Below are positions 1 through 64,000 of a stretch of 64,000 bases of DNA, in pieces. The stretch is taken from assembly GCA_030697165.1 (NCBI GenBank), contig JAUYQQ010000001.1, positions 248,001 through 312,000 of the forward strand. Reading direction: 5' to 3'. The first letter of the stretch is position 1. Each line of letters opens with the position of its first letter. The notes under the pieces are model-generated. The model did not search any database. It saw nothing but the letters and a program-made list of their open reading frames with translations, and was not told where the DNA came from. Both the position numbers and the translations under genes were made by a program. This DNA comes from Acidobacteriota bacterium (GTDB lineage: Bacteria > Acidobacteriota > Vicinamibacteria > Vicinamibacterales > UBA2999).

Positions 1-327
1 GGGCGTGCGCTGGACGACGACGCCTACCTGGACGACATCTCGCCGACCAACATCTCCGCCGTGCTTCGCCGGCAGTTTGGCGCAGGGGCATTTGGGCAGG
101 TGCGGGTCGCCTACTTTTCAGACGACGAGCACACCGGTCCGACCGAGCGCCGCGTCCCGGGCTACACGCTGCTCGACGCCGCGGCCGGCTTCCGGGTGGC
201 GAAGCCGCTCGAGTTGCGTCTCCAGGCCCGCAACCTGCTCAACCAGGAGTACTATGCAAGCCAGGACGTGCGCGCGGTGCTGGCGCCCGGCCGGTCGGCT
301 TCGCTAATTGCAGCGGTCAAGTTCTAG
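1..327 (+). CDS. TonB-dependent receptor, C-terminal fragment (runs off the left edge)
   Basis: The reading frame is open from base 1 and ends at TAG 325-327, so the N-terminus, plug and most of the barrel lie outside the window. The visible part has typical final beta-barrel strands of a TonB-dependent outer-membrane receptor: a conserved ARNLLNQEYY turn (the usual V.NLFD..Y motif) and a C-terminal aromatic residue (AAVKF), as needed for BAM-mediated insertion. Such receptors import siderophores, cobalamin or other large ligands. The PepSY membrane protein that begins 3 bp downstream suggests an iron-related pair, because PepSY proteins often accompany siderophore receptors. The substrate cannot be told from this fragment. 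Confidence 0.8.
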   Translation, partial: GRALDDDAYLDDISPTNISAVLRRQFGAGAFGQVRVAYFSDDEHTGPTERRVPGYTLLDAAAGFRVAKPLELRLQARNLLNQEYYASQDVRAVLAPGRSASLIAAVKF

Positions 328-330
328 CGC

Positions 331-873
331 GTGTCATTCAACGTCCTCAACCGTAAGGTCCACTACTGGATTGGCTTCGGCGCCGCGCTGCCGGTGCTCG
401 TGATGATCCTGAGCGGGCTCCTGTTACAGGCCAAGAAGCAGTCCACGTGGGTGCAGCCGGCCGAGAGGCGCGGCACCGGCGCGAGCCCGGCGATCGATTT
501 CGCGGCCATCCTCGCAGCGGTCAAGACGGTGCCCGGGATGCACGTGCAATCGTGGGACGACGTGAACCGGATGGATGTGCGCATTGCCAGGGGCGTCGCG
601 AAAGTCTGGTTGATGAACGGCTACGAGGTGCAGGTCGACACCGGCACCGGCGCCGTGCTGCAGACCGCCTATCGCCGATCGGACATCATCGAGTCGATCC
701 ACGACGGCTCGTTCTTCGGCGGCGACTGGACCAAGCTCGGCATCTTCCTGCCCGCCGGCATCGTCGTGCTGCTGTTGTGGATCAGCGGAATGTGGATGTG
801 GTGGGTGCCCTATGCCGGCAAGCGGCGACTCAGGGCCGAGCGCGCTAAATCGTCACGGCCTTCTCGACGATGA
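331..873 (+). CDS. PepSY-associated transmembrane protein
   Basis: A 180-aa inner-membrane protein starting at GTG 331, three bases after the receptor stop, so probably cotranscribed with it. An N-terminal membrane helix (about residues 12-32, after NRKVHYWIGF) is followed by a periplasmic PepSY-like region (about 50-120, including the IIESIHDGSFFGGDW motif) and a second helix (about 133-155, ending GMWMWW). The H-Y-W-I-G and HDGS motifs are typical of small PepSY_TM proteins found beside TonB receptors, where they are thought to act as ferric-siderophore reductases or accessory factors. The last 29 bases overlap the 3' end of the convergent queD gene. Exact function is inferred only from family and context. 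Confidence 0.75.
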   Translation: MSFNVLNRKVHYWIGFGAALPVLVMILSGLLLQAKKQSTWVQPAERRGTGASPAIDFAAILAAVKTVPGMHVQSWDDVNRMDVRIARGVAKVWLMNGYEVQVDTGTGAVLQTAYRRSDIIESIHDGSFFGGDWTKLGIFLPAGIVVLLLWISGMWMWWVPYAGKRRLRAERAKSSRPSRR

Positions 874-1282
874 AGGTGTTGTTCTCGGTTTCCTGGATGG
901 TCACCTCGATCGTGTAGCAAATGGCCCTGCCGGGATACTGCGTCCGGATGAGCGCCTCGACGCCGTCGAAGACGTGGTGCGCGACGTTCTCGACGCTGGG
1001 TCCCTTGCCCTTCAGCATCACGATCCCCTCCGGCTCGAACAGGCCGGCGTCGAGGAACGCTGTATCCTGGGCGGTGATCAGCATCTTGTGGTCGAGCGCG
1101 CGCATCACGTTCTTGATGTCACCGAAGTCGATCGACATGTCGAGGTCGTTGCGGGGAAACTCCTCCGTCGCCACCACCACTTTGCCCTGCCAGGTGTGGC
1201 CGTGGACGAACCGGCACTTGCCGGGGTACCCCAGCTGGCGGTGGCCCGCATGGAACTTGGCGGTGACGATGATTTTCTCCAT
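845..1282 (-). CDS. queD: 6-carboxy-5,6,7,8-tetrahydropterin synthase / 6-pyruvoyl-tetrahydropterin synthase family
   Basis: A 145-aa protein with the PTPS/QueD signature: zinc-ligand histidine in FHAGHR near the N-terminus, then catalytic Cys and two more zinc histidines in C-RFVHGHTW, plus the conserved DFGD and LDHK motifs in the middle. QueD converts dihydroneopterin triphosphate to 6-carboxytetrahydropterin, the second step toward queuosine and other 7-deazaguanines, in the cytoplasm. Length is close to that of bacterial QueD (about 120-145 aa). No other queuosine gene lies nearby, and no preQ1 riboswitch was recognised upstream; the upstream DNA is the 14-bp tandem array. Its 3' end overlaps the PepSY gene by 29 bp. 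The eukaryotic-type PTPS reaction is a less likely alternative. Confidence 0.88.
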   Translation of the reverse strand: MEKIIVTAKFHAGHRQLGYPGKCRFVHGHTWQGKVVVATEEFPRNDLDMSIDFGDIKNVMRALDHKMLITAQDTAFLDAGLFEPEGIVMLKGKGPSVENVAHHVFDGVEALIRTQYPGRAICYTIEVTIQETENNTFIVEKAVTI

Positions 1283-1310
1283 TGCTGATTCGATTATGGT
1301 CTATCACGGG

Positions 1311-1413
1311 GGTTCAAGCACGGGGGTTCAATCACGACGGTTCAAGCACGGGGGTTCAATCACGACGGTTCAATCACGACGGTTCAATCACGACGGTTCA
1401 AGCACGGTGGTTC
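1311..1413. repeat. 14-bp tandem repeat array (left of inverted pair)
   Basis: Seven contiguous 14-bp units plus a partial eighth (GGTTC). Two unit versions alternate: GGTTCAAGCACGGG and GGTTCAATCACGAC. There are no spacers between units. The array fills the space between the start of queD and the 3' end of the four-helix-bundle gene and supplies that gene's last codons and stop (TGA, complement of 1398-1400). The unit is nearly the reverse complement of the array at 1825-1912. Confidence 0.9.
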
Positions 1414-1793
1414 TTTTTGGCTTTCTGTTTTGCTGCCGCCGATCGTAGGTAGACCTGCAGGCTAGTGATGGCGGAGCGGCAGCGAGCGCCTTTTAGGATG
1501 AGGGGACCGACCAACGCCGCTGGGAAGTAGCTACTCTCTACCCCGTCTCGTAAGTGGTTCTCCGTCTCGTCCAGTGAGCCGCGAGCGATGCTCAAGAACC
1601 TGGCGAAGTCGCCGGGGTCATAGCGGCCAAACCCTTCGGCAATATTGCTGGCAATTGACCGGCTCGAATCATTCAACTGTTCGCAGAATCTGCGATCTCG
1701 AGACGCCGGACCGGACTTGGTCAGCTTGAGCACCTGCTCACGAAGCTCGAAGGCAAGTTGCCATGCCACCAGTTCCCGAAAGTGCTTGGCCAT
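1398..1793 (-). CDS. Four-helix-bundle protein (S23 / 23S rRNA intervening-sequence protein family)
   Basis: A 131-aa protein beginning MAKHFREL-VAWQLA. It matches the S23/IVS four-helix-bundle family in the N-terminal L..W..A..L pattern, the central SIASNIAEG-GR motif and the FLSIARGSL-E segment. These small basic proteins pentamerise. They occur as free genes or inside 23S rRNA intervening sequences, and are related to the Avd accessory protein of diversity-generating retroelements; their role is unknown. I chose ATG 1793 because the in-frame extension upstream (to 1931) is only translated tandem repeat (TTGVQPRGFN-like). The C-terminal residues come from the left array. No reverse transcriptase or rRNA gene is nearby. 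Confidence 0.85.
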   Translation of the reverse strand: MAKHFRELVAWQLAFELREQVLKLTKSGPASRDRRFCEQLNDSSRSIASNIAEGFGRYDPGDFARFLSIARGSLDETENHLRDGVESSYFPAALVGPLILKGARCRSAITSLQVYLRSAAAKQKAKKNHRA

Positions 1794-1824
1794 GCCCCGC
1801 GACGGGAGCACAAACAGTGCCAAC

Positions 1825-1912
1825 GAACCTTCGTGGTAGAACCTTCGTGGTTGAACCCCCGTGGTTGAACCCCCGTAGTTGAACCCCCGTGGTTGAACCC
1901 CCGTGGTTGAAC
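1825..1912. repeat. 14-bp tandem repeat array (right of inverted pair)
   Basis: Six contiguous 14-bp units plus GAAC. Most units read GAACCCCCGTGGTT, and the two nearest the four-helix gene read GAACCTTCGTGGTA/T. Read on the other strand the unit is GGTTCAACCACGGG, one base from the GGTTCAAGCACGGG unit at 1311-1413. The two arrays are therefore inverted copies flanking the four-helix gene. The array stops exactly at the stop codon of the ADOP permease. Confidence 0.9.
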
Positions 1913-4410
1913 TACTCGTATCGCAGCGCACTCATGGGATCGATCCTCGACGCGCGCATGGCCGGAATGAATCCCGCGCCCATGGCCACCAGGGCGAGGG
2001 CGACGGTGGAGACGCCGATCACCAGGGGATCGTATCCGGTCATCTCGAACAGCAACGACTCGGCCAGTCGGCCGACGCCGATCGCCACCGCCAGTCCGAT
2101 GACGCCGCCGATCATCGCCATGACGGCCACCTGCTTCATCACCATGCCGCGCACCGTGCCGCCGTTGGCGCCAAGCGCCATGCGCAGGCCGAACTCGCGC
2201 GTCCGCTGGGCCACCGTGAAGGCGAGCACGCCGTAGAGACCCACCGCCGCCAGCACCGTCGCGAGCGCCGCGAACGCGAACGACAGCGTGCTGATCAAGC
2301 GGTCCATGAACACGTTCTCCTGAATCTGCATGGCCATGGTCTTCAGGTCGTTGAGCGGCAACCCCGGGTCCAGCTGCTTCATCACCACGGGAATGCTGGC
2401 CACCAATTGCTCTGGCGGCAGGGCCGAGCGCACGTAGAAGTAGGCATAGCCCAGGCGCTCTTGCTGCCGGTAGGGCAAGTAGTACTGCGCCGGCACCACC
2501 CGCTTGACGTCGCTGTACTTCGCGTCGCGGGCAATGCCGACAATCTCGATGTCGAGCTTGGCGTTGGACCCGCCGATGCCGAAACGCTTGCCGATGGCGT
2601 TTTCGGGCAGGTTGAACTTGCGCAGGAAGGCCTGGTTGACGACCGCCACCTTCGGCGCACCGGCGGCATCCGATCGTGTAAATTCTCGCCCGGCCACGAG
2701 CAGTACCCCCATCGTCTTGAAGTAGCCGGGGCCGACGGCGTTGAAGGCACCCGTCGTATTGGTATCCGGACCCGCCTCGAAGCCTTCCACGATCAGGCTG
2801 CTGTTCCAGTTGTCGCCCGCGAGCACGGGGACGATGGCGGCGGTGACACCGGTGACGCCTGGCAAGGCGGCCAGCTCGTCCTCGGTGCGTTCGAACAGTT
2901 CGCGGGTGCGCTCGGTGGAGTACGAATTGAGTTCGGGCGCGATGCCGAACAACACGAGATGGTCGGTGTTGAGGCCAAGGTCAACCCGGCTGACATTGAA
3001 CAGGCTCTTCGCGAACAAGCCCGCGGGCACGAGCAGCGCCATCGACATGGCGATCTGGACGGTGGCCAGCGTCATGCGGAAACGGCGCGCGGCCTTGGCG
3101 CCGCCGGGCTGGCCCGCCTGGTTCTTGAGCGTCGAGGCGAGGTCAGGCCGGGTACTGTGCAGTGCCGGAAAAACGCCGAACAAAAGGCCGGTACCGAGGG
3201 CCGTGATCCCCGCGAAGCCGAGCATGGCCGGGTCCATCTTGAACGCCACGAGGGCCGCTGCCTCGGCGGGAACGATCGAGGCAATCACGTCGAGCGTCCA
3301 CTTGGCGACCAACAGCCCGCCAAGAGCGCCCATGGCCGCGAGCAGTACCGATTCGGTCAGCAACTGCGTGATGAGCTGCCGGCGGTTGGCGCCGATCGAC
3401 AATCGCACGGCCATCTCCGCCGCCCGGCCGGCGCCGCGTGCCAGCAGCAGGTTGGCGATGTTCGCGCAGGCGATCAGCAGCACGGTGCCGGTCACGGCGA
3501 ACAGGATGGTCAGGGGCGCGCGCGCTTCGGTGTGCACGCTGCTCTGCCCGCGCTGGCCAGGTGCCAGCACGATGGCTTTCGCCCTGAAGCGCTCCATGGT
3601 CTGGTCGCTCATCCCTTTCTGCAACGGCACTTCGACGTCGAGGATGATCGACTTGTAGGGCCCGTTAATGGCCGTCGTCGCCTGCTCAATCGAGACGTTG
3701 GGTCTTAGACGCGCGAAGGCATAGACCCAGTAGTTGCGCCGGTTCTCGAAGCCGTCGAAGCCCGGCTGCATGACGGCGCGCATTGAGATCGGGACGAAGA
3801 GGTCGGGAACCTCGCCGAGGGTGGTGCCCTTGAACCCGGCCGGCGCCACGCCAATCACCGTGAGGGCCTGGCCGTTGACGATCAGGGTTTCGTTGAGGAC
3901 CGCCGGGTTCAGCTGGAACCGCGTGCGCCAGTAGTCGTGGCTGAGCACGGTGACGAAGTGGCCGCCAATGGTCCGGTCGTCGTCCGGCGTGAACAGACGT
4001 CCCAGGGCCGGGTTGAGACCCAGCACCGGAAAGTAACTGCCCGAGACCAGCAGGCCGTCACCGCCCAGGGTCGTCCCCTGGTAGCCGACGCTGATGCCGG
4101 CGCCGCGATGGGCGGCAATTCCCGTAAAGGAGTCCTGGACACGCTCGAGATCCCGGAACATCGGGTAGCTCATCACGTCGTCACAGGGCCCCGCCTGGCC
4201 GCACGAGTTCGAGCCCGGCTTGGGACCGGGAGCGCTGATGTTGACGAGTGCGGCCGGTTCGGCGACCGGCAGCGGCCGCATCAGCATCTGGTCGAACAGA
4301 GAAAAGATGGCCGAATTGGCGCCAATGCCGAGGGCCAGCGACAGAATGGCCACCGCGGTGACAAAGGGGGTCTTGAACAGCGTACGCAGGGCCAGGCGGA
4401 AATTGGGCAT
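1912..4410 (-). CDS. ADOP-type ABC transporter permease (MacB/FtsX family)
   Basis: An 832-aa inner-membrane protein with the layout of acidobacterial duplicated orphan permeases. It has an N-terminal helix (about 15-40, SLALGIGANSAIFS), a MacB-like periplasmic domain (about 45-270), three FtsX-type helices (about 290-420, with the ANLLLARGAGRAAEMAVRLS region), a second periplasmic domain (about 450-660) and three C-terminal helices (about 690-830) ending in the repeat motif TREFGLRMALGA. It resembles the permease of MacB-type mechanotransmission exporters, but no ATP-binding subunit is adjacent, hence 'orphan'. Expanded families of such genes are a hallmark of Acidobacteriota. Substrate unknown. 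Confidence 0.9.
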   Translation of the reverse strand: MPNFRLALRTLFKTPFVTAVAILSLALGIGANSAIFSLFDQMLMRPLPVAEPAALVNISAPGPKPGSNSCGQAGPCDDVMSYPMFRDLERVQDSFTGIAAHRGAGISVGYQGTTLGGDGLLVSGSYFPVLGLNPALGRLFTPDDDRTIGGHFVTVLSHDYWRTRFQLNPAVLNETLIVNGQALTVIGVAPAGFKGTTLGEVPDLFVPISMRAVMQPGFDGFENRRNYWVYAFARLRPNVSIEQATTAINGPYKSIILDVEVPLQKGMSDQTMERFRAKAIVLAPGQRGQSSVHTEARAPLTILFAVTGTVLLIACANIANLLLARGAGRAAEMAVRLSIGANRRQLITQLLTESVLLAAMGALGGLLVAKWTLDVIASIVPAEAAALVAFKMDPAMLGFAGITALGTGLLFGVFPALHSTRPDLASTLKNQAGQPGGAKAARRFRMTLATVQIAMSMALLVPAGLFAKSLFNVSRVDLGLNTDHLVLFGIAPELNSYSTERTRELFERTEDELAALPGVTGVTAAIVPVLAGDNWNSSLIVEGFEAGPDTNTTGAFNAVGPGYFKTMGVLLVAGREFTRSDAAGAPKVAVVNQAFLRKFNLPENAIGKRFGIGGSNAKLDIEIVGIARDAKYSDVKRVVPAQYYLPYRQQERLGYAYFYVRSALPPEQLVASIPVVMKQLDPGLPLNDLKTMAMQIQENVFMDRLISTLSFAFAALATVLAAVGLYGVLAFTVAQRTREFGLRMALGANGGTVRGMVMKQVAVMAMIGGVIGLAVAIGVGRLAESLLFEMTGYDPLVIGVSTVALALVAMGAGFIPAMRASRIDPMSALRYE

Positions 4411-4512
4411 GACAGGGTGTTGGACGGATGTCGGAGCCGGAAGGTTTGGAAGGATCTACAGGAGAATAGGAGGTCAGGAGTTAACCCTTTACCTCTTGAG
4501 CCCCTGTCAACC

Positions 4513-4857
4513 ATGCCCATCGACTACGACGACCGGATTTTCACCTCAGTTACCAACTCGGCGACCGGGGATGTCGGCAGTGAGACCAGGTTCCACTACC
4601 ACCATCTTGCTGACGTCGTGTGGGCGACCTACCAGGGCGGCGCGGTCGCGTTCGGCACCCTGATCGCGCAGGTTCAGAAGGACGGTTCGCTCGATATGCG
4701 CTACCAGCACGTGACGTCCGACGGCGCCATCAAGGCTGGCAAATGCCAATCGCGACCGGAGATCCTCGTGGACGGCCGTATTCGCCTGCACGAACAATGG
4801 CAATGGACCGAGGGCGGCACCGAAGCCGGCGAGTCGATTGTCGAGGAGATGCCGTGA
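4513..4857 (+). CDS. Conserved 114-aa protein of the family often labelled 'N-acetylglutamate synthase'
   Basis: A small cytoplasmic-looking protein, with no signal or membrane segment, beginning MPIDYDDRIF. Its pattern (YDDRIF..V.NS.TGDVGS.T.FHYH, VWATYQGGAVAFGTLI, DGRIRLHEQWQWT) matches a widespread short family that databases often label N-acetylglutamate synthase. It has no GNAT acetyltransferase fold motifs, so that name is probably wrong; a small beta-barrel (lipocalin-like) fold seems likelier. Its stop overlaps the GTG start of the EVE gene (GTGA), implying translational coupling. Function unknown. Confidence 0.65.
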   Translation: MPIDYDDRIFTSVTNSATGDVGSETRFHYHHLADVVWATYQGGAVAFGTLIAQVQKDGSLDMRYQHVTSDGAIKAGKCQSRPEILVDGRIRLHEQWQWTEGGTEAGESIVEEMP

Positions 4858-5315
4858 CCCGTTACTGGCTGATGAAGTGCGAGCCGAGCGCCTACACCAT
4901 CGCGGATCTCGAACGCGACGGCAAGACCGGGTGGGAGGGCGTCCGTAACTACCAGGCCCGCAACTTCATGCGCGACGACATGCAGGTGGGCGACGGCGTG
5001 CTGTTCTACGCGTCCAATGCCGATCCGTCCGGCGTCGCCGGGTTGGCGACCATCTCGCGGACGGGCTATCCCGACCCGTTCGCCTCACGGAAAGGCCACG
5101 ACTACTACGACCCAAAGCACACCGCCGACCAGCCGATCTGGTTCAGCGTGGAGATCGCCTTCGTCGAGCGGTTCAAGGAAGTGCTGCCGTTGACCATGCT
5201 GAAGCAGGTCAAGGGGCTGCAGAAGATGATGGTGAACCAGAAAGGCAGCCGGCTGTCGGTGCAGCCGGTCACCCAGAAGGAATATGAGATCGTCTGTCGT
5301 TTAGCGCGTCATTGA
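4854..5315 (+). CDS. EVE domain-containing protein
   Basis: A 153-aa protein made of a single EVE domain, part of the PUA-like superfamily that recognises modified bases. It shows the family landmarks: N-terminal YWLMKCEPSAYTI, WEGVRNYQARNFMRDD, VGDGVLFYASN, and GLATISRTGYPDP followed by a DYYDPKH stretch. Related proteins are Thy28 and bacterial YTH/EVE readers of modified nucleotides. The GTG start (4854) is set by overlap with the preceding stop and the invariant RYWLMK start. The 3' end overlaps the convergent aldehyde dehydrogenase gene by 15 bp. Free-standing EVE proteins are mostly of unknown physiological role. Confidence 0.88.
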   Translation: MTRYWLMKCEPSAYTIADLERDGKTGWEGVRNYQARNFMRDDMQVGDGVLFYASNADPSGVAGLATISRTGYPDPFASRKGHDYYDPKHTADQPIWFSVEIAFVERFKEVLPLTMLKQVKGLQKMMVNQKGSRLSVQPVTQKEYEIVCRLARH

Positions 5316-6770
5316 GCGCTCAGCCTTGCCCGAGTAGTTGATGAACACGGTCTTCAACTCGGTGAAGAAGTTCAGGCCTTCCTCGGCCATCTCGCGCTCG
5401 CCGACGCCGGTCGACTTGGTGCCGCCAAACGGCAGCTGCGCCTCGCCGCCGACGGTGGGTTCGTTGACGTGGACCATGCCGGTCTCCACTTCGTCCACGA
5501 ACCTCATCACCGCGGTGATGTTCTCCGTGAAGATCGACGTCGTCAAACCGTACTCGACCGCGTTGGCGAAGCGCAACGCTTCCTCGAGCGACGAGGCGGT
5601 CGCGACCGACAGCACCGGTCCGAAGATCTCCTCCTTGAAGATGCGCATGGACGGCGAGACGCCATCGAAAATGGTCGGCTCGACGAAGTATCCGTGGCTG
5701 AGCGACTCGGGCCGCGTGCCGCCGGTCAGCAGGCGCGCGCCTTCGCCCTGGCCGACCTTGATGTAGTCCATCACCGTCTGCCACTGGCTGTCGCCGACTG
5801 ACGGCCCCATGTCAGACGCGTCGTCCAGGCCCGGGCCAAGCTTCATCTTCTGCGCCGCCGCCACCAGCCGTTCGACCAGCGCGTCCTTGACGTCGGGATG
5901 GACAATCACGCGTGAGGTCGCCGTGCAGCGCTGCCCGGTGGAACCGAAGGCGCCGCCGTGAATGGCGATGGCGGCCTTGTCGAGATCGGCGTCGGGCATG
6001 ACGATGACGGCGTTCTTGCCGCCCATTTCGCAGGTCACCTTCGCGCCGCGCTGGGCACACTTCACGTACAGGGCGCCGCCGATGCGATTCGAACCGGTAA
6101 ACGAGATGGCGCGCAGCTCCGGGGCCTGCACCATCGCTTCGCCAACCTCGGCGCCGGTTCCGACCAACATGTTGAAGACGCCGGGCGGCAGTCCCGCCTC
6201 ATCGTAGATCTCGGCCAAAAGCGCCGAGGTCGCCGGCGTGAGCTCGGCCGGCTTGAAGACCACGCAGTTGCCGGCGACGATGGCCGGGGCGCTCTTCCAC
6301 ACCGGGATGGCCCACGGGAAATTCCAGGGCGCGATCAGGCCGACCACGCCCAGGGGTTGCCGGAGGGTGTAGGTGAAGGTGTCGCGTGATTCGGACGGCA
6401 GCGTCTTGCCGTGCATCCGGAAGCCCTCGCCGGCGTAGTACTCGAGCAGCGAGATGCCCTTCAGCGTTTCGCCACGCGCCTCTTTCAGGATCTTGCCTTC
6501 CTCGCGGGTCAGGGTGCGGGCGATCTCGTCGACGCGCCGGCGCGCGATGTCGGCGGCCCGCCACAGCACGCGGCCACGCTCCGGCCCCGGCGTCTTCTTC
6601 CACGCCGGCCAGGCCGCCACCGCCGCATCAATGGCCAGCCGCACGTCGGCGGCCGTCGCCAGCGGGTACTCGGCGATCACGTCGCTGGTGTCGGCCGGGT
6701 TGATATTCTTCGTGGTCCCGCTCGAAGCCGGGTGATACCACTTGCCGTTGACGTAAGAGCCGGTGTTCAT
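5301..6770 (-). CDS. Aldehyde dehydrogenase (2,5-dioxovalerate / semialdehyde dehydrogenase-like)
   Basis: A 489-aa NAD(P)-dependent aldehyde dehydrogenase of normal family length. Visible signatures are the cofactor-binding region [10 protein letters not shown] and KPAELTP, general-base Glu in CEMGGKN, catalytic Cys in GQRCTATS, and the C-terminal PFGGTKSTG motif. The GQRCTA version of the active site and overall similarity suggest the alpha-ketoglutaric semialdehyde (2,5-dioxovalerate) group, but substrate assignment from sequence is weak. It lies 129 bp downstream of the NCS1 permease on the same strand. It could oxidise a semialdehyde produced after pyrimidine or hydantoin breakdown, or be an independent sugar-acid enzyme. 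Confidence 0.85.
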
Positions 6771-6899
6771 GACTGGGCCATCTTATCCGGATGTGTCTCG
6801 AAACAGGAGATCAGGAGAGAAGGAACAAGAACAATTTAAGCTCCTCAGCGCCTTGTCTCCTCTCTGTTCGGCTTGAGAAGCCGGTGGAGTCGAACGAGT

Positions 6900-8408
6900 T
6901 CATGATCGGCGGTTTCGCATCAGCGCCAGGTAGGTCACGCCGCTTAGCGCGAAGGTCACAAACCAGGCATAGGTGTAGAGGTGATCGAAGAACGTGGGGT
7001 CCGGCACGGCGCCGCCGGGCGTGATGGCGGCGCGCACGAGGCCGGGAGTCACCGGCAAGATCGAGAGAACCAGAGCGATCATTGCCATCGGATTGACACC
7101 GTTGGAATACGAGTAGCGCCCGCGGAGGTCGAACAGCGCAGGCAGCGATAGTTCCTGCTTCCGCAGGATCCAGTAATCGGCGATCAGAATGCCGCCGATG
7201 GCGCCCATCAGGCTCGAGTAGCCGATCAGCCAGGTGAAGATGTACGCCGCCGCGTCCGCATACAGCTTCCACGGCATCATCAGGATGCCGATGACGGCCG
7301 TGATCAGCCCGCCAGTGACATAGCTGATCCGCTTGGGCGCCAGGCTCGAGAAATCGTTGGCCGGCGACACGACGTTGGCCGCCATGTTGGTGGTGACTTG
7401 CGCGGCCAGGATCACCAGGGCGCCGAAGATCACCACCGCGGGGCTGCCGATGCGGGCAATCAGCACAACCGGATCCCACACGGCCTCGCCGAAGATCACG
7501 ATCGTGGCGCTCGTCACCGCCACTCCCAGGAAGGCAAACGCCGTCATCGTGAGCGGCAGGCCCAGCGCCTGGCCGAGCGCTTGCGATCGCTGGCTCTTCG
7601 CGTAGCGCGTGAAGTCGGGAATGTTCAGGCTAAGCGTCGCCCAGTAGCCCACGTTGGCAGTGAGCGCCGCGGGAAACAGCGTCCAGAACGGCGTGCTGCC
7701 CTGTTGCAGCTTCGGCGACTCCGACAGGATGTGCATCAGGCCGCCGCCGTTGGCAACCGCCCACCACAACAGCAGCAATCCGCCGCCGAGCAGCAGCGGC
7801 GCCGCCCACGCTTCCAGCACCTTGATGCCTTCGAGTCCACGAATGATGATGGCGACCTGCAGCAGCCAGAACGCGGCAAACGCGATCCAGATGCCGCCGG
7901 TAATGCCGGCCCAGCCGGGCCACGCCGCCGTCAACAGGGCCTGCAGCGCCAGCGCGCCAATCCAGGTCTGGATGCCGAACCAGCCGCACGCGACGATCGC
8001 CCGCAGCACCGCCGGCACGTTCGCGCCCTTCACGCCGAACGCGGCGCGGCACAAGACCGGGAACGACACGCCGTACTTCGTGCCGGCATGCGCGTTCAGG
8101 ATCATCGGGATGAGGACGACGAGGTTGCCGAGCAGGATGGTGACGAGCGCCTGCCACCACGTCATGCCCTGCTGCATCAGGCCTGAGGCCAGGGTGTAGG
8201 TGGTGATCACCACGCTCATCCCGATCCAGAGCGCGGCGATGTGATACGTGGACCAGGTGCGGCTGGCGAGCGACGTCGGTGCGAGGTCGGGATTCCACAG
8301 CGGGCTGCCGGAGACGTCCTCCGTCAACTCGACAAAATCGGGACTGGTGGAGGCAACCCCACCGGTGGAGGCAACCCCTTCTTGGGGTTGCCTGTCGGCC
8401 GCCCTCAA
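6900..8408 (-). CDS. NCS1 family nucleobase/hydantoin/allantoin permease
   Basis: A 502-aa membrane protein with about 12 hydrophobic helices and NCS1 motifs: N-terminal NPDLAPTSLASRTWSTYHIAALWIGM, GLEGIKVLEAW, ANVGYWATLSLNIPDFTRYAKSQ and NVVSPANDFS. Relatives (Mhp1, PucI, allantoin/uracil permeases) import hydantoins, allantoin or pyrimidines by sodium or proton symport. The reading frame opens with a TTG whose last bases overlap the stop of the upstream preA-like gene (TTGA), so translation is probably coupled. Codons 11-20 carry a direct repeat (GVAST/GVAST) and a strong hairpin, described separately. Context argues for uptake of a pyrimidine or hydantoin degraded by the neighbouring enzymes. 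Confidence 0.87.
   Translation of the reverse strand: MRAADRQPQEGVASTGGVASTSPDFVELTEDVSGSPLWNPDLAPTSLASRTWSTYHIAALWIGMSVVITTYTLASGLMQQGMTWWQALVTILLGNLVVLIPMILNAHAGTKYGVSFPVLCRAAFGVKGANVPAVLRAIVACGWFGIQTWIGALALQALLTAAWPGWAGITGGIWIAFAAFWLLQVAIIIRGLEGIKVLEAWAAPLLLGGGLLLLWWAVANGGGLMHILSESPKLQQGSTPFWTLFPAALTANVGYWATLSLNIPDFTRYAKSQRSQALGQALGLPLTMTAFAFLGVAVTSATIVIFGEAVWDPVVLIARIGSPAVVIFGALVILAAQVTTNMAANVVSPANDFSSLAPKRISYVTGGLITAVIGILMMPWKLYADAAAYIFTWLIGYSSLMGAIGGILIADYWILRKQELSLPALFDLRGRYSYSNGVNPMAMIALVLSILPVTPGLVRAAITPGGAVPDPTFFDHLYTYAWFVTFALSGVTYLALMRNRRS
8346..8392 (-). repeat. 15-bp direct repeat plus 9-bp-stem hairpin inside the start of the NCS1 gene
   Basis: The 15-mer GGTGGAGGCAACCCC occurs at 8346-8360 and 8364-8378, and its last nine bases pair perfectly with GGGGTTGCC at 8384-8392 across a 5-nt loop. 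In the mRNA (minus strand) the stem forms about 16-38 nt after the TTG start codon, and the repeat is translated as GVAST twice. It could be a small repetitive insertion tolerated in the non-conserved N-terminus, or a structure that tunes translation. Confidence 0.75.
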
Positions 8409-9502
8409 CTCGCATACCCCTCGGCGTCATGCCCGCCGTGGTACTCCTTGCCGTCGGGCCGGCGGATCTTCGAATGCACCACCACGTTGCCACGACGCAG
8501 GCCACGGAAGTCCTCGAGCGAGGCGTAGCTGCGCTTCTCCATGAACTGCTGCATGCCGTCGATCAGATTCTTGATCACGGTCGGGCCGATCGCGCGATCG
8601 AGCATCGCCGCGGTGCAGACCTGCACGGTGCCGCAGCCCAATAGGAAATAGTTCAGGGCGTGCCCGAAATCGGCAATCCCGCCGATGCCCGAGAAGGCCT
8701 GGTCGGGGAACGCGTTGGTGAGCGACGCCATCTTCGCGAGCGACTGCGGCAGAATCGCCGGACCGCCCAGCCCGCCGCTCGACACCAGCCCATCCACGTT
8801 CATCTCGAACTCCATCGTCTCCGGATCGATCAACGGCAGCGACGGGAAGGTGTTGGACGAGACGATCGCGTCGGCGCCGCCGCGGAACGCTGCGCTCGCT
8901 TCTTCGACAATGTCGGTGGTGGACGGGGTCAGCTTGCACCACACCGGGATCGTCGCGACCTCTTTCACGACCTCGGTGACGATCGAGACCTGCGCCTGGT
9001 CCTTGCCGATGTTCGAGCCCATGTCCTTGCGGTCCATGTGCGGGCACGACAGGTTCAACTCGAAGGCATCGGCGCCGGCCGCCTGGCAGGCCTTCGCGAG
9101 CGTCTGCCAGTGCGCCAGCTCGGTGTCGCTGCCCGACCCGGCCATGATTGACGCCACCAGGATGCGGTCGGGATGCGCCTTCTTGATGCTCTCGATTTTC
9201 GGCACCCACCAGTCGAGCGTCTTGTCGGAAATGAGCTCCCAGTTCCACGACGAGTGCAGTGCCGTGTCGGGCTTCTTCTGCATCGACAGCTTGCCGTCGA
9301 GCGTCGAACGCAGGAACTTGGTCTTCGGCCCGGCCACGTTGGTGACCGGATGCAGGCCGATGGTCTTGGTGACGACGCCGCCCCAGCCGGCGTCGAAGGC
9401 GCGCATGATGTTCGATTCCGACTCGGTCGGCGGCGCCGACGAGAGCAGGAACGGGTTGGTGAACTTCAGGCCCGTGAACGTAACCGAGATGGCCGGCTTC
9501 AT
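8405..9502 (-). CDS. preA: Dihydropyrimidine dehydrogenase catalytic subunit-like protein (PreA-like, without ferredoxin domain)
   Basis: A 365-aa FMN TIM-barrel protein of the dihydroorotate/dihydropyrimidine dehydrogenase family. Seen are GLKFTNPFLLSSAPPTES at the N-terminus, GWGGVVTKTIG, ELNLSCPHMDRKDMG, WCKLTPSTTDI, GGADAIVSSNT and GIGGIADFGHALNYFLLGCGTVQVCTA, which match PreA and the C-terminal half of eukaryotic DPD. PreA normally reduces uracil or thymine using electrons received through a C-terminal two-cluster ferredoxin domain from PreT. Here the protein ends soon after the barrel with no CxxCxxC motifs, and no preT lies in the window. It overlaps the upstream hydrolase (ATGA) and the downstream permease (TTGA). 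Confidence 0.85.
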   Translation of the reverse strand: MKPAISVTFTGLKFTNPFLLSSAPPTESESNIMRAFDAGWGGVVTKTIGLHPVTNVAGPKTKFLRSTLDGKLSMQKKPDTALHSSWNWELISDKTLDWWVPKIESIKKAHPDRILVASIMAGSGSDTELAHWQTLAKACQAAGADAFELNLSCPHMDRKDMGSNIGKDQAQVSIVTEVVKEVATIPVWCKLTPSTTDIVEEASAAFRGGADAIVSSNTFPSLPLIDPETMEFEMNVDGLVSSGGLGGPAILPQSLAKMASLTNAFPDQAFSGIGGIADFGHALNYFLLGCGTVQVCTAAMLDRAIGPTVIKNLIDGMQQFMEKRSYASLEDFRGLRRGNVVVHSKIRRPDGKEYHGGHDAEGYAS

Positions 9503-10701
9503 GGCTTACCGTCCTTCACCACGGGCCCGTAGGTCCGGGGAATAGGTGTGTCGAGCGCATCCCACTGGTACGCGCGCTCGACCCGGCTGCGGAGCTCCCG
9601 CATGAGCGCACCGCCGTTGTCGCCGTTCGTCATCATGACAATACCGTAGCCCTTCAGGCGATGGGCGAGCATCGCGCACTGGAATCCCCAGTTGCTGCCG
9701 CTATGACCAAAGTACCAGCCCTCGCCTCGCTTCTCCACCGAGAATCCCACCGCGTACGGTCCGACGCCCACGGGCGTGACCATCTCCAGCATCATCGCGC
9801 GCGACAACACTCGGGTGGACTGCCCGGCCAGGGTCGCCTGCACTTCGATCAGGAACTTCGCAAGGTCGGTGGGCGTCGTCCACAGTCCGGCCGCCGCGTG
9901 CTCGGGATAGACGTGCCACGGGTCGCCCATCCGCGCGCCCTGGCGATTGTGCGCGCGGGCCGCCTGCGTTTCGCGAGCCGCCGGCAGCGGCTGCTCGAAC
10001 GTGCTGTTGGTCATGCCAATCGGATTCAAGACCCAGTCGCGAGCCAGTTCCACTAGCGGCTTGTCCATGGCCTCGGTCAAGGCCAACTCCTGCATCGTCA
10101 CCCCGCCACCGGAGTACTTGTAGCCGGTGAACGGCGGGCGCTCGAGCCTGACCTGCGGACGATTCGACGGCGACTGCCCATCGAGGATCTGCACCAGCGT
10201 TGGGATCGGTGCGCTGAGGGCGTAACCGGGGAATCCGAATCCATCACCGGTTCCTGACGTGTGGCTCATCAGCGCGCGCGGGGTGACCGGCCGCTGCTTC
10301 GTGAACTCGCCGCCCGGCAGTTGCCACGACTTCAGGATGGTGTTGATGTCTTGATCGAGCCCAAACCGGCCGTCCTGCACCGCCCGCATCGACGCCATCG
10401 CGGCCACCGGCTTGCTGATCGACGCGGCTTGAAACATGGTGTCGGCCGTCACGGGAGTGCCGGTGTCGGCATCCGCACGTCCATAGCCCCTGGCCCAGTG
10501 GATCTTGAAGTCCTGGATCACGGCGATGCTGACGCCGGGGACATTGAACTGCTTCAACAGCGCGTCGATCTCGGCGGCATCGATCGGCCCAGCCGGCGGC
10601 GGCGGGGTGGGAGCTGTGGCCGGCGTCTGGGCGGCGACCAGGCTCGAGGCAAGCAGCAGGGTGACCAGCCATCCGCAGGCGACGCTTCTTGATTGGGCCA
10701 T
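9499..10701 (-). CDS. Serine hydrolase, beta-lactamase class C / esterase family
   Basis: A 400-aa exported protein. The signal peptide spans about residues 1-24 (hydrophobic core LVTLLLASSLVAA, cleavage near AAQT). A class C beta-lactamase/D-aminopeptidase/EstB fold follows, with the SxxK nucleophile motif in AASISKPVA (about residue 95), the YSGGG motif replacing YxN (about 200) and the third motif GHSGSNWG (about 340). Such enzymes hydrolyse esters, D-peptides or amides in the periplasm. It is first in an overlapping minus-strand operon with preA-like and NCS1 genes. That makes a role in releasing a cyclic amide or other precursor conceivable, but this is inference only; its substrate is unknown. 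Confidence 0.85.
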   Translation of the reverse strand: MAQSRSVACGWLVTLLLASSLVAAQTPATAPTPPPPAGPIDAAEIDALLKQFNVPGVSIAVIQDFKIHWARGYGRADADTGTPVTADTMFQAASISKPVAAMASMRAVQDGRFGLDQDINTILKSWQLPGGEFTKQRPVTPRALMSHTSGTGDGFGFPGYALSAPIPTLVQILDGQSPSNRPQVRLERPPFTGYKYSGGGVTMQELALTEAMDKPLVELARDWVLNPIGMTNSTFEQPLPAARETQAARAHNRQGARMGDPWHVYPEHAAAGLWTTPTDLAKFLIEVQATLAGQSTRVLSRAMMLEMVTPVGVGPYAVGFSVEKRGEGWYFGHSGSNWGFQCAMLAHRLKGYGIVMMTNGDNGGALMRELRSRVERAYQWDALDTPIPRTYGPVVKDGKP

Positions 10702-10777
10702 GTGAAAACCTCGTGTCTGGAGCTGTTCTTCGCAGGCCTATTCTACTGCCGCCGCCGTTCGACTAGGATCGGGCGTC

Positions 10778-12154
10778 ATGAGCCTCCTGATTAAGCACGG
10801 CACCATCGTCACCGCCACCGACCAATACGTGGGCGACGTCTTCATCGAGGGCGAGAAAATCACCACGATTGGCACGGCCTTGACCATGCCAGCTGACCGC
10901 GTCATCGATGCCAGGGGCAAGTACGTGTTGCCGGGCGGCATTGATGTGCACACGCACATGGACATGCCGTTTGGCGGCACGACCTCGGCTGACGACTTCG
11001 AGTCGGGCACCATCGCCGCCGCCTTCGGCGGCACCACGACCATCGTCGATTTTGCGATTCAGTATCGCGGCGAGCGCCTGCACGATGCCTTCGAAACCTG
11101 GTCGAAGAAGGCGCAAGGCAAGGCGGCGATCGATTACGGCTTCCACATGATCATCACGGAGCTGAGCGATCAGGTCGAAGAAGAGATGGACGCGATGGTC
11201 CGCCAGGGCGTCAGCTCGTTCAAGCTGTTCATGGCCTATCCCGGCGTGTTCATGCTGGACGATGCGAGCATCTTTCGGGCGATGCTGCGCACTGGCAAGA
11301 ACGGCGGCACCATCTGCATGCACGCCGAGAACGGCGGCGTGATCGACGTGCTGGTGAAGAAGGCGCTGGCCGAGGGCAAGACGGCGCCGAAGTATCACGC
11401 GCTCACGAGGCCGGCGCGCGCCGAGGGCGAAGCCGCCCACCGCGCCATCGCACTGGCGGAGATCGCCGACGTCCCGGTCTACATCGTCCACCTGTCATCG
11501 GCCGAGGCGCTGGAACAGGTCACCGAGGCCCGCGATCGTGGCCTGCCGGCATTTGCTGAAACGTGTCCCCAGTATCTGTTCCTGTCGTACGACAACTACG
11601 AAGAGCCGGGGTTCGAGGGATCGAAGTACGTGATGAGCCCGCCGCTGCGCGACAAGTCCACGCAGGACCGGTTGTGGCGCGGGCTCGCGTTCAACGATCT
11701 GCAGGCGATTGCCACCGACCACTGCCCGTTCTGCATGAAAGAGAAGCATTTGGGCGACGGCGACTTCTCGAAGATTCCCAATGGCGCCCCTGGCGTGGAA
11801 ACCCGCATGAGCCTGGTCTACGACGGCGGCGTGCGCACCGGCCGGATCACGATGAACCGCTTCGTCGAGCTCACGTCCACGTCGCCCGCCAAGATCTTCG
11901 GCATGTTCCCAAAGAAAGGCACCATCGCGCCCGGGTCCGACGCTGACATCGTGATCTTCGATCCCGAAAAGACGACGACGCTCTCCGCGAAGACTCATCA
12001 CATGAAGGTCGACTACAACCCATACGAAGGACGGCAGGTCACCGGCGTGACCGAAACCGTCCTCTCTCGCGGCAAGGTGATCATCGACGCGGGGAAGTTC
12101 ACCGGCAGGGCGGGCGCCGGCGCGTTCCTGAAGCGCAGCGCCCGCAGCATCTGA
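10778..12154 (+). CDS. hydA: Dihydropyrimidinase / D-hydantoinase
   Basis: A 458-aa cyclic amidohydrolase of normal length. It has the binuclear metal-binding HTHMDMPFGG motif (about 59-68), the lysine that becomes carbamylated in SSFKLFMAYPG (about 148), metal histidines in MHAENG and VHLSS, and the terminal metal Asp in ATDHCPF. It opens dihydrouracil, dihydrothymine or 5-substituted hydantoins to N-carbamoyl amino acids in the cytoplasm, the second step of reductive pyrimidine degradation. The gene is divergent from the hydrolase/PreA/NCS1 operon, with a 76-bp intergenic region that probably carries both promoters. A recognisable beta-ureidopropionase for the third step is absent. Confidence 0.92.
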   Translation: MSLLIKHGTIVTATDQYVGDVFIEGEKITTIGTALTMPADRVIDARGKYVLPGGIDVHTHMDMPFGGTTSADDFESGTIAAAFGGTTTIVDFAIQYRGERLHDAFETWSKKAQGKAAIDYGFHMIITELSDQVEEEMDAMVRQGVSSFKLFMAYPGVFMLDDASIFRAMLRTGKNGGTICMHAENGGVIDVLVKKALAEGKTAPKYHALTRPARAEGEAAHRAIALAEIADVPVYIVHLSSAEALEQVTEARDRGLPAFAETCPQYLFLSYDNYEEPGFEGSKYVMSPPLRDKSTQDRLWRGLAFNDLQAIATDHCPFCMKEKHLGDGDFSKIPNGAPGVETRMSLVYDGGVRTGRITMNRFVELTSTSPAKIFGMFPKKGTIAPGSDADIVIFDPEKTTTLSAKTHHMKVDYNPYEGRQVTGVTETVLSRGKVIIDAGKFTGRAGAGAFLKRSARSI

Positions 12155-12160
12155 TGTGGC

Positions 12161-12235
12161 ATCCGCCTTTAGGCGGATATGCACGCTCCGGCTAACCGCC
12201 TCCGCCAAGGCTACGGCGGGTCAAGAAGCCGGAGA
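12161..12235. repeat. Pair of inverted repeats between hydA and the patatin gene
   Basis: A perfect hairpin, ATCCGCCTTTAGGCGGAT (12161-12178), begins a few bases after the hydA stop and could act as a terminator, though no T-tract follows. A second imperfect structure follows at about 12187-12235, with CTCCGGCT pairing to AGCCGGAG and an inner CCGCC/GGCGG stem. The rest of the 191-bp gap holds no gene I can recognise. Similar GC-rich palindromes in intergenic DNA are often dispersed REP-like elements. Confidence 0.55.
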
Positions 12236-12345
12236 CAGAAGACGGAAACCTGCCAGTCGCTGTTCCACATCGTAAGAACCGATGAATTTAAGGCGGCGAT
12301 TGGACCGGAGCGCCCCGGCCACCGTTGATGAGTTAGCATTCCAGC

Positions 12346-13500
12346 GTGAGCAACGGGACCGAGACGCGTGGATTGGCACTGGTGCTGAGCGGCGGCGGCG
12401 CGCGCGCCGCCTATCAAGTGGGCGTGCTGCGCGTGCTGGCGCGCGACTGTCCAGGGGCGGTGCCCGACATCCTGACCGGCGTCTCGGCCGGCGGCATCAA
12501 CGCGGCATTTCTCGCCACGCACCAGGCGTCGTTCGACGACAAGGTCGAACAACTGGCGCAAATGTGGGCCCGTCTCCGTATCGACAGCGTGTTTCGTGTC
12601 GACCTGCGCGACCTGGCGTCGCGCACCGTGCGATGGGGCGGGCGCTTGTTGTCGGGCGGACAGTCGCCGCTGCCGCCGGCCAAGAGCTTCGTCGACACGG
12701 TGCCGCTGCGCGAGATGCTCGAACGCGAATTGCAGGCGGATGGCGGGCTCCTGGGCGGCATCCCCAGGAGCTTGCAGGACGGCTGGCTGCGCTCGTTTGC
12801 GCTGACCGCGTCGAGCTACACCACCGGCCAGTCGATCACGTGGGTCCAGACGCGAGACGAGGAGTTGATTCCCACGTGGGAACGGCCGCAACGCCGCAGC
12901 GAGATCTGCGCGGTTCGGGTGGACCACGTCATGGCCTCCGCGGCGCTGCCCTTCTTCTTCCCCGCCATCGAGGTGGACGGCGGCTGGTACGGCGACGGCG
13001 GCATCCGGCTGACCGCGCCGCTTTCGCCGGCCATTCACCTCGGCGCCAGGAAGATCCTGGCGGTGTCGACCCGCTATGCCAGCACCACTCGCGAGGCCGA
13101 CCGGCCGCAGATCGCCGGCTACCCGCCGCCGGCGCAGGTGGCGGGCGTGCTGTTCAACGCAATCTTCCTCGACCAGCTGGACGGCGATGCCTTGCAGTTG
13201 CGGCAGCTCAATCAGCTGATCGACGGCCAGCCCGAGGACAAGCGCAACGGCTTGCGCCACATCGACCTGTTCGTGGTGAGGCCGTCGCAGGACCTGGGCC
13301 GGCTCGCCAACGAGTACGAGGCCGACCTCCCGAAGGCGTTCCGCTTCCTGACGCGGGGCTTGGGCACGCGCGAAACGCGCTCGAACGACATGCTCAGCCT
13401 GGTGATGTTCCAGCCCGACTACATCGAGCGCTTGATCACCATGGGCGAGACCGATGCCCGGGCCCGGCTGCCCGAGCTATGCGCGTTCCTCGCCGGCTAG
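12346..13500 (+). CDS. Patatin-like phospholipase
   Basis: A 384-aa protein with the patatin catalytic dyad: oxyanion-hole glycines in LSGGGARAAYQVGVL at the N-terminus, nucleophile Ser in the lipase elbow GVSAGG, and the catalytic Asp in WYGDGGIRLTAP. It has no signal peptide. Such RssA/YchK-type enzymes hydrolyse acyl chains from phospholipids or lipoproteins at the inner face of the membrane. The GTG start at 12346 directly precedes the conserved region. A C-terminal region of about 130 residues extends past the catalytic Asp and was not recognised. It stands alone between hydA and the convergent cupin gene. Confidence 0.88.
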   Translation: MSNGTETRGLALVLSGGGARAAYQVGVLRVLARDCPGAVPDILTGVSAGGINAAFLATHQASFDDKVEQLAQMWARLRIDSVFRVDLRDLASRTVRWGGRLLSGGQSPLPPAKSFVDTVPLREMLERELQADGGLLGGIPRSLQDGWLRSFALTASSYTTGQSITWVQTRDEELIPTWERPQRRSEICAVRVDHVMASAALPFFFPAIEVDGGWYGDGGIRLTAPLSPAIHLGARKILAVSTRYASTTREADRPQIAGYPPPAQVAGVLFNAIFLDQLDGDALQLRQLNQLIDGQPEDKRNGLRHIDLFVVRPSQDLGRLANEYEADLPKAFRFLTRGLGTRETRSNDMLSLVMFQPDYIERLITMGETDARARLPELCAFLAG

Positions 13501-13518
13501 CTGTGGCGTCCGCCGGGA

Positions 13519-14019
13519 TTACTTCAGCGTCGGGCCGAACCTGAACACCAGGTAGCTGATCGGTCCGTCGAGCTCGCTGAAGCCGTGCGGCGTGCCGGCG
13601 GGGATGACGATCACGTCGCCCGGCTTGACGCGCTGACTGACGCCGCCCTGCCGCGTGCCGTTCTGGCCCATGCCGACGTTCAGGCGCGTGAGGTCGATCG
13701 GCTTGGCGCCGACCAGCGAGCCGCCGGTAGCCAACGTGCCCGATCCCGACAGGATGTAGTAGGTCTCGGTCACCGTGTCGTGAATCAGCGACGTGACCTC
13801 CGGCTTGACGCGGTGCAGCGTGGCCACCGAGGTCAGGCCACCGAGCACCTCCCCCGACTTGATCGGCTGATCGACCACCCTCTTGGCAATCTGTTCGGCG
13901 AGCACCTTTTCGTGTTCTTCCCTGCTGATGTAGATGGCGGGCACGGGGAGCGGCGGCGCCTGGGCCGCTGCCGGGGAATCGACGCTCAAGACGAGGGCGA
14001 GGGCGGTGAGTGTGAGCAT
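13519..14019 (-). CDS. Exported cupin domain protein
   Basis: A 166-aa protein with an N-terminal signal peptide (about 1-20, ending SPAAAQA) and one cupin fold. The first metal motif region reads IHDTVTETYYILSGSG, and the second is PGDVIVIPAGTPHGF. The histidines and glutamate of these motifs suggest a metal-binding periplasmic protein. Single-domain exported cupins of this type are common beside amidohydrolases and isomerases, but no reaction can be assigned. It is convergent with the patatin gene (18-bp gap). Confidence 0.75.
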   Translation of the reverse strand: MLTLTALALVLSVDSPAAAQAPPLPVPAIYISREEHEKVLAEQIAKRVVDQPIKSGEVLGGLTSVATLHRVKPEVTSLIHDTVTETYYILSGSGTLATGGSLVGAKPIDLTRLNVGMGQNGTRQGGVSQRVKPGDVIVIPAGTPHGFSELDGPISYLVFRFGPTLK

Positions 14020-14190
14020 CCGCGCACTCTACCGTACGAAGAGGCGTCCACAACCGGCGCCGGCAGCCGATGCCGGGGTAGAATATGGCCATCCGGACGT
14101 GATCTCTACACCCGGGCTTGAACGGATCGCCCGTTTTCCAGCATTCTTCGTCTCGGCGGTCGATCGAGCACCGCGCGAAAGGATCAACCC

Positions 14191-15114
14191 GTGAAGCGCA
14201 TCACTATCCTCGGCACCCTCGTCCTGCTCGGCGGCCTGTCGATGGCGGTCAAGGCAGCGCAGCAGGCGCCACCTCAGCCATCGGCCGACAACCTCACCGT
14301 TGAGAAGGTCAAAGACAACCTGTTCGTACTGCGGGGCGGCGGCGGCAACACCGCCGTGTTCGTCACGTCGGACGGCGTGACGTTGGTGGACACCAAGAAC
14401 CCCGGTTGGGGCCAGCCGCTGCTCGACAAGGTCAAGACGCTGACCGACAAGCCGGTCACGCGCGTGATCAACACCCACACGCACTTCGACCACACCAGCG
14501 GCAACGTCGCCATGCCGGCCACGGTGGAAATCGTGGCCCACGAAATGACCTCGAAGAACCTGGCGGCCGGCAACCCCGTCACCGGGCTCGGCGCGACGCC
14601 GAACGTGTTCAAGGACAACCCCGGCAAGGGCCTGATCACGCGCACCTTTACCGACAAGCTGACCATTGGCTCAGGCGCCGATCAGATCAACCTGCACTTC
14701 TTCGGGCCCGCCCACACGGCCGGTGACGCGTTCGTCGAGTTCCCGGCCCTGCGCGTCATGCACACCGGCGATGCCTTCCCCAACAAGGGCCTGCCGATCA
14801 TGGACAAGAGCAACGGCGGCTCGGGCGTTGAGTACGCCAACACGATCATGAAGGCCGTGAAGGGCGTGCCCAACGTGGACCTGATCATCAACGGCCACAC
14901 CCCGGCCCAAACTACGCTGGCCGACATGCGGCAGTTCGCCGAATTCGTGGGCGAGTTCATTGCCACCGCACAGGCCGGCAAGAAGGCGGGCAAGACCGCC
15001 GACCAGGTGGCCAAGGAGTGGGTAACGCCGGCCAAGTACACCGGCTTCGCGGCCGCGCCGGCGTTCGAGCGCGTGCGCGCATATGTGCAAGTGATTTTCG
15101 ACGAAACCAAGTAA
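14191..15114 (+). CDS. Exported metallo-beta-lactamase-fold hydrolase
   Basis: A 307-aa protein from GTG 14191, preceded by an AAAGGA ribosome-binding site at about 8 nt. The signal peptide covers about residues 1-23. The MBL zinc motif is THTHFDHTSG (about 97-106); further metal ligands are the histidine of GPAHTAGD, the Asp of HTGDAF and the His of INGHTPA. This resembles the class B3-like/quinoprotein-relay subgroup of periplasmic MBL hydrolases, whose substrates are mostly unknown. The stop codon abuts the start of the GNAT-nitrilase gene without a gap, suggesting cotranscription. The 171-bp upstream gap contains a TAGAAT box near 14080 that could be a -10 element. Confidence 0.85.
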   Translation: MKRITILGTLVLLGGLSMAVKAAQQAPPQPSADNLTVEKVKDNLFVLRGGGGNTAVFVTSDGVTLVDTKNPGWGQPLLDKVKTLTDKPVTRVINTHTHFDHTSGNVAMPATVEIVAHEMTSKNLAAGNPVTGLGATPNVFKDNPGKGLITRTFTDKLTIGSGADQINLHFFGPAHTAGDAFVEFPALRVMHTGDAFPNKGLPIMDKSNGGSGVEYANTIMKAVKGVPNVDLIINGHTPAQTTLADMRQFAEFVGEFIATAQAGKKAGKTADQVAKEWVTPAKYTGFAAAPAFERVRAYVQVIFDETK

Positions 15115-16671
15115 ATGAACGAATCCGACCTCCAGAAATTCGAGACGCTGCGCCTTCGCCCTCTCACGATCGACGACTTCGACGCGCTCGTGTCGCTGCA
15201 ACTGAAGAGCTTTCCCGGCATGAAGCCGTGGCGGCGCGAGCAGATTGCCAGCCAGCTCGCGATTTTTCCCGAAGGCCAGAACGTCATCGAGATCGAAGGC
15301 CGCATCGTCGCGTCCTCGAGCAGCCTGATCGTCGACTCGGCCAGCCACGGCGACTGGCACGACTGGAAGCTCAGCACGGACGATGGCTTCATCCGCAATC
15401 ACGAGGCCAAGGGCGACACCCTCTACGGCATCGAGATCATGGTCGACCCCGAGTTCCGGGGCATGAAGCTGTCACGGCGCCTCTACGACGCGCGCAAGCA
15501 GTTTGTCCGCGCCCACAACCTGACCGGCATCATCATTGGCGGCCGCATCGCCGGCTACGGCAAGCACGCCGACCAGATGTCGGCGCGCGACTACGTCGAG
15601 AAGGTGATCGACAAGTCGCTGATGGATCCGGTGCTGACGCCGCAGCTGTCCAACGGCTTCGTGCTGAAGGGCCTGATCCCGGACTACTTCCCGAGTGATT
15701 CGGAATCGCGGGGCTACGCCACGTTTCTCGAGTGGACCAACATCGAGTACGTGCCGGCCAACAAGCAGCAACTGCTGCGGCCGTCGAGCCTGGTGCGCCT
15801 GTCGGCGGTGCAGTACCAGATGCGGCGCATCGCCAACTTCGAGGAGTTCGCTACCCAGAGCGAGTTCTTCATCGACGTGGCCTCGGACTACAAGGCCGAC
15901 TTCCTGCTGTTTCCCGAGCTGTTCACGACGCAGTTGCTGTCGACGATCAAGGCCGATCGGCCTGGGCAGTCGGCGCGCATGCTGGCCGACTTCACCAAGC
16001 AATACATCACGCTGTTCCGCGACCTGGCGATGAGTTATCACATCAACATCGTCGGCGGCACGCAGTTCGAGCTCGAGGGCGAGAAGCTCTACAACACCGC
16101 CTACCTGTTCCGCCGCGACGGCTCGATCGACAAGCAACGCAAGCTGCACATCACGCCGGACGAGCGCCGCTGGTGGGGCGTGCAGCCGGGCGACGGGCTG
16201 CGGACGTTCGAGACCGACCGCGGCCGCATCACCATCCTGGTCGGCTACGACGTCGAGTTTCCGGAGCTGGGGCGGATGGCGTTCGACCAGGGCGCGCAGA
16301 TCGTGTTCGTGCCGATCAACACCGACGAGCGCCAGGCCTACCTGCGGGCGCGCTATTGCGCGCAGGCGCGCTGCATCGAGAACGCCTTTTACCTGGTCCT
16401 GTCGGGCTGCGTCGGCAACCTGCCCGAGGTCGAGCACGCCGACATTCACTACGCGCAGTCGGCGATTCTCACGCCCTCGGATTTCTTCTTCAGCCGGGAC
16501 GGGATTGCCGCCGAGTGCGAGCCGAACATCGAGACGGTGATTTTCGCGGAACTGGACCTGGTGGCGCTCGATCGGCAGGTGCGCAAGGGCACCGCCCGGC
16601 ACTGGGAGGATCGCCGCAAGGACCTGTACCGGCTCAACTACACGACCGCGAACGGCCCGAAGGACGTCTAA
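15115..16671 (+). CDS. GNAT / carbon-nitrogen hydrolase fusion (Rim1-like), catalytic Cys replaced by Gly
   Basis: A 518-aa two-domain protein. An N-terminal GNAT acetyltransferase-like domain (about 10-210; acetyl-CoA-loop-like VDPEFRGMKLSRRLYDAR) is followed by a nitrilase-superfamily domain (about 225-505). The nitrilase Glu (E268 in FPELF) and Lys (K343 in RKLHITP) are present. At the position normally occupied by the nucleophilic Cys (ICYD.EFPE) the sequence reads LVGYDVEFPEL, so residue 377 is Gly (codon GGC). Unless this is a base error, the amidase should be inactive, leaving a scaffold or binding role. The fusion is known in bacteria and includes YhcX of Bacillus. It starts directly after the MBL gene. 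Confidence 0.85.
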   Translation: MNESDLQKFETLRLRPLTIDDFDALVSLQLKSFPGMKPWRREQIASQLAIFPEGQNVIEIEGRIVASSSSLIVDSASHGDWHDWKLSTDDGFIRNHEAKGDTLYGIEIMVDPEFRGMKLSRRLYDARKQFVRAHNLTGIIIGGRIAGYGKHADQMSARDYVEKVIDKSLMDPVLTPQLSNGFVLKGLIPDYFPSDSESRGYATFLEWTNIEYVPANKQQLLRPSSLVRLSAVQYQMRRIANFEEFATQSEFFIDVASDYKADFLLFPELFTTQLLSTIKADRPGQSARMLADFTKQYITLFRDLAMSYHINIVGGTQFELEGEKLYNTAYLFRRDGSIDKQRKLHITPDERRWWGVQPGDGLRTFETDRGRITILVGYDVEFPELGRMAFDQGAQIVFVPINTDERQAYLRARYCAQARCIENAFYLVLSGCVGNLPEVEHADIHYAQSAILTPSDFFFSRDGIAAECEPNIETVIFAELDLVALDRQVRKGTARHWEDRRKDLYRLNYTTANGPKDV

Positions 16672-16674
16672 CCG

Positions 16675-17517
16675 CTACAGCCGGCTGAGGAACGATCCGA
16701 AGCCGGTCGCCTGGCGCTTGACGTCGAGCTTGAACAAGGCGGCCGCGTTCTCGAAGAACATCAGGTCCTTGTCGCGGGCCGGCAGCTTCAGTTCTTCCAT
16801 GAAGGCGAGGTACGACTCCATCGAGGCCAGCGGCCAGTCGGTGCCGTAGAGCACGCGGTTGGGATTGACCCCCCACAGGATCATCTCCTTCAACTGCTGC
16901 CGCATGTAGGCCTCGAAGCGATCGGTGAACTGGCCGAGGGTCAGTCCCGAGATGTCGGTATAGACGTTCTCGTTCTTGTAGACCACTTCCATGCAGTCGC
17001 GGAACCACGGGTTGCCGAGGTGGCAGATCAGGAACTTCACGCGCGGGAAGTCCACCGCCACTTCGTCGACATGCAGCGGATGCGCGTACTTGACCTTGCC
17101 GGTCGGCGCGTAGGTGTCGCCGGTGTGGATCATCACCGGCACGTCGAACTCCTCGGCCAGGAGGTACGCCGGAATGAGCTTCGGGTCAGCGGGATAGAAC
17201 GGCTCGTAGCCCGGGTAGAGCTTGAGCGCCTTGATCGACCCAGCTTCGAGCAACGACCGCAGTTCCAGCAGGTCGGGCGCCCCGAAGGTCGCCCACGAGA
17301 TCCCGGCAACGATGTGAATGTTCGGCAGGTGGCGGGTCGCCTCGACCACCGCGCGCGCCGACGGCCGCCCCGGCACGACCTTATAGGAGGTCAGGACCAG
17401 CGCCACGTCAACGCGGTTGCGCCGCATCACGGCCTGGAGTTTCTCGATGTCGGAAGAGAGCGACTCGACCGTCTCGTCGTGGTAGTTGTTGAGGTGCGTG
17501 TGGCAGTCGATAATCAT
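16675..17517 (-). CDS. Amidohydrolase family protein (ACMSD-like TIM barrel)
   Basis: A 280-aa amidohydrolase_2-type protein: metal-binding CHTHLNNY at the start, LKLYPGYEPFYP in the barrel, the metal His in MIHTGDT, CHLGNPW, and the C-terminal metal Asp in LYGTDWPLA. Relatives are metal-dependent decarboxylases and hydrolases such as ACMS decarboxylase, 4-oxalomesaconate hydratase-like enzymes and resorcylate decarboxylases; the precise substrate is not evident. It is cytoplasmic with no signal peptide. It is the last gene of a minus-strand set (MFS, TM-helix channel, amidohydrolase) and starts 3 bp downstream of the channel gene's stop. Confidence 0.83.
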   Translation of the reverse strand: MIIDCHTHLNNYHDETVESLSSDIEKLQAVMRRNRVDVALVLTSYKVVPGRPSARAVVEATRHLPNIHIVAGISWATFGAPDLLELRSLLEAGSIKALKLYPGYEPFYPADPKLIPAYLLAEEFDVPVMIHTGDTYAPTGKVKYAHPLHVDEVAVDFPRVKFLICHLGNPWFRDCMEVVYKNENVYTDISGLTLGQFTDRFEAYMRQQLKEMILWGVNPNRVLYGTDWPLASMESYLAFMEELKLPARDKDLMFFENAAALFKLDVKRQATGFGSFLSRL

Positions 17518-17520
17518 CAG

Positions 17521-18183
17521 CTACTTACGAGTGTAGCGGTTGATGACCTTCTCCGCCCAATCGCGTCCCCCCAAACCGAACGCCAGCGCCGCGGCCAGGC
17601 ACAGGGCCGCGAAGGCAATCTGGAACGCGGACACCAGCACGGCGGTTTGAATCGCCAGTTGCTCGGCGGCCATGAAGACCACGAACACCAGCAGCGCGTA
17701 CCGCGCCAGGGCGCCGATGGGTTCGGCGGCCGCGGTGCCGATGTTACTGAGGTAGCTGTACACCAACCCACCCACAATGCGCGACAACAGCGACCCGAAT
17801 ACCAGGATGCCGACCGCGACGACCAGGTTGGGCACAAAATTGGCCAGGCGGCTCATCAGCACTTGGGCGGCCTGCAGGCCGAGCGCGTCGAGCAGCGCGA
17901 TGAAGACCGCGGCCATGATCAGCCAGTAGAGCGCCCCGGCAATCAGGGTGACGGTCGTGTACTCGACGCCGCCCTGCACCAGGAAGTCGTCCAGGCCCGA
18001 ACGCTCGGCCAGTTCGTCGACGTGGGCGGTCTTCATCACGCGAATGGCCACCTGGCGAATCAGTTTAGCGATCAGCCATCCCGCAACCAGGAGCAGCAGC
18101 GCCAGGCCCAGGTCCGGCAGGTGGGCCCAGATATTTCCCGCGGTGTTGCGTAGCGATTGCAGCAGTGTGCTCGATTCAAACAT
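17521..18183 (-). CDS. Conserved TM-helix repeat protein (CmpX/MscS-related channel)
   Basis: A 220-aa membrane protein with about five hydrophobic segments and the TM-helix repeat found in CmpX-type proteins, including LPDLGLALLLLVAGWLIAKLIR and its second copy FVPNLVVAVGILVFGSLLSRI. The FGLGG-D motif near the C-terminus is characteristic of these mechanosensitive-channel relatives. There is no MscS beta-domain, so it may be a minimal channel or an accessory membrane protein. Its first 8 bp overlap the end of the MFS gene, so the two are probably coupled. Confidence 0.78.
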   Translation of the reverse strand: MFESSTLLQSLRNTAGNIWAHLPDLGLALLLLVAGWLIAKLIRQVAIRVMKTAHVDELAERSGLDDFLVQGGVEYTTVTLIAGALYWLIMAAVFIALLDALGLQAAQVLMSRLANFVPNLVVAVGILVFGSLLSRIVGGLVYSYLSNIGTAAAEPIGALARYALLVFVVFMAAEQLAIQTAVLVSAFQIAFAALCLAAALAFGLGGRDWAEKVINRYTRK

Positions 18184-19408
18184 TCAAGGAGGCCTCTGCC
18201 GAGTCATCGTAGCGCAGACCGCGCACCTTTCCCATCCTCCGCAGGAGGGCCAGCAGCGGCAAGCCCAGCAGCGAGACCGCACTCATCACCAGGAACGCCG
18301 CCGGATACCCCTGCGCCGCGACGATGCGGCCGCTGGTAAAGGCCGACCACGACTCGCACGCGTTGGTAGCCGCCATGTAGGCGCTGAACTGGGTGGCGCC
18401 GAGGCGGGGGTCGGTCAGGTCCATGAACAACGCATACGACACGGCGGTGAAGAAACCCACGAAGAAGTACATCCCCGTGAGCAGGGCGATCAGCGTGCCC
18501 GCGCCGGCGCCGCCGCTGAGGTCGGCCAGCGCCAGCAGCACAATCATGACGACGAACCCGACCAGCGAGCCGGCGGCCGACGGCAACCGGCCCAGGCGAT
18601 CCGACAGCATGCCGCCAACCAACCCGCCGGTGAGCATCGCACCGACGACGAGCAAGCCGAAGAAGATGCCGATCGTCCCGCTCGCGACGCCGCGGTCGAC
18701 CAAAAAGGGACCGGCCAGCTGGCCCGTGGCCTCGAAGGCGGCGGCCGCCACCAGCGCGAAAGCCAGCCCGATCCAGGTGGTGCGCAACCGGATGGCCGCG
18801 GCCAGCGCGCCGAAGAAGGCGCCCGCGTCGGCCCGTCGCGGCGGCTCCGCCTCCCGCAGCATCAACGCCCCGGCGAGGGCCACGACAATCCAGGCCACGA
18901 GGGAACCGACGATCCACTCGCGGCCGAACCACGCGCCGACCAGCAGCACGCCGCCGCCAAACACGCTTCGGCCGGTCAGCATGCCGGCCTGCATGGCACC
19001 GTTCAGCCGCCCGCGCGCTTCGGGCGGCACCGCGCCAATGGCCAGCGCGTCGATTGCCACATCCTGGGTCGAGGCCGCGACGGCGTGCACCAGCAGCAGC
19101 ATCCGCCACCAGCCGAAATCGGCGACCGGGTCCAGCCACACGAGCGGCACCAGCGCCGCGGCCATCAGCGTCTGCATGCTGAGGATCCAGGCGCGGTAGC
19201 CCCAGCGCCGGCTGCGCAGCAGATCAAGGAACGGCGCCCACAGGAACTTGAACATCCACGGCAGCAGCAGCACCGCCGTGAGCGAGGTGATCTGCTCGAT
19301 CGGCACGTCGGCCGAACGCAGCAACGTGGGCAGCGCCCACCAGATGAAGCCAATGGGTGCGCCTTCGCTGGCGTAGAGCAGCGCAAAGATGGCAATGCGT
19401 CTATTCAC
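18176..19408 (-). CDS. MFS transporter, AmpG-like
   Basis: A 410-aa transporter with about 12 membrane helices. It has an AmpG/SLC33-like start (NRRIAIFALLYASEGAPIGFIWWALP), LPWMFKFLWAPFLDL in helix 2-3, and STQDVAIDALAIG in helix 4, motifs shared by muropeptide permeases and related acetyl-CoA transporter-like MFS proteins. I chose the GTG at 19408 because upstream frame content is not protein-like. AmpG imports anhydro-muropeptides for cell-wall recycling, but no amidase or AmpD gene is nearby, so the substrate is only suggested. It overlaps the downstream channel gene by 8 bp. Confidence 0.8.
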   Translation of the reverse strand: MNRRIAIFALLYASEGAPIGFIWWALPTLLRSADVPIEQITSLTAVLLLPWMFKFLWAPFLDLLRSRRWGYRAWILSMQTLMAAALVPLVWLDPVADFGWWRMLLLVHAVAASTQDVAIDALAIGAVPPEARGRLNGAMQAGMLTGRSVFGGGVLLVGAWFGREWIVGSLVAWIVVALAGALMLREAEPPRRADAGAFFGALAAAIRLRTTWIGLAFALVAAAAFEATGQLAGPFLVDRGVASGTIGIFFGLLVVGAMLTGGLVGGMLSDRLGRLPSAAGSLVGFVVMIVLLALADLSGGAGAGTLIALLTGMYFFVGFFTAVSYALFMDLTDPRLGATQFSAYMAATNACESWSAFTSGRIVAAQGYPAAFLVMSAVSLLGLPLLALLRRMGKVRGLRYDDSAEASLNV

Positions 19409-19543
19409 GCGACGAACGGGATCATAGCGTCCTTGGGGCCACTGTGCCGGCGAATGCAGCTGTGCCGGAGTGGCCGCGCAGCAGACGCGGTCGCCGGGGC
19501 GGCCCCGGCGCCCGTCAGGGGTGGCGGCGCTATACTCAGTAGT

Positions 19544-19858
19544 GTGCGAGCCCACGAGTGGATCGACCGCCGGAGCCTGGCGCTGCACGACGCCGTAGCC
19601 GCCAAGCTGGAGGCACAGCCGGAGTTGCTGGAGTTGGCACGGGCGAATCTCCAACGTTGGCTCCGGGTCAACCCGGCCGCGGCGTTGTACGAGTGGGCAC
19701 AGCTGCTCGACTCCCTGCCGGTGGCGGAGCTGGCCGGGCTGCTCCGCTCCGTCGATGAGCGGGCGACCCGGCTCCGGCAGTCCAGTCCGTTCGCCGGGTT
19801 CCTGACGGCACAGGAGCGACAAGCCATCCTCAACGATTATGAATCGCGCCGCCCTTGA
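19544..19858 (+). CDS. Antitoxin-like partner of a nucleotidyltransferase (DUF6036-type) toxin-antitoxin pair
   Basis: A 104-aa protein from GTG 19544 (VRAHEWIDRRSLALH) with charged helices and a conserved-looking tail ERATRLRQSSPFAGFLTAQERQAIL. I recall this pattern, a small helical protein immediately upstream of an MNRAALEH nucleotidyltransferase, as a two-gene unit common in Actinobacteria and other soil bacteria. It overlaps the next gene by 20 bp. A TATACT box (19531-19536) sits 7 nt before the start, so the transcript may be leaderless. Antitoxin function is inferred from the arrangement. Confidence 0.6.
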   Translation: MRAHEWIDRRSLALHDAVAAKLEAQPELLELARANLQRWLRVNPAAALYEWAQLLDSLPVAELAGLLRSVDERATRLRQSSPFAGFLTAQERQAILNDYESRRP

Positions 19859-20090
19859 ACACATCGTGCGAGCCGCTGCGGCGGCGTGCGGCGAACGCGA
19901 GATCGTGATCATCGGGAGCCAAGCCGTGCTGGGGCAGTTTCCCGAGGCGCGCGAGAAGATGGCCGCTGCCAGCGTGCTGCGCGAACGACTGAAGGCACTT
20001 CCAGTGTCACCGGATCGGCTTGCGGTTATTCAGGCGCGACTGCGGATGGCGGAGGCGGCGGCGAACCCGAAGTCGGGACCTCGCGCCTGA
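19839..20090 (+). pseudogene. Nucleotidyltransferase (DUF6036-like) with internal deletion, 83-aa remnant
   Basis: The product begins like the full-length family (MNRAALEHIVRAAAAACG, then VIIGSQAVLGQFPEA) and ends like its C-terminus (SVLRERLKALPVSPDRLAVIQARL). From memory the complete proteins are about 170-200 aa. The central part, including the catalytic carboxylates after the GS motif and the helical core, is missing, although the frame is kept. It is therefore most likely an inactivated toxin or enzyme that leaves its upstream partner intact. It could still be translated from ATG 19839. Confidence 0.6.
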
Positions 20091-20132
20091 TCCATCGTTC
20101 AAGGTCGCCGGACGCGGCGATAGCGTGCGAGA

Positions 20133-20942
20133 ATGCGACCCATGTTCAGGTTGCCGGCTGCCCTCCTCCTCCTGGTCGCGCTGTTCGCGGCTTCCCCTCA
20201 CGCGCAGTCACCGGGCGCCATTGTCGCGGTCGGCGGCGGCGGCACGACGCCGGCGATCGTCGCCCGGACGCTCGAGTTGGCCGGCGGCAAGAAGGCGATC
20301 GTCGCCGTGCTGCCACAGGCGTCGGAGCTGCCGACTGCCGGTGACGGTTCGGTGAAGATGTGGACCGAGGCCGGTGCGAAGAGCGTCCGCGTGGTGTCGT
20401 TCGACAACCGCGACGCGGCGCGCACGATGTTGGGCGAGGCCACGCTGATCTGGATGCCGGGCGGCAGCCAGGGCCGGTTCATGGAGAAGATCGACGGCAC
20501 CGGGCTCGCGGAACTGATTGTCGAGCGTCATCGGGCGGGCGCGGTCGTGGGTGGCACCAGTGCCGGCGCGGCCGTGCTGTCGGCCGAGATGATCACCGGC
20601 GACGCCGACCTCAAGGGCCTCAAGTCAGGCACCACCGTCCTCAAGAAAGGCTTGGGGCTGCTACCGGGCGTCCTCGTGGATCAGCATTTCCTTCAGCGCC
20701 AACGTGGCAACCGGCTGATCAGCGGCGTGCTGGATCACCCCACGCTCGTCGGCGTCGGCATAGACGAGGCGACGGCGGTCATCTTTCAGGGGACGATGAT
20801 GCATGTCCTGGGAAAGAGCGGCGTGGTGGTGGTTGACCCGAGACCGGCCACGCGCGAGCCCTTCGCGACTGGGCAAGTCGTCGCGGCCACCGGCATCCGC
20901 CTGTCCGTGCTGCGCGAGGGAATGACGTACTCGCTCAAGTAA
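20133..20942 (+). CDS. cphB: Cyanophycinase-like exopeptidase (peptidase S51)
   Basis: A 269-aa protein with a signal peptide (about 1-24, cleavage after PHAQ). The peptidase S51 core shows GGGGTTPAIV at the N-terminus, WMPGGSQGRFM, the nucleophile Ser in GGTSAGAAV, then GLLPGVLVDQHFLQRQRGNRL and GVGIDEATA. Cyanophycinases cleave beta-Asp-Arg dipeptides from cyanophycin; exported forms let non-producers feed on external polymer. No cyanophycin synthetase is in the window, which fits a scavenging role. A 102-bp piece similar to this gene's 3' half occurs at 34891-34992. Confidence 0.87.
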   Translation: MRPMFRLPAALLLLVALFAASPHAQSPGAIVAVGGGGTTPAIVARTLELAGGKKAIVAVLPQASELPTAGDGSVKMWTEAGAKSVRVVSFDNRDAARTMLGEATLIWMPGGSQGRFMEKIDGTGLAELIVERHRAGAVVGGTSAGAAVLSAEMITGDADLKGLKSGTTVLKKGLGLLPGVLVDQHFLQRQRGNRLISGVLDHPTLVGVGIDEATAVIFQGTMMHVLGKSGVVVVDPRPATREPFATGQVVAATGIRLSVLREGMTYSLK

Positions 20943-20967
20943 GCATCGGTTCAGCCGAAGGCGGCCC

Positions 20968-21803
20968 TCATGGAAGGGTCACGACACACCGCCGGTCGCC
21001 TGCCAATGTGAAAGTGGTGCCGCAGCTCGAGGTCACGCCCAGGCGGGGCAACCCAATAGTGACCGCGGCGCCGAGTTGCAGACACGCATGTCGTCCATCA
21101 CTCGCACGCTGGTGGTGCAGGGCTGAGCGTTGCACAGCCGGATCATCATCCCCCTGCCTGAACCCGATCACGTCGGCGCTAACACTCGAGGCGGACAGCT
21201 CCACCACGTGACCTCGCTCGACATCCGCTGAACAGCGGGTCCCGGCGGCGCCGCAAGCAAGGCTGCTGGGACTGAGCGACGTGAGGCTGCCGACCCGCGC
21301 GCCGCTGCCGGCGACTCCGACCGTCAGTTGCGGCAGGCGGAAGTGCGCCGTGATGGTCGTGTCGTTCTCCAACGTCAGGCGGCACGTCATCGTCGTACCT
21401 GCCTGGCACCCATCGATGTGATCGATGAAGCTGCGCGCCTCGCCAGGCGACACAGTGGGGGCCGCCCTCACGGTCACCAAGAGCCGGGTGCCGCGCGGAT
21501 ATCTGCGGGTCATGCTGGCACCGCAGTTGGTCCCGCAGGTGTGCGCAAGCGCCCCCGCCGGTGGCGGCAGCGTGCCCACGGGGCTGTCAATAACGGCTCG
21601 ATGATGCCAACCCCCGCGCCGTTGCCGGCTTTGGCCAGGGTCAGTGCCCGGGTCGCCTCGATAGGATTCGGCACGCTGACCAGTGGTGGGGGAGGTGGCG
21701 GTGGTGGCGGTTGCGGCGGCCACTGGCCGCCGGCGACGCCGGCCGGAACGAGAACCACCAACGCCGTAACGAGGGCAATCGGGACGAAGGACCATTTCAC
21801 CAT
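20968..21803 (-). pseudogene. Secreted proline-rich / cysteine-patterned protein, frameshifted
   Basis: Translation from ATG 21803 gives a signal peptide (VKWSFVPIALVTALVVLVPAG), then a run of nine prolines (about residues 30-38) and an EATRALTLAK segment. Near 21590-21600 the protein-like frame switches: the other frame continues with AGALAHTCGTNCGAS, GTRLLVTVRA and repeated C....C beta-repeat patterns to a stop at 20968-20970. A second local switch near 21130-21090 reads better as CNAQPCTTSVRV in a third frame. The gene is thus interrupted by at least one frameshift, from real decay, phase variation or sequence error. It lies last in the surface-protein operon, 28 bp after its neighbour. 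Function unknown. Confidence 0.55.
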
Positions 21804-21831
21804 CGCACCTCCCCTGCTGTCCGAAACTGCA

Positions 21832-22419
21832 CTACGAGAAGGTGATTCGCACCTTGACCTGGATGATCTGACCGGGCAGCAGGTTCTCCACGATAGGGGG
21901 CCCGGAGGTTTGACCATGGCGGGTGAACACCGACCAGTTGCAGGTTGCACCGGCGTCCGAGCCGGAGCAAGTTTCCACGTATGTCCAGACTTGCTGGACA
22001 AAACTGGAAGACACGGGGGGCAGTTCAATGCTGCCCGCGAGTTCAACGGTTGCCCCCGTCCGGGCGACCGTCAAGTTCTGGGACCAGGGTGACGTCCCTC
22101 TCGGATTGGGCCCCGGCTCCGAGATAGTGCAAAAATTTGCCCCGCACGGGCCGGCCATGTAATTACTGAGGTTGATCTGCCATCGCCTCAGCACCAAAGG
22201 TTCGCGGGCCAGCATCCTTGGCAGCAACGAGCCTTGATCGCTGAGCGCGTTCTTGAATTCCGTCTGGCTGGCCAGCGTGCCATCCGGGTTCCGCACTTCG
22301 ATCACCCAATTCCCATGGACCTTGATGCCCTCGTCCTGCGCCGAGGCCGGCTGAGCCGCGCCCGGCAGGAACAGCAACCCCGCCATGAGCGCCCACCTGA
22401 CGTTCGTTCGGAATCCCAT
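21832..22419 (-). CDS. Secreted protein of unknown function in the surface-protein operon
   Basis: A 195-aa exported protein. I placed the start at ATG 22419, where a GGGAGAAG ribosome-binding site lies just upstream and a clear signal peptide follows (GFRTNVRWALMAGLLFLPGAAQPASA). The mature part is beta-rich: VHGNWVIEVRNPDGTLASQTEFKNAL, then LLPRMLAR, two cysteine-containing segments and a C-terminal PGQIIQVKVRITFS. The opening 'GNWVIEVRNPDG' resembles N-terminal domains of phage-tail or adhesin-like surface proteins, but no family could be named. It follows the giant repeat protein by 44 bp and is probably cotranscribed with it. Confidence 0.7.
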   Translation of the reverse strand: MGFRTNVRWALMAGLLFLPGAAQPASAQDEGIKVHGNWVIEVRNPDGTLASQTEFKNALSDQGSLLPRMLAREPLVLRRWQINLSNYMAGPCGANFCTISEPGPNPRGTSPWSQNLTVARTGATVELAGSIELPPVSSSFVQQVWTYVETCSGSDAGATCNWSVFTRHGQTSGPPIVENLLPGQIIQVKVRITFS

Positions 22420-22463
22420 CGTCTTCTCCCTTTCAGTTCCTCGCCTGCTCGCGGACTGCGCGT

Positions 22464-25400
22464 TCATCGTTTGCCGACCTTCTTGGATTGGATGTTGCCC
22501 GCCGTGATCACGCCGTCAACCGTCGCCACGACCGCGCCCTGCGGGCTGCGGATCGTGATCGCGAACGTGTCACGGCTCTTGCCGGGTTCGCCCCGGTCCT
22601 CCGCGCGCGCCTCGAACGTGTAGCCCGACGCGCCGTTCCACGCGCCGGCGCCCGTGATCACGACCGAGTCCACCGTCACGCCCGCCTTCGGCCCGCCCTT
22701 CGGCTTGCCGGGGCCGAAGGCTGGGTCGTCGTAAAAGCGGACCGATTGAATCGCGGTGGCCTCGAACCGATCGGTCCGCGTCACCTTCTTCACCACCGGC
22801 GGGGCCGCCTTGCCCTTGCCGGCGCTCTTGCCGGGCGACGTCACGCTCTCGGTGGTCGTCACCTCGTAGCGCAGACGGTCGTTCGGTCGCGCCCCCCGCA
22901 GTCCTTCAGAGGCGTGCAGGTGAAACTCGTGATCCGCATCAGCCGTCTCGATCCGTCCGTTGCCGATGATCCGGCCATCGAGCGGCACGGGTTCGACCAC
23001 CGCAAACGGCGAGAAGTGTGTGGTCGTACCGCAGACGGTGGACGTGTCGCGCCGGTTCGACGTGGTGATGTCGGTCCACGCCGATCCGGTGTGGTGGAAC
23101 AGGCGCTGGTCGCTCGTCTTGAAGGCCAACGGGTCGTAGGCGACGCACACTTCGACGCCGCCCGTGAACTGCGCTGTGGTCGCGATGTCGTAGATCAGGG
23201 GCGGCTCCGCCATCACGAAGCCGGCCGGCAGTGCCGGCGCGGCGGGTTCCGGCTCCACCGTCGTCTGGCCCGCGACCGTCACCTCCCTGAACCTGAGCGT
23301 CACGCCGCCCTGGGAGAGGACCAGAGGGTTGCCGGTCGGCGTGTTCATCGCCTGCAGGTCAACCGTCTCGGTGACGGTGATGACTTCGTCGATCTCAATC
23401 ACCACGGGTCCCATCACGTCCACCGTGTCGGTGACGGTAACGACCTCGTCGACGGTGATCATTGCGGATGGCCTCACGTCCACAGAGTCGGTCACCCAAA
23501 TCTGTTCATTCACCGCGATCTCGACGATCGCCAACGCCACCTGCCAGGTGAACGTCGCACTCGATGTCGCCAGGCCGTCGTAGAGAATCACGGTCACCGG
23601 ATAGGTGCCGGTGGCGCTCCCGAGCGTGCCGGAGATCACTCCGGTGTCGGCGGCAATCGACAAGCCGGGCGGCAGGCCCACGGCCGTGAAGAACAGCTCG
23701 GCCTCGGGATAAGCCGTGAAGGTTACCGGCAGCGACACCGTGCCGTGCACGACGTCGACCTGGGCCTCGGGTGCGGTGAGCGTCGGCGGCGGCGGCAGAA
23801 TGGTCACGGTGAACGTCCGCGTGGTGCGGTCCTGTCCGCCGTTCTCGGTGCCGCCGTTGTCGGCCACCTCCACCATCACGGTAGCCACCCCAACGTTGTT
23901 CCGGACGGGCGGCGTGAACCTCACCTCCCCGAACGTGGCGGTGACCGGTCCTGTCACCGATGGACCCGAGCTCACGGCCGTCACCGTGACGACCTGACCC
24001 AGCTCGTTCGCCGGTCCGGCCGCGAGGCCGGCCAGCGGCACCACGACCTGCGTGCCGCCAACCACCCGAACGTTCGCGGGTTGATCCAGTCGCGGCGGGT
24101 CGTTCACGGGCGCGACCGTGACGAGGAACTGATCCTGCACCGTGAACTCGCCGTCGCTCACGACGACGGTGACAGTAGCGACACCGAAAGCGTCGGGCAC
24201 CAGCGTGAGCGTCAGGGTGCCGGTGCCGGCCACGCTGTCGACGGATACCGTCACGACATCTGGGTTGTCCGACGACGCCGTGTACGTCAGCCCGTCGACA
24301 TCTTCTGCATCCTTGAACACGCCGTCGAGAGTGACGACGAACGGTAGCGCGTCCTCGAGCAGCGACACGTCGGCAACCGGCGAGGCCACGAACGGCGGCT
24401 GGTTCACCAGGGTCACGACGAACGTCACCTGCGCCCGCGTCGTCCCGCCGCGGCCGTCGTCGGCCTCCAGTTCGATCTTCTCTGAACCCTCGAAGTCGGC
24501 CTCCGGCGTGTAGGTCAGCTGATCGCCGGCCAGTGTTGCCGCGCCGAACTCGGGCCCGACAGTGAGGCGGTAGCTCAACGTATCGCCATCCGGGTCGACG
24601 GCCGCGAGGGTGACCGATACCGGACCACTGCCGGACACCTCGACCGTGAGGCTCTCGAACACGGGGGGATCGTTCGTCTTCGTCACCTGGACCCGGATCC
24701 GCCCGGTCGCCACGCCGCCGGCGCCGTCGTCGGCCCTCACCACAATCGTGTCGATGCCGTCGAACCCGGCGTCCGCGGTGTACACCACCGTGTCGTCCGC
24801 GATCTCGGCGGTGCCGTGCGCCGGGCCCTCGTCGACCGCATAAGCCAGCTTGTCGCCGTCCACGTCGGTGGCGCCAATCGCGACCGTGAGCGGCACGCCG
24901 GACACGGCGTTGACGAGTTGGTCGGGCACCGCCGGTTCGTCGTTCACCGAATGCACGGTGATGTGCACGGTGCCCCACGCCGTGGCGTCGTGACCGTCGT
25001 CGATGCGGTACTGGAACGAGGCCGCGCCGTGGAAGTCCTGCGCCGGCGTGAACACGATGACGCCGGCCTCGAACGTGACGGTGCCGTTAACCGCGGAGTC
25101 GCTCACGGCGACGATCGTCAGCGTGTCGCCGTCCGCGTCGGTGTCGTTGGCCAGCAGCGTCGCGGGCACGATCTCGAGGGGCGTGTCCTCGTCGGTCTCG
25201 ATGGGGTCGTCCACCGCCACCGGCGCGCGGTTGAGGTTGGCCTCGGTCACGACCTCGACGAAGTTGTTGCCGGGGACGGGATCCGTCATCCAGATCGCCA
25301 TCGACGCGACCTCGAGTTGCGCACTGCTGACGCGGGTCCCGGCGACCGACGCCACCTGCTCGAAGGTGACCGTCCACGTGTCGCCTTCCGCGAGGCTCGG

Positions 25401-28400
25401 CACGCTGCAGAACCAGGACTGCTGCCCACTGGCCGCGCCCGACGCGGAACACATCGGCGTCGACGCCGTTCCCGAACCATCGAAGGTCAGGGCAAGCGCG
25501 CTGCTCACCGACGCGTCGGGGCCGTGGTTAGTCACGACGGCCGTGAACGTCACGGACTCACCCACGCGATACGACGCGTGCGAGGCCTCGAGCGACACTG
25601 CCAAGTCCGACACGACCAGCGGGATCGTGACCGGAGCGGTCACGGCATTGTTGCCATAGTCGGGATCGATCACGGCGGCGAAGGCGTGCGCCGACAGTTG
25701 GAACGTGCGCGGGGACTCGGCCGCGAGGGGCGTGGCCGGCAGCTCGAACATCGCCTCGTCGCCGGGGGCCATGGCCGGCACCGTGCAAGAGGCCTGGCCA
25801 CCGCCGCCAGACATGTCGCACCAGGTGCCAGCGGGGCCCGCCCTGACACGCGCAATGCCGATCGTCGCCGTACTTGACGCGAGTGCCGAGAACCCCAACG
25901 ATGAAGCCGCCGCTGGCCCGTCGTTTTTCACGAGGACGACGACGAGCGGGATACCCGACTCCGGATCCCGCTCCACCCCGACGATCGTCACCTGCAGGTC
26001 GGCCATCTCGCCGGCCGGCGTGGTGATCACGACTGTCGCCGACGCCGTGCCGCCCAGCCCGTCGCTGATCGCGTAGGCGAAGCTGTCGGCGCCGTTGTAG
26101 GTCATCGACGTCGGCGTGTAGGTGATCGACGACCCTGCAATGGTGGCCGTGCCCTTCGCTGGCGCCTGCGTGATGCCGGTGATCGTCACCGGGTCGCCGT
26201 CGGGATCACGGTCGTTGACCAGTACGTCGATCGTGACCGGCCCGCCCTGCGTCACCGCCGCGTCGTCCGCGGCCACCGGGTCCTCGTTCACCAGCGTCAC
26301 GGTAATGACGACGTTGGCCGGCGCCGAGCCGCCGCGCCGGTCGCTCGCGTCATAGACGAACGACGCGGTGCCATGGAACACCGGGTCCACTGTAAAGTCG
26401 ACGTGGCCATCCTCGCGCAGCACGGCGAGACCGTTGGTCGAGCCGCCCACCGCGATGATGAACAGGTCGTCGCCGTCCGGATCAGAGTCGTTGGCCAGCA
26501 ACTGCGACGCCGGAATCGTGAACGTCGGCGTGTTCCGGTCGATCTCGAGCGCATCGTCCACGGCGACCGGTTCCCGGTTCATGTCGTCGACAAACCACCA
26601 GAACGTGATCGGGGTATCGCGCACACCGTCGGAGACCGTCACCGTCACCTGGAACGAGCCGGACGATTCCATGGTCAGCGTGCCGCTGATGACGCCGGTG
26701 TTCGGGGCGATCGCCAGCCCAGGCGGAAGCCCCGTCGCCATGAAGGCGACAATCTTGCCCTCGCCGACCGACCAGGTCAGCGGCAACGAGATCGTCTCGC
26801 CCTCTTCGCTATGCTGGTCGCCGGGATGATCGATCGACGGCGGCGGCGCACCGGGCTGCACGGCCCATGTGAACGATGCGCTCGACTGCGCCTCCGGATC
26901 GCGCACGGTGACTGTCACCGGGTAGCTCCCCGCGGATCCGTACGGCAACGTGCCACTGATCGCGCCCGTTCCCGGATCGATGCCGATCCCGCCCGGCAAA
27001 CCCGTCGCACTCCACGAGAGCGGATCGCTCTCGGGATCGCTGGCCTCGAGCGCCAGCGTGACGATCTCGCCCTCAGTATGTATCTGGTCGCCCGGTCCCA
27101 CTATCGCCGGCGCCTGGTTCGGCGCGCCGCACTGGCGCAGCGATGGGCCAGTGGCTGCATTGGCGATCTCCGTGGCGGTCAGCACCCGCTTGTAGAGCGC
27201 CACATCGTCGATCGCGCCCGCGAAGAAGTTGGCGTACGCCACGCTCCACCCGGCCTGCGATGCGCCGATCACCAGCGGCTCGCGCTCGAAGTCGCCGTTG
27301 GACATCGTCCACCCGTCATGGAGCGCCGCCGAAGCATCGAGGACACCATTCACATAGAGCCGCGCCTGCAGGGCCGGCCGGTCGATCACGAGCGCCGCGT
27401 GGTGGAAGGCACCGTCGGCCACCGGCGTCGTGCCCTCGATCACGACCCACGGGGTGCCGTCTGCACCGTTGTAGCCGTTGTCGTGCATCGAGGCGCGGAC
27501 GACGCCGCCCTGCACGTACAGATACCAGGCCGCGTAGCCCTGAGGGGACCCACAGCACGGCGCATTCGCTGTATCGTTCTGCGAGGCGATCACCTGCGCC
27601 GCCGTGCCGCTGACGACGCTGGTCGCAAACCACACCGCGACGCTCGTCGAGCCGGTGCCGGGCCAGTAGTGTTCCGGGTAGCCGTTATCCACGTGGAGGT
27701 AGCCCGTCGCACCGTCGAATACGAACGCCTGCCCCACCGCGCCGGGACCGTAGCTGACGCCGCCGACCGCCGTGCCGTGATACGCCGGACCCGACCCGTA
27801 GTTGAGCGACGTGCCGTCGCCAGGCCACCACGCCGTGCGTCCCGACACCGGCAGCGCGCAGGTCGCCGCGTTGATGCGGGCCGTGACGACGATGCTGTTG
27901 TCGGCGAGGCCGGCGTCCTCTTCCGTGCTGGACACCACCACGGGAAGCTCGGAGATCCCGGTGGTGAGCCCGCTCACGTTGATCGTAATCGTGCCGGTGG
28001 CCCCGGACGCGAGACGGTCCTGCCCCACGCCACCGCCGCGCACGCGCCACGCATCGAACGTCAACACACCCGCGGCGTTGCTGATCGGCGCCGGGTTGAG
28101 GCTACTGGCCGTGGCCCCGGCCGGCAGCGTCACGCGGACGCGGACGCCCGAGGCTTCCCGCGCCGCGGCGTTGGCGACGTCCAGCGTGTAGGTGACCTGC
28201 GTCCCGGCCACCGTCGGATTCGGCGAGGCATTGCCCGTCACGCGCAGGTCGACCGGCGGCTCCCCACCAGCCCCACCACCCGGCCACGGCGACGAGATGC
28301 GGATCCGGTTCGACGTCCAGTCGTAGTACGCAATATGCGGGACGCCGGCCGCATCGAACCGCAGGTACGGCGGCTTCACCCACTCCACTCCGCTGAACCC

Positions 28401-29462
28401 TGGACGCACCACGCGGCTCTCGACCCACGCGCCCGACGCGCGCGAGGTGTAGTACAGGCCCTGGCCATAGCGCCAGTAGGCCACCGCCGGCGCGCCAGAG
28501 GGATCCAGCTGCAGGCTCAGGCCATAGGTCACGCGAGAAGCGTCGGCATTGTCCACGTGCGCCCACGTCGCGCCATCGTCGGACGACCGGAAGTAGCCGA
28601 GCACGCCGCGATCGAGTTCGCCCGTGAAGTCCAGCCCGCGCGCGACGATGTGAACCGTGCCATTCGGCCCAGGTTGGATCGCCACTTCGTCGCTGTAGTA
28701 GTTGACGGTGGCCACCTGGGCCGGTGCAGTGCCGGGCCGCATGTACATCACGTGCCCGTTGACGTTGATGTAGGCGACGTGGGCGCGGCCGTCGGCGTCC
28801 ATGGCCAGATCGAACCCGCGGATGAGCTGATCAGCGGTGAGCGACTGCCCCTCGAACCTAAAAGGCCCGGAGTTGGTGCAGTGGCCGCGCGCCGTGACCC
28901 GGTACGGCCAGGCTTGCCCCGGACCGCCGTCCACCTTGTACCGCACGTAGATGCATTCCTGGTGGTTGCCGACATGCTCGCCCGTTGACACCAGGGCGCC
29001 TGGGGTACCGTCGGCATACGCGCGCAGGTCAGCGCGGTAGGTGTGATATGTCAGGTTGCTGCTGTTGCCGCCCACCATGAATAGATAGGGCCGGCCATCG
29101 TTCCCCACCGCAAACTCGTGCCCGCTGCCGTTCTGACTGGCAGTCCCCCAGAAACCCTGGCTGCCCCACTGGCGCTTCAGCCAACCGTCCGCCAGCTTCT
29201 CGCTCCAGTAGGTATCGTTCGAACCGCCGCATCCCTCGACTTGGGTCCAGCCCACCATCGGCGTGCCGTCGGGAGCGAAGTCGAATCCATTCACCCTGGG
29301 ATAGCGGGTGCAGTTCGGCTGCCCCAGCGTGACGTCCGCGACGTCGTCGGCCAGCCAGATCACACCCGGCGCCTGCGCCGAGGGAAGGGCCCCGGTCGAG
29401 AGAATGAGAGCGGCGACGACCAGCGCCGCGCCAACGAGGGTGCGGGTCGCAACAGGCGGCAC
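22464..29462 (-). CDS. Giant secreted multidomain protein (sialidase-like propeller, DUF11, LamG, Ig and cadherin-like repeats)
   Basis: About 2332 aa from GTG 29462, which has AGGGGAG just upstream; a TTG at 29498 is an alternative start. A signal peptide is followed by: a propeller-like region (about 30-395); a DUF11 repeat (about 405-520); a LamG/concanavalin-like domain (about 540-780); two putative-Ig domains (about 790-960, motif ATGLPPGL-I.P.TGVISGTL); cadherin-like repeats with calcium motifs NDSDPDGDD and DPDGD (about 970-1170); two DUF11-type domains (about 1180-1440); more cadherin-like repeats (about 1450-1880); an Ig domain (about 1920-2010); a repetitive VTDTVDV/VTETVDL segment (about 2015-2075); and a C-terminal module. 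It is probably a surface adhesin or glycan-binding protein. No PEP-CTERM or LPxTG anchor was seen. Confidence 0.85.
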   Translation of the reverse strand: MPPVATRTLVGAALVVAALILSTGALPSAQAPGVIWLADDVADVTLGQPNCTRYPRVNGFDFAPDGTPMVGWTQVEGCGGSNDTYWSEKLADGWLKRQWGSQGFWGTASQNGSGHEFAVGNDGRPYLFMVGGNSSNLTYHTYRADLRAYADGTPGALVSTGEHVGNHQECIYVRYKVDGGPGQAWPYRVTARGHCTNSGPFRFEGQSLTADQLIRGFDLAMDADGRAHVAYINVNGHVMYMRPGTAPAQVATVNYYSDEVAIQPGPNGTVHIVARGLDFTGELDRGVLGYFRSSDDGATWAHVDNADASRVTYGLSLQLDPSGAPAVAYWRYGQGLYYTSRASGAWVESRVVRPGFSGVEWVKPPYLRFDAAGVPHIAYYDWTSNRIRISSPWPGGGAGGEPPVDLRVTGNASPNPTVAGTQVTYTLDVANAAAREASGVRVRVTLPAGATASSLNPAPISNAAGVLTFDAWRVRGGGVGQDRLASGATGTITINVSGLTTGISELPVVVSSTEEDAGLADNSIVVTARINAATCALPVSGRTAWWPGDGTSLNYGSGPAYHGTAVGGVSYGPGAVGQAFVFDGATGYLHVDNGYPEHYWPGTGSTSVAVWFATSVVSGTAAQVIASQNDTANAPCCGSPQGYAAWYLYVQGGVVRASMHDNGYNGADGTPWVVIEGTTPVADGAFHHAALVIDRPALQARLYVNGVLDASAALHDGWTMSNGDFEREPLVIGASQAGWSVAYANFFAGAIDDVALYKRVLTATEIANAATGPSLRQCGAPNQAPAIVGPGDQIHTEGEIVTLALEASDPESDPLSWSATGLPGGIGIDPGTGAISGTLPYGSAGSYPVTVTVRDPEAQSSASFTWAVQPGAPPPSIDHPGDQHSEEGETISLPLTWSVGEGKIVAFMATGLPPGLAIAPNTGVISGTLTMESSGSFQVTVTVSDGVRDTPITFWWFVDDMNREPVAVDDALEIDRNTPTFTIPASQLLANDSDPDGDDLFIIAVGGSTNGLAVLREDGHVDFTVDPVFHGTASFVYDASDRRGGSAPANVVITVTLVNEDPVAADDAAVTQGGPVTIDVLVNDRDPDGDPVTITGITQAPAKGTATIAGSSITYTPTSMTYNGADSFAYAISDGLGGTASATVVITTPAGEMADLQVTIVGVERDPESGIPLVVVLVKNDGPAAASSLGFSALASSTATIGIARVRAGPAGTWCDMSGGGGQASCTVPAMAPGDEAMFELPATPLAAESPRTFQLSAHAFAAVIDPDYGNNAVTAPVTIPLVVSDLAVSLEASHASYRVGESVTFTAVVTNHGPDASVSSALALTFDGSGTASTPMCSASGAASGQQSWFCSVPSLAEGDTWTVTFEQVASVAGTRVSSAQLEVASMAIWMTDPVPGNNFVEVVTEANLNRAPVAVDDPIETDEDTPLEIVPATLLANDTDADGDTLTIVAVSDSAVNGTVTFEAGVIVFTPAQDFHGAASFQYRIDDGHDATAWGTVHITVHSVNDEPAVPDQLVNAVSGVPLTVAIGATDVDGDKLAYAVDEGPAHGTAEIADDTVVYTADAGFDGIDTIVVRADDGAGGVATGRIRVQVTKTNDPPVFESLTVEVSGSGPVSVTLAAVDPDGDTLSYRLTVGPEFGAATLAGDQLTYTPEADFEGSEKIELEADDGRGGTTRAQVTFVVTLVNQPPFVASPVADVSLLEDALPFVVTLDGVFKDAEDVDGLTYTASSDNPDVVTVSVDSVAGTGTLTLTLVPDAFGVATVTVVVSDGEFTVQDQFLVTVAPVNDPPRLDQPANVRVVGGTQVVVPLAGLAAGPANELGQVVTVTAVSSGPSVTGPVTATFGEVRFTPPVRNNVGVATVMVEVADNGGTENGGQDRTTRTFTVTILPPPPTLTAPEAQVDVVHGTVSLPVTFTAYPEAELFFTAVGLPPGLSIAADTGVISGTLGSATGTYPVTVILYDGLATSSATFTWQVALAIVEIAVNEQIWVTDSVDVRPSAMITVDEVVTVTDTVDVMGPVVIEIDEVITVTETVDLQAMNTPTGNPLVLSQGGVTLRFREVTVAGQTTVEPEPAAPALPAGFVMAEPPLIYDIATTAQFTGGVEVCVAYDPLAFKTSDQRLFHHTGSAWTDITTSNRRDTSTVCGTTTHFSPFAVVEPVPLDGRIIGNGRIETADADHEFHLHASEGLRGARPNDRLRYEVTTTESVTSPGKSAGKGKAAPPVVKKVTRTDRFEATAIQSVRFYDDPAFGPGKPKGGPKAGVTVDSVVITGAGAWNGASGYTFEARAEDRGEPGKSRDTFAITIRSPQGAVVATVDGVITAGNIQSKKVGKR

Positions 29463-29469
29463 GGCTCCC

Positions 29470-30828
29470 CTAGTTCTTGCGATAGACCCGGACGTCAACG
29501 GGACGCTGGCCCTTGACGCCCACCAGTTCCATCACCTGTCTGAACGTCGCAACCAGCGTGTAGCCGTCCGGCGCCGGATCGCCAGGCATCACCAGCACCA
29601 CCGTGCCGCTGGGCACTGCACCTGGATCACCCTTGTCGCCCTTCTGGCCCTGCGGTCCTGCCTGCCCCTCGGGTCCGGGCGGGCCCTGCGGTCCTGCGGC
29701 CCCCTGGGGGCCCGGCGGACCACCTAGGCCGACCGTCGATGAGCCGTGCGGGACGACCGTCACCGTCACGGAGTCCGACACTTGCGCGCCGTCCAACCCG
29801 ACCACGGTTGCGATAAATGTATGGGTGCCCAAGCCGAGCTGCGCCGACACGGACCAGGAATTCGATACCACGGCGCCGTCCTTCGACCAGTAGATGGCGG
29901 ACGCGCCCGTGAAGCTCGCCTGGCGCGCGAAGGTGGTCCAGAAGCTGGCCGAGAGCGGATTCGACGGGTCGCTCGGCTGCACGAACGCGGTCAGCGTTTC
30001 ATCCGGGCCAGCGTCCACGGTGGCCGGCCCGCTGCCGCCGCCGCCCGCCGGGTCGACCAGCCAGCGGAAGTTGTCGAGGAGCACGGTGGAATCGTCGATG
30101 CCGTCGCCGGAGTCCCAAATCAAGAAGTGCAGCGTCACCGCCTCGAGTGCCGTGACCGCGGCCGATGCGGTCAGCCATCCGGTGGCGCCTTGCTGCTCGA
30201 AACCGGTGCCGGTCAGTAGGGACGACCCCTGCGTATGGGCGAACATGGCCGTGTTCGACGTGACCGGCGAGCCGGTGTCGTCGACGCTGATCGTCGTAAA
30301 CGTGCCGGCCCGCTCCAGGATGATGGCCATCGCGTCGCCGAACGACGTGCACACATACTTCGGGTAGTCAGCCGAGTAGTAGTTGAAGTCGATCGCCAGC
30401 CCGTTGACGTTGCCCGGCGCTGTGAGCGTGACGGCCACATGGGTCTGATCCCGCGGCGCGCCAGCCACGGTGCTTGGGCACTTGGAAGATTGCACCGGGA
30501 AGCCGGGCGGAACGACGCCGGCCACATTGTGGTTGACGGTCTTGTTGTAGCCGTTATCGCCGGGCGCGGCCGCTCTGCCCGTTGAGAGGATGGCGATGGA
30601 CGGGCCGGCCAGCGGCAGCACGGAGCCGAACTTGGCCCGGGCGGCCGACGCGCCGGTCAACACCGGCGCGCTGATCTCGGCCACCAGCACCGCGGTGGTG
30701 GCCGGAATGTCCATGGCCTGGACCAGGTGCGAGGCACTCGCCGACTGGCCGGCCGCGCCGGATGGGTGCCACAACATCAGCAACGTCAGACCTATGACGG
30801 CCCACTTCACATCTCTTGCTGGCAACAT
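29470..30828 (-). CDS. Choice-of-anchor L-like secreted protein with collagen-like tract
   Basis: A 452-aa exported protein. ATG 30828 was chosen because GAGGAGA lies 5 nt upstream and a signal peptide follows (residues about 6-28). A choice-of-anchor-like beta domain occupies about 50-270, with [22 protein letters not shown] and [19 protein letters not shown]. It is followed by an Ig/PKD-like domain (about 280-370), a short collagen-like Gly-X-Y tract (about 375-415) and a C-terminal domain ([15 protein letters not shown]). First gene of the minus-strand surface-protein operon; the next gene begins 7 bp after its stop. Probably an exported surface or matrix protein. Confidence 0.8.
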
Positions 30829-30929
30829 TCGGTCTCCTCGTCGCGCCGGAAGACACGACCTCCCACTAGAGGCGGGCATAGGTTGGTTTTGCTCACGCGG
30901 GCTGGGAATGGCAGAATCTTGGGCGATTC
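30829..30929. promoter_or_regulatory. Shared divergent promoter region (surface operon / sigma-CHAT operon)
   Basis: This 101-bp gap separates the start codons of the minus-strand surface-protein operon and the plus-strand sigma-anti-sigma-CHAT operon, so both promoters must lie in or near it. The only clear element is the GAGGAGA ribosome-binding site of the minus-strand gene (about 30833-30840). A GGGAAT box (about 30904-30909) resembles an ECF-type -35 element for the sigma gene, but no convincing -10 partner was found. Autoregulation by the encoded sigma factor is plausible but not shown. Confidence 0.45.
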
Positions 30930-31448
30930 ATGTCCGGTGCCGACCCCCACGACATCGAGGCGTTCGTGCGCCGCTACGCGCGGCTGGTGCGGACGGTCGC
31001 CATGCGGGTGGGTGGCCCCCGGGGCCGGGAAATCGCCGAAGACGTGGAACAGCGCGTGTTCCTCAGCATCTGGCGGCAGATGGAGCGTGAGCAAACCATT
31101 ACCAACCCGTCCTCTTATGTTTACAGGTGCGCCGTCCGGGAAACGGTCCGGATGCTCACCGAGACCGACGAACCCGCCGAGGCGGATCCGGTCGAGCTCG
31201 AGCAGCAACCTGGCGGCGACACGCCCGCGGATCACCTCGCGCGGCGCGAACGGGCGCGGCTGACCGCGGAGGCGTTGCGCGAGATGGCGGCTGACCGGCG
31301 GCGCGCGGTGCAAGCGCACCTGGCCGGGTTTTCGGTGAATGAAACAATGACGATGTACGAGTGGTCGTATCAACGCGCGCGCAACCTGGTCGCCAGGGGC
31401 ATGGCCGACCTGCGTGCCGGACTGCGAAAACGAGGAATCGATGGCTGA
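30930..31448 (+). CDS. ECF-type RNA polymerase sigma factor
   Basis: A 172-aa protein with sigma region 2 (about 10-75: FVRRYARLVRTVAMRVGG, AEDVEQRVFLSIWRQ, SYVYRCAVRE) and region 4 (about 115-170: LREMAADRRRAVQAHLAGFSVNE, SYQRARNLVARGMADLR). The linker carries an acidic stretch rich in E, D and P. Its stop overlaps the anti-sigma start by 8 bp, and a CHAT protease gene follows. Sigma factors of this type, paired with a zinc-finger membrane anti-sigma and TPR-CHAT proteins, are found in Acidobacteriota. Targets probably include its own operon and perhaps the divergent surface operon (inference). Confidence 0.88.
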   Translation: MSGADPHDIEAFVRRYARLVRTVAMRVGGPRGREIAEDVEQRVFLSIWRQMEREQTITNPSSYVYRCAVRETVRMLTETDEPAEADPVELEQQPGGDTPADHLARRERARLTAEALREMAADRRRAVQAHLAGFSVNETMTMYEWSYQRARNLVARGMADLRAGLRKRGIDG

Positions 31449-32043
31449 CGTTCATGCCTTCCGGTCGCCTCATGTCGATGAGGCGGCGTTCGAGCGGCTC
31501 GTGCTCAACGAGGTCGGCGCTGCGGAGCGAGCGACGCTGTTCGAACACATCACCGGCTGCGCCTCCTGCGCCCGGGTCTGGCGGGGGTTGCTCGAGCTGC
31601 GCCGAGAGGCGGAAACCGAGGGCCTGATTCCAGCCGCGGTTGCGCCGGTCCCCATCTGGCGGTCGCCCATCGTCGCCCTGGCCGTGGCCGCCACGCTGGT
31701 CGTGGTGATCGGCGGCGTCGTCCTTAATCGCCAGACGAGCGACGATTCAACCACGCTGCGCAGTGGCACAACCGTGGGCGTGGAGGAACTGTCGGCGGTG
31801 GCAGGAGCCGGTGGCACGCCGACGCTCTCCTGGTCACCGGTGCCGGCCGCCACCAGCTATCGCCTTGATGTCTTTTCAGAAGATGGACAACTGGTGTGGA
31901 CCCGCGACGTCACCGCGCCTCCGCTCTCGTGGCCGGACGACGTGCCCCGGTCAGCCGGCCTGTACCGATGGCGGGTTGAAGCGCTGGCAGCCAACGCGGT
32001 GGTCGCCCGCTCCCGGCTGGCCGAGCTCGAGGTTTCACGGTGA
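31441..32043 (+). CDS. Membrane-bound anti-sigma factor with zinc finger and periplasmic C-terminal domain
   Basis: A 200-aa protein starting at ATG 31441 inside the sigma gene's end. The N-terminus carries a zf-HC2-type anti-sigma motif, H36-x3-C40-x2-C43 (HITGCASC), expected to bind the sigma factor in the cytoplasm. One transmembrane helix follows (about 77-97, ALAVAATLVVVIGGVV). The outer part contains a beta-sandwich-like domain (about 125-200: LSWSPVPAATSYRLDVF, GLYRWRVEALA, ARSRLAELEV) that resembles the extreme C-terminus of the CHAT protein encoded next. The stop overlaps the CHAT GTG start (GTGA). The periplasmic domain is the likely signal input. Confidence 0.85.
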   Translation: MADVHAFRSPHVDEAAFERLVLNEVGAAERATLFEHITGCASCARVWRGLLELRREAETEGLIPAAVAPVPIWRSPIVALAVAATLVVVIGGVVLNRQTSDDSTTLRSGTTVGVEELSAVAGAGGTPTLSWSPVPAATSYRLDVFSEDGQLVWTRDVTAPPLSWPDDVPRSAGLYRWRVEALAANAVVARSRLAELEVSR

Positions 32044-34904
32044 CGTGGCGGCAACGGGTCGGGACCGTCACCGGGGTCCTGGTCGTCGTCCTGGCCCTCG
32101 CAAGTGGTGGCGCGGCGGCGCAGTCCGCCGTCACCGCGGACGAGCGGACGGCTTCGCCGTATCACCTGAGCCAGGGCTCCCGCAGCATGGTGGAACGGGC
32201 CGAGCGCCACGAGCGGCTGGCCCGCGTGGCCCAGGCCGGGGGCGACCACGCGCAGGCCGCGCGGCACCTCGCCAAGGCGTGCTACGCGCGTTCGGAACTG
32301 ACGATCGATGTCGGGTTGAGCGCGCCGGCCTGCCAGCAGGCACGCACGCTCGCGCGCGTCCACAAGGTGGTCGATGCCGAGGTGTCGCTGCTGGCGACCG
32401 AAGGCAACATGCGGGCCTGGAGCCTGGACATCCCAGGCGCCGTGAATCGCCTGACGGCGGCCATCGCGCGCGGCGCCGAACTCGATCCCAGCCGGCCGGA
32501 AGGTGGCCCGCTGAACGATGCGCACTTCACCTTCGGCGCCATCATGATCGAGGCGGGCCAGTATGACGCCGCGCACCGCGAGCTGACCTTCGCGCGCGAC
32601 AATTGCACCAAGTCCGGCAACCCCACGTGCCTGGCCTACGCGGAGACCTGGCTGTGCCGCCTCCATACCCAACTGGGCAATTACGGCGCGGCGCGCGCGG
32701 CGTGTCAGGCGGCACAGGCGGCGGCCGATGGCGACGTCTTCGTGCTGATGAACCTCGGCTGGATGCGGGCCGACCTCGAAGCCGCATTGGGACGCGACGA
32801 CGCCTCGCTCGCGGCGTGGCTGGCCGCGTGGCACACGGCGCAGGTCCGCGGCGGCGAGATGCTGTGGCCGACGCTGATGAACAGCATCGCCGACACGCTC
32901 GTCCGGCTCGGCCGCCTCGACGAGGCCGACGTCTGGCAGCGAAAACTCGAGCAGGCCAACGCCTCAGGTTTCTTCCCCGACAGCTACCTTCCGCAAATGG
33001 CGATGCGCCGCGGGCAGATCGCCATGGCGCGCGGCCGGCCCGACGAGGCCGCCACGGCATTCACGGCGGCCGCGGAGTCGTCCATGTACGAAGTGATGGT
33101 CGGGGCCCAGTACGGGCTGGCCGCGGCGCGCCACGCACGCCGCGACTTCGCCGGCGCCGGCGTCGCGCTGGAGCAGGCGATTACCCGCATCGAAGCCGGC
33201 CGCACCAGCATCACCGGCGCCACCTTGCGCGCCAGTTATCTGTCACTGCACGCCAAGGCGTACCGCGAGCTGATCCGCGTGCGCTGGGAAGCAGAGGGAC
33301 CGGCGGCGGCCGCGGCCGCTCTCGAAATTGCCGAAGCCGGGCGGGCCCGCGCCCTGCTCGATGCGCTGTCATCGGCACAGGTAGCCGGCGCCGCGGCGCC
33401 GACATTGAGCGCGGCGGCCGTACAAGCCACCCTCGGCCAGGACGATGTGCTCGTCGAGTACGTCTCGGCCGACAACCTGCTGCTGGCGATCACCGTGACC
33501 CGCGATCACCTCGCGATGACCGCGCTGCCGCTCGCCGGTACCGCCACCGATCTGGGTCGGCGCATCGACTTCTTCAGCGCGTTGGTGCAGGAGAGCAAGG
33601 ACGAGACCCGGCTCGGTCCCACCGCAAGCCGGCTCTACAACGACGTCCTCGCGCCGGCGCTGGCCGGCCTGCCGTCAACCGCACGCAACCTGATCATCGC
33701 CGCCGATGGTCCGCTGCATCGATTGCCCTTCGACGCGCTCGGCCATCCCGTGCCGCTGATCGAGCGGTGGAACATCGTGACGGTGCCGTCCGCCACTGTG
33801 CTCGCCAACCGCGTTCGTCGCGACCAGCACACCGGGGCCGCGCTGGTGGTCGCCGCACCGGCCACCACGGCCGCCCTCGATCCGCTGCCGGCAGCGGCGG
33901 CAGAAGCCGCGGCCATCCGCCGGCGCGTCGGCGGTGAAGTGGCTGAGCTGACTGGCACCGAGGCCACCAAGACGCACCTGGCCGCCCACGGGCTGTCCCG
34001 TTTTGCGGTCCTGCACTTCGCCAACCACGCGGTGGTGGACGAGGAGCGCCCGCTGCGGTCGGCGCTGATGCTCGCCGGCGACGACCGGTGGACGGCCGAA
34101 GAAATCTACCGGCAGAAACTCGGAGCCGACCTGGTGGTGCTGTCGGCGTGCAGCACGGCAGCGGGCGCGCCGTCACCGGGTGAAGGCGTCATGAGCCTGT
34201 CGCGAGCGTTCCTCTATGCCGGTGCCGCCGCCACGCTGGCAACCCTGTGGGACGTGCCCGACGCGCCGGGCCCGATCTTCGCCGACGTGCTGTATCGCGA
34301 GCTGGCGGCCGGCCAGCCACTCGGGGCGGCAGCGGCCAACGCCCGCCGCGAGCTGCGTCGGCGCGGCGCCCCGCCGCGGGCGTGGGCGGCCTACGTGTTG
34401 ACCGGCAGTCCAGGCGCGCAGGTGGGCATCACGGCGCGGCCGGCCCCCTGGCATTACTCCGCATCTACCGCCGGCAACCTGGCCGTGATGCTGTTACTGG
34501 CAAGCGTGGTGGTGTTCTTTACGACGCCTGGCAGGACGTGGGTCGTGACGTCCGCGGCCGGGGCTGCCGCCGCTGGCGTGGCGGTCATCCTCGTGATGCC
34601 CTGGCCGGCAGGGAGCCTGGGGTTGCAATCCGGTGGCGAAGTCGATCGTGGCGCCACCGGGGCGTCCATCGAGCCGATCGTCAGCCATGACCGGTTGGTC
34701 TGGATGCCGGTGCCGTCAGCCGACGAGCACATCGTCGAGGTGTTCGACGCCACCGGGCTGCCCATCGGCCCGGCGACGACCACGCCATCTCCCTTCGCGA
34801 TCCCGGCGACGACCGCCGACGGGTGGATTCGCGTCGAGGCCCGGCGGCAAGGCGAGTTGCTCGCACGCTCGGCCCTGGTGCGACTGGCCGGGCGTCCTCG
34901 CTGA
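32040..34904 (+). CDS. TPR-CHAT domain protease, exported/membrane-anchored
   Basis: A 954-aa protein. Residues 1-27 form a signal peptide (VGTVTGVLVVVLALASGGAAA). TPR-like helical repeats follow (about 60-440) and then a CHAT (caspase-like) domain (about 470-790) with the catalytic His in LHFANHAVV (H663) and Cys in LSACSTAAG (C704), plus GVMSLSRAFLYAGA and TLWDVPD. Two hydrophobic helices (about 812-830 and 837-857) precede a C-terminal domain (about 880-954: LVWMPVPSADEHIVEVFD, GWIRVEARRQGELLARSALV) similar to that of the anti-sigma. With a cleaved signal peptide, both the CHAT domain and the C-terminal domain would face the periplasm. Its target is unknown; the anti-sigma is an obvious candidate. 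Confidence 0.87.
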   Translation: MTWRQRVGTVTGVLVVVLALASGGAAAQSAVTADERTASPYHLSQGSRSMVERAERHERLARVAQAGGDHAQAARHLAKACYARSELTIDVGLSAPACQQARTLARVHKVVDAEVSLLATEGNMRAWSLDIPGAVNRLTAAIARGAELDPSRPEGGPLNDAHFTFGAIMIEAGQYDAAHRELTFARDNCTKSGNPTCLAYAETWLCRLHTQLGNYGAARAACQAAQAAADGDVFVLMNLGWMRADLEAALGRDDASLAAWLAAWHTAQVRGGEMLWPTLMNSIADTLVRLGRLDEADVWQRKLEQANASGFFPDSYLPQMAMRRGQIAMARGRPDEAATAFTAAAESSMYEVMVGAQYGLAAARHARRDFAGAGVALEQAITRIEAGRTSITGATLRASYLSLHAKAYRELIRVRWEAEGPAAAAAALEIAEAGRARALLDALSSAQVAGAAAPTLSAAAVQATLGQDDVLVEYVSADNLLLAITVTRDHLAMTALPLAGTATDLGRRIDFFSALVQESKDETRLGPTASRLYNDVLAPALAGLPSTARNLIIAADGPLHRLPFDALGHPVPLIERWNIVTVPSATVLANRVRRDQHTGAALVVAAPATTAALDPLPAAAAEAAAIRRRVGGEVAELTGTEATKTHLAAHGLSRFAVLHFANHAVVDEERPLRSALMLAGDDRWTAEEIYRQKLGADLVVLSACSTAAGAPSPGEGVMSLSRAFLYAGAAATLATLWDVPDAPGPIFADVLYRELAAGQPLGAAAANARRELRRRGAPPRAWAAYVLTGSPGAQVGITARPAPWHYSASTAGNLAVMLLLASVVVFFTTPGRTWVVTSAAGAAAAGVAVILVMPWPAGSLGLQSGGEVDRGATGASIEPIVSHDRLVWMPVPSADEHIVEVFDATGLPIGPATTTPSPFAIPATTADGWIRVEARRQGELLARSALVRLAGRPR

Positions 34905-34992
34905 CCGGTACTTCCTGCAGCGCCAGCGCGGCAACTGGCTGAAGTTCGATCAGCCCTCGCTCGGGGGCGCTGGCATCGACACAGCGACGGCA
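34891..34992 (+). pseudogene. Cyanophycinase fragment (relic)
   Basis: In one frame this stretch encodes GVLADRYFLQRQRGNWL followed by GGAGIDTATA, matching GVLVDQHFLQRQRGNRL...GVGIDEATA of the intact cyanophycinase at 20133-20942 with three residues deleted between. No start codon or upstream cyanophycinase sequence remains: the CHAT reading frame occupies the 5' side, with the relic's first codons overlapping the CHAT stop. It is a leftover of a former gene cut by a rearrangement. The rest of the 135-bp gap to the next gene shows nothing else. Confidence 0.75.
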
Positions 34993-35039
34993 GGAAGAGT
35001 GGCCGGTGGCGCCAGGGCGCCACCGGCTCCAGGCTCACG

Positions 35040-37805
35040 TTAGAACCGATAGATCAGCGAGAAGCGGTAGCGGCGCGGCTGCAGGAACGAGCCGCGCGCG
35101 CTGGCCTTGCCGAAGTTGTTGACCGCGGTCGTGCACGCGGCGGTGGCGGTGTTGCCACACCAGGTGACGTTGTTGCTGATGATCTTCTCCTCGTTGTTGA
35201 AGAGGTTGAAGGCCTCCGCCCGGAATCCGGCCTGGTGGCTGCCGGCGACCTTCCAGGTCAGCTCGGTCGAGAAGTCGGTGACGTTCTCCATGCCGTCAAG
35301 AACGTCGGAGCCCAACTCGTTGTAGTAGTACGTCGCGGTCGGACCGGCGTTGTTCTGCGTGCCGGGCGTCAGGACGTTGACGGTTCGCTCTTTCTGGTAG
35401 CGCCGCTTCGAAATGAAGTCGGTCAACATGCCGACCGTGACATTGACCGGCCCGAACCCGCGCACGTAGGCGGCGTTCAGCTTGAAGTTGTGCGGACGGT
35501 CGTAAATCGGCGAGCCGTACTTGTTGGCGCCGTTGTTGACTTCCGCGCACGGGATGATGCCGCCGTTCCCGACCGTGAGGTCGGCGGTGGTCCGGCATTG
35601 GGCGTCGAGGTAGTCCCCGAGGGTGGTGAAGTTGTTGGCGAAATGGTTGCCGCGGGTCTGGGAGTAGGTGTAGCTGCCCTGGGCGTTCCAGTTGTTGGCA
35701 AACCGCTTTTCGAAGGTGAGCTGAACGCCGCGATACTTGCGCTCGGCGGGTTCGTAATTGACGACCTGGCGCAGGATCGTGTTGTCGGGGTTGAAGGTGC
35801 GGACGTCGTCGATCAGGTTGTCCCACTTGCGGGTGATGAACCGCACGCCGGCACCGAGCGACTGGCCAAACTGCCGTTGGAAGCCGATGGTGCCCTCATC
35901 CATGTGATACGGCTCGAGGTCGGTGTTCGGCCGGAAGGTCGAGCCACTCAGCTGTACCCGATTCGAGAACACATACGCGCTGCCGTTCCAGACGAAGTTG
36001 TCGTAGTTGGTCTGCTGCGGCACGCTGGCGAAGGCGTCGGAGAAGCCCTGGATGATGCTGGCGTAGTAGCGTCCGTAGCTGCCGGTCACCAGCGTCTTGC
36101 CGTCGCCGGTGATGTCGTAGGTGCCCGAAACACGCGGCGTGAAGACGGCGGTATCGACCGTGTCGGAGCCGACGTCGCTGGTGCCGGTCTGCAGCTCGTA
36201 GCGCACGCCGGCTTCGAGCGAGATGCGATCGCTCAGCTCGAACTTGTCGCGCGCGAAGACCGCGTGAATCTTGCCGGTGGAGGTCGACGGGCCGGCATCG
36301 AAGTCGCGCCGCGACTGCGGCACCATGGCGCCGGTGGCCTGGACGTAGGATTCGGCGAAGTAGAGCTGCCGGTTCGGGTAGTCGAACTGGGAGCTGGACT
36401 CGAGGTTCTGGAAGTCGTACCCGACCTTGATGTTGTGCGACCGGCCGCCGGGCGACAGGAACCAGTTGCTCGCGACGTTGAACTGCTGCCGCGGGCGCTC
36501 GACGAAGCCCGAGAACGTCGCGCCGTTGTAGTACTTGCTCTCGGCGACGTTGAAGATTGGCGCGTTCGCCAGGCGGCCGCTGGCCTCGAACGTGTCGACC
36601 GTGATCAGCGAGGCATAGTTCGCGAACGCGGCCTCCATGGACCAGTTGTTGCGCACCACGCCGCTCCACTGCGCCGCCCAGTTGGAGGCGCTCTGGCTCT
36701 GTCCGGTCAGGGATTCGCGTTCGGCGGCGGCGCCCCAATAGTCGATGACGAACCCGTCGGAAGGCGACCGGTAATACTTGACCCAGGCCGTGTGTCCCTC
36801 GGCGAGCTGCACGGTGCCGCGGATATTCGAGAACTTGTCCTCGCGCACCTGCTGGAAGTCCTCGGGGATCTGGCCGACGGTCTGCCGCTGCGGCGAGGTG
36901 CTCTGGGCCAGCTCGTAGGTACCGAAGAACCACGCCCGGTCCCTCCAGATCGGCCCGCCGCCGGTGAACGAATACACCGGATTGACCTGGTCGAACTTGA
37001 CCCGTGCGAGCGACGCGCCGGTCACCTCGCTCTTGGTCGTGTTCTGCTCGTCCCACTCATCGTTCAGGAAGATGTACTTGGCCGACCCCTCGAAGCGGTT
37101 CGTGCCCGACTTGGTGACGACATTGACAATCGCGCCCTGCGCGCGGCTGTACTCAACGCCGGCCGCCGAGGTGTACACGGACACTTCCTGGATGGCTTCG
37201 AAATTCAGGTTGGTGCCAAAGGTGCCGGTGGTCGGATCGGTCGTGTCGACCGCGTCGATGATGAACAGGTTGTTGCTCGTCAGCGCTCCGAGCGCATTGA
37301 CGTTGCCGGTGCCCACCACGCCGGGGGCCGCGCCGATCAGCGACTGATAGTTGCGGCCGACCGGCAGCTTGTCGAACTCTTCGCGGCGCACCGTCGTGGT
37401 CGCCGTCGCGGTCGTCGTGTCGACGATCGGGGTGCTCCCGGTCACGACCACGGTGTCCGTCAGGGCGCCCACGGTCAGCGTCAAGGGCAGGTCGGTGTTC
37501 TTGCTGGTCTCGACGACGTTATTGGAGGCCTCGGCAGTGTTGAAACCCTGCAGGGTCGCAATCACCCGGTACTGGCCAATCGGCACCGCCGGAAACAGGT
37601 AGCGGCCGTTCCCATCAGTCACCGTCGTTCGCATGAACCCGCGGTCCTGGCTGGTGACGGTGACCGTTACGCCGGGCAGAACCGCGTTTGAGCTGTCCAT
37701 CACGGTGCCGGAGATGGTGCCGGTCTGCGCAGGCTGCGCCCAGCCGGTCAGCGGCATCAGGGCCAGCAGGCCCAACAACAACCCTACGCCTCGTAGCAAT
37801 CTCAT
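35040..37805 (-). CDS. Oar-like TonB-dependent receptor with carboxypeptidase-regulatory domain
   Basis: A 921-aa outer-membrane protein with a signal peptide (about 1-23, cleavage after GWAQ). An N-terminal carboxypeptidase-regulatory beta-sandwich follows (about 28-110: GTISGTVMDSSNAVLPGVTVTV), then a plug (about 120-230: KLPVGRNYQSLIGAAPGV and NLFIIDAVDTTDP) and a barrel ending in Phe (RRYRFSLIYRF). This is the Oar/SusC-like type greatly expanded in Acidobacteriota, thought to import large polymers or peptides with TonB energy. AGGGA lies 4 nt before ATG 37805. No SusD-like partner or hydrolase is adjacent. Confidence 0.9.
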   Translation of the reverse strand: MRLLRGVGLLLGLLALMPLTGWAQPAQTGTISGTVMDSSNAVLPGVTVTVTSQDRGFMRTTVTDGNGRYLFPAVPIGQYRVIATLQGFNTAEASNNVVETSKNTDLPLTLTVGALTDTVVVTGSTPIVDTTTATATTTVRREEFDKLPVGRNYQSLIGAAPGVVGTGNVNALGALTSNNLFIIDAVDTTDPTTGTFGTNLNFEAIQEVSVYTSAAGVEYSRAQGAIVNVVTKSGTNRFEGSAKYIFLNDEWDEQNTTKSEVTGASLARVKFDQVNPVYSFTGGGPIWRDRAWFFGTYELAQSTSPQRQTVGQIPEDFQQVREDKFSNIRGTVQLAEGHTAWVKYYRSPSDGFVIDYWGAAAERESLTGQSQSASNWAAQWSGVVRNNWSMEAAFANYASLITVDTFEASGRLANAPIFNVAESKYYNGATFSGFVERPRQQFNVASNWFLSPGGRSHNIKVGYDFQNLESSSQFDYPNRQLYFAESYVQATGAMVPQSRRDFDAGPSTSTGKIHAVFARDKFELSDRISLEAGVRYELQTGTSDVGSDTVDTAVFTPRVSGTYDITGDGKTLVTGSYGRYYASIIQGFSDAFASVPQQTNYDNFVWNGSAYVFSNRVQLSGSTFRPNTDLEPYHMDEGTIGFQRQFGQSLGAGVRFITRKWDNLIDDVRTFNPDNTILRQVVNYEPAERKYRGVQLTFEKRFANNWNAQGSYTYSQTRGNHFANNFTTLGDYLDAQCRTTADLTVGNGGIIPCAEVNNGANKYGSPIYDRPHNFKLNAAYVRGFGPVNVTVGMLTDFISKRRYQKERTVNVLTPGTQNNAGPTATYYYNELGSDVLDGMENVTDFSTELTWKVAGSHQAGFRAEAFNLFNNEEKIISNNVTWCGNTATAACTTAVNNFGKASARGSFLQPRRYRFSLIYRF

Positions 37806-37982
37806 TTCATCCCTCCAGAACAGCAGTTCAAACCTAGCCGTGGCATTTTACCTATAGACTCTCGGCTTTTGTCCCTGGATCCTGCATGGCTCAGCTGGAA
37901 GTATGGCGAAAGTGGGAAAAGGTGGGCGGATCGGTCGCCCGGTCTGGGGCTGCAACATTCGGTGATACCGTCTATTGCTGCC

Positions 37983-39065
37983 ATGACGAGCCCGAGGCCC
38001 TCCGCCGCGCGCGACAAGACCGACGACAGCCTGCGCGAAGAACGCGACAAGACTGACCTGGCAATCGCCGAGGGCCGAGACCTCGTCCAGGAGAGCGCCG
38101 ACGAGGTGTTGAAGCGCGCCCGCGAGGAAGCCGACGCGGTGCTCGAGGAGGCGAGGCGGAAAGCCGACCAGTTGCTGAAGGAAAGCGCCGGCACGGTGTC
38201 GGCGACCACGGTCGTGGCGATGGAGCGGAAGGTCGAGGACGCCACGGTGCGCGCCGATCGCGAGACCGCCGACCAGACGCTCGAGTTCGAGCGCGTCGAA
38301 ACCGCCCGGGTGCTGGCGCGGTTGCTGCCGGTCGAGCGGGAAGAGACGGATGGGCGGCTGCAAGCTGAGCGCGTGCAGTCAGACGGCGCGTTGGCCAATC
38401 GCGACGACTTCCTCGGCGTGGTCGCGCATGACCTGCGCGACCTGGTGAGCGGCATTGCGATGAGCGGCGCCGCCATTGCCCACATCTCCCGCAACACCGA
38501 GCAAGCGGCACAAATCGGCAGCGCGGTCTCCCGTATTCATCGTCTTTCGGTGCGCGCCAGCCGCCTGATTGGCGACCTCATCGACGTGGCCAGCATCGAC
38601 GCAGGACGCCTCGCGATCGTCAAGGACCCGGGCGATCTGCAGGCGCTGCTCGCCGAGGTGGCCGACGAGTTTCGCCAGTCGGCAGCCGTCAAGGGCATCG
38701 ACTTGAGTGTCGAGAACACCGGCGCCTTACCGGCCAGATTCGATCACGCGCGGATGGTCCAGGTCTTGGGAAACCTGGTCGTCAACGCCATCCGGTTCAG
38801 CCCACGCGACGGCCGGATCGTCCTGCGCGCCGAACGTGCCGGCGACGATGTGCGGTGTTCGGTGGCCGATGCCGGCCCTGGAATCCCCGCCGATCAGCTC
38901 GAGAAGGTCTTCGAACGGTTCGTGCAGGTGAATAACGACGACCGGCGCGGGTTGGGACTGGGCCTGTTCATCGCCAAGCGAATTGTCGAGGGACACTCAG
39001 GACGGATCTGGGCCGAGAGCACGCCCGGCCAGGGCACGACCGTGCTCTTTACCATTCCGATTTAG
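37983..39065 (+). CDS. Soluble histidine kinase with N-terminal coiled coil
   Basis: A 360-aa kinase without membrane helix or recognisable sensor domain. From the chosen ATG 37983 the first 140 residues are charged heptad-like helix (ARDKTDDSLREERDKTD and similar repeats), probably a coiled coil. A HisKA domain follows with phospho-acceptor His in VVAHDLRDLVSG, then an HATPase domain with NLVVNAIRFSP (N box), DAGPGIP (G1), RFVQVNN (F box) and GLGLGLFI (G2). No receiver domain is present. It converges with the hybrid kinase gene (5-bp gap) and may phosphorylate that protein's receiver domain or others. A TTG at 37869 would add 38 residues without family support. Confidence 0.85.
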   Translation: MTSPRPSAARDKTDDSLREERDKTDLAIAEGRDLVQESADEVLKRAREEADAVLEEARRKADQLLKESAGTVSATTVVAMERKVEDATVRADRETADQTLEFERVETARVLARLLPVEREETDGRLQAERVQSDGALANRDDFLGVVAHDLRDLVSGIAMSGAAIAHISRNTEQAAQIGSAVSRIHRLSVRASRLIGDLIDVASIDAGRLAIVKDPGDLQALLAEVADEFRQSAAVKGIDLSVENTGALPARFDHARMVQVLGNLVVNAIRFSPRDGRIVLRAERAGDDVRCSVADAGPGIPADQLEKVFERFVQVNNDDRRGLGLGLFIAKRIVEGHSGRIWAESTPGQGTTVLFTIPI

Positions 39066-39070
39066 TTGGC

Positions 39071-42000
39071 CTAAGCGAGCAACTTCTCCAGGACTTCAGG
39101 CCTCGGCGGTTTGACCAGATGATGGTCGAAACCCGCCTCCGCGGTACGGCGGCGGTCCTCCTGCTGGCCCCAGCCGGTCAACGCCGCCAGCACCACAGTC
39201 CCCAGGCCCGGCGTCTGGCGAATGCGGCGGGCGACCTCGTAGCCGTCCATCCCCGGCATCCCAATATCCAGTAACACCACGTCCGGTGTGTAGGTCTTGA
39301 TCATCTCCAGCGCGGCCAGGCCGCTGTAGGTCACACGGACCTCATGGCGTTGCAGCTGCAGCAGCATGGCGAGGCTGTTTGCGGCGTCTCGATTGTCATC
39401 GACGATCAGGAGCCGCTTGCCGGAAGGCGGCGCAACGTGATCTGCCTGCGCCGCTGTGGCCGAGCCATGATCCTGCTCCACCGTCTGCTCCGCGAGCGGG
39501 AGTCGTACCACGAACTCGGACCCCTGGCCCAGTCCCTCGCTACGGGCCTCGACGGTCCCGTTATGCATCTCGACAAGGTTCATCACAAGCGTCAACCCGA
39601 TGCCCAGCCCGCCTTGCGTCTTGGTGGAGCCGTGGTCCGCCTGCTCGAACAACTCGAAAACGCGGGGCAACATTTCTTTGCCGATGCCGATTCCGTTGTC
39701 CCGCACCCGCAGCACCACCATGCCGCCGGCCCGCTCCCCCGTCAGCCAGATCTGACCGTTCGGCTCCGTGTACTTGGCCGCGTTGGTCAGCAGGTTGCCG
39801 ACGACCTGGGCGAGCCGTATTGGGTCGCCGTCGAGCACCAGCGATTCGGCGGAGATGCGAACCTGCAACCGGTGTCCCTGGGCGTCAACGAGCGGCTGCA
39901 CCGTCTCGATCGCACTGGCCACGATGGTGGCGAGTTCGACCCGCTCCTTACGGAGTTCAACCTTGCCCCGCATCACACGCGACATGTCCAGCAAGTCGTC
40001 GACCAGTCGAACGAGATGCTGCACCTGCCGCTCCATGATCTCGCGTGAGCGCTCAGCGGTTTGCGCATCGACCCGCGGCATCTTGAGGATCTCCAGCGCA
40101 TTGCGGACGGGAGCCAGCGGGTTGCGCAGTTCGTGAGCCAGCGTCGCCAGGAACTCGTCCTTGCGCCGATCGGCTTCGCGCAACGCCTGGTATAGCTTCG
40201 TGTTCTCAATGGCAACGGCCGCCCGAAGCGCCAAGTCCATCGCCAAGGCAAGGTCAGTCTCGGTGTAATGCCGGCCGGATTCGGCGGTCGCGAAGGTCAG
40301 CAGGCCGAGCGTCCGGCCGGAAATGACCAGCGGCACGCAGATGTAGGACTTCAGCCCGAGCGAACGGATCAGGGCAAGGTGGCGCTTGTCCTGCGCCGCC
40401 TGCGCCAGCATTTCGTCAGGAATCTCGCTGATCATTTGCGGCTTGCCGGTGCGAAGAACGGCGTAGCCCCCAGTCGGCGACTGGGGATCTGGCGGGTATT
40501 CCCGCATCAACTCACGCACCAGGGCGACTTTGTCGGCGTCCTGGTGGGCGACGGCCAGCCGCCGCAGACTGCCGTCGTCGTCCGCCAGGTCCACGGCGGA
40601 CCAGTCGGCAAAACGGGGGACAGCCAGATTCGCAACTTTCTGCAACGTGCTTTCGTAATCGACGACGGCCGCCAACTCGGCGCTGGCTTCGGCCAGGAAA
40701 CGGGAATTCTCCTCGGCCCGCTTTTGCTCGCTAATGTCGGTATTCGTCCCGAACCAATACAGGATGCGCCCGCGCTCGTCGCGCAGCGGGTTGACGCGTG
40801 TCAGGAACGGTCGAAACTGCCTGTCCCCACCTTTGATGGGGAACACCATGTCAAACGGCTCGCCGCTGACGATGGATCCCTGCCACCGGTCCAGCACTTT
40901 TGGCAGGGTCGCCGGGTCATGAACCGATTGCCAACCCCAACCTTCCATCTCCTCCGGCGTCGTCCCGGTGTACTCGTACCAGCGGCGGTTGTACCAGAAG
41001 ATGTGTCCGTCCGGCCTGGCCATCCATGCCAGTTGCGGGATCGTATCGGCAAGCAGGCGAAGTTTCTCCTCGCTTTCCCGAAGCGCCGCCTCGGCGCACT
41101 GCCGCTCGACCTCGGCTCGTTTGCGATCGGTAATGTCCATGGCTACGGCCACCACATACATCGGGCGACCGTCGCCGTTGCTGATCAGGGAGACGCTATT
41201 ACTCACCCAGACGTGCGACTCGTCCGGGCGAACGTACCGCTTCTCGATGACGAAGGGCGGGCCGCCGTTTACCATTGCCTGGAACAAGGGCAGGTTGCCG
41301 GGTAGATCGTCGGGGTGGGTGATGTCCTGCATCCGCAGGCCAGCCAACTCCTCGGCGGGGCGGCCGACCATCTGGCAGTAGCGCTGGTTGACCAGCACAA
41401 ACCGGCCGGTGATGTCAGTTTGGGCGATCCCGGCGACGGTCTGGCCGAAAATGCTGCGGAAGCGTTCTTCGCTGTCCCGCAACTGTTCCTCGGCAGTCTT
41501 CCGCTCGATGAACTGGCCCAGGCTTCCTGCCACCGTCCCCATCATCTCGAGCAGGTCGGCCTCGGGCTCCCGAATGCGCCGGGTGAAGAACTCGATGACG
41601 CCGCTCACGCGGTCGCCGATCACGACCGGGCAGGCGAAGGCGCTGTGGAGGTCGAACTGGGCGGCGGAAGCGGCCCTGGGAAAGTCTGCGTCTCGCACCA
41701 CGTCGAGCAACCAGCGCGGTTTGCCGGTGGCCCAGACATGTCCCGGTAGCCCTTCACCCTTCTCAAACACGCGGCCGAAACTCGCCACCTCGAATTCGCT
41801 CACCGGCAGGTCGGGCCGGTGCCAGCTTTTTCTGCAGACGAGTGCGGTTTGAGCGCCGTCGACTTTCCAGAAGAAGCCCACGTCCCAGCCGAGATTCGCG
41901 CAGACCGCCTGCAGCACGCCGATGGCGCCCTCGTCCACCGTGGACGCGTTGCTCAAGGCCTGCGTAACGGCCACTCGGATGTTGCGATGCTGCTCGCTAC

Positions 42001-42862
42001 GCTTCTGGTCGGTGAGGTCCCGCAGGTAGGCCGTGAACAGCGGCGGGCCGTCGGTCACGATGCGAGTGATGGCCAGCTCCACGGGGAACTCGCTGCCGTC
42101 CGCGCGCACGGCCGGTACCTCGAGCCGCTGGCCGAGGACCGGGCCTTCCCCGGTGGCAAGGTAATGCGCAATCCCCCGCTGATGTCGCTCCCTGAGCGAC
42201 GGCGGGATGATCAGATCGGCAAGGTCACGCCCGATGACATCGCCACGAGAATAGCCGAAGGTGCGTTCCGCAGCCGGGTTGAAGTCGACCACCTTTCCCA
42301 GGTGGTCCATCGTGATCACGCAATCGAGCGCCGTCTCCAGGATCGCGCTCTTGCGCGCGGCGCTTGCCCGGACCTCCTGTTCGGCCCGCCGCCGCTCGAG
42401 GACAATCGCCGCCTGGTTGGCCCCGACTCCTAGGAGCGCCCGATCCCACTCGGTCGGGAAGTCGGGGTGGCGCGAACCGCTGACGAGCACTCCCTCACCG
42501 CCAACGGGGGTGACGGTGACATGCAGCGGCCCGTCACCGAACGGATCGGAGAGCGTCACAGACGATTCGGCCTGATCGCTGGATAAGAGCGGCGCGAACG
42601 CCGCCCTCGCCACCTCGACTGGCACTGCGTCGGTGCGGTCCTTTCGGCGTACGCATTCAACCACGCCGTCCCCGTCCAGTGCGGCCAGCTGGACGAAGAT
42701 CACGTCGAGGGAAACTGTGTCGAGCAGTACGTCGGCCAGGCTAGCGGCGATCCGGTCGAGGCCCAGACCGGTCCAGGCGGCGGGCAGGGCCGAGAGCGCG
42801 ACCAAGTCCCGCACCGTCCGGCGCAGACGCATCTCTTCCGAAACACTCGCGGGTCGCTTCAC
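39071..42862 (-). CDS. Hybrid histidine kinase with multiple PAS/GAF domains and C-terminal receiver
   Basis: A 1263-aa cytoplasmic sensor kinase. Approximate order: GAF-like (40-160), PAS (165-290, ALDCVITMDHLGKVVDFNPAAERTFGY), GAF (310-460), PAS (470-590, FVLVNQRYCQMVGRPAEEL), PAS (600-725, IFWYNRRWYEYTGTTPEEM), GAF (740-890), HisKA (905-970, acceptor His in LAHELRNPLAP), HATPase (1015-1125, NLLTNAAKYT, DNGIGIG, GLGIGLTL), receiver (1140-1263, RLLIVDDNRDAANSL, phospho-acceptor Asp in LLDIGMPGMDG, Lys in HHLVKPP). Such kinases sense soluble cues or redox through PAS and GAF pockets; none here can be assigned a ligand. The lack of a DNA-binding output implies a further phosphorelay partner. 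Confidence 0.92.
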   Translation of the reverse strand: MKRPASVSEEMRLRRTVRDLVALSALPAAWTGLGLDRIAASLADVLLDTVSLDVIFVQLAALDGDGVVECVRRKDRTDAVPVEVARAAFAPLLSSDQAESSVTLSDPFGDGPLHVTVTPVGGEGVLVSGSRHPDFPTEWDRALLGVGANQAAIVLERRRAEQEVRASAARKSAILETALDCVITMDHLGKVVDFNPAAERTFGYSRGDVIGRDLADLIIPPSLRERHQRGIAHYLATGEGPVLGQRLEVPAVRADGSEFPVELAITRIVTDGPPLFTAYLRDLTDQKRSEQHRNIRVAVTQALSNASTVDEGAIGVLQAVCANLGWDVGFFWKVDGAQTALVCRKSWHRPDLPVSEFEVASFGRVFEKGEGLPGHVWATGKPRWLLDVVRDADFPRAASAAQFDLHSAFACPVVIGDRVSGVIEFFTRRIREPEADLLEMMGTVAGSLGQFIERKTAEEQLRDSEERFRSIFGQTVAGIAQTDITGRFVLVNQRYCQMVGRPAEELAGLRMQDITHPDDLPGNLPLFQAMVNGGPPFVIEKRYVRPDESHVWVSNSVSLISNGDGRPMYVVAVAMDITDRKRAEVERQCAEAALRESEEKLRLLADTIPQLAWMARPDGHIFWYNRRWYEYTGTTPEEMEGWGWQSVHDPATLPKVLDRWQGSIVSGEPFDMVFPIKGGDRQFRPFLTRVNPLRDERGRILYWFGTNTDISEQKRAEENSRFLAEASAELAAVVDYESTLQKVANLAVPRFADWSAVDLADDDGSLRRLAVAHQDADKVALVRELMREYPPDPQSPTGGYAVLRTGKPQMISEIPDEMLAQAAQDKRHLALIRSLGLKSYICVPLVISGRTLGLLTFATAESGRHYTETDLALAMDLALRAAVAIENTKLYQALREADRRKDEFLATLAHELRNPLAPVRNALEILKMPRVDAQTAERSREIMERQVQHLVRLVDDLLDMSRVMRGKVELRKERVELATIVASAIETVQPLVDAQGHRLQVRISAESLVLDGDPIRLAQVVGNLLTNAAKYTEPNGQIWLTGERAGGMVVLRVRDNGIGIGKEMLPRVFELFEQADHGSTKTQGGLGIGLTLVMNLVEMHNGTVEARSEGLGQGSEFVVRLPLAEQTVEQDHGSATAAQADHVAPPSGKRLLIVDDNRDAANSLAMLLQLQRHEVRVTYSGLAALEMIKTYTPDVVLLDIGMPGMDGYEVARRIRQTPGLGTVVLAALTGWGQQEDRRRTAEAGFDHHLVKPPRPEVLEKLLA

Positions 42863-42888
42863 GTTTCGGTGACCATCGTATGCATCGA

Positions 42889-42916
42889 ATTATATCGATC
42901 ACCACGATGACGTCGA
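42889..42916 (-). promoter_or_regulatory. Candidate housekeeping promoter of the hybrid kinase
   Basis: On the minus strand a perfect TATAAT (-10, complement of 42889-42894) lies 16 bp downstream of TCGACG (4 of 6 matches to a -35 box, complement of 42911-42916). The start codon of the kinase is about 26 nt further on. Such boxes are uncommon in this GC-rich window, so the match is noteworthy, but promoter activity is inferred. Confidence 0.4.
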
Positions 42917-42984
42917 ACCGTGACCAGCTCGTCAGTTTAGACAACCGAAACGTGGAATGCCGGAACAATACGGTTGAGCCGTGT

Positions 42985-43030
42985 TGGGCCGAGCACGACC
43001 GTGCTCTTCACCAGTCCGATTCAGGTGGCC
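42985..43030 (+). pseudogene. Relic of a histidine kinase 3' end
   Basis: This 46-bp stretch closely matches the last codons and stop region of the kinase at 37983-39065. Both contain GCACGACCGTGCTCTT, followed by ACCAnTCCGATT and then a GTTGGCCT/GGTGGCCT block. No further kinase sequence is upstream. It faces a truncated receiver domain exactly as the intact kinase faces the receiver of the hybrid kinase, suggesting a decayed copy of that junction. Confidence 0.6.
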
Positions 43031-43365
43031 TGGTCAGGCCTGCTGCCGCCGGTGTCCGGCAATGGTGTCTTGAAACGCGGCTGCTGGTACGCCGGCGTTG
43101 CGGCGCGCGCGTCAAGCAGTCGCCCGAGCTCGTCGAAGTCGACCGGCTTCACCAGGTGATGATCGAACCCCGCCTCGACGGACCGGTCGCGATCGAGCGG
43201 AGATCCGTACCCGGTCAGCGCGACCAGCATCATCCTAGCGCCCTGGTGGTGCGCGCCAACGCGGCGGGCCAGCTGGTAGCCGTCGAGTTCAGGCAGGCCA
43301 ATGTCGATGATGGCGACGTCGGGATGCTCGCGGGCAATGAGGTCCAGCCCCTGAATCACCAAGTA
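43021..43365 (-). pseudogene. Response-regulator receiver fragment, N-terminus lost
   Basis: The minus-strand frame encodes most of a CheY-like receiver: LIAREHPDVAIIDIGLPELDG (phospho-acceptor Asp), MMLVALTGYG and EAGFDHHLVKPVDFDEL, related to the receiver of the hybrid kinase. The first beta strand and the acidic DD pair are missing. Upstream of about 43363 the frame runs into the antisense of the CsbD cassette, which also occurs at 46.7 kb, so the junction is a recombination breakpoint. Translation could start within the cassette, but the product would lack the magnesium-binding acids and should not function as a regulator. Confidence 0.7.
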
Positions 43366-43645
43366 ACGCGCCGCGGCTGTTCTGCCATTCGGAATGTTGG
43401 CATCCGGCGAGCGCAACATGGAGTCCACGATGCCGAACAATGATGAGCTGAAGGGCAAGTTCGATCAGATCAAAGGCAAGGTCAAGCAAGAGGTTGGCAA
43501 GGCCACTGGCGACGCCGACCTGCGCGACGAGGGCGTGGCGGACGAGGCCGGCGGCGAATTGCGCGAAGGATACGGCACGGCCAAGCGCAAGATCGGCGAA
43601 GCCATCGAAGACGTCGGCGATGCGATCAAAAAGTAACTGACGCGG
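43363..43645. repeat. 283-bp CsbD cassette, copy A
   Basis: The segment from GTAACGCGCCGCGG to TAACTGACGCG is repeated at 46710-46992 with the same length and only scattered substitutions. It covers about 67 bp of upstream DNA, the whole csbD-like gene and about 10 bp after its stop. The left edge interrupts a receiver-domain gene, and the right edge overlaps the 3' end of the convergent ATPase gene. Confidence 0.85.
43430..43636 (+). CDS. CsbD family stress-response protein (copy A)
   Basis: A 68-aa protein starting MPNNDELKGKFDQIKGKVKQ, with the CsbD pattern of lysine-rich amphipathic helices and KGK..Q..G repeats. GGAG lies 6 nt before ATG 43430; in-frame ATGs at 43394 and 43418 would add up to 12 residues. 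CsbD proteins are abundant under general stress in many bacteria, but their molecular role is unknown. Its end overlaps the convergent ExeA-like gene by 11 bp. A second copy is at 46777-46983. Confidence 0.85.
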   Translation: MPNNDELKGKFDQIKGKVKQEVGKATGDADLRDEGVADEAGGELREGYGTAKRKIGEAIEDVGDAIKK

Positions 43646-45455
43646 CGGACGCGACCGTGTTCACCACGGTCGCGTCGTCGTATCCGCCCAGTTGCCGCAG
43701 CCGCCGCAGGCCGGCCACCGCGTCGGCGCGGTTGGCAAACGGTCCGAGTACTACTTGTTGCACCTCACGGCCGCGGAACTGGAACGGCCGCTGGTTCGCG
43801 GGCAGGCCGGCCAGCGTCAGTTCCTGGACGAGCCAGTCGGCGCGATTGAGGTCCGCGAACAGTCCGACCGCGACCAGATAGTCGCCGGCGGCTGCCGCCG
43901 GAGCGGGCGTTTCGGCGGACGGAACAGGCGCTTCGACGGACGGCCCCGCCACCGCTTGAAGGGCTGGAACCGCGAAGACCGGCGCGGTTGGCAGTGTGGG
44001 CGAGGCCTGCGTGATGGCCGACAGCTGGGCAGGCAGACGCGACGCGACGGACCCGGCCGCGCCCAAGGCCGCAGTACACAGCATGGCGACGGCCGCCCAT
44101 TTGGCCCACCTGCGTGCGAGCCGGTGGATATAGGTCTCGGGTAGCAGCTCACCTTCCATGTCGATCCAGCCAGATTTCGCCGGCGTTTCACGCGTCACGA
44201 CGCTCTTGTTGGCCGTTGCTGGCCTTGACGTCTTCGCGTCGCTGGTGTGCGCGGCGATGGCCGGGAGCGGCGAGAGCTTGCGGGACGTCGCCTCGAGCTC
44301 CTGCGTCAGCCATTCATTTACGGTCTTGTCAAAGTCCTCGGCGCCCTCGTCGAGCAGCGTGGCATCCCACATGACGTCGACACGGGCCAGGAGCTTCTCG
44401 GCGGAATCCACACTGATCGTAGGCGCAGCCGGTGCCGGCGCGGTGACGACAGCCGGTTCTGCCACCGTCACGGGTTCTGCTGCGGTCACGGGCTCTGCAG
44501 CGGCGTCGGGCGGGGCGACCAGCGCGGGCATCGGGAAGATGATCGCATCCCACGTCGGCGTGAGCGTCGAGGCGCCGACCTCGATCAGCGCGGTCTCGAG
44601 GATTTCGCGGTCGACCCAGGCCAATTGCTGCCGGTGCGCCAGGTCGAGCGCGCGATCGCAGACCCGGTTGATCAGGCGCGGCACGCCGCCGGAGCGGCGA
44701 TGCAGCAGGTCGACCACGTCGGGAGCAAACAGGACGCGCTCGCGGTTGAGTCCGGCGACGTGCAGCCGGTGCTGGAGGTAGCCGGCCATGGCATCGCGCG
44801 TCAACGGCACGAGATGGTTGTAGCCGCACACGCGCTGATCGACCTGCCGCATCTCGGGCAGCTTCATCTTGGCGTGGAGTTCGGGCTGCCCGACAAACAC
44901 GATCTGCAAGCCGCCCTTGCCGCCAAAGGAGTCGGACAGGATGCGGGTCTCCTCGATCAGCGGCAGCGACATGTTCTGCGCTTCGTCGATGATCACCACG
45001 ACAAACGCATCGAGCGCCGAGAGCGACTCGAGAAACCCGGCCAGCAGGTAGCTGAGCTCGGTGCGCGACGCGCGTTGCAGCGACCCGGTCGTGAGCTCCT
45101 GGACCGTCAGCACGCCAAAATCAAGCAGTAGGGTCTTCAGCAGGTCTTCGCGCGAGGCAAACGGATCGGGGACAAACGAGCTGAACGTCTTGCGGCCCAG
45201 GTTCTTGAGCACGGCCTGGCACAGCATCGTCTTGCCGCTGCCGATCTCTCCGGTCAGGACGAGCAGGCCTTCACGACGCCGAATGCCGGCGAGCAGGTTC
45301 TCGAACGCGGCCGCGTGCGACGGGCTGTGATACAGGAATCGCGGGTCGGCGTTGAGACTGAACGCCTTCTCCTTCAAGCCATAGAAAGCCTCGTAGGTCA
45401 GCGTGTCTGCCTGAGGCTGGAAAGGTACTAGTGCGCCGATACTCATGCCCATCAT
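43626..45455 (-). CDS. ExeA/GspA-like AAA ATPase with C-terminal SPOR domain
   Basis: A 609-aa protein. Residues about 20-290 form an ExeA-type AAA ATPase beginning YEAFYGLKEKAFSLNADPRFLY, with Walker A TGEIGSGKTML, Walker B VVVIIDEAQNMS and the sensor region GGVPRLINRVCDRAL. A Pro/Ala-rich linker (about 310-430) leads to one membrane helix (about 455-475) and a periplasmic SPOR domain (about 530-605, DYLVAVGLFADLNRADWLVQEL), which binds denuded peptidoglycan. Similar ATPases assist type II secretion or exosortase/exopolysaccharide systems. The convergent CsbD gene overlaps its 3' end; a polysaccharide deacetylase gene lies upstream on the same strand. Partner system not visible. Confidence 0.85.
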   Translation of the reverse strand: MMGMSIGALVPFQPQADTLTYEAFYGLKEKAFSLNADPRFLYHSPSHAAAFENLLAGIRRREGLLVLTGEIGSGKTMLCQAVLKNLGRKTFSSFVPDPFASREDLLKTLLLDFGVLTVQELTTGSLQRASRTELSYLLAGFLESLSALDAFVVVIIDEAQNMSLPLIEETRILSDSFGGKGGLQIVFVGQPELHAKMKLPEMRQVDQRVCGYNHLVPLTRDAMAGYLQHRLHVAGLNRERVLFAPDVVDLLHRRSGGVPRLINRVCDRALDLAHRQQLAWVDREILETALIEVGASTLTPTWDAIIFPMPALVAPPDAAAEPVTAAEPVTVAEPAVVTAPAPAAPTISVDSAEKLLARVDVMWDATLLDEGAEDFDKTVNEWLTQELEATSRKLSPLPAIAAHTSDAKTSRPATANKSVVTRETPAKSGWIDMEGELLPETYIHRLARRWAKWAAVAMLCTAALGAAGSVASRLPAQLSAITQASPTLPTAPVFAVPALQAVAGPSVEAPVPSAETPAPAAAAGDYLVAVGLFADLNRADWLVQELTLAGLPANQRPFQFRGREVQQVVLGPFANRADAVAGLRRLRQLGGYDDATVVNTVASAASVTF

Positions 45456-45731
45456 TTGTATGACTCAATATGACTATAAAGTCGTTACAAATCATCTAGA
45501 GCATAGACATTGCCAAGAGGCAAAGCCACGAATTTGAATATTTAGGCTTGAATTGTTAGATCAGATATGCGCTCGGCTCCACGCGTGTATCTTTTTGGAA
45601 CACATGATTGCACTTTTGTCGTATTGGTTCAGAGGCACCCCATCCTCGAGCCGCTTGGCCAAGTCGCGGGGCGACGGCTCGGTAGAGCTGACGAGCTGGC
45701 GCGCCGGTCCAGGCGGCCTACCGGCCTGAGA
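45456..45731. other. 276-bp intergenic region, AT-rich near the ATPase start
   Basis: The part next to the ATPase (about 45460-45580) is clearly richer in A and T than the surrounding coding DNA and contains TATAGT- and TTGTAA-like boxes on the minus strand that could form its promoter. The half next to the deacetylase returns to high GC. I see no gene, tRNA or clear hairpin here. Confidence 0.5.
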
Positions 45732-46469
45732 TTATTCTGCTGTGCGGCTAGAGGCCGGGTCGCACAGCGTGCCGAACCGAAACCCTTTCTGGCGGAGCAG
45801 CGGCGCCAGGCGGGTCACGGTTTCACCGGCATGCCGACGCTCCGCCCGGGGATTCTTGTGGTGGCCGTCGTGAATCACCACGATGTCGCCCGGTGACGCC
45901 TTCTTCACGATCTTCCTGGCCACGTGGTCGCCGGACGGCTCACGCCACCAATCCCAGTCCCACATGCCCCAACTCCAACCGGCGAGCGTGAAACCCGCGT
46001 CTTCAAGGCCCTCGTACATCGTGCCGCTGCGCCACCCGGCGTGTGGACGGAACAGCCGGCAGGGCGGCTCGCCGGCAATCGCCTCGATGCGGTCGGCACG
46101 GTCGTCGAGCCACGCCGCGAGCGCCTCGGGATCCTCGATCATCTGGGCCCGTGTCCCGCTGTGCAGGCCAATGGCGTGCCCTTCGTCAGCGATGCGCTTG
46201 ACGATCGCTGCGGTCTCCGGGGTGATGTGATCGTCGATCAGGAAGAACGTGGCATGGGCCCCCTGCTCGCGCAGCGCGTCCAGCAGCGGGGGCGTCCACA
46301 CCGGATTCGGCCCATCGTCGAAGGTCAGGTAGATCGTGGGCGGTGCGCCTGGTGTGGGTGGGACATGCCAGACTGAACGCGACGGACGAAAGGCCTCGAG
46401 CAGGAAGGGAAACGGCGCGGCATGCGCCAGGACCGCCGCGCCGACCAAGAGCACGATCAGCAGAGGCAT
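45732..46469 (-). CDS. Polysaccharide deacetylase (NodB homology domain)
   Basis: A 245-aa protein with an N-terminal hydrophobic segment (about 3-20) that acts as signal or anchor. The NodB carbohydrate-esterase-4 domain shows YLTFDDGPNPVWTP (catalytic base and metal Asp), HAIGLHSGTRAQM (metal histidines), FRPHAGWRSGTM, SWGMWDWDWW and the C-terminal DIVVIHDGHH. Such enzymes remove N-acetyl groups from peptidoglycan, chitin-like or capsular polysaccharides outside the inner membrane. The closest family members are chitooligosaccharide/peptidoglycan deacetylases. It may act with the SPOR-containing ATPase in the cell envelope, which is inferred only from proximity. Confidence 0.87.
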   Translation of the reverse strand: MPLLIVLLVGAAVLAHAAPFPFLLEAFRPSRSVWHVPPTPGAPPTIYLTFDDGPNPVWTPPLLDALREQGAHATFFLIDDHITPETAAIVKRIADEGHAIGLHSGTRAQMIEDPEALAAWLDDRADRIEAIAGEPPCRLFRPHAGWRSGTMYEGLEDAGFTLAGWSWGMWDWDWWREPSGDHVARKIVKKASPGDIVVIHDGHHKNPRAERRHAGETVTRLAPLLRQKGFRFGTLCDPASSRTAE

Positions 46470-46539
46470 GGTGGAGGGACGCTCAAAAGCAACACGATCG
46501 GCGGCGCATCGCGTGACATAAGGCTATCCTCTCACGATC

Positions 46540-46618
46540 CCGTCAATCACCGGGGCGCCGTTCCGGGTCACGGCGAAGGACCTGCCGCGGTCCAGGCCCG
46601 CATTGACCCGCCCATGGC
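46540..46618 (-). pseudogene. Phd/YefM antitoxin fragment (relic)
   Basis: The minus strand encodes GRVNAGLDRGRSFAVTRNGAPV, matching GRVMRDLDRGKSFIVTRNGVPV of the intact antitoxin at 60235-60489. At DNA level both share long runs such as GACGCCGTTCCGGGT/GGCGCCGTTCCGGGT. The N-terminal DNA-binding part and the C-terminal toxin-binding part are missing and no toxin gene is adjacent. The neighbouring 46619-46709 stretch is unrecognised. Confidence 0.65.
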
Positions 46619-46709
46619 ACAGCTCGTCGATGCCGGCCGGTCGGACGTCGAACGGCGACCAGCCCGTCACTCGCAGACGGACAGGGCACGGCTCTTGCTG
46701 AAATTCGAG

Positions 46710-46992
46710 GTAACGCGCCGCGGTTGCTCTGCCATTCGGGATGTTGGCATCCCGCGAGCGCAACATGGAGTTTACGATGCCAAACAACGATGAATTGAAG
46801 GGCAAGTTCGATCAGGTCAAGGGCCAGGTCAAGCAAGAGGTTGGTAAGGCCACTGGCAACGCCGACCTGCGCGATGAGGGAGTCGCAGACGAGGCGGGCG
46901 GTGAAGTGCGTGAAGGATACGGCACGGCCAAGCGCAAGGTCGGCGAAGCCATCAAAGACGTCGGCGACGCCATCAAGAAGTAACTGACGCGA
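46710..46992. repeat. 283-bp CsbD cassette, copy B
   Basis: Near-identical to 43363-43645 in the same orientation, beginning GTAACGCGCCGCGG and ending TAACTGACGCG. Copies differ mainly by third-position and scattered changes, and the encoded proteins differ at few residues. No target-site duplication or terminal inverted repeat was recognised. Its left edge adjoins unrecognised DNA next to an antitoxin relic; ppc starts 74 bp to the right. Confidence 0.85.
46777..46983 (+). CDS. CsbD family stress-response protein (copy B)
   Basis: A 68-aa paralogue of the protein at 43430-43636, beginning MPNNDELKGKFDQVKGQVKQ and ending in VGDAIKK. The same start logic applies, with an in-frame ATG at 46741 as an alternative. 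Conservation at the protein level, with many synonymous changes, suggests both copies are kept by selection. Function is unknown beyond the CsbD general-stress family. It is followed by ppc on the same strand, 83 bp away. Confidence 0.85.
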   Translation: MPNNDELKGKFDQVKGQVKQEVGKATGNADLRDEGVADEAGGEVREGYGTAKRKVGEAIKDVGDAIKK

Positions 46993-47066
46993 CGAGAGAT
47001 ACGTGAGGCCCGGCTGGCGGCTGTTGTAGCGCTCGCTGCAGCAGTCGTCCGACGGCCTCGTACAGT

Positions 47067-49850
47067 ATGTCCATGGCACAGCACTCCGACACCCGCCCGC
47101 TCTGGGGACACGAGGATCCGGCGTCTCGCCTGGCCGAACTCGTCGCCACCGACGTCGAGTTGAAGGTCGCCCCGCTTCGCCGCGACGTGCGTCTGCTGGG
47201 CACGTTGCTCGGCCACGTGATCAGGGAGCAGGCCGGCGCGCGGGTGTTCGACGCGGTCGAGGCGCTGCGGACGCTCGCGATCCGGCATCGTGAGCGCGCG
47301 GCGGACGCCAGCGAGACGGACGCCACCGGCGTCGCGTTGATGCAGGAGGCCGATCAGCTGGTCAGCGCACTCCCGGTGGACGAAGCCTACAGTCTGACGC
47401 GCGCCTTCGCCATTTACTTCGATCTCACGAACCTCGCGGAAACGGCTCATCGCCGTCGGCGCCGCCGGGCCTCGCGGCTGCGGACCGGCGAGACGCCACA
47501 AGCCGGCACCCCGGCCGGCACGCTGCGGCGCCTGCGTGACGCGGGGCTCGACGCCGACACGGTGATCGATCGGCTGCGCGAGGTCGAGGTGGTGCCGGTC
47601 TTTACCGCCCATCCCACGGAGGTGTCGCGCCGGACGGTCCTGTTCAAGCACCGCCGGATCGCCGCGGCGCTCGATGCGCTCGACCGGGTGCCGCTGACCG
47701 ACGCCGAGGCGGCCGCGCAGGAAGCCATCATCGTGGCCGAGGTCACCGCGCTGTGGCAGACCGACGACGTGCGACGCCGCCGGCCGTCGGTGATCGACGA
47801 GGTGCGAATGGGCCTCGACTACTACGCCGATGTGCTGATCGACACCATCCCCGTCGTGTATGCCGAACTGGGCTCGGCGTTCGCGGACGCGTACGGCGAG
47901 GCGCCGGCCATGGACGCGTTGCCACGCGTCGTGCGATTCGGCTCCTGGATTGGCGGCGACGGCGACGGCAATCCGCACGTGACCCCGGACGTCACGCGCG
48001 CGGCCCTGCGGATGGCGCGCGAGACCATCCTCGATGCCTACCGCGGCCGGCTGGAAGCGCTCGTTGAACGGCTCAGTGCCTCGACGCTGCGGGTGCCCGT
48101 GTCGGAGGCGCTGCAGCAACGTCTCGCGGAGTACTCGCGGACGATCCCTTCGCTCGACCCGATGCCCGACAGCCGGTCGGACACTGAAGTGTACCGGCGT
48201 CTGCTCGGTTACATGGGCTGGCGGCTAGGCGCGGTGCGCCATCAGCCCGGTGCGGACCACGGCTATCCCGACGCGGCCGCGTTCGCGCGCGACCTGCAGA
48301 TTATCCGCGACAGCCTGCGGGCACATGGCGGCGCACGCGTGGCGGCCCAGCTGGTCGACCCGCTCCTGCAGCAGGTTGACACGTTCGGCTTCCACCTCCA
48401 CGCGCTCGACCTGCGCCAGCACGCGCGCGTGCATGCGCGGGCGCGCGCCGACCTCGACGGCGCCACCGATCCCCCGGGGCTGCCGGCAGCGCCCTCCGCC
48501 GACACGCGGGCGCTCCTCGACCACCTCCGAGGCATCGGCGCCCTCAAGCGCGAGTATCCCCCGCAGGCGATTCGGAGCTACGTCATCAGCGGCGCCCAGG
48601 GTGTGGATGATGTGCTCACGCTGGTGCGGCTCCTCGAGACCAGCGGCGTCCAGGTGGCCGCGCGGGACGATGACCCCGGCGTCATGCCGGTCCCCCTGTT
48701 CGAGTCGATCGCGGACCTGCGGGCCGCGCCCGGGATTTGCCGCAACTTGTGGACCCGCCCCGACTACGCGCGGCTGCTCACGTCCTGGGGCGGCCGGCAG
48801 GAGGTGATGCTCGGGTACTCCGACTCCAACAAGGATGGCGGGATGCTGACGAGCACGTGGGAGATCTATCGCGCACACCAGGCGCTGCACGAGGTCGCCC
48901 GCGACTGCGGCGTCCGGCTCTGCCTGTTCCATGGCCGGGGCGGCACGGTCGGCCGCGGCGGCGGGCCGACGCACCGCGCCATCACGTCGCAGCCGCCGGG
49001 CGCCTTCGCTGGCGCGATCAAGATCACCGAGCAAGGCGAGGTCCTCAACTGGAAGTACTCGGACCCGGTGCTGGCCGAGCGCAACCTGTCGCTGATGGTG
49101 GCGGCCGCACTCGATGCCCGCGTCAACCTGCGCCCCCCCGCCCCCGCCGATCAGGCCCGCTGGCACGCGGCGATGGCGGCGCTCTCCGACGATGCCTACG
49201 CGTACTATCGCGCCGAGATCGCGGAGCATCCCGACACGCTCCCCTACTTCGAGCAGGCCACCCCGGTCGCCGAACTCGAGCACGCGCGCATCGGGTCGCG
49301 GCCGGCGCGGCGCGGCGAGACGCGCGGCCTCGACGACCTGCGCGCGATCCCCTGGGTCTTCGGCTGGATGCAGAGCCGTCACGTGCTCCCCGCCTGGTTC
49401 GGCGTGGGTCACGCCCTCAATCGCTTCGCAGGACGCGGCACTGAACCGGCCGCGTTGCTGCGCGAGATGATGCAGGCGTTCCCGTTCTTCCAGGACCTCG
49501 TCCGCAACGTCGAGATCGGCCTCGCCAAGGCGGACCTCCCGATTGCGGCGCGCTATGCCGCGCTCGTCACCGACGCGGCCCTGCGCGACCGCGTCTTCGG
49601 GCGGCTGGCCGGCGAATTCGCCCGCACCCGGCGCCTCGTCCTGCAGGTGACGGGACAGTCGGAGCTGCTCGAAAAGAATCCCGTGCTGGCACGATCGATC
49701 CGGCTTCGCAACCCGTACGTGGATCCGCTGAGCCTCATCCAGGTGACGCTCCTCGGCCGGGCCCGTGCCGGCGAACGCAACGAAGCCCTCGACTACGCGC
49801 TGGCCTCGACGATCAACGGCATCTCGGCGGGCCTGCGCAACACCGGCTGA
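47067..49850 (+). CDS. ppc: Phosphoenolpyruvate carboxylase
   Basis: A 927-aa enzyme of full family length. Signatures: the catalytic His in VVPVFTAHPTEVSRR (about 181), GSWIGGDGDGNPHVT, the second motif MLGYSDSNKDGG, the glycine-rich loop FHGRGGTVGRGGGP, and the invariant C-terminus NGISAGLRNTG. It carboxylates PEP to oxaloacetate with bicarbonate and Mg2+, replenishing the TCA cycle in the cytoplasm. The conserved C-terminal glycine needed for activity is present. No ribosome-binding site stands out before ATG 47067; the internal ATG two codons later would give nearly the same protein. Confidence 0.96.
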   Translation: MSMAQHSDTRPLWGHEDPASRLAELVATDVELKVAPLRRDVRLLGTLLGHVIREQAGARVFDAVEALRTLAIRHRERAADASETDATGVALMQEADQLVSALPVDEAYSLTRAFAIYFDLTNLAETAHRRRRRRASRLRTGETPQAGTPAGTLRRLRDAGLDADTVIDRLREVEVVPVFTAHPTEVSRRTVLFKHRRIAAALDALDRVPLTDAEAAAQEAIIVAEVTALWQTDDVRRRRPSVIDEVRMGLDYYADVLIDTIPVVYAELGSAFADAYGEAPAMDALPRVVRFGSWIGGDGDGNPHVTPDVTRAALRMARETILDAYRGRLEALVERLSASTLRVPVSEALQQRLAEYSRTIPSLDPMPDSRSDTEVYRRLLGYMGWRLGAVRHQPGADHGYPDAAAFARDLQIIRDSLRAHGGARVAAQLVDPLLQQVDTFGFHLHALDLRQHARVHARARADLDGATDPPGLPAAPSADTRALLDHLRGIGALKREYPPQAIRSYVISGAQGVDDVLTLVRLLETSGVQVAARDDDPGVMPVPLFESIADLRAAPGICRNLWTRPDYARLLTSWGGRQEVMLGYSDSNKDGGMLTSTWEIYRAHQALHEVARDCGVRLCLFHGRGGTVGRGGGPTHRAITSQPPGAFAGAIKITEQGEVLNWKYSDPVLAERNLSLMVAAALDARVNLRPPAPADQARWHAAMAALSDDAYAYYRAEIAEHPDTLPYFEQATPVAELEHARIGSRPARRGETRGLDDLRAIPWVFGWMQSRHVLPAWFGVGHALNRFAGRGTEPAALLREMMQAFPFFQDLVRNVEIGLAKADLPIAARYAALVTDAALRDRVFGRLAGEFARTRRLVLQVTGQSELLEKNPVLARSIRLRNPYVDPLSLIQVTLLGRARAGERNEALDYALASTINGISAGLRNTG

Positions 49851-49916
49851 GGGAGCTGGCCTGGCGGTTTGCTCGCGAGCGCATGTCGGCGGTAAGGTCT
49901 ACTAGAGGTAAAGCCA

Positions 49917-50663
49917 ATGAGCGTACGCGTGTCGCAATTAATGATGAGCTTGGCGATCGCGGTGCTGGCCGCGGGATGTTCCTCCCCCCCCACTAGCCGG
50001 GTCGACGCCGCGAAGTCGCGTCTCGACGCGCTCGGCCCCGAGGCGAAGACCCACGCCCCCGAGGCGTTCGCAGAGGCCCAGGGCGTGGTCGCGCAGCTCG
50101 ACGCTGAACTGGCAACGCAGTCCGAGAGTTTTGCGATGAGCCGTTCGTACGATCGGACCGGCCAGTTGATCGACCAGGTCAATGCCGCCGCCGATCGCGT
50201 ACAGACGGCAATCGAGACGGGCAAGCGGCAGGCGGCGGCACAGGCCGAGTCGGCGCGGCGGGCGGAAACGGAACGAGCCGAGGCCGAAAAAGAAGCCGCG
50301 GCAGCGGCCGAATTGGCGGCGGCGGTGCCCGAAGTGCGACCGGGGCAGGTCGCCTTGCCGCGCGCCGCCATGGCCGACGGCAAGCGCCTGGCCGCCGGAA
50401 CCTACAGCCTCAGACTCGGGGACGAAGCGCCTGCCGCTGGTGCCACGATGCGGGCCGGCCGATGGGTCGAGTTCGTCTCGAACGGGTCGGTCGCCGGCCG
50501 CGGCCTCGCCGTGGTGATTCCGGACAGCGAGATCAGCGAGGTCACCTCAGGCTCGTCCCCCCGCAACGAAGCGTGGGTGGCGGAACTGCGTGGCGGCGAG
50601 TACGTGCGGGTCTGGCTGAATCGGGGCGGCGTGCACTACCTGCTCCACCTGCCGACGTCGTAG
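49917..50663 (+). CDS. Lipoprotein with coiled-coil region, unknown function
   Basis: A 248-aa predicted lipoprotein. The signal peptide ends in a lipobox LAAGC with Cys at residue 21. Residues about 28-135 form a charged alanine-rich helix (KSRLDALGPEAKTHAPEAFAEA, then AEKEAAAAAELAAA), resembling periplasmic DUF4398-type helices. The C-terminal 110 residues form a beta-rich domain (KRLAAGTYSLRLGDE, GRWVEFVSNGSV, EYVRVWLNRGGVHYLLHLP). AGAGGTAA precedes ATG 49917. It probably sits in the outer membrane facing the periplasm. A convergent hairpin follows the stop. Confidence 0.78.
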   Translation: MSVRVSQLMMSLAIAVLAAGCSSPPTSRVDAAKSRLDALGPEAKTHAPEAFAEAQGVVAQLDAELATQSESFAMSRSYDRTGQLIDQVNAAADRVQTAIETGKRQAAAQAESARRAETERAEAEKEAAAAAELAAAVPEVRPGQVALPRAAMADGKRLAAGTYSLRLGDEAPAAGATMRAGRWVEFVSNGSVAGRGLAVVIPDSEISEVTSGSSPRNEAWVAELRGGEYVRVWLNRGGVHYLLHLPTS

Positions 50664-50673
50664 CGGGGCCGCT

Positions 50674-50714
50674 GCGGGCTGACGACCCTCCCGCCCGGGG
50701 CGTCGTCAGCCCGC
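50674..50714. terminator. Bidirectional terminator-like hairpin
   Basis: A perfect 13-bp inverted repeat, GCGGGCTGACGAC with GTCGTCAGCCCGC, separated by 15 bases, lies between two convergent genes (lipoprotein and PHP protein). No long T-run follows on either side, so termination efficiency is uncertain, but position and symmetry fit a shared terminator. Confidence 0.7.
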
Positions 50715-50756
50715 ACCCGGCGCTTCACGACAAAGGAAGCACGGATTCGCCCTCTG

Positions 50757-51551
50757 TCAGCGCACGCGGAGCGCACGGTTGCCGGGTAGCCGCAGGCTGA
50801 GCCTGGCGCCATCGTTGCTCTGGATCCGGTATTCATTGGAGTCGATCCCGAGGGCGGCCGGGTCGTCCGTTCCAAGCCCGGCTGATGTCGGACCGAGATG
50901 TCCGAACGCCAGGAGGGCCGCCACGCGCGCGACTTCGGCGCAGGTGAGCGGCCGGCTCTTGACCTGCACCCGCCCTGCGGTGATGGCGTCGCAGATCGCG
51001 CCGGCGTCCGGCGCCGCGTCCACCAGCGAATACGTCGAGCCCAGTTGCCACAGCCGGTGGACGTCGCAGTTGCCGACCACCGGCTTGCCGTGACGTGCCG
51101 CCCATGCCTCGCCGCGGCGATTGAAATCGATCAACCGCGTGAACGCGGCGTTGCGCTCGACGGCGTCGAACAGGCCGGCGTGACGCTCGAGATCACGGCC
51201 GAGACACACGGACGCGGGAAAGAAGGGATGCGGCGCGACGACCAGTCCGGGCTGCCGCGATCTCAGCCGGGTCAGGTCGGCGAACGTCCGCACATCTTCC
51301 GCGCCATGGCGAAAGTTCAGCAGCAAAACGTGGCGGCCTTCAATGGTGCGTTCGACGCCGGGTATCAGCACCAGCCCGCGTTCGGCGGCGTACGGCATGA
51401 AGCGCCGAAGGTCCAGCTGACGTTCGTGCAGCGTAATCGCCAGCGCGTCGTAGCCGAGCGTGACCGCGCGGTCGATCAACGCGGCCGTGGTGTGAGGAAT
51501 GCGGTCAACGGGATCGTCGGCGGTATGGGTATGGAGTTCAACCTTCAACAT
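50757..51551 (-). CDS. PHP domain metal-dependent phosphoesterase-like protein
   Basis: A 264-aa cytoplasmic protein of the PHP (polymerase and histidinol phosphatase) superfamily. Metal motifs: VELHTHTADDP at the N-terminus, ALAITLHER, PGVERTIEGRHVLL, APHPFFPA and GNCDVHRLWQLG near the C-terminus. ATG 51551 was chosen because it begins the MLKVELHTHT core; the longer frame upstream has no family support. Stand-alone PHP proteins are phosphoesterases acting on nucleotides or 3'-phosphorylated oligonucleotides. The 202-bp gap upstream to the peptidase gene holds no recognisable feature. Confidence 0.85.
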   Translation of the reverse strand: MLKVELHTHTADDPVDRIPHTTAALIDRAVTLGYDALAITLHERQLDLRRFMPYAAERGLVLIPGVERTIEGRHVLLLNFRHGAEDVRTFADLTRLRSRQPGLVVAPHPFFPASVCLGRDLERHAGLFDAVERNAAFTRLIDFNRRGEAWAARHGKPVVGNCDVHRLWQLGSTYSLVDAAPDAGAICDAITAGRVQVKSRPLTCAEVARVAALLAFGHLGPTSAGLGTDDPAALGIDSNEYRIQSNDGARLSLRLPGNRALRVR

Positions 51552-51753
51552 GGCGTCGACCCTTTCTTCGGGGGCCGGTGCGCTGACGCGGTTTGCCTCC
51601 CACGACATCTGGTAAAGCAACAACGGTTCCAGCAACGCGGGGCCGCTCTTAGGCCCAAAGTCGGCCGGCAGCCATGGCAAGCGGCGCGGATGTCTGCCTC
51701 GGGAGAGACAAAAGATCCCCACTCCCTTCGATGCCCACCCGGCGGCGGCGCGA

Positions 51754-52926
51754 TTACGGAGCGAAGCTCGACAGCTGCGCGACCGTCTTGGCGTCGAGCC
51801 GCGTCAGCACCTGAAGCAACAACTCCACCGCGCGATCGAAATCCGTCCGTTGAATCACGCCGGTGTGGCCGTGCAGGTACCTGGTCGGCACCGTCATATT
51901 GACCGTGGCGCGTCCGGTGTCATACCGCTGAATCTCAGCGCCATCCTCACCGTACCCGGTGAGCACGTTCGGCTGCAGCGGGATGCGCGCTTGCTGGGCG
52001 ACGTCGAAAAAGAAATCGCGGAACTTGCGGTTGGGAATCATCGAGCTGTCGAGCAGGAAAATGCCCGGCCCGCCGCCCAGCCGCTCCTGCGCCTGGGTCG
52101 GCCCGATCGCCGGGTAATCAGCCGACACCCCCGCCTCGATCGAGATGCCGATGTCGGGCCGCGCCTTGTCGACCGCAGTTTGCGCCCCGCGCAACCCGAT
52201 CTCCTCCTGCGTGGTCGCGACCCAGATGATCTGCGCCGGCAAGGTGAGACCCTCGCTGCGGATGCGGCGCGCCGCCGCGATCATCACGCCGAGTCCAACC
52301 CGGTCGTCCCAGGCCTTGCCCGCATACCGGCCATTGGCCATCACCGCAAATTCGCTCTGGGGCGCGATGCCGTCGCCCGGACGAATCCCCATGCGTTCGA
52401 CCTCTTCGCGAGACAACGCGCCGACGTCGAGGAACGTGTCTTCGAGCGACCAGACGCTCGTGCGTTGTGCCGGGGGCAGGACGTGCGTGGTGCGCAGGCC
52501 GCTGACCGCCATCACGGGACCATTGCGGCCGAGGATCGTCCACCGCTGATCGGGGAGGGCCTGATCGAGCACGCCGCCGAGCGTCTTCACGCGGATGAAT
52601 CCGTCTGGGGTGATGTATTGGACCATCAGGCCGACTTCATCCATGTGCGCGGTCACCATCACGCGCGGCCCGGTGGTATTGCCGGGCAATGTGGCATGCA
52701 CCGATCCGAGTCCGTCGTAATCAATCGCGGCGCCAACCGCGTTGAACTCGTTGACGACGATGCGGCGGACGTCTTCTTCGAACGCTGATGGGCCTGGGGC
52801 CTCCGACAGCGCCTTGAGCAGCTGTGCGGTGGCGTCGAGCGGCGGCGGGACCTGGGCGGCCCCGGCCGCGGCGAGCGCCATCATGCCTCCAGCGACAAGA
52901 ACCCCGACACGAGAAACGGTGCGCAT
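51754..52926 (-). CDS. Exported M42-type (glutamyl/deblocking) aminopeptidase
   Basis: A 390-aa peptidase. ATG 52926 has a GGAGGA site 5 nt upstream and opens a signal peptide (RVGVLVAGGMMALAAAGAAQ). The M42 co-catalytic metal motifs are visible: TAHMDEVGLMVQ, KAWDDRVGLGVMI (bridging Asp), TTQEEIGLRGA (catalytic Glu pair), SIEAGV and the C-terminal YLHGHTGVIQRTD. M42 peptidases are usually cytosolic dodecamers; this one appears exported, which fits peptide scavenging in the periplasm. A single-gene unit. Confidence 0.87.
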   Translation of the reverse strand: MRTVSRVGVLVAGGMMALAAAGAAQVPPPLDATAQLLKALSEAPGPSAFEEDVRRIVVNEFNAVGAAIDYDGLGSVHATLPGNTTGPRVMVTAHMDEVGLMVQYITPDGFIRVKTLGGVLDQALPDQRWTILGRNGPVMAVSGLRTTHVLPPAQRTSVWSLEDTFLDVGALSREEVERMGIRPGDGIAPQSEFAVMANGRYAGKAWDDRVGLGVMIAAARRIRSEGLTLPAQIIWVATTQEEIGLRGAQTAVDKARPDIGISIEAGVSADYPAIGPTQAQERLGGGPGIFLLDSSMIPNRKFRDFFFDVAQQARIPLQPNVLTGYGEDGAEIQRYDTGRATVNMTVPTRYLHGHTGVIQRTDFDRAVELLLQVLTRLDAKTVAQLSSFAP

Positions 52927-52981
52927 AAATCCTCCAAGGGTGTGGTCAGACGACGGTGACGATAGCACCGATAGCGCCTTG

Positions 52982-53371
52982 TCAGACCTTCGGCCTGCGG
53001 GACATCGCCGCGCGCGCCCCGATCAGCGCACCGAGCACGTTCGCGACGAGGTCGGTCACGGATGGAAACCGCCCGTGGCTGAAAAGCTGGGATGCCTCCG
53101 TCAGACCCGAGAGCAACAGCGCCCACGCCAGGGTGCGCCACAGCACCCCTCTCCGGGTGGGCTGCGTCCATGCGAACAAAGCGCCGAACGGCACGTAGAG
53201 GATCACGTTGCTCGCGATCTCCAGGAGCCTGACGGGCGGGGAGACGAAAGGGATCCACTGGACACTGCCCCAGTGAAGGTGGTCCTGGAAACTCCGCCAG
53301 GGCACCACCATCCACAGGATGACCAGGATCCACAGCACGAGCATGCCCCGCATGAGCGGGCGGATTCCCAT
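52982..53371 (-). CDS. VanZ-like family membrane protein
   Basis: A 129-aa membrane protein with about four helices and VanZ-like motifs: LVILWMVVPWRSFQDHLHWG, SNVILYVPFGALFAW, and the signature LTEASQLFSHGRFPSVTDLVANVLGALIG. VanZ-like proteins give low-level teicoplanin resistance in some Gram-positives; in other bacteria their role is unknown. Start at ATG 53371 is preferred since the upstream in-frame part lacks protein-like character. The 235-bp gap to the oxidoreductase operon on the right contains no gene I can see. Confidence 0.82.
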   Translation of the reverse strand: MGIRPLMRGMLVLWILVILWMVVPWRSFQDHLHWGSVQWIPFVSPPVRLLEIASNVILYVPFGALFAWTQPTRRGVLWRTLAWALLLSGLTEASQLFSHGRFPSVTDLVANVLGALIGARAAMSRRPKV

Positions 53372-53606
53372 CACGCGATCGTAGCAGGACGATGTTGAAC
53401 AGGGGTGACTGCGAAATTCTCCCCACGTGATCTGCCCCAGAGTCGGATACGGCCCACTATGTTTCCGAAACACCCAGCGCAATAGGGATTATCGGCGGGA
53501 ATCGTAGGGAGTCCCTGCGGCGCGTTATTTGCACTCGAACACGAGGGGAAGGCCGGCCCACGTGAGCTTCATCTGAACGGCCTTCACTCTCGCTCGGGAC
53601 AGTCCC

Positions 53607-55802
53607 ATGAACACCGTGTCGCGCCGTCGTTTTCTCAAGCTCTCGGCCGGAACCGTCGCCGTTGCTGGGGGCACCGCCGGGCTGTGGAGCCTGGCATCGG
53701 ATGCGAAGGGCGCAACCACCGAGGCCCGCGAAGTCGCAACGATCTGCAATGTCTGCTTCTGGAAGTGTGGCGCGATTGCAACCGTCCGGGACGGCCGCCT
53801 CTGGAAGATCTCCGGCAACCCCCACGACCCCTTGAGCCGCGGCCGCCTGTGTCCGCGAGGCACGGGAGGCATCGGCACCAACTTCGACACCGACCGGCTT
53901 CGTGCACCCCTTGTCCGGGTTGGGCCGCGCGGCGAAGAACGGTGGCAGGAAGTGACGTGGGACGAAGCCATCCAGCACATCGCTGATCGGATGGCGAAGA
54001 TCAAGACCGATTACGGCCCCGAGGCGATGGCGTTCTTCAGCCACGGCATCGGCGGCAACTTCCTCAAGCACACGATGGCCGCGTTTGGTTCTCCCAACAC
54101 GGCTGCCCCCTCCTTCGCGCAGTGCCGGGGCCCCAGAGATGTCGGCTTCGAGCTGACGTTCGGAGACCAGCCTGGCTCTCCCGAACGCACCGACATCGAG
54201 AACGCGCGGTGCCTGGTATTGATCGGGAGCCATCTGGGCGAGAACATGCACAACACTCAGGTGCAGGAGTTCGCGGCGGCGGTGGATCGCGGCGCGACGG
54301 TGATCGTGGTCGACCCGAGGTTTTCAGTGGCGGCGAGCAAGGCCAAACACTACCTCCCGATCAAGCCCGGGACCGACCTGGCACTGGTGCTCGCATGGAT
54401 GCACACGTTGGTGGCCGAGAAGCTGTACGACGCCAGCTACGTGGAGCAGTACGGGCACGGCTTCGATCAGTTCCGGGAGGCGATCGCCGACAACACGCCG
54501 GAGTGGGCCGCCGCCATCACCGGGCTGTCGCCGGAGGCAATCCGCGAGACCGCGCGGGAAATGGGACGGCACCGCCCGGCCACGCTGGTGCATCCGGGCC
54601 GACGCGCGAACTGGTACGGCGACGATGCCCAACGTTCGCGGGCGGTCGCACTGCTGAACGCCTTGCTCGGGAGTTGGGGGCGCAAGGGCGGGTTTTACAC
54701 GCCGGCGATTATGCCGATCCCCGACTACCCGTATCCCGACTATCCAACGCCGGGACGGCCCAAGGTGGACAACCCCGGGCACCGGTACCCATTCGCCACA
54801 GAGGCGATCACGACCGGGATTCGGAACGCGACAATCACTGGTGAGCCGTACCCGATCAAGGGCTGGCTCGTCTATGCGACGAACCTGCTCCAATCACTGC
54901 CGTCGAAAGACGAGACGCTCCGGGCAATCCAGAATCTCGACCTGCTCGTGGTGGTGGATTTGGTGCCGAGCGAAATTGCCGGCTGGGCGGATGTCGTCCT
55001 GCCGGAGGCCGGGTACCTGGAGCGGTACGACGACCTGCATGTCGGGCCGTTCAAGCGGCCGTTCGTCGGCTTGCGCCAACCCGTCGTGGATCCGCCGCAC
55101 GGGCAGAAACCGAACTGGTGGATTGCCAAGCGCCTGGCCGAGAAGCTCGGGCTTGGTGCGTACTTTCCCTGGGATCACATCGAACAGTACCTACGCTACC
55201 GCGTCGAGGAGGCCGGGCTCAACTGGGAGGAACTCAAGGCCAAGGGCGTGATTGTCGGCGAGGAGGAACCCCTCTACTTCGAGGACGGGGCGGCCGCAGA
55301 GTTCGACACGCCGTCGACCAAGATCGAGTTCTACTCGGACCAACTCGCCACCGCCGGCTTCGATCCGGTGCCCCGGTTTACACCGCCGCAGGAGCCGCCC
55401 GCGGGGTCGTACCGGCTGTTGTTTGGTCGCTCGCCCGTGCACACCTTCGCGAGCACCCAGACCAACCCGTTGTTGATGGATCTCGTGGGGGAGAACGTCC
55501 TCTGGCTCAACCAGGCAGAAGCCCGGCGTCTCGGGATCGCCAATAGCGCCGTGGTTCGCCTCCGCAACCAGGACGGGGTGCTGAGCGAACCGATCCGCGT
55601 GAAGGTGACGCAACGTATCCGGCCCGACTGCGTGTACATGGTCCACGGGTTCGGCACCACCGCCAAGGGGATGACACGCGCCTTCGGCAGAGGCGCCAGC
55701 ACCGCACAGCTGGTAACCCGTTATGCCACCGACCCCCTCATGGGCGGCACTGCGGTCAACGTCAACTTCGTCACGATCGAGCCGTCGCAAGGGGGCAACT
55801 GA
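53607..55802 (+). CDS. psrA: Molybdopterin oxidoreductase catalytic subunit (polysulfide/thiosulfate/selenite reductase-like)
   Basis: A 731-aa DMSO-reductase-family enzyme. A twin-arginine signal (SRRRFLKLSAG) sends it folded to the periplasm. A [4Fe-4S] motif, C47-x2-C50-x3-C54-x27-C82, follows. The predicted Mo ligand is Cys173 (FAQCRGPRD), as in the PsrA/PhsA group rather than the Ser of DMSO reductases or Sec of formate dehydrogenases. Further marks are VVDPRFSVAASKAKHYLPIKPGTD, GWADVVLPEAGYLER and FGTTAKGMTRAFGRG. It likely reduces a sulfur, selenium or arsenic oxyanion, fed through PsrB- and NrfD-like partners encoded in the operon. The exact substrate cannot be decided; length is near PsrA/PhsA (about 760). 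Confidence 0.88.
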   Translation: MNTVSRRRFLKLSAGTVAVAGGTAGLWSLASDAKGATTEAREVATICNVCFWKCGAIATVRDGRLWKISGNPHDPLSRGRLCPRGTGGIGTNFDTDRLRAPLVRVGPRGEERWQEVTWDEAIQHIADRMAKIKTDYGPEAMAFFSHGIGGNFLKHTMAAFGSPNTAAPSFAQCRGPRDVGFELTFGDQPGSPERTDIENARCLVLIGSHLGENMHNTQVQEFAAAVDRGATVIVVDPRFSVAASKAKHYLPIKPGTDLALVLAWMHTLVAEKLYDASYVEQYGHGFDQFREAIADNTPEWAAAITGLSPEAIRETAREMGRHRPATLVHPGRRANWYGDDAQRSRAVALLNALLGSWGRKGGFYTPAIMPIPDYPYPDYPTPGRPKVDNPGHRYPFATEAITTGIRNATITGEPYPIKGWLVYATNLLQSLPSKDETLRAIQNLDLLVVVDLVPSEIAGWADVVLPEAGYLERYDDLHVGPFKRPFVGLRQPVVDPPHGQKPNWWIAKRLAEKLGLGAYFPWDHIEQYLRYRVEEAGLNWEELKAKGVIVGEEEPLYFEDGAAAEFDTPSTKIEFYSDQLATAGFDPVPRFTPPQEPPAGSYRLLFGRSPVHTFASTQTNPLLMDLVGENVLWLNQAEARRLGIANSAVVRLRNQDGVLSEPIRVKVTQRIRPDCVYMVHGFGTTAKGMTRAFGRGASTAQLVTRYATDPLMGGTAVNVNFVTIEPSQGGN

Positions 55803-55803
55803 C

Positions 55804-56337
55804 ATGCGCTACGCGATGGCGATTGATACCAGGCTGTGCGTCGGGTGCATGAACTGCGTAGTGGCCTGCAAGAACGAAAACCAGGTGCCTGAGGGCTATT
55901 GCCGCGACTGGATCACGGAAACCGTTCGCGGGGAATTCCCCGACCTCAGGCTCGAGATTCGGTCGGAGCGATGCAACCACTGCGACCGGCCCCCGTGCGT
56001 GTCCTGCTGCCCGACCGGAGCGAGTTACCGGCGCGAGGACGGCATCGTGCTGGTGGACAAATCCAAATGCATCGGGTGCAAGGCATGCATGGCCGCCTGC
56101 CCGTACGATGCGCGTTTCGTGCACCCGGACGGCTACATCAGCAAGTGCACATTCTGCCACCATCTGGTGGACCAGGGACAGGACCCGGCGTGCGTATCGT
56201 CGTGCCCGACGCGCTGCATGCACTTTGGCGACGTCGACGATCCCGACAGCGCCATCAGTCGCCTGCTGCGTCGTCGCGCACACCACACGCTCCTGCCGGA
56301 CACGGGCTGTGGGCCCCACTGCTTCTTCCTCGTTTAA
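55804..56337 (+). CDS. psrB: Four-cluster ferredoxin-like electron-transfer subunit (PsrB/DmsB type)
   Basis: A 177-aa iron-sulfur protein starting at ATG 55804, one base after the psrA-like stop. Four cysteine groups for four [4Fe-4S] clusters are visible: CVGCMNCVVAC, CNHCDRPPCVSCCP, CIGCKACMAACP and CTFCHHL...CVSSCP. Such subunits pass electrons between the quinol-binding membrane subunit and the molybdopterin subunit on the periplasmic side. It has no own signal, consistent with co-export with the Tat-signal partner. The porin gene follows after a gap of 39 bp. Confidence 0.9.
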   Translation: MRYAMAIDTRLCVGCMNCVVACKNENQVPEGYCRDWITETVRGEFPDLRLEIRSERCNHCDRPPCVSCCPTGASYRREDGIVLVDKSKCIGCKACMAACPYDARFVHPDGYISKCTFCHHLVDQGQDPACVSSCPTRCMHFGDVDDPDSAISRLLRRRAHHTLLPDTGCGPHCFFLV

Positions 56338-56376
56338 CTCGTCATGCCTTATTCCTTTTTACTGGAGCATACGTCG

Positions 56377-57711
56377 ATGACAAGCACGCTTCGTTCCCTC
56401 ACCGTGCTGACCTTCGCCTTCTGGCTCGTGGGCACGTCCACGGCCCAGGCGCAGGTCGAGATCAATGCCAACATGCTGACGCTGCGGATTCAGCTCACCG
56501 GCCAGCTGCTCGCCGAGCACACCGACTACGGCGGCGGCAAGGACGCCCTCGACGATCGCACCGATCTCCGGTTTGCGCGGTTCCGGATCACGTTTACCGG
56601 CATGTACGACGACACCTACGGCTTCCATCTGAACACCCAGAGCGCCTTGGGCACCACCAAGGCGGGGATCACGGGCCACACCGTGGCGGCCCAGCAAACC
56701 GACGCGAACGACGGCAACATCCGGCTGCACGACGCCTATTTCATCGCCAATTTCAACGACCACCTGAACTTCAAGATCGGATTGACCAAGATCCCGATGA
56801 CCCGGGGCAACCTCGACGGCTGCTTCGATCCGCTGGGCATCGACCGGTCGCTCTTCGCCTTTACCGGCTACGGCACGGTGCCGATGAAGGCCAGCCGGGA
56901 CATGGGGGTCAGTCTCTGGGGCAAGGCCGCCGGCGGCCGTTCGGTGTACCAGATCGCCGTATTCCAGGGCCGCGAGGGCTTCGCGCGTAGCACCCACCCG
57001 TTCACCGGGGCCACGGTCACCTCGACCCCGACGCCGTCGAACTCCCTGTTCTACGTTGGCCGCGTGCACTACTCATTCCTTGAAATCGAATCTGAGAGCT
57101 CCGGGTACGAGGGTTCGTACCTCGGCGACCTCAAAGTCTTGACGATCGGTGGGGGCTTCGGATACGAGGCGGACGCGATCTACAAGAACGTGACGGCGGC
57201 TGGTGTCATCCAGAACGACGAGACTGTCGACCACAAGGCCTACACCGTTGACCTCATGTTCGAGTACCCGACCAAGGCCGGCACCTACACGGTAACGTCC
57301 GCCTACCTCAAGAAGCACTTCGACGACGTCCACAAGACCAACCTGAGCGGCGGCGATCGCATTACCACCTACGGCGGCCTCAACGGGCAGAAGGAGGGCT
57401 GGCACGTCCGGGCCGGCTACCTGCTGCCAGTGAAGGTTGGCAAGGAAGGCAAGGTCCAGCCCTACGGGTACTACGAGAAGTTCGACCTGGCCGCGATCAC
57501 CGGGGTGAACGAGCAGACCATCACCCAGAAGGCCGCCGGCGTCAACTGGTACATCCGCGGCCAGAACGTCCGGTTCACCGCCGAATACCAGCGCAACGAG
57601 TTCGCGAAGCCGCAGGGATTCCAGGGCGGCCGGTTGAACGCTTCCAGCCAGCCGATCGACCTGTTCTCGAAGAACTCCTCGTTCCGCACCATGTTCCAGG
57701 TCGCCTTCTAA
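56377..57711 (+). CDS. Outer-membrane porin of the reductase operon (ExtI-like)
   Basis: A 444-aa exported beta-barrel protein. ATG 56377 is preferred (signal peptide STLRSLTVLTFAFWLVGTSTAQA; GGAG about 9 nt upstream) over ATG 56344. The mature part resembles phosphate-selective/ExtI-like porins: TDLRFARFRITFTGMYDDTYGF, NFNDHLNFKIGLTKIPMTR, a lone Cys in NLDGCFDPLGIDRS, repeated aromatic strands and a C-terminal Phe (RTMFQVAF). In Geobacter the porin ExtI belongs to a cluster needed for selenite and tellurite reduction. Encoded here between the Fe-S and NrfD subunits, it could let an oxyanion reach the periplasmic reductase. The ExtI relation is from memory and only suggestive. Confidence 0.72.
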   Translation: MTSTLRSLTVLTFAFWLVGTSTAQAQVEINANMLTLRIQLTGQLLAEHTDYGGGKDALDDRTDLRFARFRITFTGMYDDTYGFHLNTQSALGTTKAGITGHTVAAQQTDANDGNIRLHDAYFIANFNDHLNFKIGLTKIPMTRGNLDGCFDPLGIDRSLFAFTGYGTVPMKASRDMGVSLWGKAAGGRSVYQIAVFQGREGFARSTHPFTGATVTSTPTPSNSLFYVGRVHYSFLEIESESSGYEGSYLGDLKVLTIGGGFGYEADAIYKNVTAAGVIQNDETVDHKAYTVDLMFEYPTKAGTYTVTSAYLKKHFDDVHKTNLSGGDRITTYGGLNGQKEGWHVRAGYLLPVKVGKEGKVQPYGYYEKFDLAAITGVNEQTITQKAAGVNWYIRGQNVRFTAEYQRNEFAKPQGFQGGRLNASSQPIDLFSKNSSFRTMFQVAF

Positions 57712-57749
57712 GTCGAGCCGAGGCAACCACTGTGAGAGAGGTATCTGCC

Positions 57750-58079
57750 ATGTTCAAGTTCAAGTTCCTGCTCGTTCTCCTTGCCCTGCTCGTCTTCGGG
57801 TCGCTGTCGCCCGCCGTGGCGGCCGACGACCCCGTCGGGAAGGTCACATCAATCGATGGCAACATCGTCACCGTCCAGGTCACGGGTGACATGCCCGTCT
57901 GGGCGAAAAAGGGCGCCTACCTTCGCACCACGACCATGGAGGGCAAGGTCATCTTCCGAGGCGCGAAGATCACGGCCGTCGAGGGCAACGTGATCACCGT
58001 GAACACCGTCAGGGCGAAAGAGAAGACGGTGGGCACGACCTACAAGATCTTCCGCGGCAAGCCGTCGGCTGGCTGCTGA
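57750..58079 (+). CDS. Small exported protein of the reductase operon (ExtJ-like)
   Basis: A 109-aa protein from ATG 57750, with AGAGAGG upstream; a GTG at 57732 is possible. After a signal peptide (KFKFLLVLLALLVFGSLSPAVA) it has two similar beta segments (VGKVTSIDGNIVTVQVTGDMPVWAKKGAYL and ITAVEGNVITVNTVRAKEKTVGTTYKI, seen as G.V..IDGN.VTV and A.EGN.ITV) and ends in SAGC. The C-terminal cysteine and the position after an ExtI-like porin recall ExtJ of selenite/tellurite operons. Possibly a periplasmic oxyanion or chalcogen binder; function unproven. Confidence 0.6.
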   Translation: MFKFKFLLVLLALLVFGSLSPAVAADDPVGKVTSIDGNIVTVQVTGDMPVWAKKGAYLRTTTMEGKVIFRGAKITAVEGNVITVNTVRAKEKTVGTTYKIFRGKPSAGC

Positions 58080-58162
58080 TCGCTACGGGGCGGTGAGGCG
58101 GGCTGCCCGTCCTCCCCGCTCCGAACACGTCGGGAATAGACGGCGCCACCGAGCGCTTGAAG

Positions 58163-59224
58163 ATGGGTGACATGATGGAGTTCTCCAGCACGCGCAACAA
58201 CCCGCTGGTCGATCCGCACCTGGGCGTGTGGAGTTGGGAGATCCCAATCTACTTGTTCCTCGGCGGCATCGTGGCCGGCCTGATGATACTTGGCGGGCTG
58301 GCGCTGCTTCGCGTGGCCAGAGGCGATGACAGCCGGACGTTCTACTCCTGGCAAGCCCCGCTGCTCGGCTTCGCCCTGATGAACGTCGGGATGCTCGCTC
58401 TGCTGCTCGACCTCACGCACCGACTCTACGTCTGGCGTCTCTACACCACGTTTCAGCCGGCGTCGCCCATGTCGTGGGGGGCCTGGATATTGATTCTCGT
58501 GTACGTCGTGCTGCTCGCCTCGGCGGTGATCCGGCTCCACGAGTCCTGGCCCTGGCTGGGCCAGGAATTTCCTGTGCTTCAGCGATGGTCCAACACGTTC
58601 ACCGCCGCGCCCCGGCGGTTGGCTGCGCTCGGATGGGCAAACCTCCTGGTCGGCGCCGCGCTCGGCATCTATACGGGCATCTTGTTGAACACGATGGTTG
58701 CGCGCCCGCTGTGGAACAGCGCCATCCTGGCCCCACTGTTTCTGGTGTCCGGGCTGTCCACGGGCGCGGCGGCCCTTCACCTGCTCGAGCCGCTTCAGCG
58801 GCGCCTGGCTGCACTCCGCTGGCCGGCACCAGGTCGCCTGCCCGGCCTCTTGCAACAGGTCGGCCCGAATCCACCCGGGCATGGGGCGTCAACCTCGTTG
58901 GTGCGGTTGGATCAGGTGTTCGTGGTCATCGAACTGACGATCATCATCCTGTTGATAATCGACCTGTCCACCGGCTCGATTTCCAAGGTGGGCGCCGCCT
59001 CGTTGATCGTGTCGGGCCCCTACGCGCTGGCCTTCTGGGTCGGGGTGGTCGCGCTCGGTCTGGTCGTACCGCTGGCGTGGCAGGCGATGATGCTGGTTCG
59101 CCCATCGGCACAAAGCGTGGTGCCGGCCCTGCTGGTCCTGGCGGGGGGCTACACGCTTCGCTGGGTCATCGTCAACGCGGGCCAGTTGAGCGCCTTCGTC
59201 CCAACGGTCGTCAGCGCGCGCTGA
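58163..59224 (+). CDS. nrfD: NrfD/PsrC-type membrane subunit
   Basis: A 353-aa integral membrane protein with about nine helices: SWEIPIYLFLGGIVAGLMILGGL at the start, then LLGFALMNVGMLALLLDL, SPMSWGAWILILVYVVLLAS, and a C-terminal block ending LSAFVPTVV. The WEIPIYLFLGGIVAG and PMSWGAWIL motifs are diagnostic of NrfD/PsrC, which oxidise menaquinol and hand electrons to the Fe-S subunit. ATG 58163 is chosen; a TTG six bases upstream and ATGs at 58172/58175 are alternatives. With the molybdopterin and ferredoxin-like genes it completes a PsrABC-type respiratory complex. Confidence 0.88.
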   Translation: MGDMMEFSSTRNNPLVDPHLGVWSWEIPIYLFLGGIVAGLMILGGLALLRVARGDDSRTFYSWQAPLLGFALMNVGMLALLLDLTHRLYVWRLYTTFQPASPMSWGAWILILVYVVLLASAVIRLHESWPWLGQEFPVLQRWSNTFTAAPRRLAALGWANLLVGAALGIYTGILLNTMVARPLWNSAILAPLFLVSGLSTGAAALHLLEPLQRRLAALRWPAPGRLPGLLQQVGPNPPGHGASTSLVRLDQVFVVIELTIIILLIIDLSTGSISKVGAASLIVSGPYALAFWVGVVALGLVVPLAWQAMMLVRPSAQSVVPALLVLAGGYTLRWVIVNAGQLSAFVPTVVSAR

Positions 59225-59279
59225 TTGGAAGTCTCCCGTCGCCAGGGACCATCCGGCCTCAGCCGGCGTCATACCAGAT

Positions 59280-59345
59280 ATGAAAGCCGTCTGGAAGGGC
59301 ACCATCATCGCCGCGTTCTGGAAGGGCGTGGCAATCCAGCCATGA
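59280..59345 (+). CDS. Possible 21-codon leader ORF upstream of the SRPBCC gene
   Basis: ATG 59280 opens a 21-aa frame starting MKAVWKGTIIA whose stop overlaps the next start (ATGA). The first 11 residues resemble the N-terminus of DUF427 proteins (MKAVWNG..IA), so it may be a stub of such a gene joined to new DNA, or a coupling leader peptide. Expression is not demonstrated. Confidence 0.3.
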   Translation: MKAVWKGTIIAAFWKGVAIQP

Positions 59346-59800
59346 GGCGGTTCGTCAAAGAGACGCGGATTGCCGCGCCTCCGGCCAAGGTCTTTGGTTT
59401 CCACGAGAGCCCGGAAGCGCTGACCTCACTGATTCCGCCGTGGGAAAGCATGCGCGTGGCCGAGTCGAGCGGTTCGCTCGTCCCCGGAAGCCGCGTGGTG
59501 CTCAAGGGCCGCGTCGCCGGCATCATCCCGGTGCGCTGGGTGGCCGTGCACACCGCGTATGTGCCGCCACATCTGTTCGCCGATCGCCAGGAATCCGGCC
59601 CGTTCGCCATGTGGGAACATCGCCACGAATTCCTCGATGACGGGGCGGGCGGCACGATCCTGCGTGATGAGGTGGACTACGCGCTGCCGCTCGGCGGGTT
59701 AGGCCAGTGGATGGCGGGCGGATTCGTCGAGCGACAGATCGCGCGCATGTTCGCGTATCGCCACGAGACGACGAAGCGGATCGTCGAATCGGGCGGTTAG
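59342..59800 (+). CDS. SRPBCC family protein (START-like, CoxG/cyclase type)
   Basis: A 152-aa protein with a START/SRPBCC fold: N-terminal FVKETRIAAPPAKVFGFHESPEAL, a central beta sheet (GSRVVLKGRVAGIIPVRWVA, MWEHRHEFLDDGAGGT, LRDEVDYALPLG) and a long C-terminal helix (ARMFAYRHETTKRIV). The motif order matches the subgroup often called 'cell division inhibitor/SRPBCC' and similar to YfiT-like ligand-binding proteins. It probably binds a hydrophobic ligand; no reaction can be assigned. It may be the last gene of the reductase transcript, 117 bp downstream of nrfD. Confidence 0.8.
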   Translation: MRRFVKETRIAAPPAKVFGFHESPEALTSLIPPWESMRVAESSGSLVPGSRVVLKGRVAGIIPVRWVAVHTAYVPPHLFADRQESGPFAMWEHRHEFLDDGAGGTILRDEVDYALPLGGLGQWMAGGFVERQIARMFAYRHETTKRIVESGG

Positions 59801-59831
59801 GGGGGCGATTGCTGAGTCCGGGCGCGTCGGA

Positions 59832-60242
59832 TCAGACGACGACGATGTCCAGCAGGTCCGACAAGCCCACGAAGTCGTCTGGGTTCCTGGTGTAAAGCGG
59901 TAAGCCGGCGGCGACGGCGGTCGCGGCGATGAACAGGTCCACCGCTCGTCGGCCGCGTGCCTTGCGGCCGGACGCGGTCACGGCGGCGTAAATGCGGCCG
60001 TAGGCACGAGCGACTTCCGCGTCCATCGGCAATGGTTCGAAGGTGGCTTCAGATCGTTGAAGTCGGTCTTGCCGCCGGGCGCGCTCGGCAGGATCGGCGG
60101 TCGCGTGTGGCCCGGCCGCCAGTTCGGCCATGGTCACGGCTGATACGGCCAGTTCCAGCGGTAGTGCGTCTGCCACGATCTGCTCCAAGTCGATGACGAC
60201 GGAGGTGTCGATGAGTCCGCGAGGGTGCCGCCGCTCAGCCAC
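59832..60242 (-). CDS. vapC: VapC-type PIN domain toxin
   Basis: A 136-aa PIN-domain ribonuclease. The four acidic residues expected for Mg2+ binding are visible: Asp in GLIDTSVVIDLE, Glu in VTMAELAAGP, Asp in AVDLFIAATA and Asp in RNPDDFVGL. VapC toxins cleave tRNA or rRNA when released from their antitoxin. The gene overlaps the upstream antitoxin by 8 bp, the usual toxin-antitoxin layout. All catalytic residues are intact, so it should be functional. Confidence 0.9.
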   Translation of the reverse strand: MAERRHPRGLIDTSVVIDLEQIVADALPLELAVSAVTMAELAAGPHATADPAERARRQDRLQRSEATFEPLPMDAEVARAYGRIYAAVTASGRKARGRRAVDLFIAATAVAAGLPLYTRNPDDFVGLSDLLDIVVV

Positions 60243-60489
60243 GGGGGGTGGGATCCTGATCGACCACGTGATCGAGGTCCTTCCGGAATCGTGCGGCCCG
60301 GACGCGCGGCGCGCCAGCGAACGCCGCCACGACCGTCTCGGCGGGTACGAACACCCGCTGTCGTAACGGGATCAACTCGCCAACCGGGACGCCGTTCCGG
60401 GTGACGATGAAGGACTTGCCGCGGTCCAAGTCGCGCATGACCCGCCCGCTGTCGTTGCGGAGCTCGCGCTGGGTGATCTGCCGGCTCAT
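60235..60489 (-). CDS. vapB: Phd/YefM-family antitoxin
   Basis: An 84-aa antitoxin starting at ATG 60489 (MSRQITQRELRND), with the Phd/YefM DNA-binding N-terminus (RELRNDSGRVMRDLDRGKSFIVTRNGVPVGEL) and a C-terminal toxin-binding tail (AAFAGAPRVRAARFRKDLD). It neutralises the downstream VapC and probably represses its own promoter by binding the inverted repeat directly upstream. A broken homologous copy lies at 46540-46618. Confidence 0.88.
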   Translation of the reverse strand: MSRQITQRELRNDSGRVMRDLDRGKSFIVTRNGVPVGELIPLRQRVFVPAETVVAAFAGAPRVRAARFRKDLDHVVDQDPTPRG

Positions 60490-60497
60490 GACCAATC

Positions 60498-60513
60498 GTA
60501 GCACAGATGCTAC
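60498..60513. promoter_or_regulatory. Inverted-repeat operator candidate of the toxin-antitoxin operon
   Basis: GTAGCA-N4-TGCTAC, a perfect 6-bp inverted repeat, lies 9-24 nt upstream of the antitoxin start codon, where Phd-type antitoxins usually bind for autorepression. The assignment rests on position and symmetry. Confidence 0.55.
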
Positions 60514-60520
60514 ACATCGT

Positions 60521-60536
60521 CCGATCCCGGGATCGG
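60521..60536. repeat. 16-bp perfect palindrome
   Basis: CCGATCCCGGGATCGG lies between the operator candidate and the 3' end of korB. It could be a second operator half for the toxin-antitoxin promoter or the stem of a terminator for korB. Confidence 0.5.
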
Positions 60537-60576
60537 AATCATCGAATCACCAGATCACGAGATCGCAAATCATCTC

Positions 60577-61632
60577 TTACCGGAACTGCCCCATCAGCTT
60601 CTGCAGTGCATCGTTGCCCGGGCAGAGTTGGGCGTGCGGCAGGTTGTAAAGCGAGCCGGGCACCGTTTCGTTCTGGTCGTGCACGTCCTTCGAGTCCGGC
60701 GAGATGTAGAGCAGGCCGGTGACGACCTCGCCCTTGCGCTGGTGATCGCGAATGTGCGCGTAGGCGGCGTCGCGGTTGGTCGGGTCGTAGTCCTTCGCCA
60801 GCTTGCGAAACTTCACCCAGCTGCCGTCGTGCATCATCACGTTCTTCAGCGAACCCTCTTGATACTCGGCGCTGATCTCCTCGGCGGGCGGCACGAAGTC
60901 GGCCTGCACCACCTCCACCGTGTGCTCGCGCGTGTAGGCGTAGCTCTTGGTCGAGCCGTCGTGGTCGTTGAAGGTCACGCAGGGGGAGATGATGTCGATG
61001 AACGCGAAGCCGCGGTGGGCCAGGCCGGCCTGGATGATCGGCACCAGCTGCGCCTTGTCGCCCGAAAAGCTGCGGGCGACGAACGTGGCGCCGAGCGTGA
61101 GCGCCAGCAGCGCGCTGTCGATCGCCTGCATCTGGTTCGCCTCGCCCTTCTTGGCGGTCGATCCCGGGTCGGCCGACGCCGAGAACTGCCCCTTCGTCAA
61201 GCCGTACACGCCGTTGTTCTCGAGCATGTACAGCATGTTCAGGTTGCGGCGAATCGCGTGGCACAGTTGCCCTAAACCAATAGAGAGCGAATCCCCATCG
61301 CCCGACACGCCGATCATGATCAGGTCGCCGTTGGCCGCGTTGGCGCCGGTCGCCACGGCCGGCATGCGGCCGTGAACGCTGTTGAAGCCGTGCGCCTCGC
61401 GCAGGAAGTAGGCCGGCGTCTTCGACGAGCAGCCAATGCCAGACAGCTTGGCCACCTTGTGCGGCGGAATGCTCAGTTCCCAGAACGCCTGGATGACGGC
61501 GGCGGTGATCGAGTCGTGCCCGCAACCGGCGCACAACGTGGTGATCGCGCCCTCGTAGTCGCGGCGGGTCAGCCCGATTTCGTTTTTCTTGAGCGAAGGA
61601 TGGTGGACCTTGGGTTTCGCAATATACGTCAT
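60577..61632 (-). CDS. korB: 2-oxoacid:ferredoxin oxidoreductase beta subunit (KorB)
   Basis: A 351-aa subunit with the thiamine-pyrophosphate-binding fold: TLCAGCGHDSI (cysteines of the proximal [4Fe-4S] cluster), KLSGIGCSSKTPAYFL, VHGRMPAVATGAN, the TPP motif GVSGDGDSLSIGLGQLCHA-IRRN, and NNGVYGLTKGQ. This matches 2-oxoglutarate:ferredoxin oxidoreductase beta subunits. It oxidatively decarboxylates the 2-oxoacid to acyl-CoA with reduction of ferredoxin. Its start overlaps the korA stop (ATGA). The long C-terminal extension (about 280-351) is typical of the aerobic Kor group. Confidence 0.93.
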   Translation of the reverse strand: MTYIAKPKVHHPSLKKNEIGLTRRDYEGAITTLCAGCGHDSITAAVIQAFWELSIPPHKVAKLSGIGCSSKTPAYFLREAHGFNSVHGRMPAVATGANAANGDLIMIGVSGDGDSLSIGLGQLCHAIRRNLNMLYMLENNGVYGLTKGQFSASADPGSTAKKGEANQMQAIDSALLALTLGATFVARSFSGDKAQLVPIIQAGLAHRGFAFIDIISPCVTFNDHDGSTKSYAYTREHTVEVVQADFVPPAEEISAEYQEGSLKNVMMHDGSWVKFRKLAKDYDPTNRDAAYAHIRDHQRKGEVVTGLLYISPDSKDVHDQNETVPGSLYNLPHAQLCPGNDALQKLMGQFR

Positions 61633-63428
61633 GCCGCCTTCTCCAACTTCGCCTTCACGCCGCTAATCACATGGTGCGCGCTCATCGGGAAGCCCGCGTA
61701 GTAGCGCACGGACTCCAGTTTCTCGAGGTGCACGCCGGTGTCGAGCATCAGCAGGCTCCGCAGTTGCGCGTCGCGATTCTGCTCGACCACGAAATTCACC
61801 TCGTGCTGATCGAGGAACTGCTTGACCTCATCGGCGAACGGAAAGCCTCGGACGCGCAGGTAGTTCAGCTTGATGCCGTCCTTGGCGAGCAAATCCATGG
61901 CCTCGATGCACGCCGCGTGACAGCCGCCCACCGTCACCAGACCCATGGTCGCGCCCGGGGTCGCCTTCATGAACGGCGCCGGCACCGCCTTCGCGGCTCC
62001 CTGCACCTTGCGGGCAATGCGGTCGAGCACTTCCTGGTACTCGTCGCCGTCCTCGGTGTAGCCGCCGAGCTTGTTGTGACCCGAGCCGCGCGTGAAATAC
62101 GCGCCCTTGGGGTGCACGCCCGGCAGCGAGCGCTGCGGGATGCCGTCGCCATCCACGTCCAGGTAGCGATAGAAGCTCTTGGCCTTCTCGAGGTCCTCGG
62201 CCGACAGCACCTTGCCGCGATCGGGTTGATAACTGTCATCCCAGGTGAGCTTCGGCACCATCCAGTCGTTCATGCCGATGTCGAGGTCGCTCACCAGGAA
62301 CACCGGCGTCTGGAAGCGCTCGGCCAGGTCGAAGGCCTTCGCCGACATCTCGAACGCCTCACGCGGATCCGACGGGTACAGGCAGATGTGGCGCGTGTCG
62401 CCATGCGACGCGTAGGCGCACAACATCAGGTCGCCCTGCTGCGTGCGCGTCGGCATGCCGGTGGAGGGGCCGGTGCGCTGCACGTCGACGATCACCGCGG
62501 GGATCTCGGCGTAGTAGGCCAGGCCGATAAACTCGTTCATCAGCGAGATGCCGGGGCCGGACGTGGGCGTGAACGCCCGGGCGCCGGCCCACGAGGCGCC
62601 GATCACCATGCCGAGCGCAGCCAGTTCGTCTTCAGCCTGCAGGATGGCGAACTTCTTCCGCTTGGTCTCGGGGTCGCGGCGGTACTTCATGCAGAAGCTC
62701 TTGAAGGCCTCCATCACCGACGTCGCCGGCGTAATCGGGTACCACGCGCCGACGGTGGCGCCGGCATAGACCGCCCCCAGCGCGGCGGCGGTGTTGCCAT
62801 CGATCAGGATGCTGTCCCTGGTCTCGTCCATTTTCTCCAGGTGGATCGGCAGCGGGCACTGAAAGTTGGCCTTCGCGTAGTCGTAGCCGAGGGCAATGGC
62901 CTTCTCGTTGGAGTCGAGCAGCGGCTTCTTGGCCGCGTACTTCTCCTTGGTGAGCGCCGAGATCACCTCGGTGTCCATGCCGATCAACGCCGCCAGGGCG
63001 CCGGCGTAGGCGATGTTCTTCATCAGGATGCGCTCGCGCACGCCCTTGAAGGCGGCGTTGCACATCTCGGCCAGCGGCACGCCCAGGTAGGTGACGTCGG
63101 GCCGCGTCAGCTTGTCGTCGAGCGGCCACGACGAGTCGAACAGCAGGTAGCCGCCCGAGCGCACCTCGGCCACGTCCTTGGCGTAGGTGGCCGCGTTCAG
63201 CGCGAGCATCAGGTCGAAGGTCGGCGTCCGCGCGGTATAGCCGTGCTTGTTGACCCGGATCTCGTACCACGTCGGCAGGCCCTGGATGTTCGACGGGAAC
63301 ACGTTCTTGCCCGTCACCGGCACGCCCATGCGGAAGATCGCCTGCATGATCAGGCCGTTGGCGCTCGCCGAGCCGGTCCCGTTGGCGGTGGCGATCTTGA
63401 AAGCGAAATCGTTGACTCGATTGTTCAT
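61629..63428 (-). CDS. korA: 2-oxoacid:ferredoxin oxidoreductase alpha subunit with fused gamma domain (KorA)
   Basis: A 599-aa protein from ATG 63428 (MNNRVNDFAFKIATANGTGS). Residues about 8-190 are the gamma domain (GLIMQAIFRMGVPVTGKNVFPSNIQGLP). Residues about 215-590 are the alpha/pyrimidine-binding domain (GAWYPITPATSVMEAF, QAEDELAALGMVIGASWAGARAFTPTSGPG, DVQRTGPSTGMPTRTQQGDL). With KorB it forms the 2-oxoglutarate (or related 2-oxoacid):ferredoxin oxidoreductase, linking the TCA cycle to low-potential electrons. The longer upstream frame is not protein-like and includes the palindromic repeat, so it was trimmed. Confidence 0.92.
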   Translation of the reverse strand: MNNRVNDFAFKIATANGTGSASANGLIMQAIFRMGVPVTGKNVFPSNIQGLPTWYEIRVNKHGYTARTPTFDLMLALNAATYAKDVAEVRSGGYLLFDSSWPLDDKLTRPDVTYLGVPLAEMCNAAFKGVRERILMKNIAYAGALAALIGMDTEVISALTKEKYAAKKPLLDSNEKAIALGYDYAKANFQCPLPIHLEKMDETRDSILIDGNTAAALGAVYAGATVGAWYPITPATSVMEAFKSFCMKYRRDPETKRKKFAILQAEDELAALGMVIGASWAGARAFTPTSGPGISLMNEFIGLAYYAEIPAVIVDVQRTGPSTGMPTRTQQGDLMLCAYASHGDTRHICLYPSDPREAFEMSAKAFDLAERFQTPVFLVSDLDIGMNDWMVPKLTWDDSYQPDRGKVLSAEDLEKAKSFYRYLDVDGDGIPQRSLPGVHPKGAYFTRGSGHNKLGGYTEDGDEYQEVLDRIARKVQGAAKAVPAPFMKATPGATMGLVTVGGCHAACIEAMDLLAKDGIKLNYLRVRGFPFADEVKQFLDQHEVNFVVEQNRDAQLRSLLMLDTGVHLEKLESVRYYAGFPMSAHHVISGVKAKLEKAA

Positions 63429-63449
63429 GCGTTTCTCGTCGTGAATCCT

Positions 63450-63516
63450 CGTTCGGAGAGCGAGGGCTTTAGCCGTCGCTGTCACGGCGAGGGCTGAAGC
63501 CCTCGCCCTCCGAACG
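63450..63516. repeat. REP-like palindromic element
   Basis: A 67-bp imperfect inverted repeat bounded by CGTTCGGAG and CTCCGAACG, with an inner perfect hairpin GGCGAGGGCT-GA-AGCCCTCGCC (63486-63507). It lies between the Fe-S protein gene and korA. It resembles dispersed intergenic palindromes of GC-rich genomes. It may attenuate read-through between the two genes. Confidence 0.7.
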
Positions 63517-63522
63517 TCAGCG

Positions 63523-64000
63523 TCAGCGGCCGACCGCCTCCAATGGAATGAATGTCGTGCCCGCGACGGGCAACTGGAGCACGAACTTGCGCATGTCCCA
63601 CGCATAGGTCGGGCAGCGCTCGGCGCACAGGCCGCAGTGCAGGCAGACGTTCTCGTCTTTCACCATCAGCCGTCCGGTCTGCTTGAGCGGGGACGAGTGG
63701 AACAGCGCCTGCTCGAGGTTCTCGGCCGGCGCCAGGGTCTGGGCACGGAGTTCGGCCTCGGTTTCCGCACTAGGAATAAGAGTCAAGCAGTCCACCGGGC
63801 AGATGTCGATGCAGGCATCGCACTCGATGCACAACGAATCGGTGAAGTGCGTCTCGACGTCGCAGTTGAGGCAGCGCTCCACTTCGGCGCGGGTCTGCTC
63901 TTCGGTGAAGCCCTCTTCCACTTCCATGGTCATCTTCGAGAAGCGCAGCGGCAACTCGACGTGCTTCATCTTCTGACGCTGCACCGGGTCGTAGTTGTTG
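63523..64000 (-). CDS. 4Fe-4S oxidoreductase, C-terminal part (continues beyond the window)
   Basis: The frame is open to base 64000 and reads NNYDPVQRQKMKHVELPLRF before the first ATG, so the N-terminus is outside. The visible 158 residues hold an N-terminal linker (VEEGFTEEQTRAEVERCLNCD), and a two-cluster ferredoxin-like domain with CIECDACIDICPVDC and CLHCGLCAERCPT. This is the usual tail of GltD-like FAD/NAD-binding proteins fused to ferredoxin that sit upstream of korAB and probably exchange electrons between NAD(P)H and ferredoxin. The FAD part cannot be checked here. Confidence 0.8.
   Translation of the reverse strand, partial: NNYDPVQRQKMKHVELPLRFSKMTMEVEEGFTEEQTRAEVERCLNCDVETHFTDSLCIECDACIDICPVDCLTLIPSAETEAELRAQTLAPAENLEQALFHSSPLKQTGRLMVKDENVCLHCGLCAERCPTYAWDMRKFVLQLPVAGTTFIPLEAVGR

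Follow-up and report, generated by a model that had tools for sequence, protein, structure and literature searches.

Three overlapping genes of an acidobacterium encode an ECF sigma factor, a membrane anti-sigma factor and a TPR-CHAT protease predicted to be exported, and we hold it about evenly balanced whether they form a surface-signalling module in which the protease starts the breakdown of the anti-sigma factor, with a contact, a cleavage, a signal and a regulon that we infer. The sequence studied comes from Acidobacteriota bacterium (GTDB lineage Bacteria; Acidobacteriota; Vicinamibacteria; Vicinamibacterales; UBA2999), assembly GCA_030697165.1, contig JAUYQQ010000001.1, positions 248,001–312,000 of the forward strand; this whole stretch of 64,000 nt is called here the window.

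The sigma and anti-sigma genes overlap by 8 bp (31441–31448) and the anti-sigma and CHAT genes by GTGA (32040–32043), ORF coordinates that confirm the overlaps reported in a preliminary description of this DNA. Its statement that the three genes must act together was too strong when drawn from gene overlap alone, but comparative data now back joint action. Its interpretation as a whole is partly supported, namely by the relationship of the two C-terminal domains, the predicted non-cytoplasmic location of the CHAT protein, the recurrence of the set and its linkage to a giant surface protein.

The sigma, anti-sigma and protease genes

The first gene (30930..31448, + strand) encodes an ECF sigma factor of 172 aa that matches Sigma70_r2 (PF04542, 40 bits for a Pfam cut-off of 24) and the NCBIfam family sigma70-ECF (TIGR02937, 46.4 bits for a cut-off of 42.9). 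Region 4 has no match in Pfam, where a weak HTH_28 match (0.064) is found; the NCBIfam match covers residues 8–163.

The second gene (31441..32043, + strand) encodes a protein of 200 aa that displays the class I anti-sigma layout, i.e. an Hx3Cx2C motif (H36-C40-C43; 31546..31569), then one membrane helix (residues 77–95, 31669..31725, from hydropathy; helix 76–95 in the model, at low confidence there), with the sigma gene adjoining. It is probably a class I-type anti-sigma factor that inhibits the neighbouring sigma factor. Because zf-HC2 scores 15.2 bits, under the curated Pfam cut-off of 22.2, the protein is graded only as zinc-finger-like. The one helix and the outer beta domain described earlier were thus recovered, the latter as an FN3 domain, whereas the zinc finger stands by its motif and not by the zf-HC2 cut-off. 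This outer domain (residues 118–200, 31792..32040, predicted outside the cytoplasm) is modelled with seven strands (block pLDDT 73–89 for residues 121–200). According to the model, it is an FN3 fold, since it aligns with FN3 chains (best Z 11.4, rmsd 1.8, 85 aligned residues, chain 3l5i) and Foldseek retrieves chains titled FN3 at E 4e-4 to 7e-4. FN3-like domains are common in the order, as the whole-length anti-sigma profile matches in 40 of 149 genomes; in these 149 genomes, several matches to the FN3 part sit on contigs without any listed CHAT match.

The third gene (32040..34904, + strand) encodes a protein of 954 aa that begins with a signal peptide-like N-terminus (32040..32123; by hydropathy, a hydrophobic segment at residues 7–25 followed by AAA-QS). 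A putative TPR superhelix follows (about residues 50–448, 32187..33383), then a CHAT domain (residues 527–790, 33618..34409; PF12770, 4e-53), two membrane helices predicted from hydropathy (810–828 and 835–853, 34467..34598) and an FN3-like C-terminal domain (about residues 880–950, 34677..34889) recognized by its sequence relation to that of the anti-sigma factor. This agrees with the layout of the preliminary description, the TPR part being recovered through Pfam matches that are all under cut-off and through a helical model (block pLDDT 60–90 for residues 51–380). The full-length model, built from a two-row alignment, has a mean pLDDT of 50.2 and gives the CHAT domain itself low confidence; the 50 Foldseek matches listed for it are all TPR or other helical-repeat chains. 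A sequence search of the PDB with the CHAT protein returned nothing at E<=0.01. The predicted catalytic residues, His663 (codon 34026..34028) and Cys704 (34149..34151), had been rightly assigned, judging from an alignment of 101 CHAT domains in which 99 carry both residues; the dyad of the window is intact. By its profile and dyad, the protein belongs to the CHAT proteases of PF12770, with predicted peptidase activity. The topology drawn from hydropathy predicts that it lies outside the cytoplasm. Its TPR part is a likelier sensor than the shared C-terminal domain.

A common pattern in the C-terminal domains of the anti-sigma factor and the CHAT protein had been noticed earlier, and both BLASTP (31% identity over 68 residues, E 3e-6 for a single pair) and shuffling place it beyond chance. 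The pair from the window aligns with a score of 72 for a maximum of 58 in 2000 shuffles, and three pairs involving the ortholog of locus L035 (see below) score 84, 76 and 60 for shuffle maxima of 55, 60 and 57; z values from shuffling range from 5.6 to 9.9 across the domain pairs. These comparisons support a relationship in sequence between the two domains. The CHAT-protein domain is modelled with strands, within the full-length model (block pLDDT 43–74). Its profile finds the operon anti-sigma factor as best non-self match in its own genome (E 0.001), followed at 0.007 by an FN3-like protein that starts like a lipoprotein. Searched against the window proteins and 5777 ORFs of 100 CHAT loci, the profile matches at E<=0.05, besides the two CHAT proteins, only the anti-sigma factors of the window and of L035 (2e-4 and 1e-3). 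An FN3-like tail on a CHAT protein was found in two genomes only, and a small tree places the CHAT-protein domains among anti-sigma domains with weak support values (0.64–0.71).

An orthologous locus and the divergent surface genes

A search of 162 genomes of the order found the whole CHAT protein in two. The second copy lies at locus L035 (also numbered L075; contig JAIQFX010000140.1), in a genome from another family of the same order, so that the recurrence of the set was borne out in a distant relative. The two CHAT proteins are 48% identical, although unevenly by part (TPR 28%, linker 70%, CHAT 70%, C-terminal domain 47%). The outer domains of the anti-sigma factors share 56% identity over 78 residues and the Hx3Cx2C motif is kept. 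By contrast, BLAST comparison of L035 with the window left the inner half of the anti-sigma factor without a usable match and matched the sigma factors only at E>=2. As these parts are not recognizably related between the loci, the sigma factor and the inner half of the anti-sigma factor appear to have been exchanged while the outer half was kept, a reading drawn from the sequences of one pair of loci. A wide ortholog search with two narrow peptide patterns returned only JAIQFX010000140.1 and three cyanobacterial CHAT genes; a search of the phylum (396 genomes, E<=1e-100) returned the own genome alone, G125 being unmatched and presumably outside the sample; and 19 plasmid records held distant CHAT matches, none covering >80% of the query.

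Divergently from the sigma gene, the window encodes a giant surface protein of 2344 aa, counted from a putative start (22464..29498, − strand), in which an N-terminal domain without Pfam name accompanies DUF11, LamG and Big_9/cadherin-like repeats. Between it and the sigma gene lie a collagen-like-repeat gene (29470..30879, − strand; Collagen 1.4e-4, under cut-off) and a region between the divergent genes (30880..30929) that would reach about 100 bp if the divergent start were a later ATG near 30829. In L035, the same giant protein is encoded divergently at the same place; the collagen-like-repeat gene is absent from the corresponding place and the giant gene directly adjoins the sigma gene. 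Of 149 genomes of the order, only the two that carry this CHAT protein encode the N-terminal domain of the giant protein, and both do so at this locus; this co-occurrence sustains the earlier view that the divergent surface protein belongs with the module. Since the repeat profile of the window (E<=1e-6) is matched in only 2 of 100 CHAT loci (L035 and L044), each read over at most about 14 kb, the link to the giant protein looks specific to this module.

CHAT loci across Acidobacteriota

The 100 CHAT loci are a non-random set: 38 plus 17 hand-picked relatives in the order, two further places of the own genome (L055 and L056) and 43 from the phylum, one per genome and one of them from the order, taken among matches listed by score. 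An ECF sigma gene is found in 69 of them and in 1 of 20 control segments, the controls being ten-kb stretches at hand-chosen round coordinates, to which 53 kb of the window were added (one sigma gene in 253 kb). The sigma profiles started from 13 sigma-like proteins chosen by eye, that of the window included, and were grown on the same loci, so that the 12 seeds inside the loci match by construction, and a one-sequence profile (L072) was applied to the loci and not to the controls. As an independent check, 68 of 71 sigma ORFs (70 plus that of the window) match NCBIfam sigma70-ECF at E<=0.001, so that up to three of the 69 sigma loci could be wrong; in Pfam, 45 of the 71 match region 2 and 45 match region 4_2. 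The sigma factor of L072 was found only by the profile made from itself (23.9 bits for a Pfam cut-off of 24), and L071, counted as having no sigma gene, holds a weaker sigma match (1.5e-11) plus a two-motif zinc-finger ORF.

A membrane anti-sigma candidate is present in 56 of the 69 sigma-holding loci, with class labels that are rough, as open frames were taken from stop to stop and helices called by hydropathy. Next to the sigma gene lies an ORF with zinc-finger motif plus helix in 39 of these loci and another hydrophobic ORF in 19 more, two of which (L050 and L149) were classed as "none", this ORF being the CHAT gene itself. The motif-plus-helix rule selects 33 of the 2006 ORFs of 150–420 residues in the loci, anti-sigma factors included. 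In L038 and L145, both counted among the loci without a membrane anti-sigma factor, an ORF does carry an FN3-like domain. The nearest sigma gene lies upstream on the same strand within 1.5 kb of the CHAT gene in 35 loci, on the opposite strand within 1.5 kb in 18 and elsewhere in 16. A hydrophobic N- or C-terminal segment is found in the CHAT protein of 46 of the 56 loci with a membrane anti-sigma candidate and of 4 of the 13 with a sigma gene but no such candidate. It is also found in 23 of the 31 loci without a sigma gene in the stretch read (at least 6 of which had <1.6 kb upstream); export therefore does not single out sigma-linked CHAT proteins. In three cases, zinc-finger motif, helix and CHAT domain lie in a single protein (in L055 and L074 from a Pfam match to zf-HC2, in L072 from the motif). 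Two of these keep the dyad; the one of the own genome has lost it and keeps the zinc finger and the CHAT profile match.

Proposed mechanism, rival readings and known systems

The following model can be drawn for the module. The anti-sigma factor would hold the ECF sigma factor on the cytoplasmic face of the membrane, with its own FN3 domain displayed outside. The TPR-CHAT protease would be exported and anchored by its two helices; a related FN3-like domain, also outside, would bring it next to the anti-sigma factor, most simply through domain-to-domain contact or a common binding partner. The TPR part would meet the signal, perhaps the giant surface protein or one of its fragments, and the H663/C704 dyad would cut the anti-sigma factor outside the membrane (site 1). 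An M50 site-2 protease, one of which is encoded by the own genome (G000:C2:137512-138765, 3e-72), could then finish the anti-sigma factor and free the sigma factor, which would turn on its own operon and probably the divergent surface genes too. A broader proposal, which we put forward tentatively and think rather more apt to fail than to hold, is that exported caspase-like CHAT proteases are a widespread class of site-1 switches for acidobacterial membrane anti-sigma factors. They would be organized in cassettes whose outer half (sensor domain, TPR-CHAT and giant protein) is co-inherited and whose inner half (sigma factor and sigma-binding part) is exchanged, the FN3 domain of the anti-sigma factor having been copied onto the protease for docking.

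The protease could instead be an output, turned on by the sigma factor to mature, trim or release the giant protein, its FN3-like tail serving to anchor or dock it. The co-occurrence of the giant and CHAT proteins in both genomes fits this reading, as do the 31 of 100 CHAT loci that show no sigma gene. We nevertheless find it rather improbable, as the nearest relative of the tail is the anti-sigma domain and not an Ig-like domain of the giant protein, and the zinc-finger/CHAT proteins found elsewhere place the protease in the inhibitor itself. Those same proteins include the relative of the own genome that keeps zinc finger and CHAT match without the dyad, as expected if the CHAT protein did not cut and its tail competed for the anti-sigma factor or stabilized it, a signal on the TPR part changing the complex. 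However, the intact dyad, here as in 99 of 101 domains, and the 70% identity that CHAT and the preceding linker each keep between the two orthologs, more than any other part, make a non-cutting protein distinctly unlikely.

Two further readings deserve still less weight. TPR-CHAT proteases are described as cutting gasdermin and Csx30 in defence systems (PMC9729208), so that envelope attack might be the signal of a defence or self-killing module and CHAT its executioner; this is very unlikely given a CHAT domain predicted outside the cytoplasm and a conserved neighbour that is a surface protein. Finally, the genes might be neighbours without shared function, their FN3-like domains, frequent in this order, having met by chance; yet the linkage was kept in the genome of another family while the sigma factor was exchanged, and 69 of 100 CHAT loci for 1 of 20 controls lie near a sigma gene, which leaves this reading scarcely credible.

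CHAT proteases are relatives of separase and caspases, and to our knowledge few of them have a known trigger and substrate. If the proposed cleavage were true, many CHAT proteases of Acidobacteriota would gain an obvious candidate substrate, the neighbouring anti-sigma factor; a step known from one CRISPR system would become a wider, extracytoplasmic principle; and the exchanged sigma half would be a natural experiment in rewiring a sensor to a new output.

Craspase is a published example of a CHAT protease that acts on a sigma inhibitor, its TPR-CHAT protease Csx29 cutting the sigma inhibitor Csx30 (PMC10028731, PMC9729208). There too, a TPR-CHAT protease, an inhibitor and an ECF-like sigma factor (CASP-sigma/RpoE) share one locus, of type III-E CRISPR, but Craspase is described as RNA-activated via Cas7-11, whereas the module described here has a signal-like start, membrane helices, a membrane anti-sigma factor and an FN3-like domain. 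The CHAT protein was rejected as a Csx29 (NCBIfam NF041237, 15.5 bits for a cut-off of 300). In group ECF54, CHAT, subtilase or carboxypeptidase genes occur in the context of the sigma genes and proteolytic control was proposed (PMC8999054). CHAT genes adjoin ECF sigma genes in both cases; that group is described there as controlled without an anti-sigma factor, unlike the present pairing of a membrane anti-sigma factor with a CHAT protease predicted to be exported. Regulated intramembrane proteolysis (RseA with DegS and RseP; RsiV, RsiW, RsiP; in part from PMC10028731) likewise combines a membrane anti-sigma factor, an extracytoplasmic signal and an M50 protease in the genome, but the site-1 protease proposed here is of the CHAT family and encoded inside the operon.

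No description of an exported CHAT form, of the shared FN3 domain or of the exchanged half turned up among the papers listed by searches that cover few subscription titles. The recurrence of the set, together with frequent pairs of a protease beside a switch in the sample of the phylum, suggests a little-studied bacterial way of sensing outside events. FecA/FecR/FecI cell-surface signalling comprises a TonB-dependent receptor, an anti-sigma factor and an ECF sigma factor. In the same way, an outer or surface protein adjoins the anti-sigma/sigma pair in the window; here, however, a giant repeat protein takes that place and a protease would hold the step.

Gene order and predicted topology of the module

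Three overlapping genes of the + strand encode an ECF sigma factor (30930–31448), an anti-sigma factor (31441–32043) and a TPR-CHAT protease (32040–34904). The three reading frames of the preliminary description and their overlaps of 8 bp, then 4 bp (GTGA), agree with the sequence, and the first gene does encode an ECF sigma factor, matched by both the Pfam region 2 and the NCBIfam ECF profiles. The anti-sigma possesses the Hx3Cx2C motif typical of zinc-finger anti-sigmas, a single membrane helix and an outer domain, but its zinc finger scores below the cut-off of the Pfam profile. The third product was rightly recognized as a CHAT protein (4e-53): it starts with a signal-peptide-like segment, has TPR-like repeats, and continues after CHAT with two helices and a C-terminal domain. 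According to hydropathy, if the signal-like segment exports this protein, both TPR-CHAT and the C-terminal domain would lie outside the cytoplasm. In the sequence of its ortholog (see below), the loop between the two helices contains several arginines, as expected for an inner loop. The catalytic dyad, H663/C704, had been named correctly. In an alignment of 101 CHAT domains (the window protein and 100 others), both residues are present in 99; the only two without the full dyad, L055 and L056, belong to the same genome as the window. The gene at 35040–37805 (− strand), convergent with the CHAT gene, encodes an outer-membrane barrel protein that has a carboxypeptidase-regulatory-like domain at its N-terminus.

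An FN3-like domain in anti-sigma and protease

In an AlphaFold2 model, the outer domain of the anti-sigma is a seven-strand sandwich that matches fibronectin type III (FN3) domains (Foldseek, VIA-align 2), the best fit being chain 3l5i (Z 11.4, rmsd 1.8 over 85 residues). The relationship of this domain to the CHAT C-terminal domain, first noticed as a common pattern, holds in sequence: the scores of all four window/ortholog pairs (72, 84, 76 and 60; z 8.0, 9.9, 8.4 and 5.6) exceed the maxima of 2000 shuffles each (58, 55, 60 and 57). A profile of the two CHAT C-terminal domains has the anti-sigma of the same operon as its top match in the genome carrying the window (E 0.001) and L181, on contig C15, as its second (E 0.007). 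The L181 protein starts like a lipoprotein and contains one FN3-like domain. Run against 5777 frames of 100 CHAT loci and the proteins of the window, the profile matches, besides the two CHAT proteins themselves, only their cognate anti-sigmas (E 2e-4 and 1e-3).

In a small tree, the CHAT C-terminal domains are placed among the anti-sigma domains (support 0.64–0.71). A copy from the anti-sigma side would be the simplest, if unproven, origin of this tail. The tail is rare: among 100 other CHAT proteins, it is present in the ortholog alone, and the next longest tail has 55 residues. Several anti-sigmas of the surveyed loci contain relatives of the FN3-like domain, and relatives are also found on contigs for which no CHAT match is listed.

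Two modules with different inner halves

Some match to the window CHAT protein is found in 49 of 149 genomes of Vicinamibacterales (including that of the window), and a full-length ortholog in one genome besides its own (2/162, own included, in a second search). The ortholog locus L035 (identical to L075) is a contig of Terriglobia bacterium SRVP_36, Terriglobia being within the phylum Acidobacteriota, and retains the 4-bp anti-sigma/CHAT overlap. Identity between the two CHAT proteins is 28% for TPR, 70% for the linker before CHAT, 70% for CHAT, 32% for the helices and 47% for the C-terminal domain. The anti-sigmas share 56% identity over their last 78 residues, upstream of which BLAST gives no meaningful alignment, and it gives nothing better than E 2 between the two sigmas. 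Elsewhere in the two genomes, these sigmas have merely ordinary ECF similarity; region 4 is visible to Pfam in the L035 sigma and not in that of the window. From these comparisons, the modules have orthologous outer halves but no recognizable orthology in their inner halves (sigma and the end of the anti-sigma that binds it): one side was exchanged, with a break near the membrane helix; this reading is based on two loci and implies no direction. Sigmas 44–48% identical to that of the window lie beside other CHAT genes (L043, L057 and L152).

The L035 gene facing sigma encodes a protein matching the N-terminal domain (27% identity, E 3e-24) and the LamG region (30%, E 3e-23) of the giant 2344-residue surface protein divergent from the window operon (22464–29498, − strand). 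This N-terminal domain occurs in 2 of the 149 genomes, both holders of the CHAT ortholog and each time at this locus, a coincidence expected about once in 11,000 under random scatter over these genomes, physical linkage left aside. The collagen-like gene located between the giant gene and sigma in the window (29470–30879, − strand) was not found at the corresponding place in L035. Elsewhere, a long repeat protein (L044:1-3331; Big_9-type repeat profile of the window, 1.8e-12) lies beside another sigma/anti-sigma/CHAT set.

CHAT loci of the phylum and a model for signalling

The 100 CHAT loci surveyed are a non-random choice: 57 belong to the order, including two of the window's genome, and 43 were taken from a phylum list. 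An ECF-type sigma (profile E < 1e-15) is present in 69/100 loci (30/40, 14/17 and, in the phylum set, 25/43) and in 1/20 control segments (Fisher 7e-8; phylum set alone 6e-5). Independently, 68 of 71 sigmas (70 ORFs of the loci and the window sigma) match NCBIfam sigma70-ECF at E<=0.001. Across the 5.39 Mb of the window's genome, region 2 is matched 28 times. In 39 of the 69 loci, sigma adjoins an ORF that combines zinc-finger motif and helix; in a further 19 it adjoins a hydrophobic ORF, which in two cases is the CHAT gene itself. CHAT has a hydrophobic segment at its N- or C-terminus in 46/56 loci with a membrane anti-sigma candidate versus 4/13 with sigma but no such candidate (Fisher 6e-4); counter to a strict rule, it also does so in 23/31 sigma-less loci.

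In Craspase, the TPR-CHAT protease cuts Csx30, an inhibitor of an ECF-like sigma (passages of PMC10028731 and PMC9729208). Unlike Csx29 of Craspase, the window CHAT protein is predicted to be exported, and it fails the NCBIfam Csx29 score. ECF54 sigmas have CHAT proteins in their genomic context, and proteolysis without anti-sigma was proposed for them (passages of the review PMC8999054). Sigma-bearing loci without a membrane anti-sigma candidate could be of this kind. L046, L058, L065, L067, L115, L135, L148, L149 and L154, where sigma lies near a CHAT protein without terminal hydrophobic segment and no membrane anti-sigma candidate is seen, are perhaps ECF54-like. The word CHAT is absent from PMC7406223 and PMC8103513, and the literature matches listed contain no account of exported CHAT with membrane anti-sigma, single-protein forms or a shared FN3 domain.

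The window module is best read as a surface-signalling switch, whose cleavage, contact, signal and regulon we infer as follows. The exported CHAT protease would initiate cleavage of the anti-sigma. Its TPR part, which among the large parts is the least conserved between window and ortholog, is the likely sensor. The FN3-like domains would keep protease and anti-sigma together, and an M50 protease, such as is encoded in the genome, would make the second cut. The giant protein may serve as the signal or be a product of the switch.

Other arrangements exist. Zinc-finger motif, helix, TPR and CHAT are found in one protein directly behind a sigma-like gene in L055, L074 and L072; zf-HC2 is above its cut-off in the first two, L072 being recognized by motif alone and its sigma scoring slightly below the Pfam cut-off. 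In L055 (3503-7661, contig C4), where the sigma gene overlaps that of the single protein and the His/Cys dyad is lost, this protein is possibly a pseudo-protease anti-sigma. A four-gene form (L036, L037, L040 and L049) includes sigma, an anti-sigma with an FN3-like end and without zinc-finger motif, then CHAT with a C-terminal helix. A small secreted-looking protein (~155 residues) is encoded between these genes in L036, L040 and L049, and the gap ORF of L037 includes a similar-looking stretch. The anti-sigma of L043 (6904-7872) carries TPR repeats in its outer part and adjoins a TPR-CHAT gene; the sharing of a domain type by anti-sigma and protease may therefore be a wider habit.
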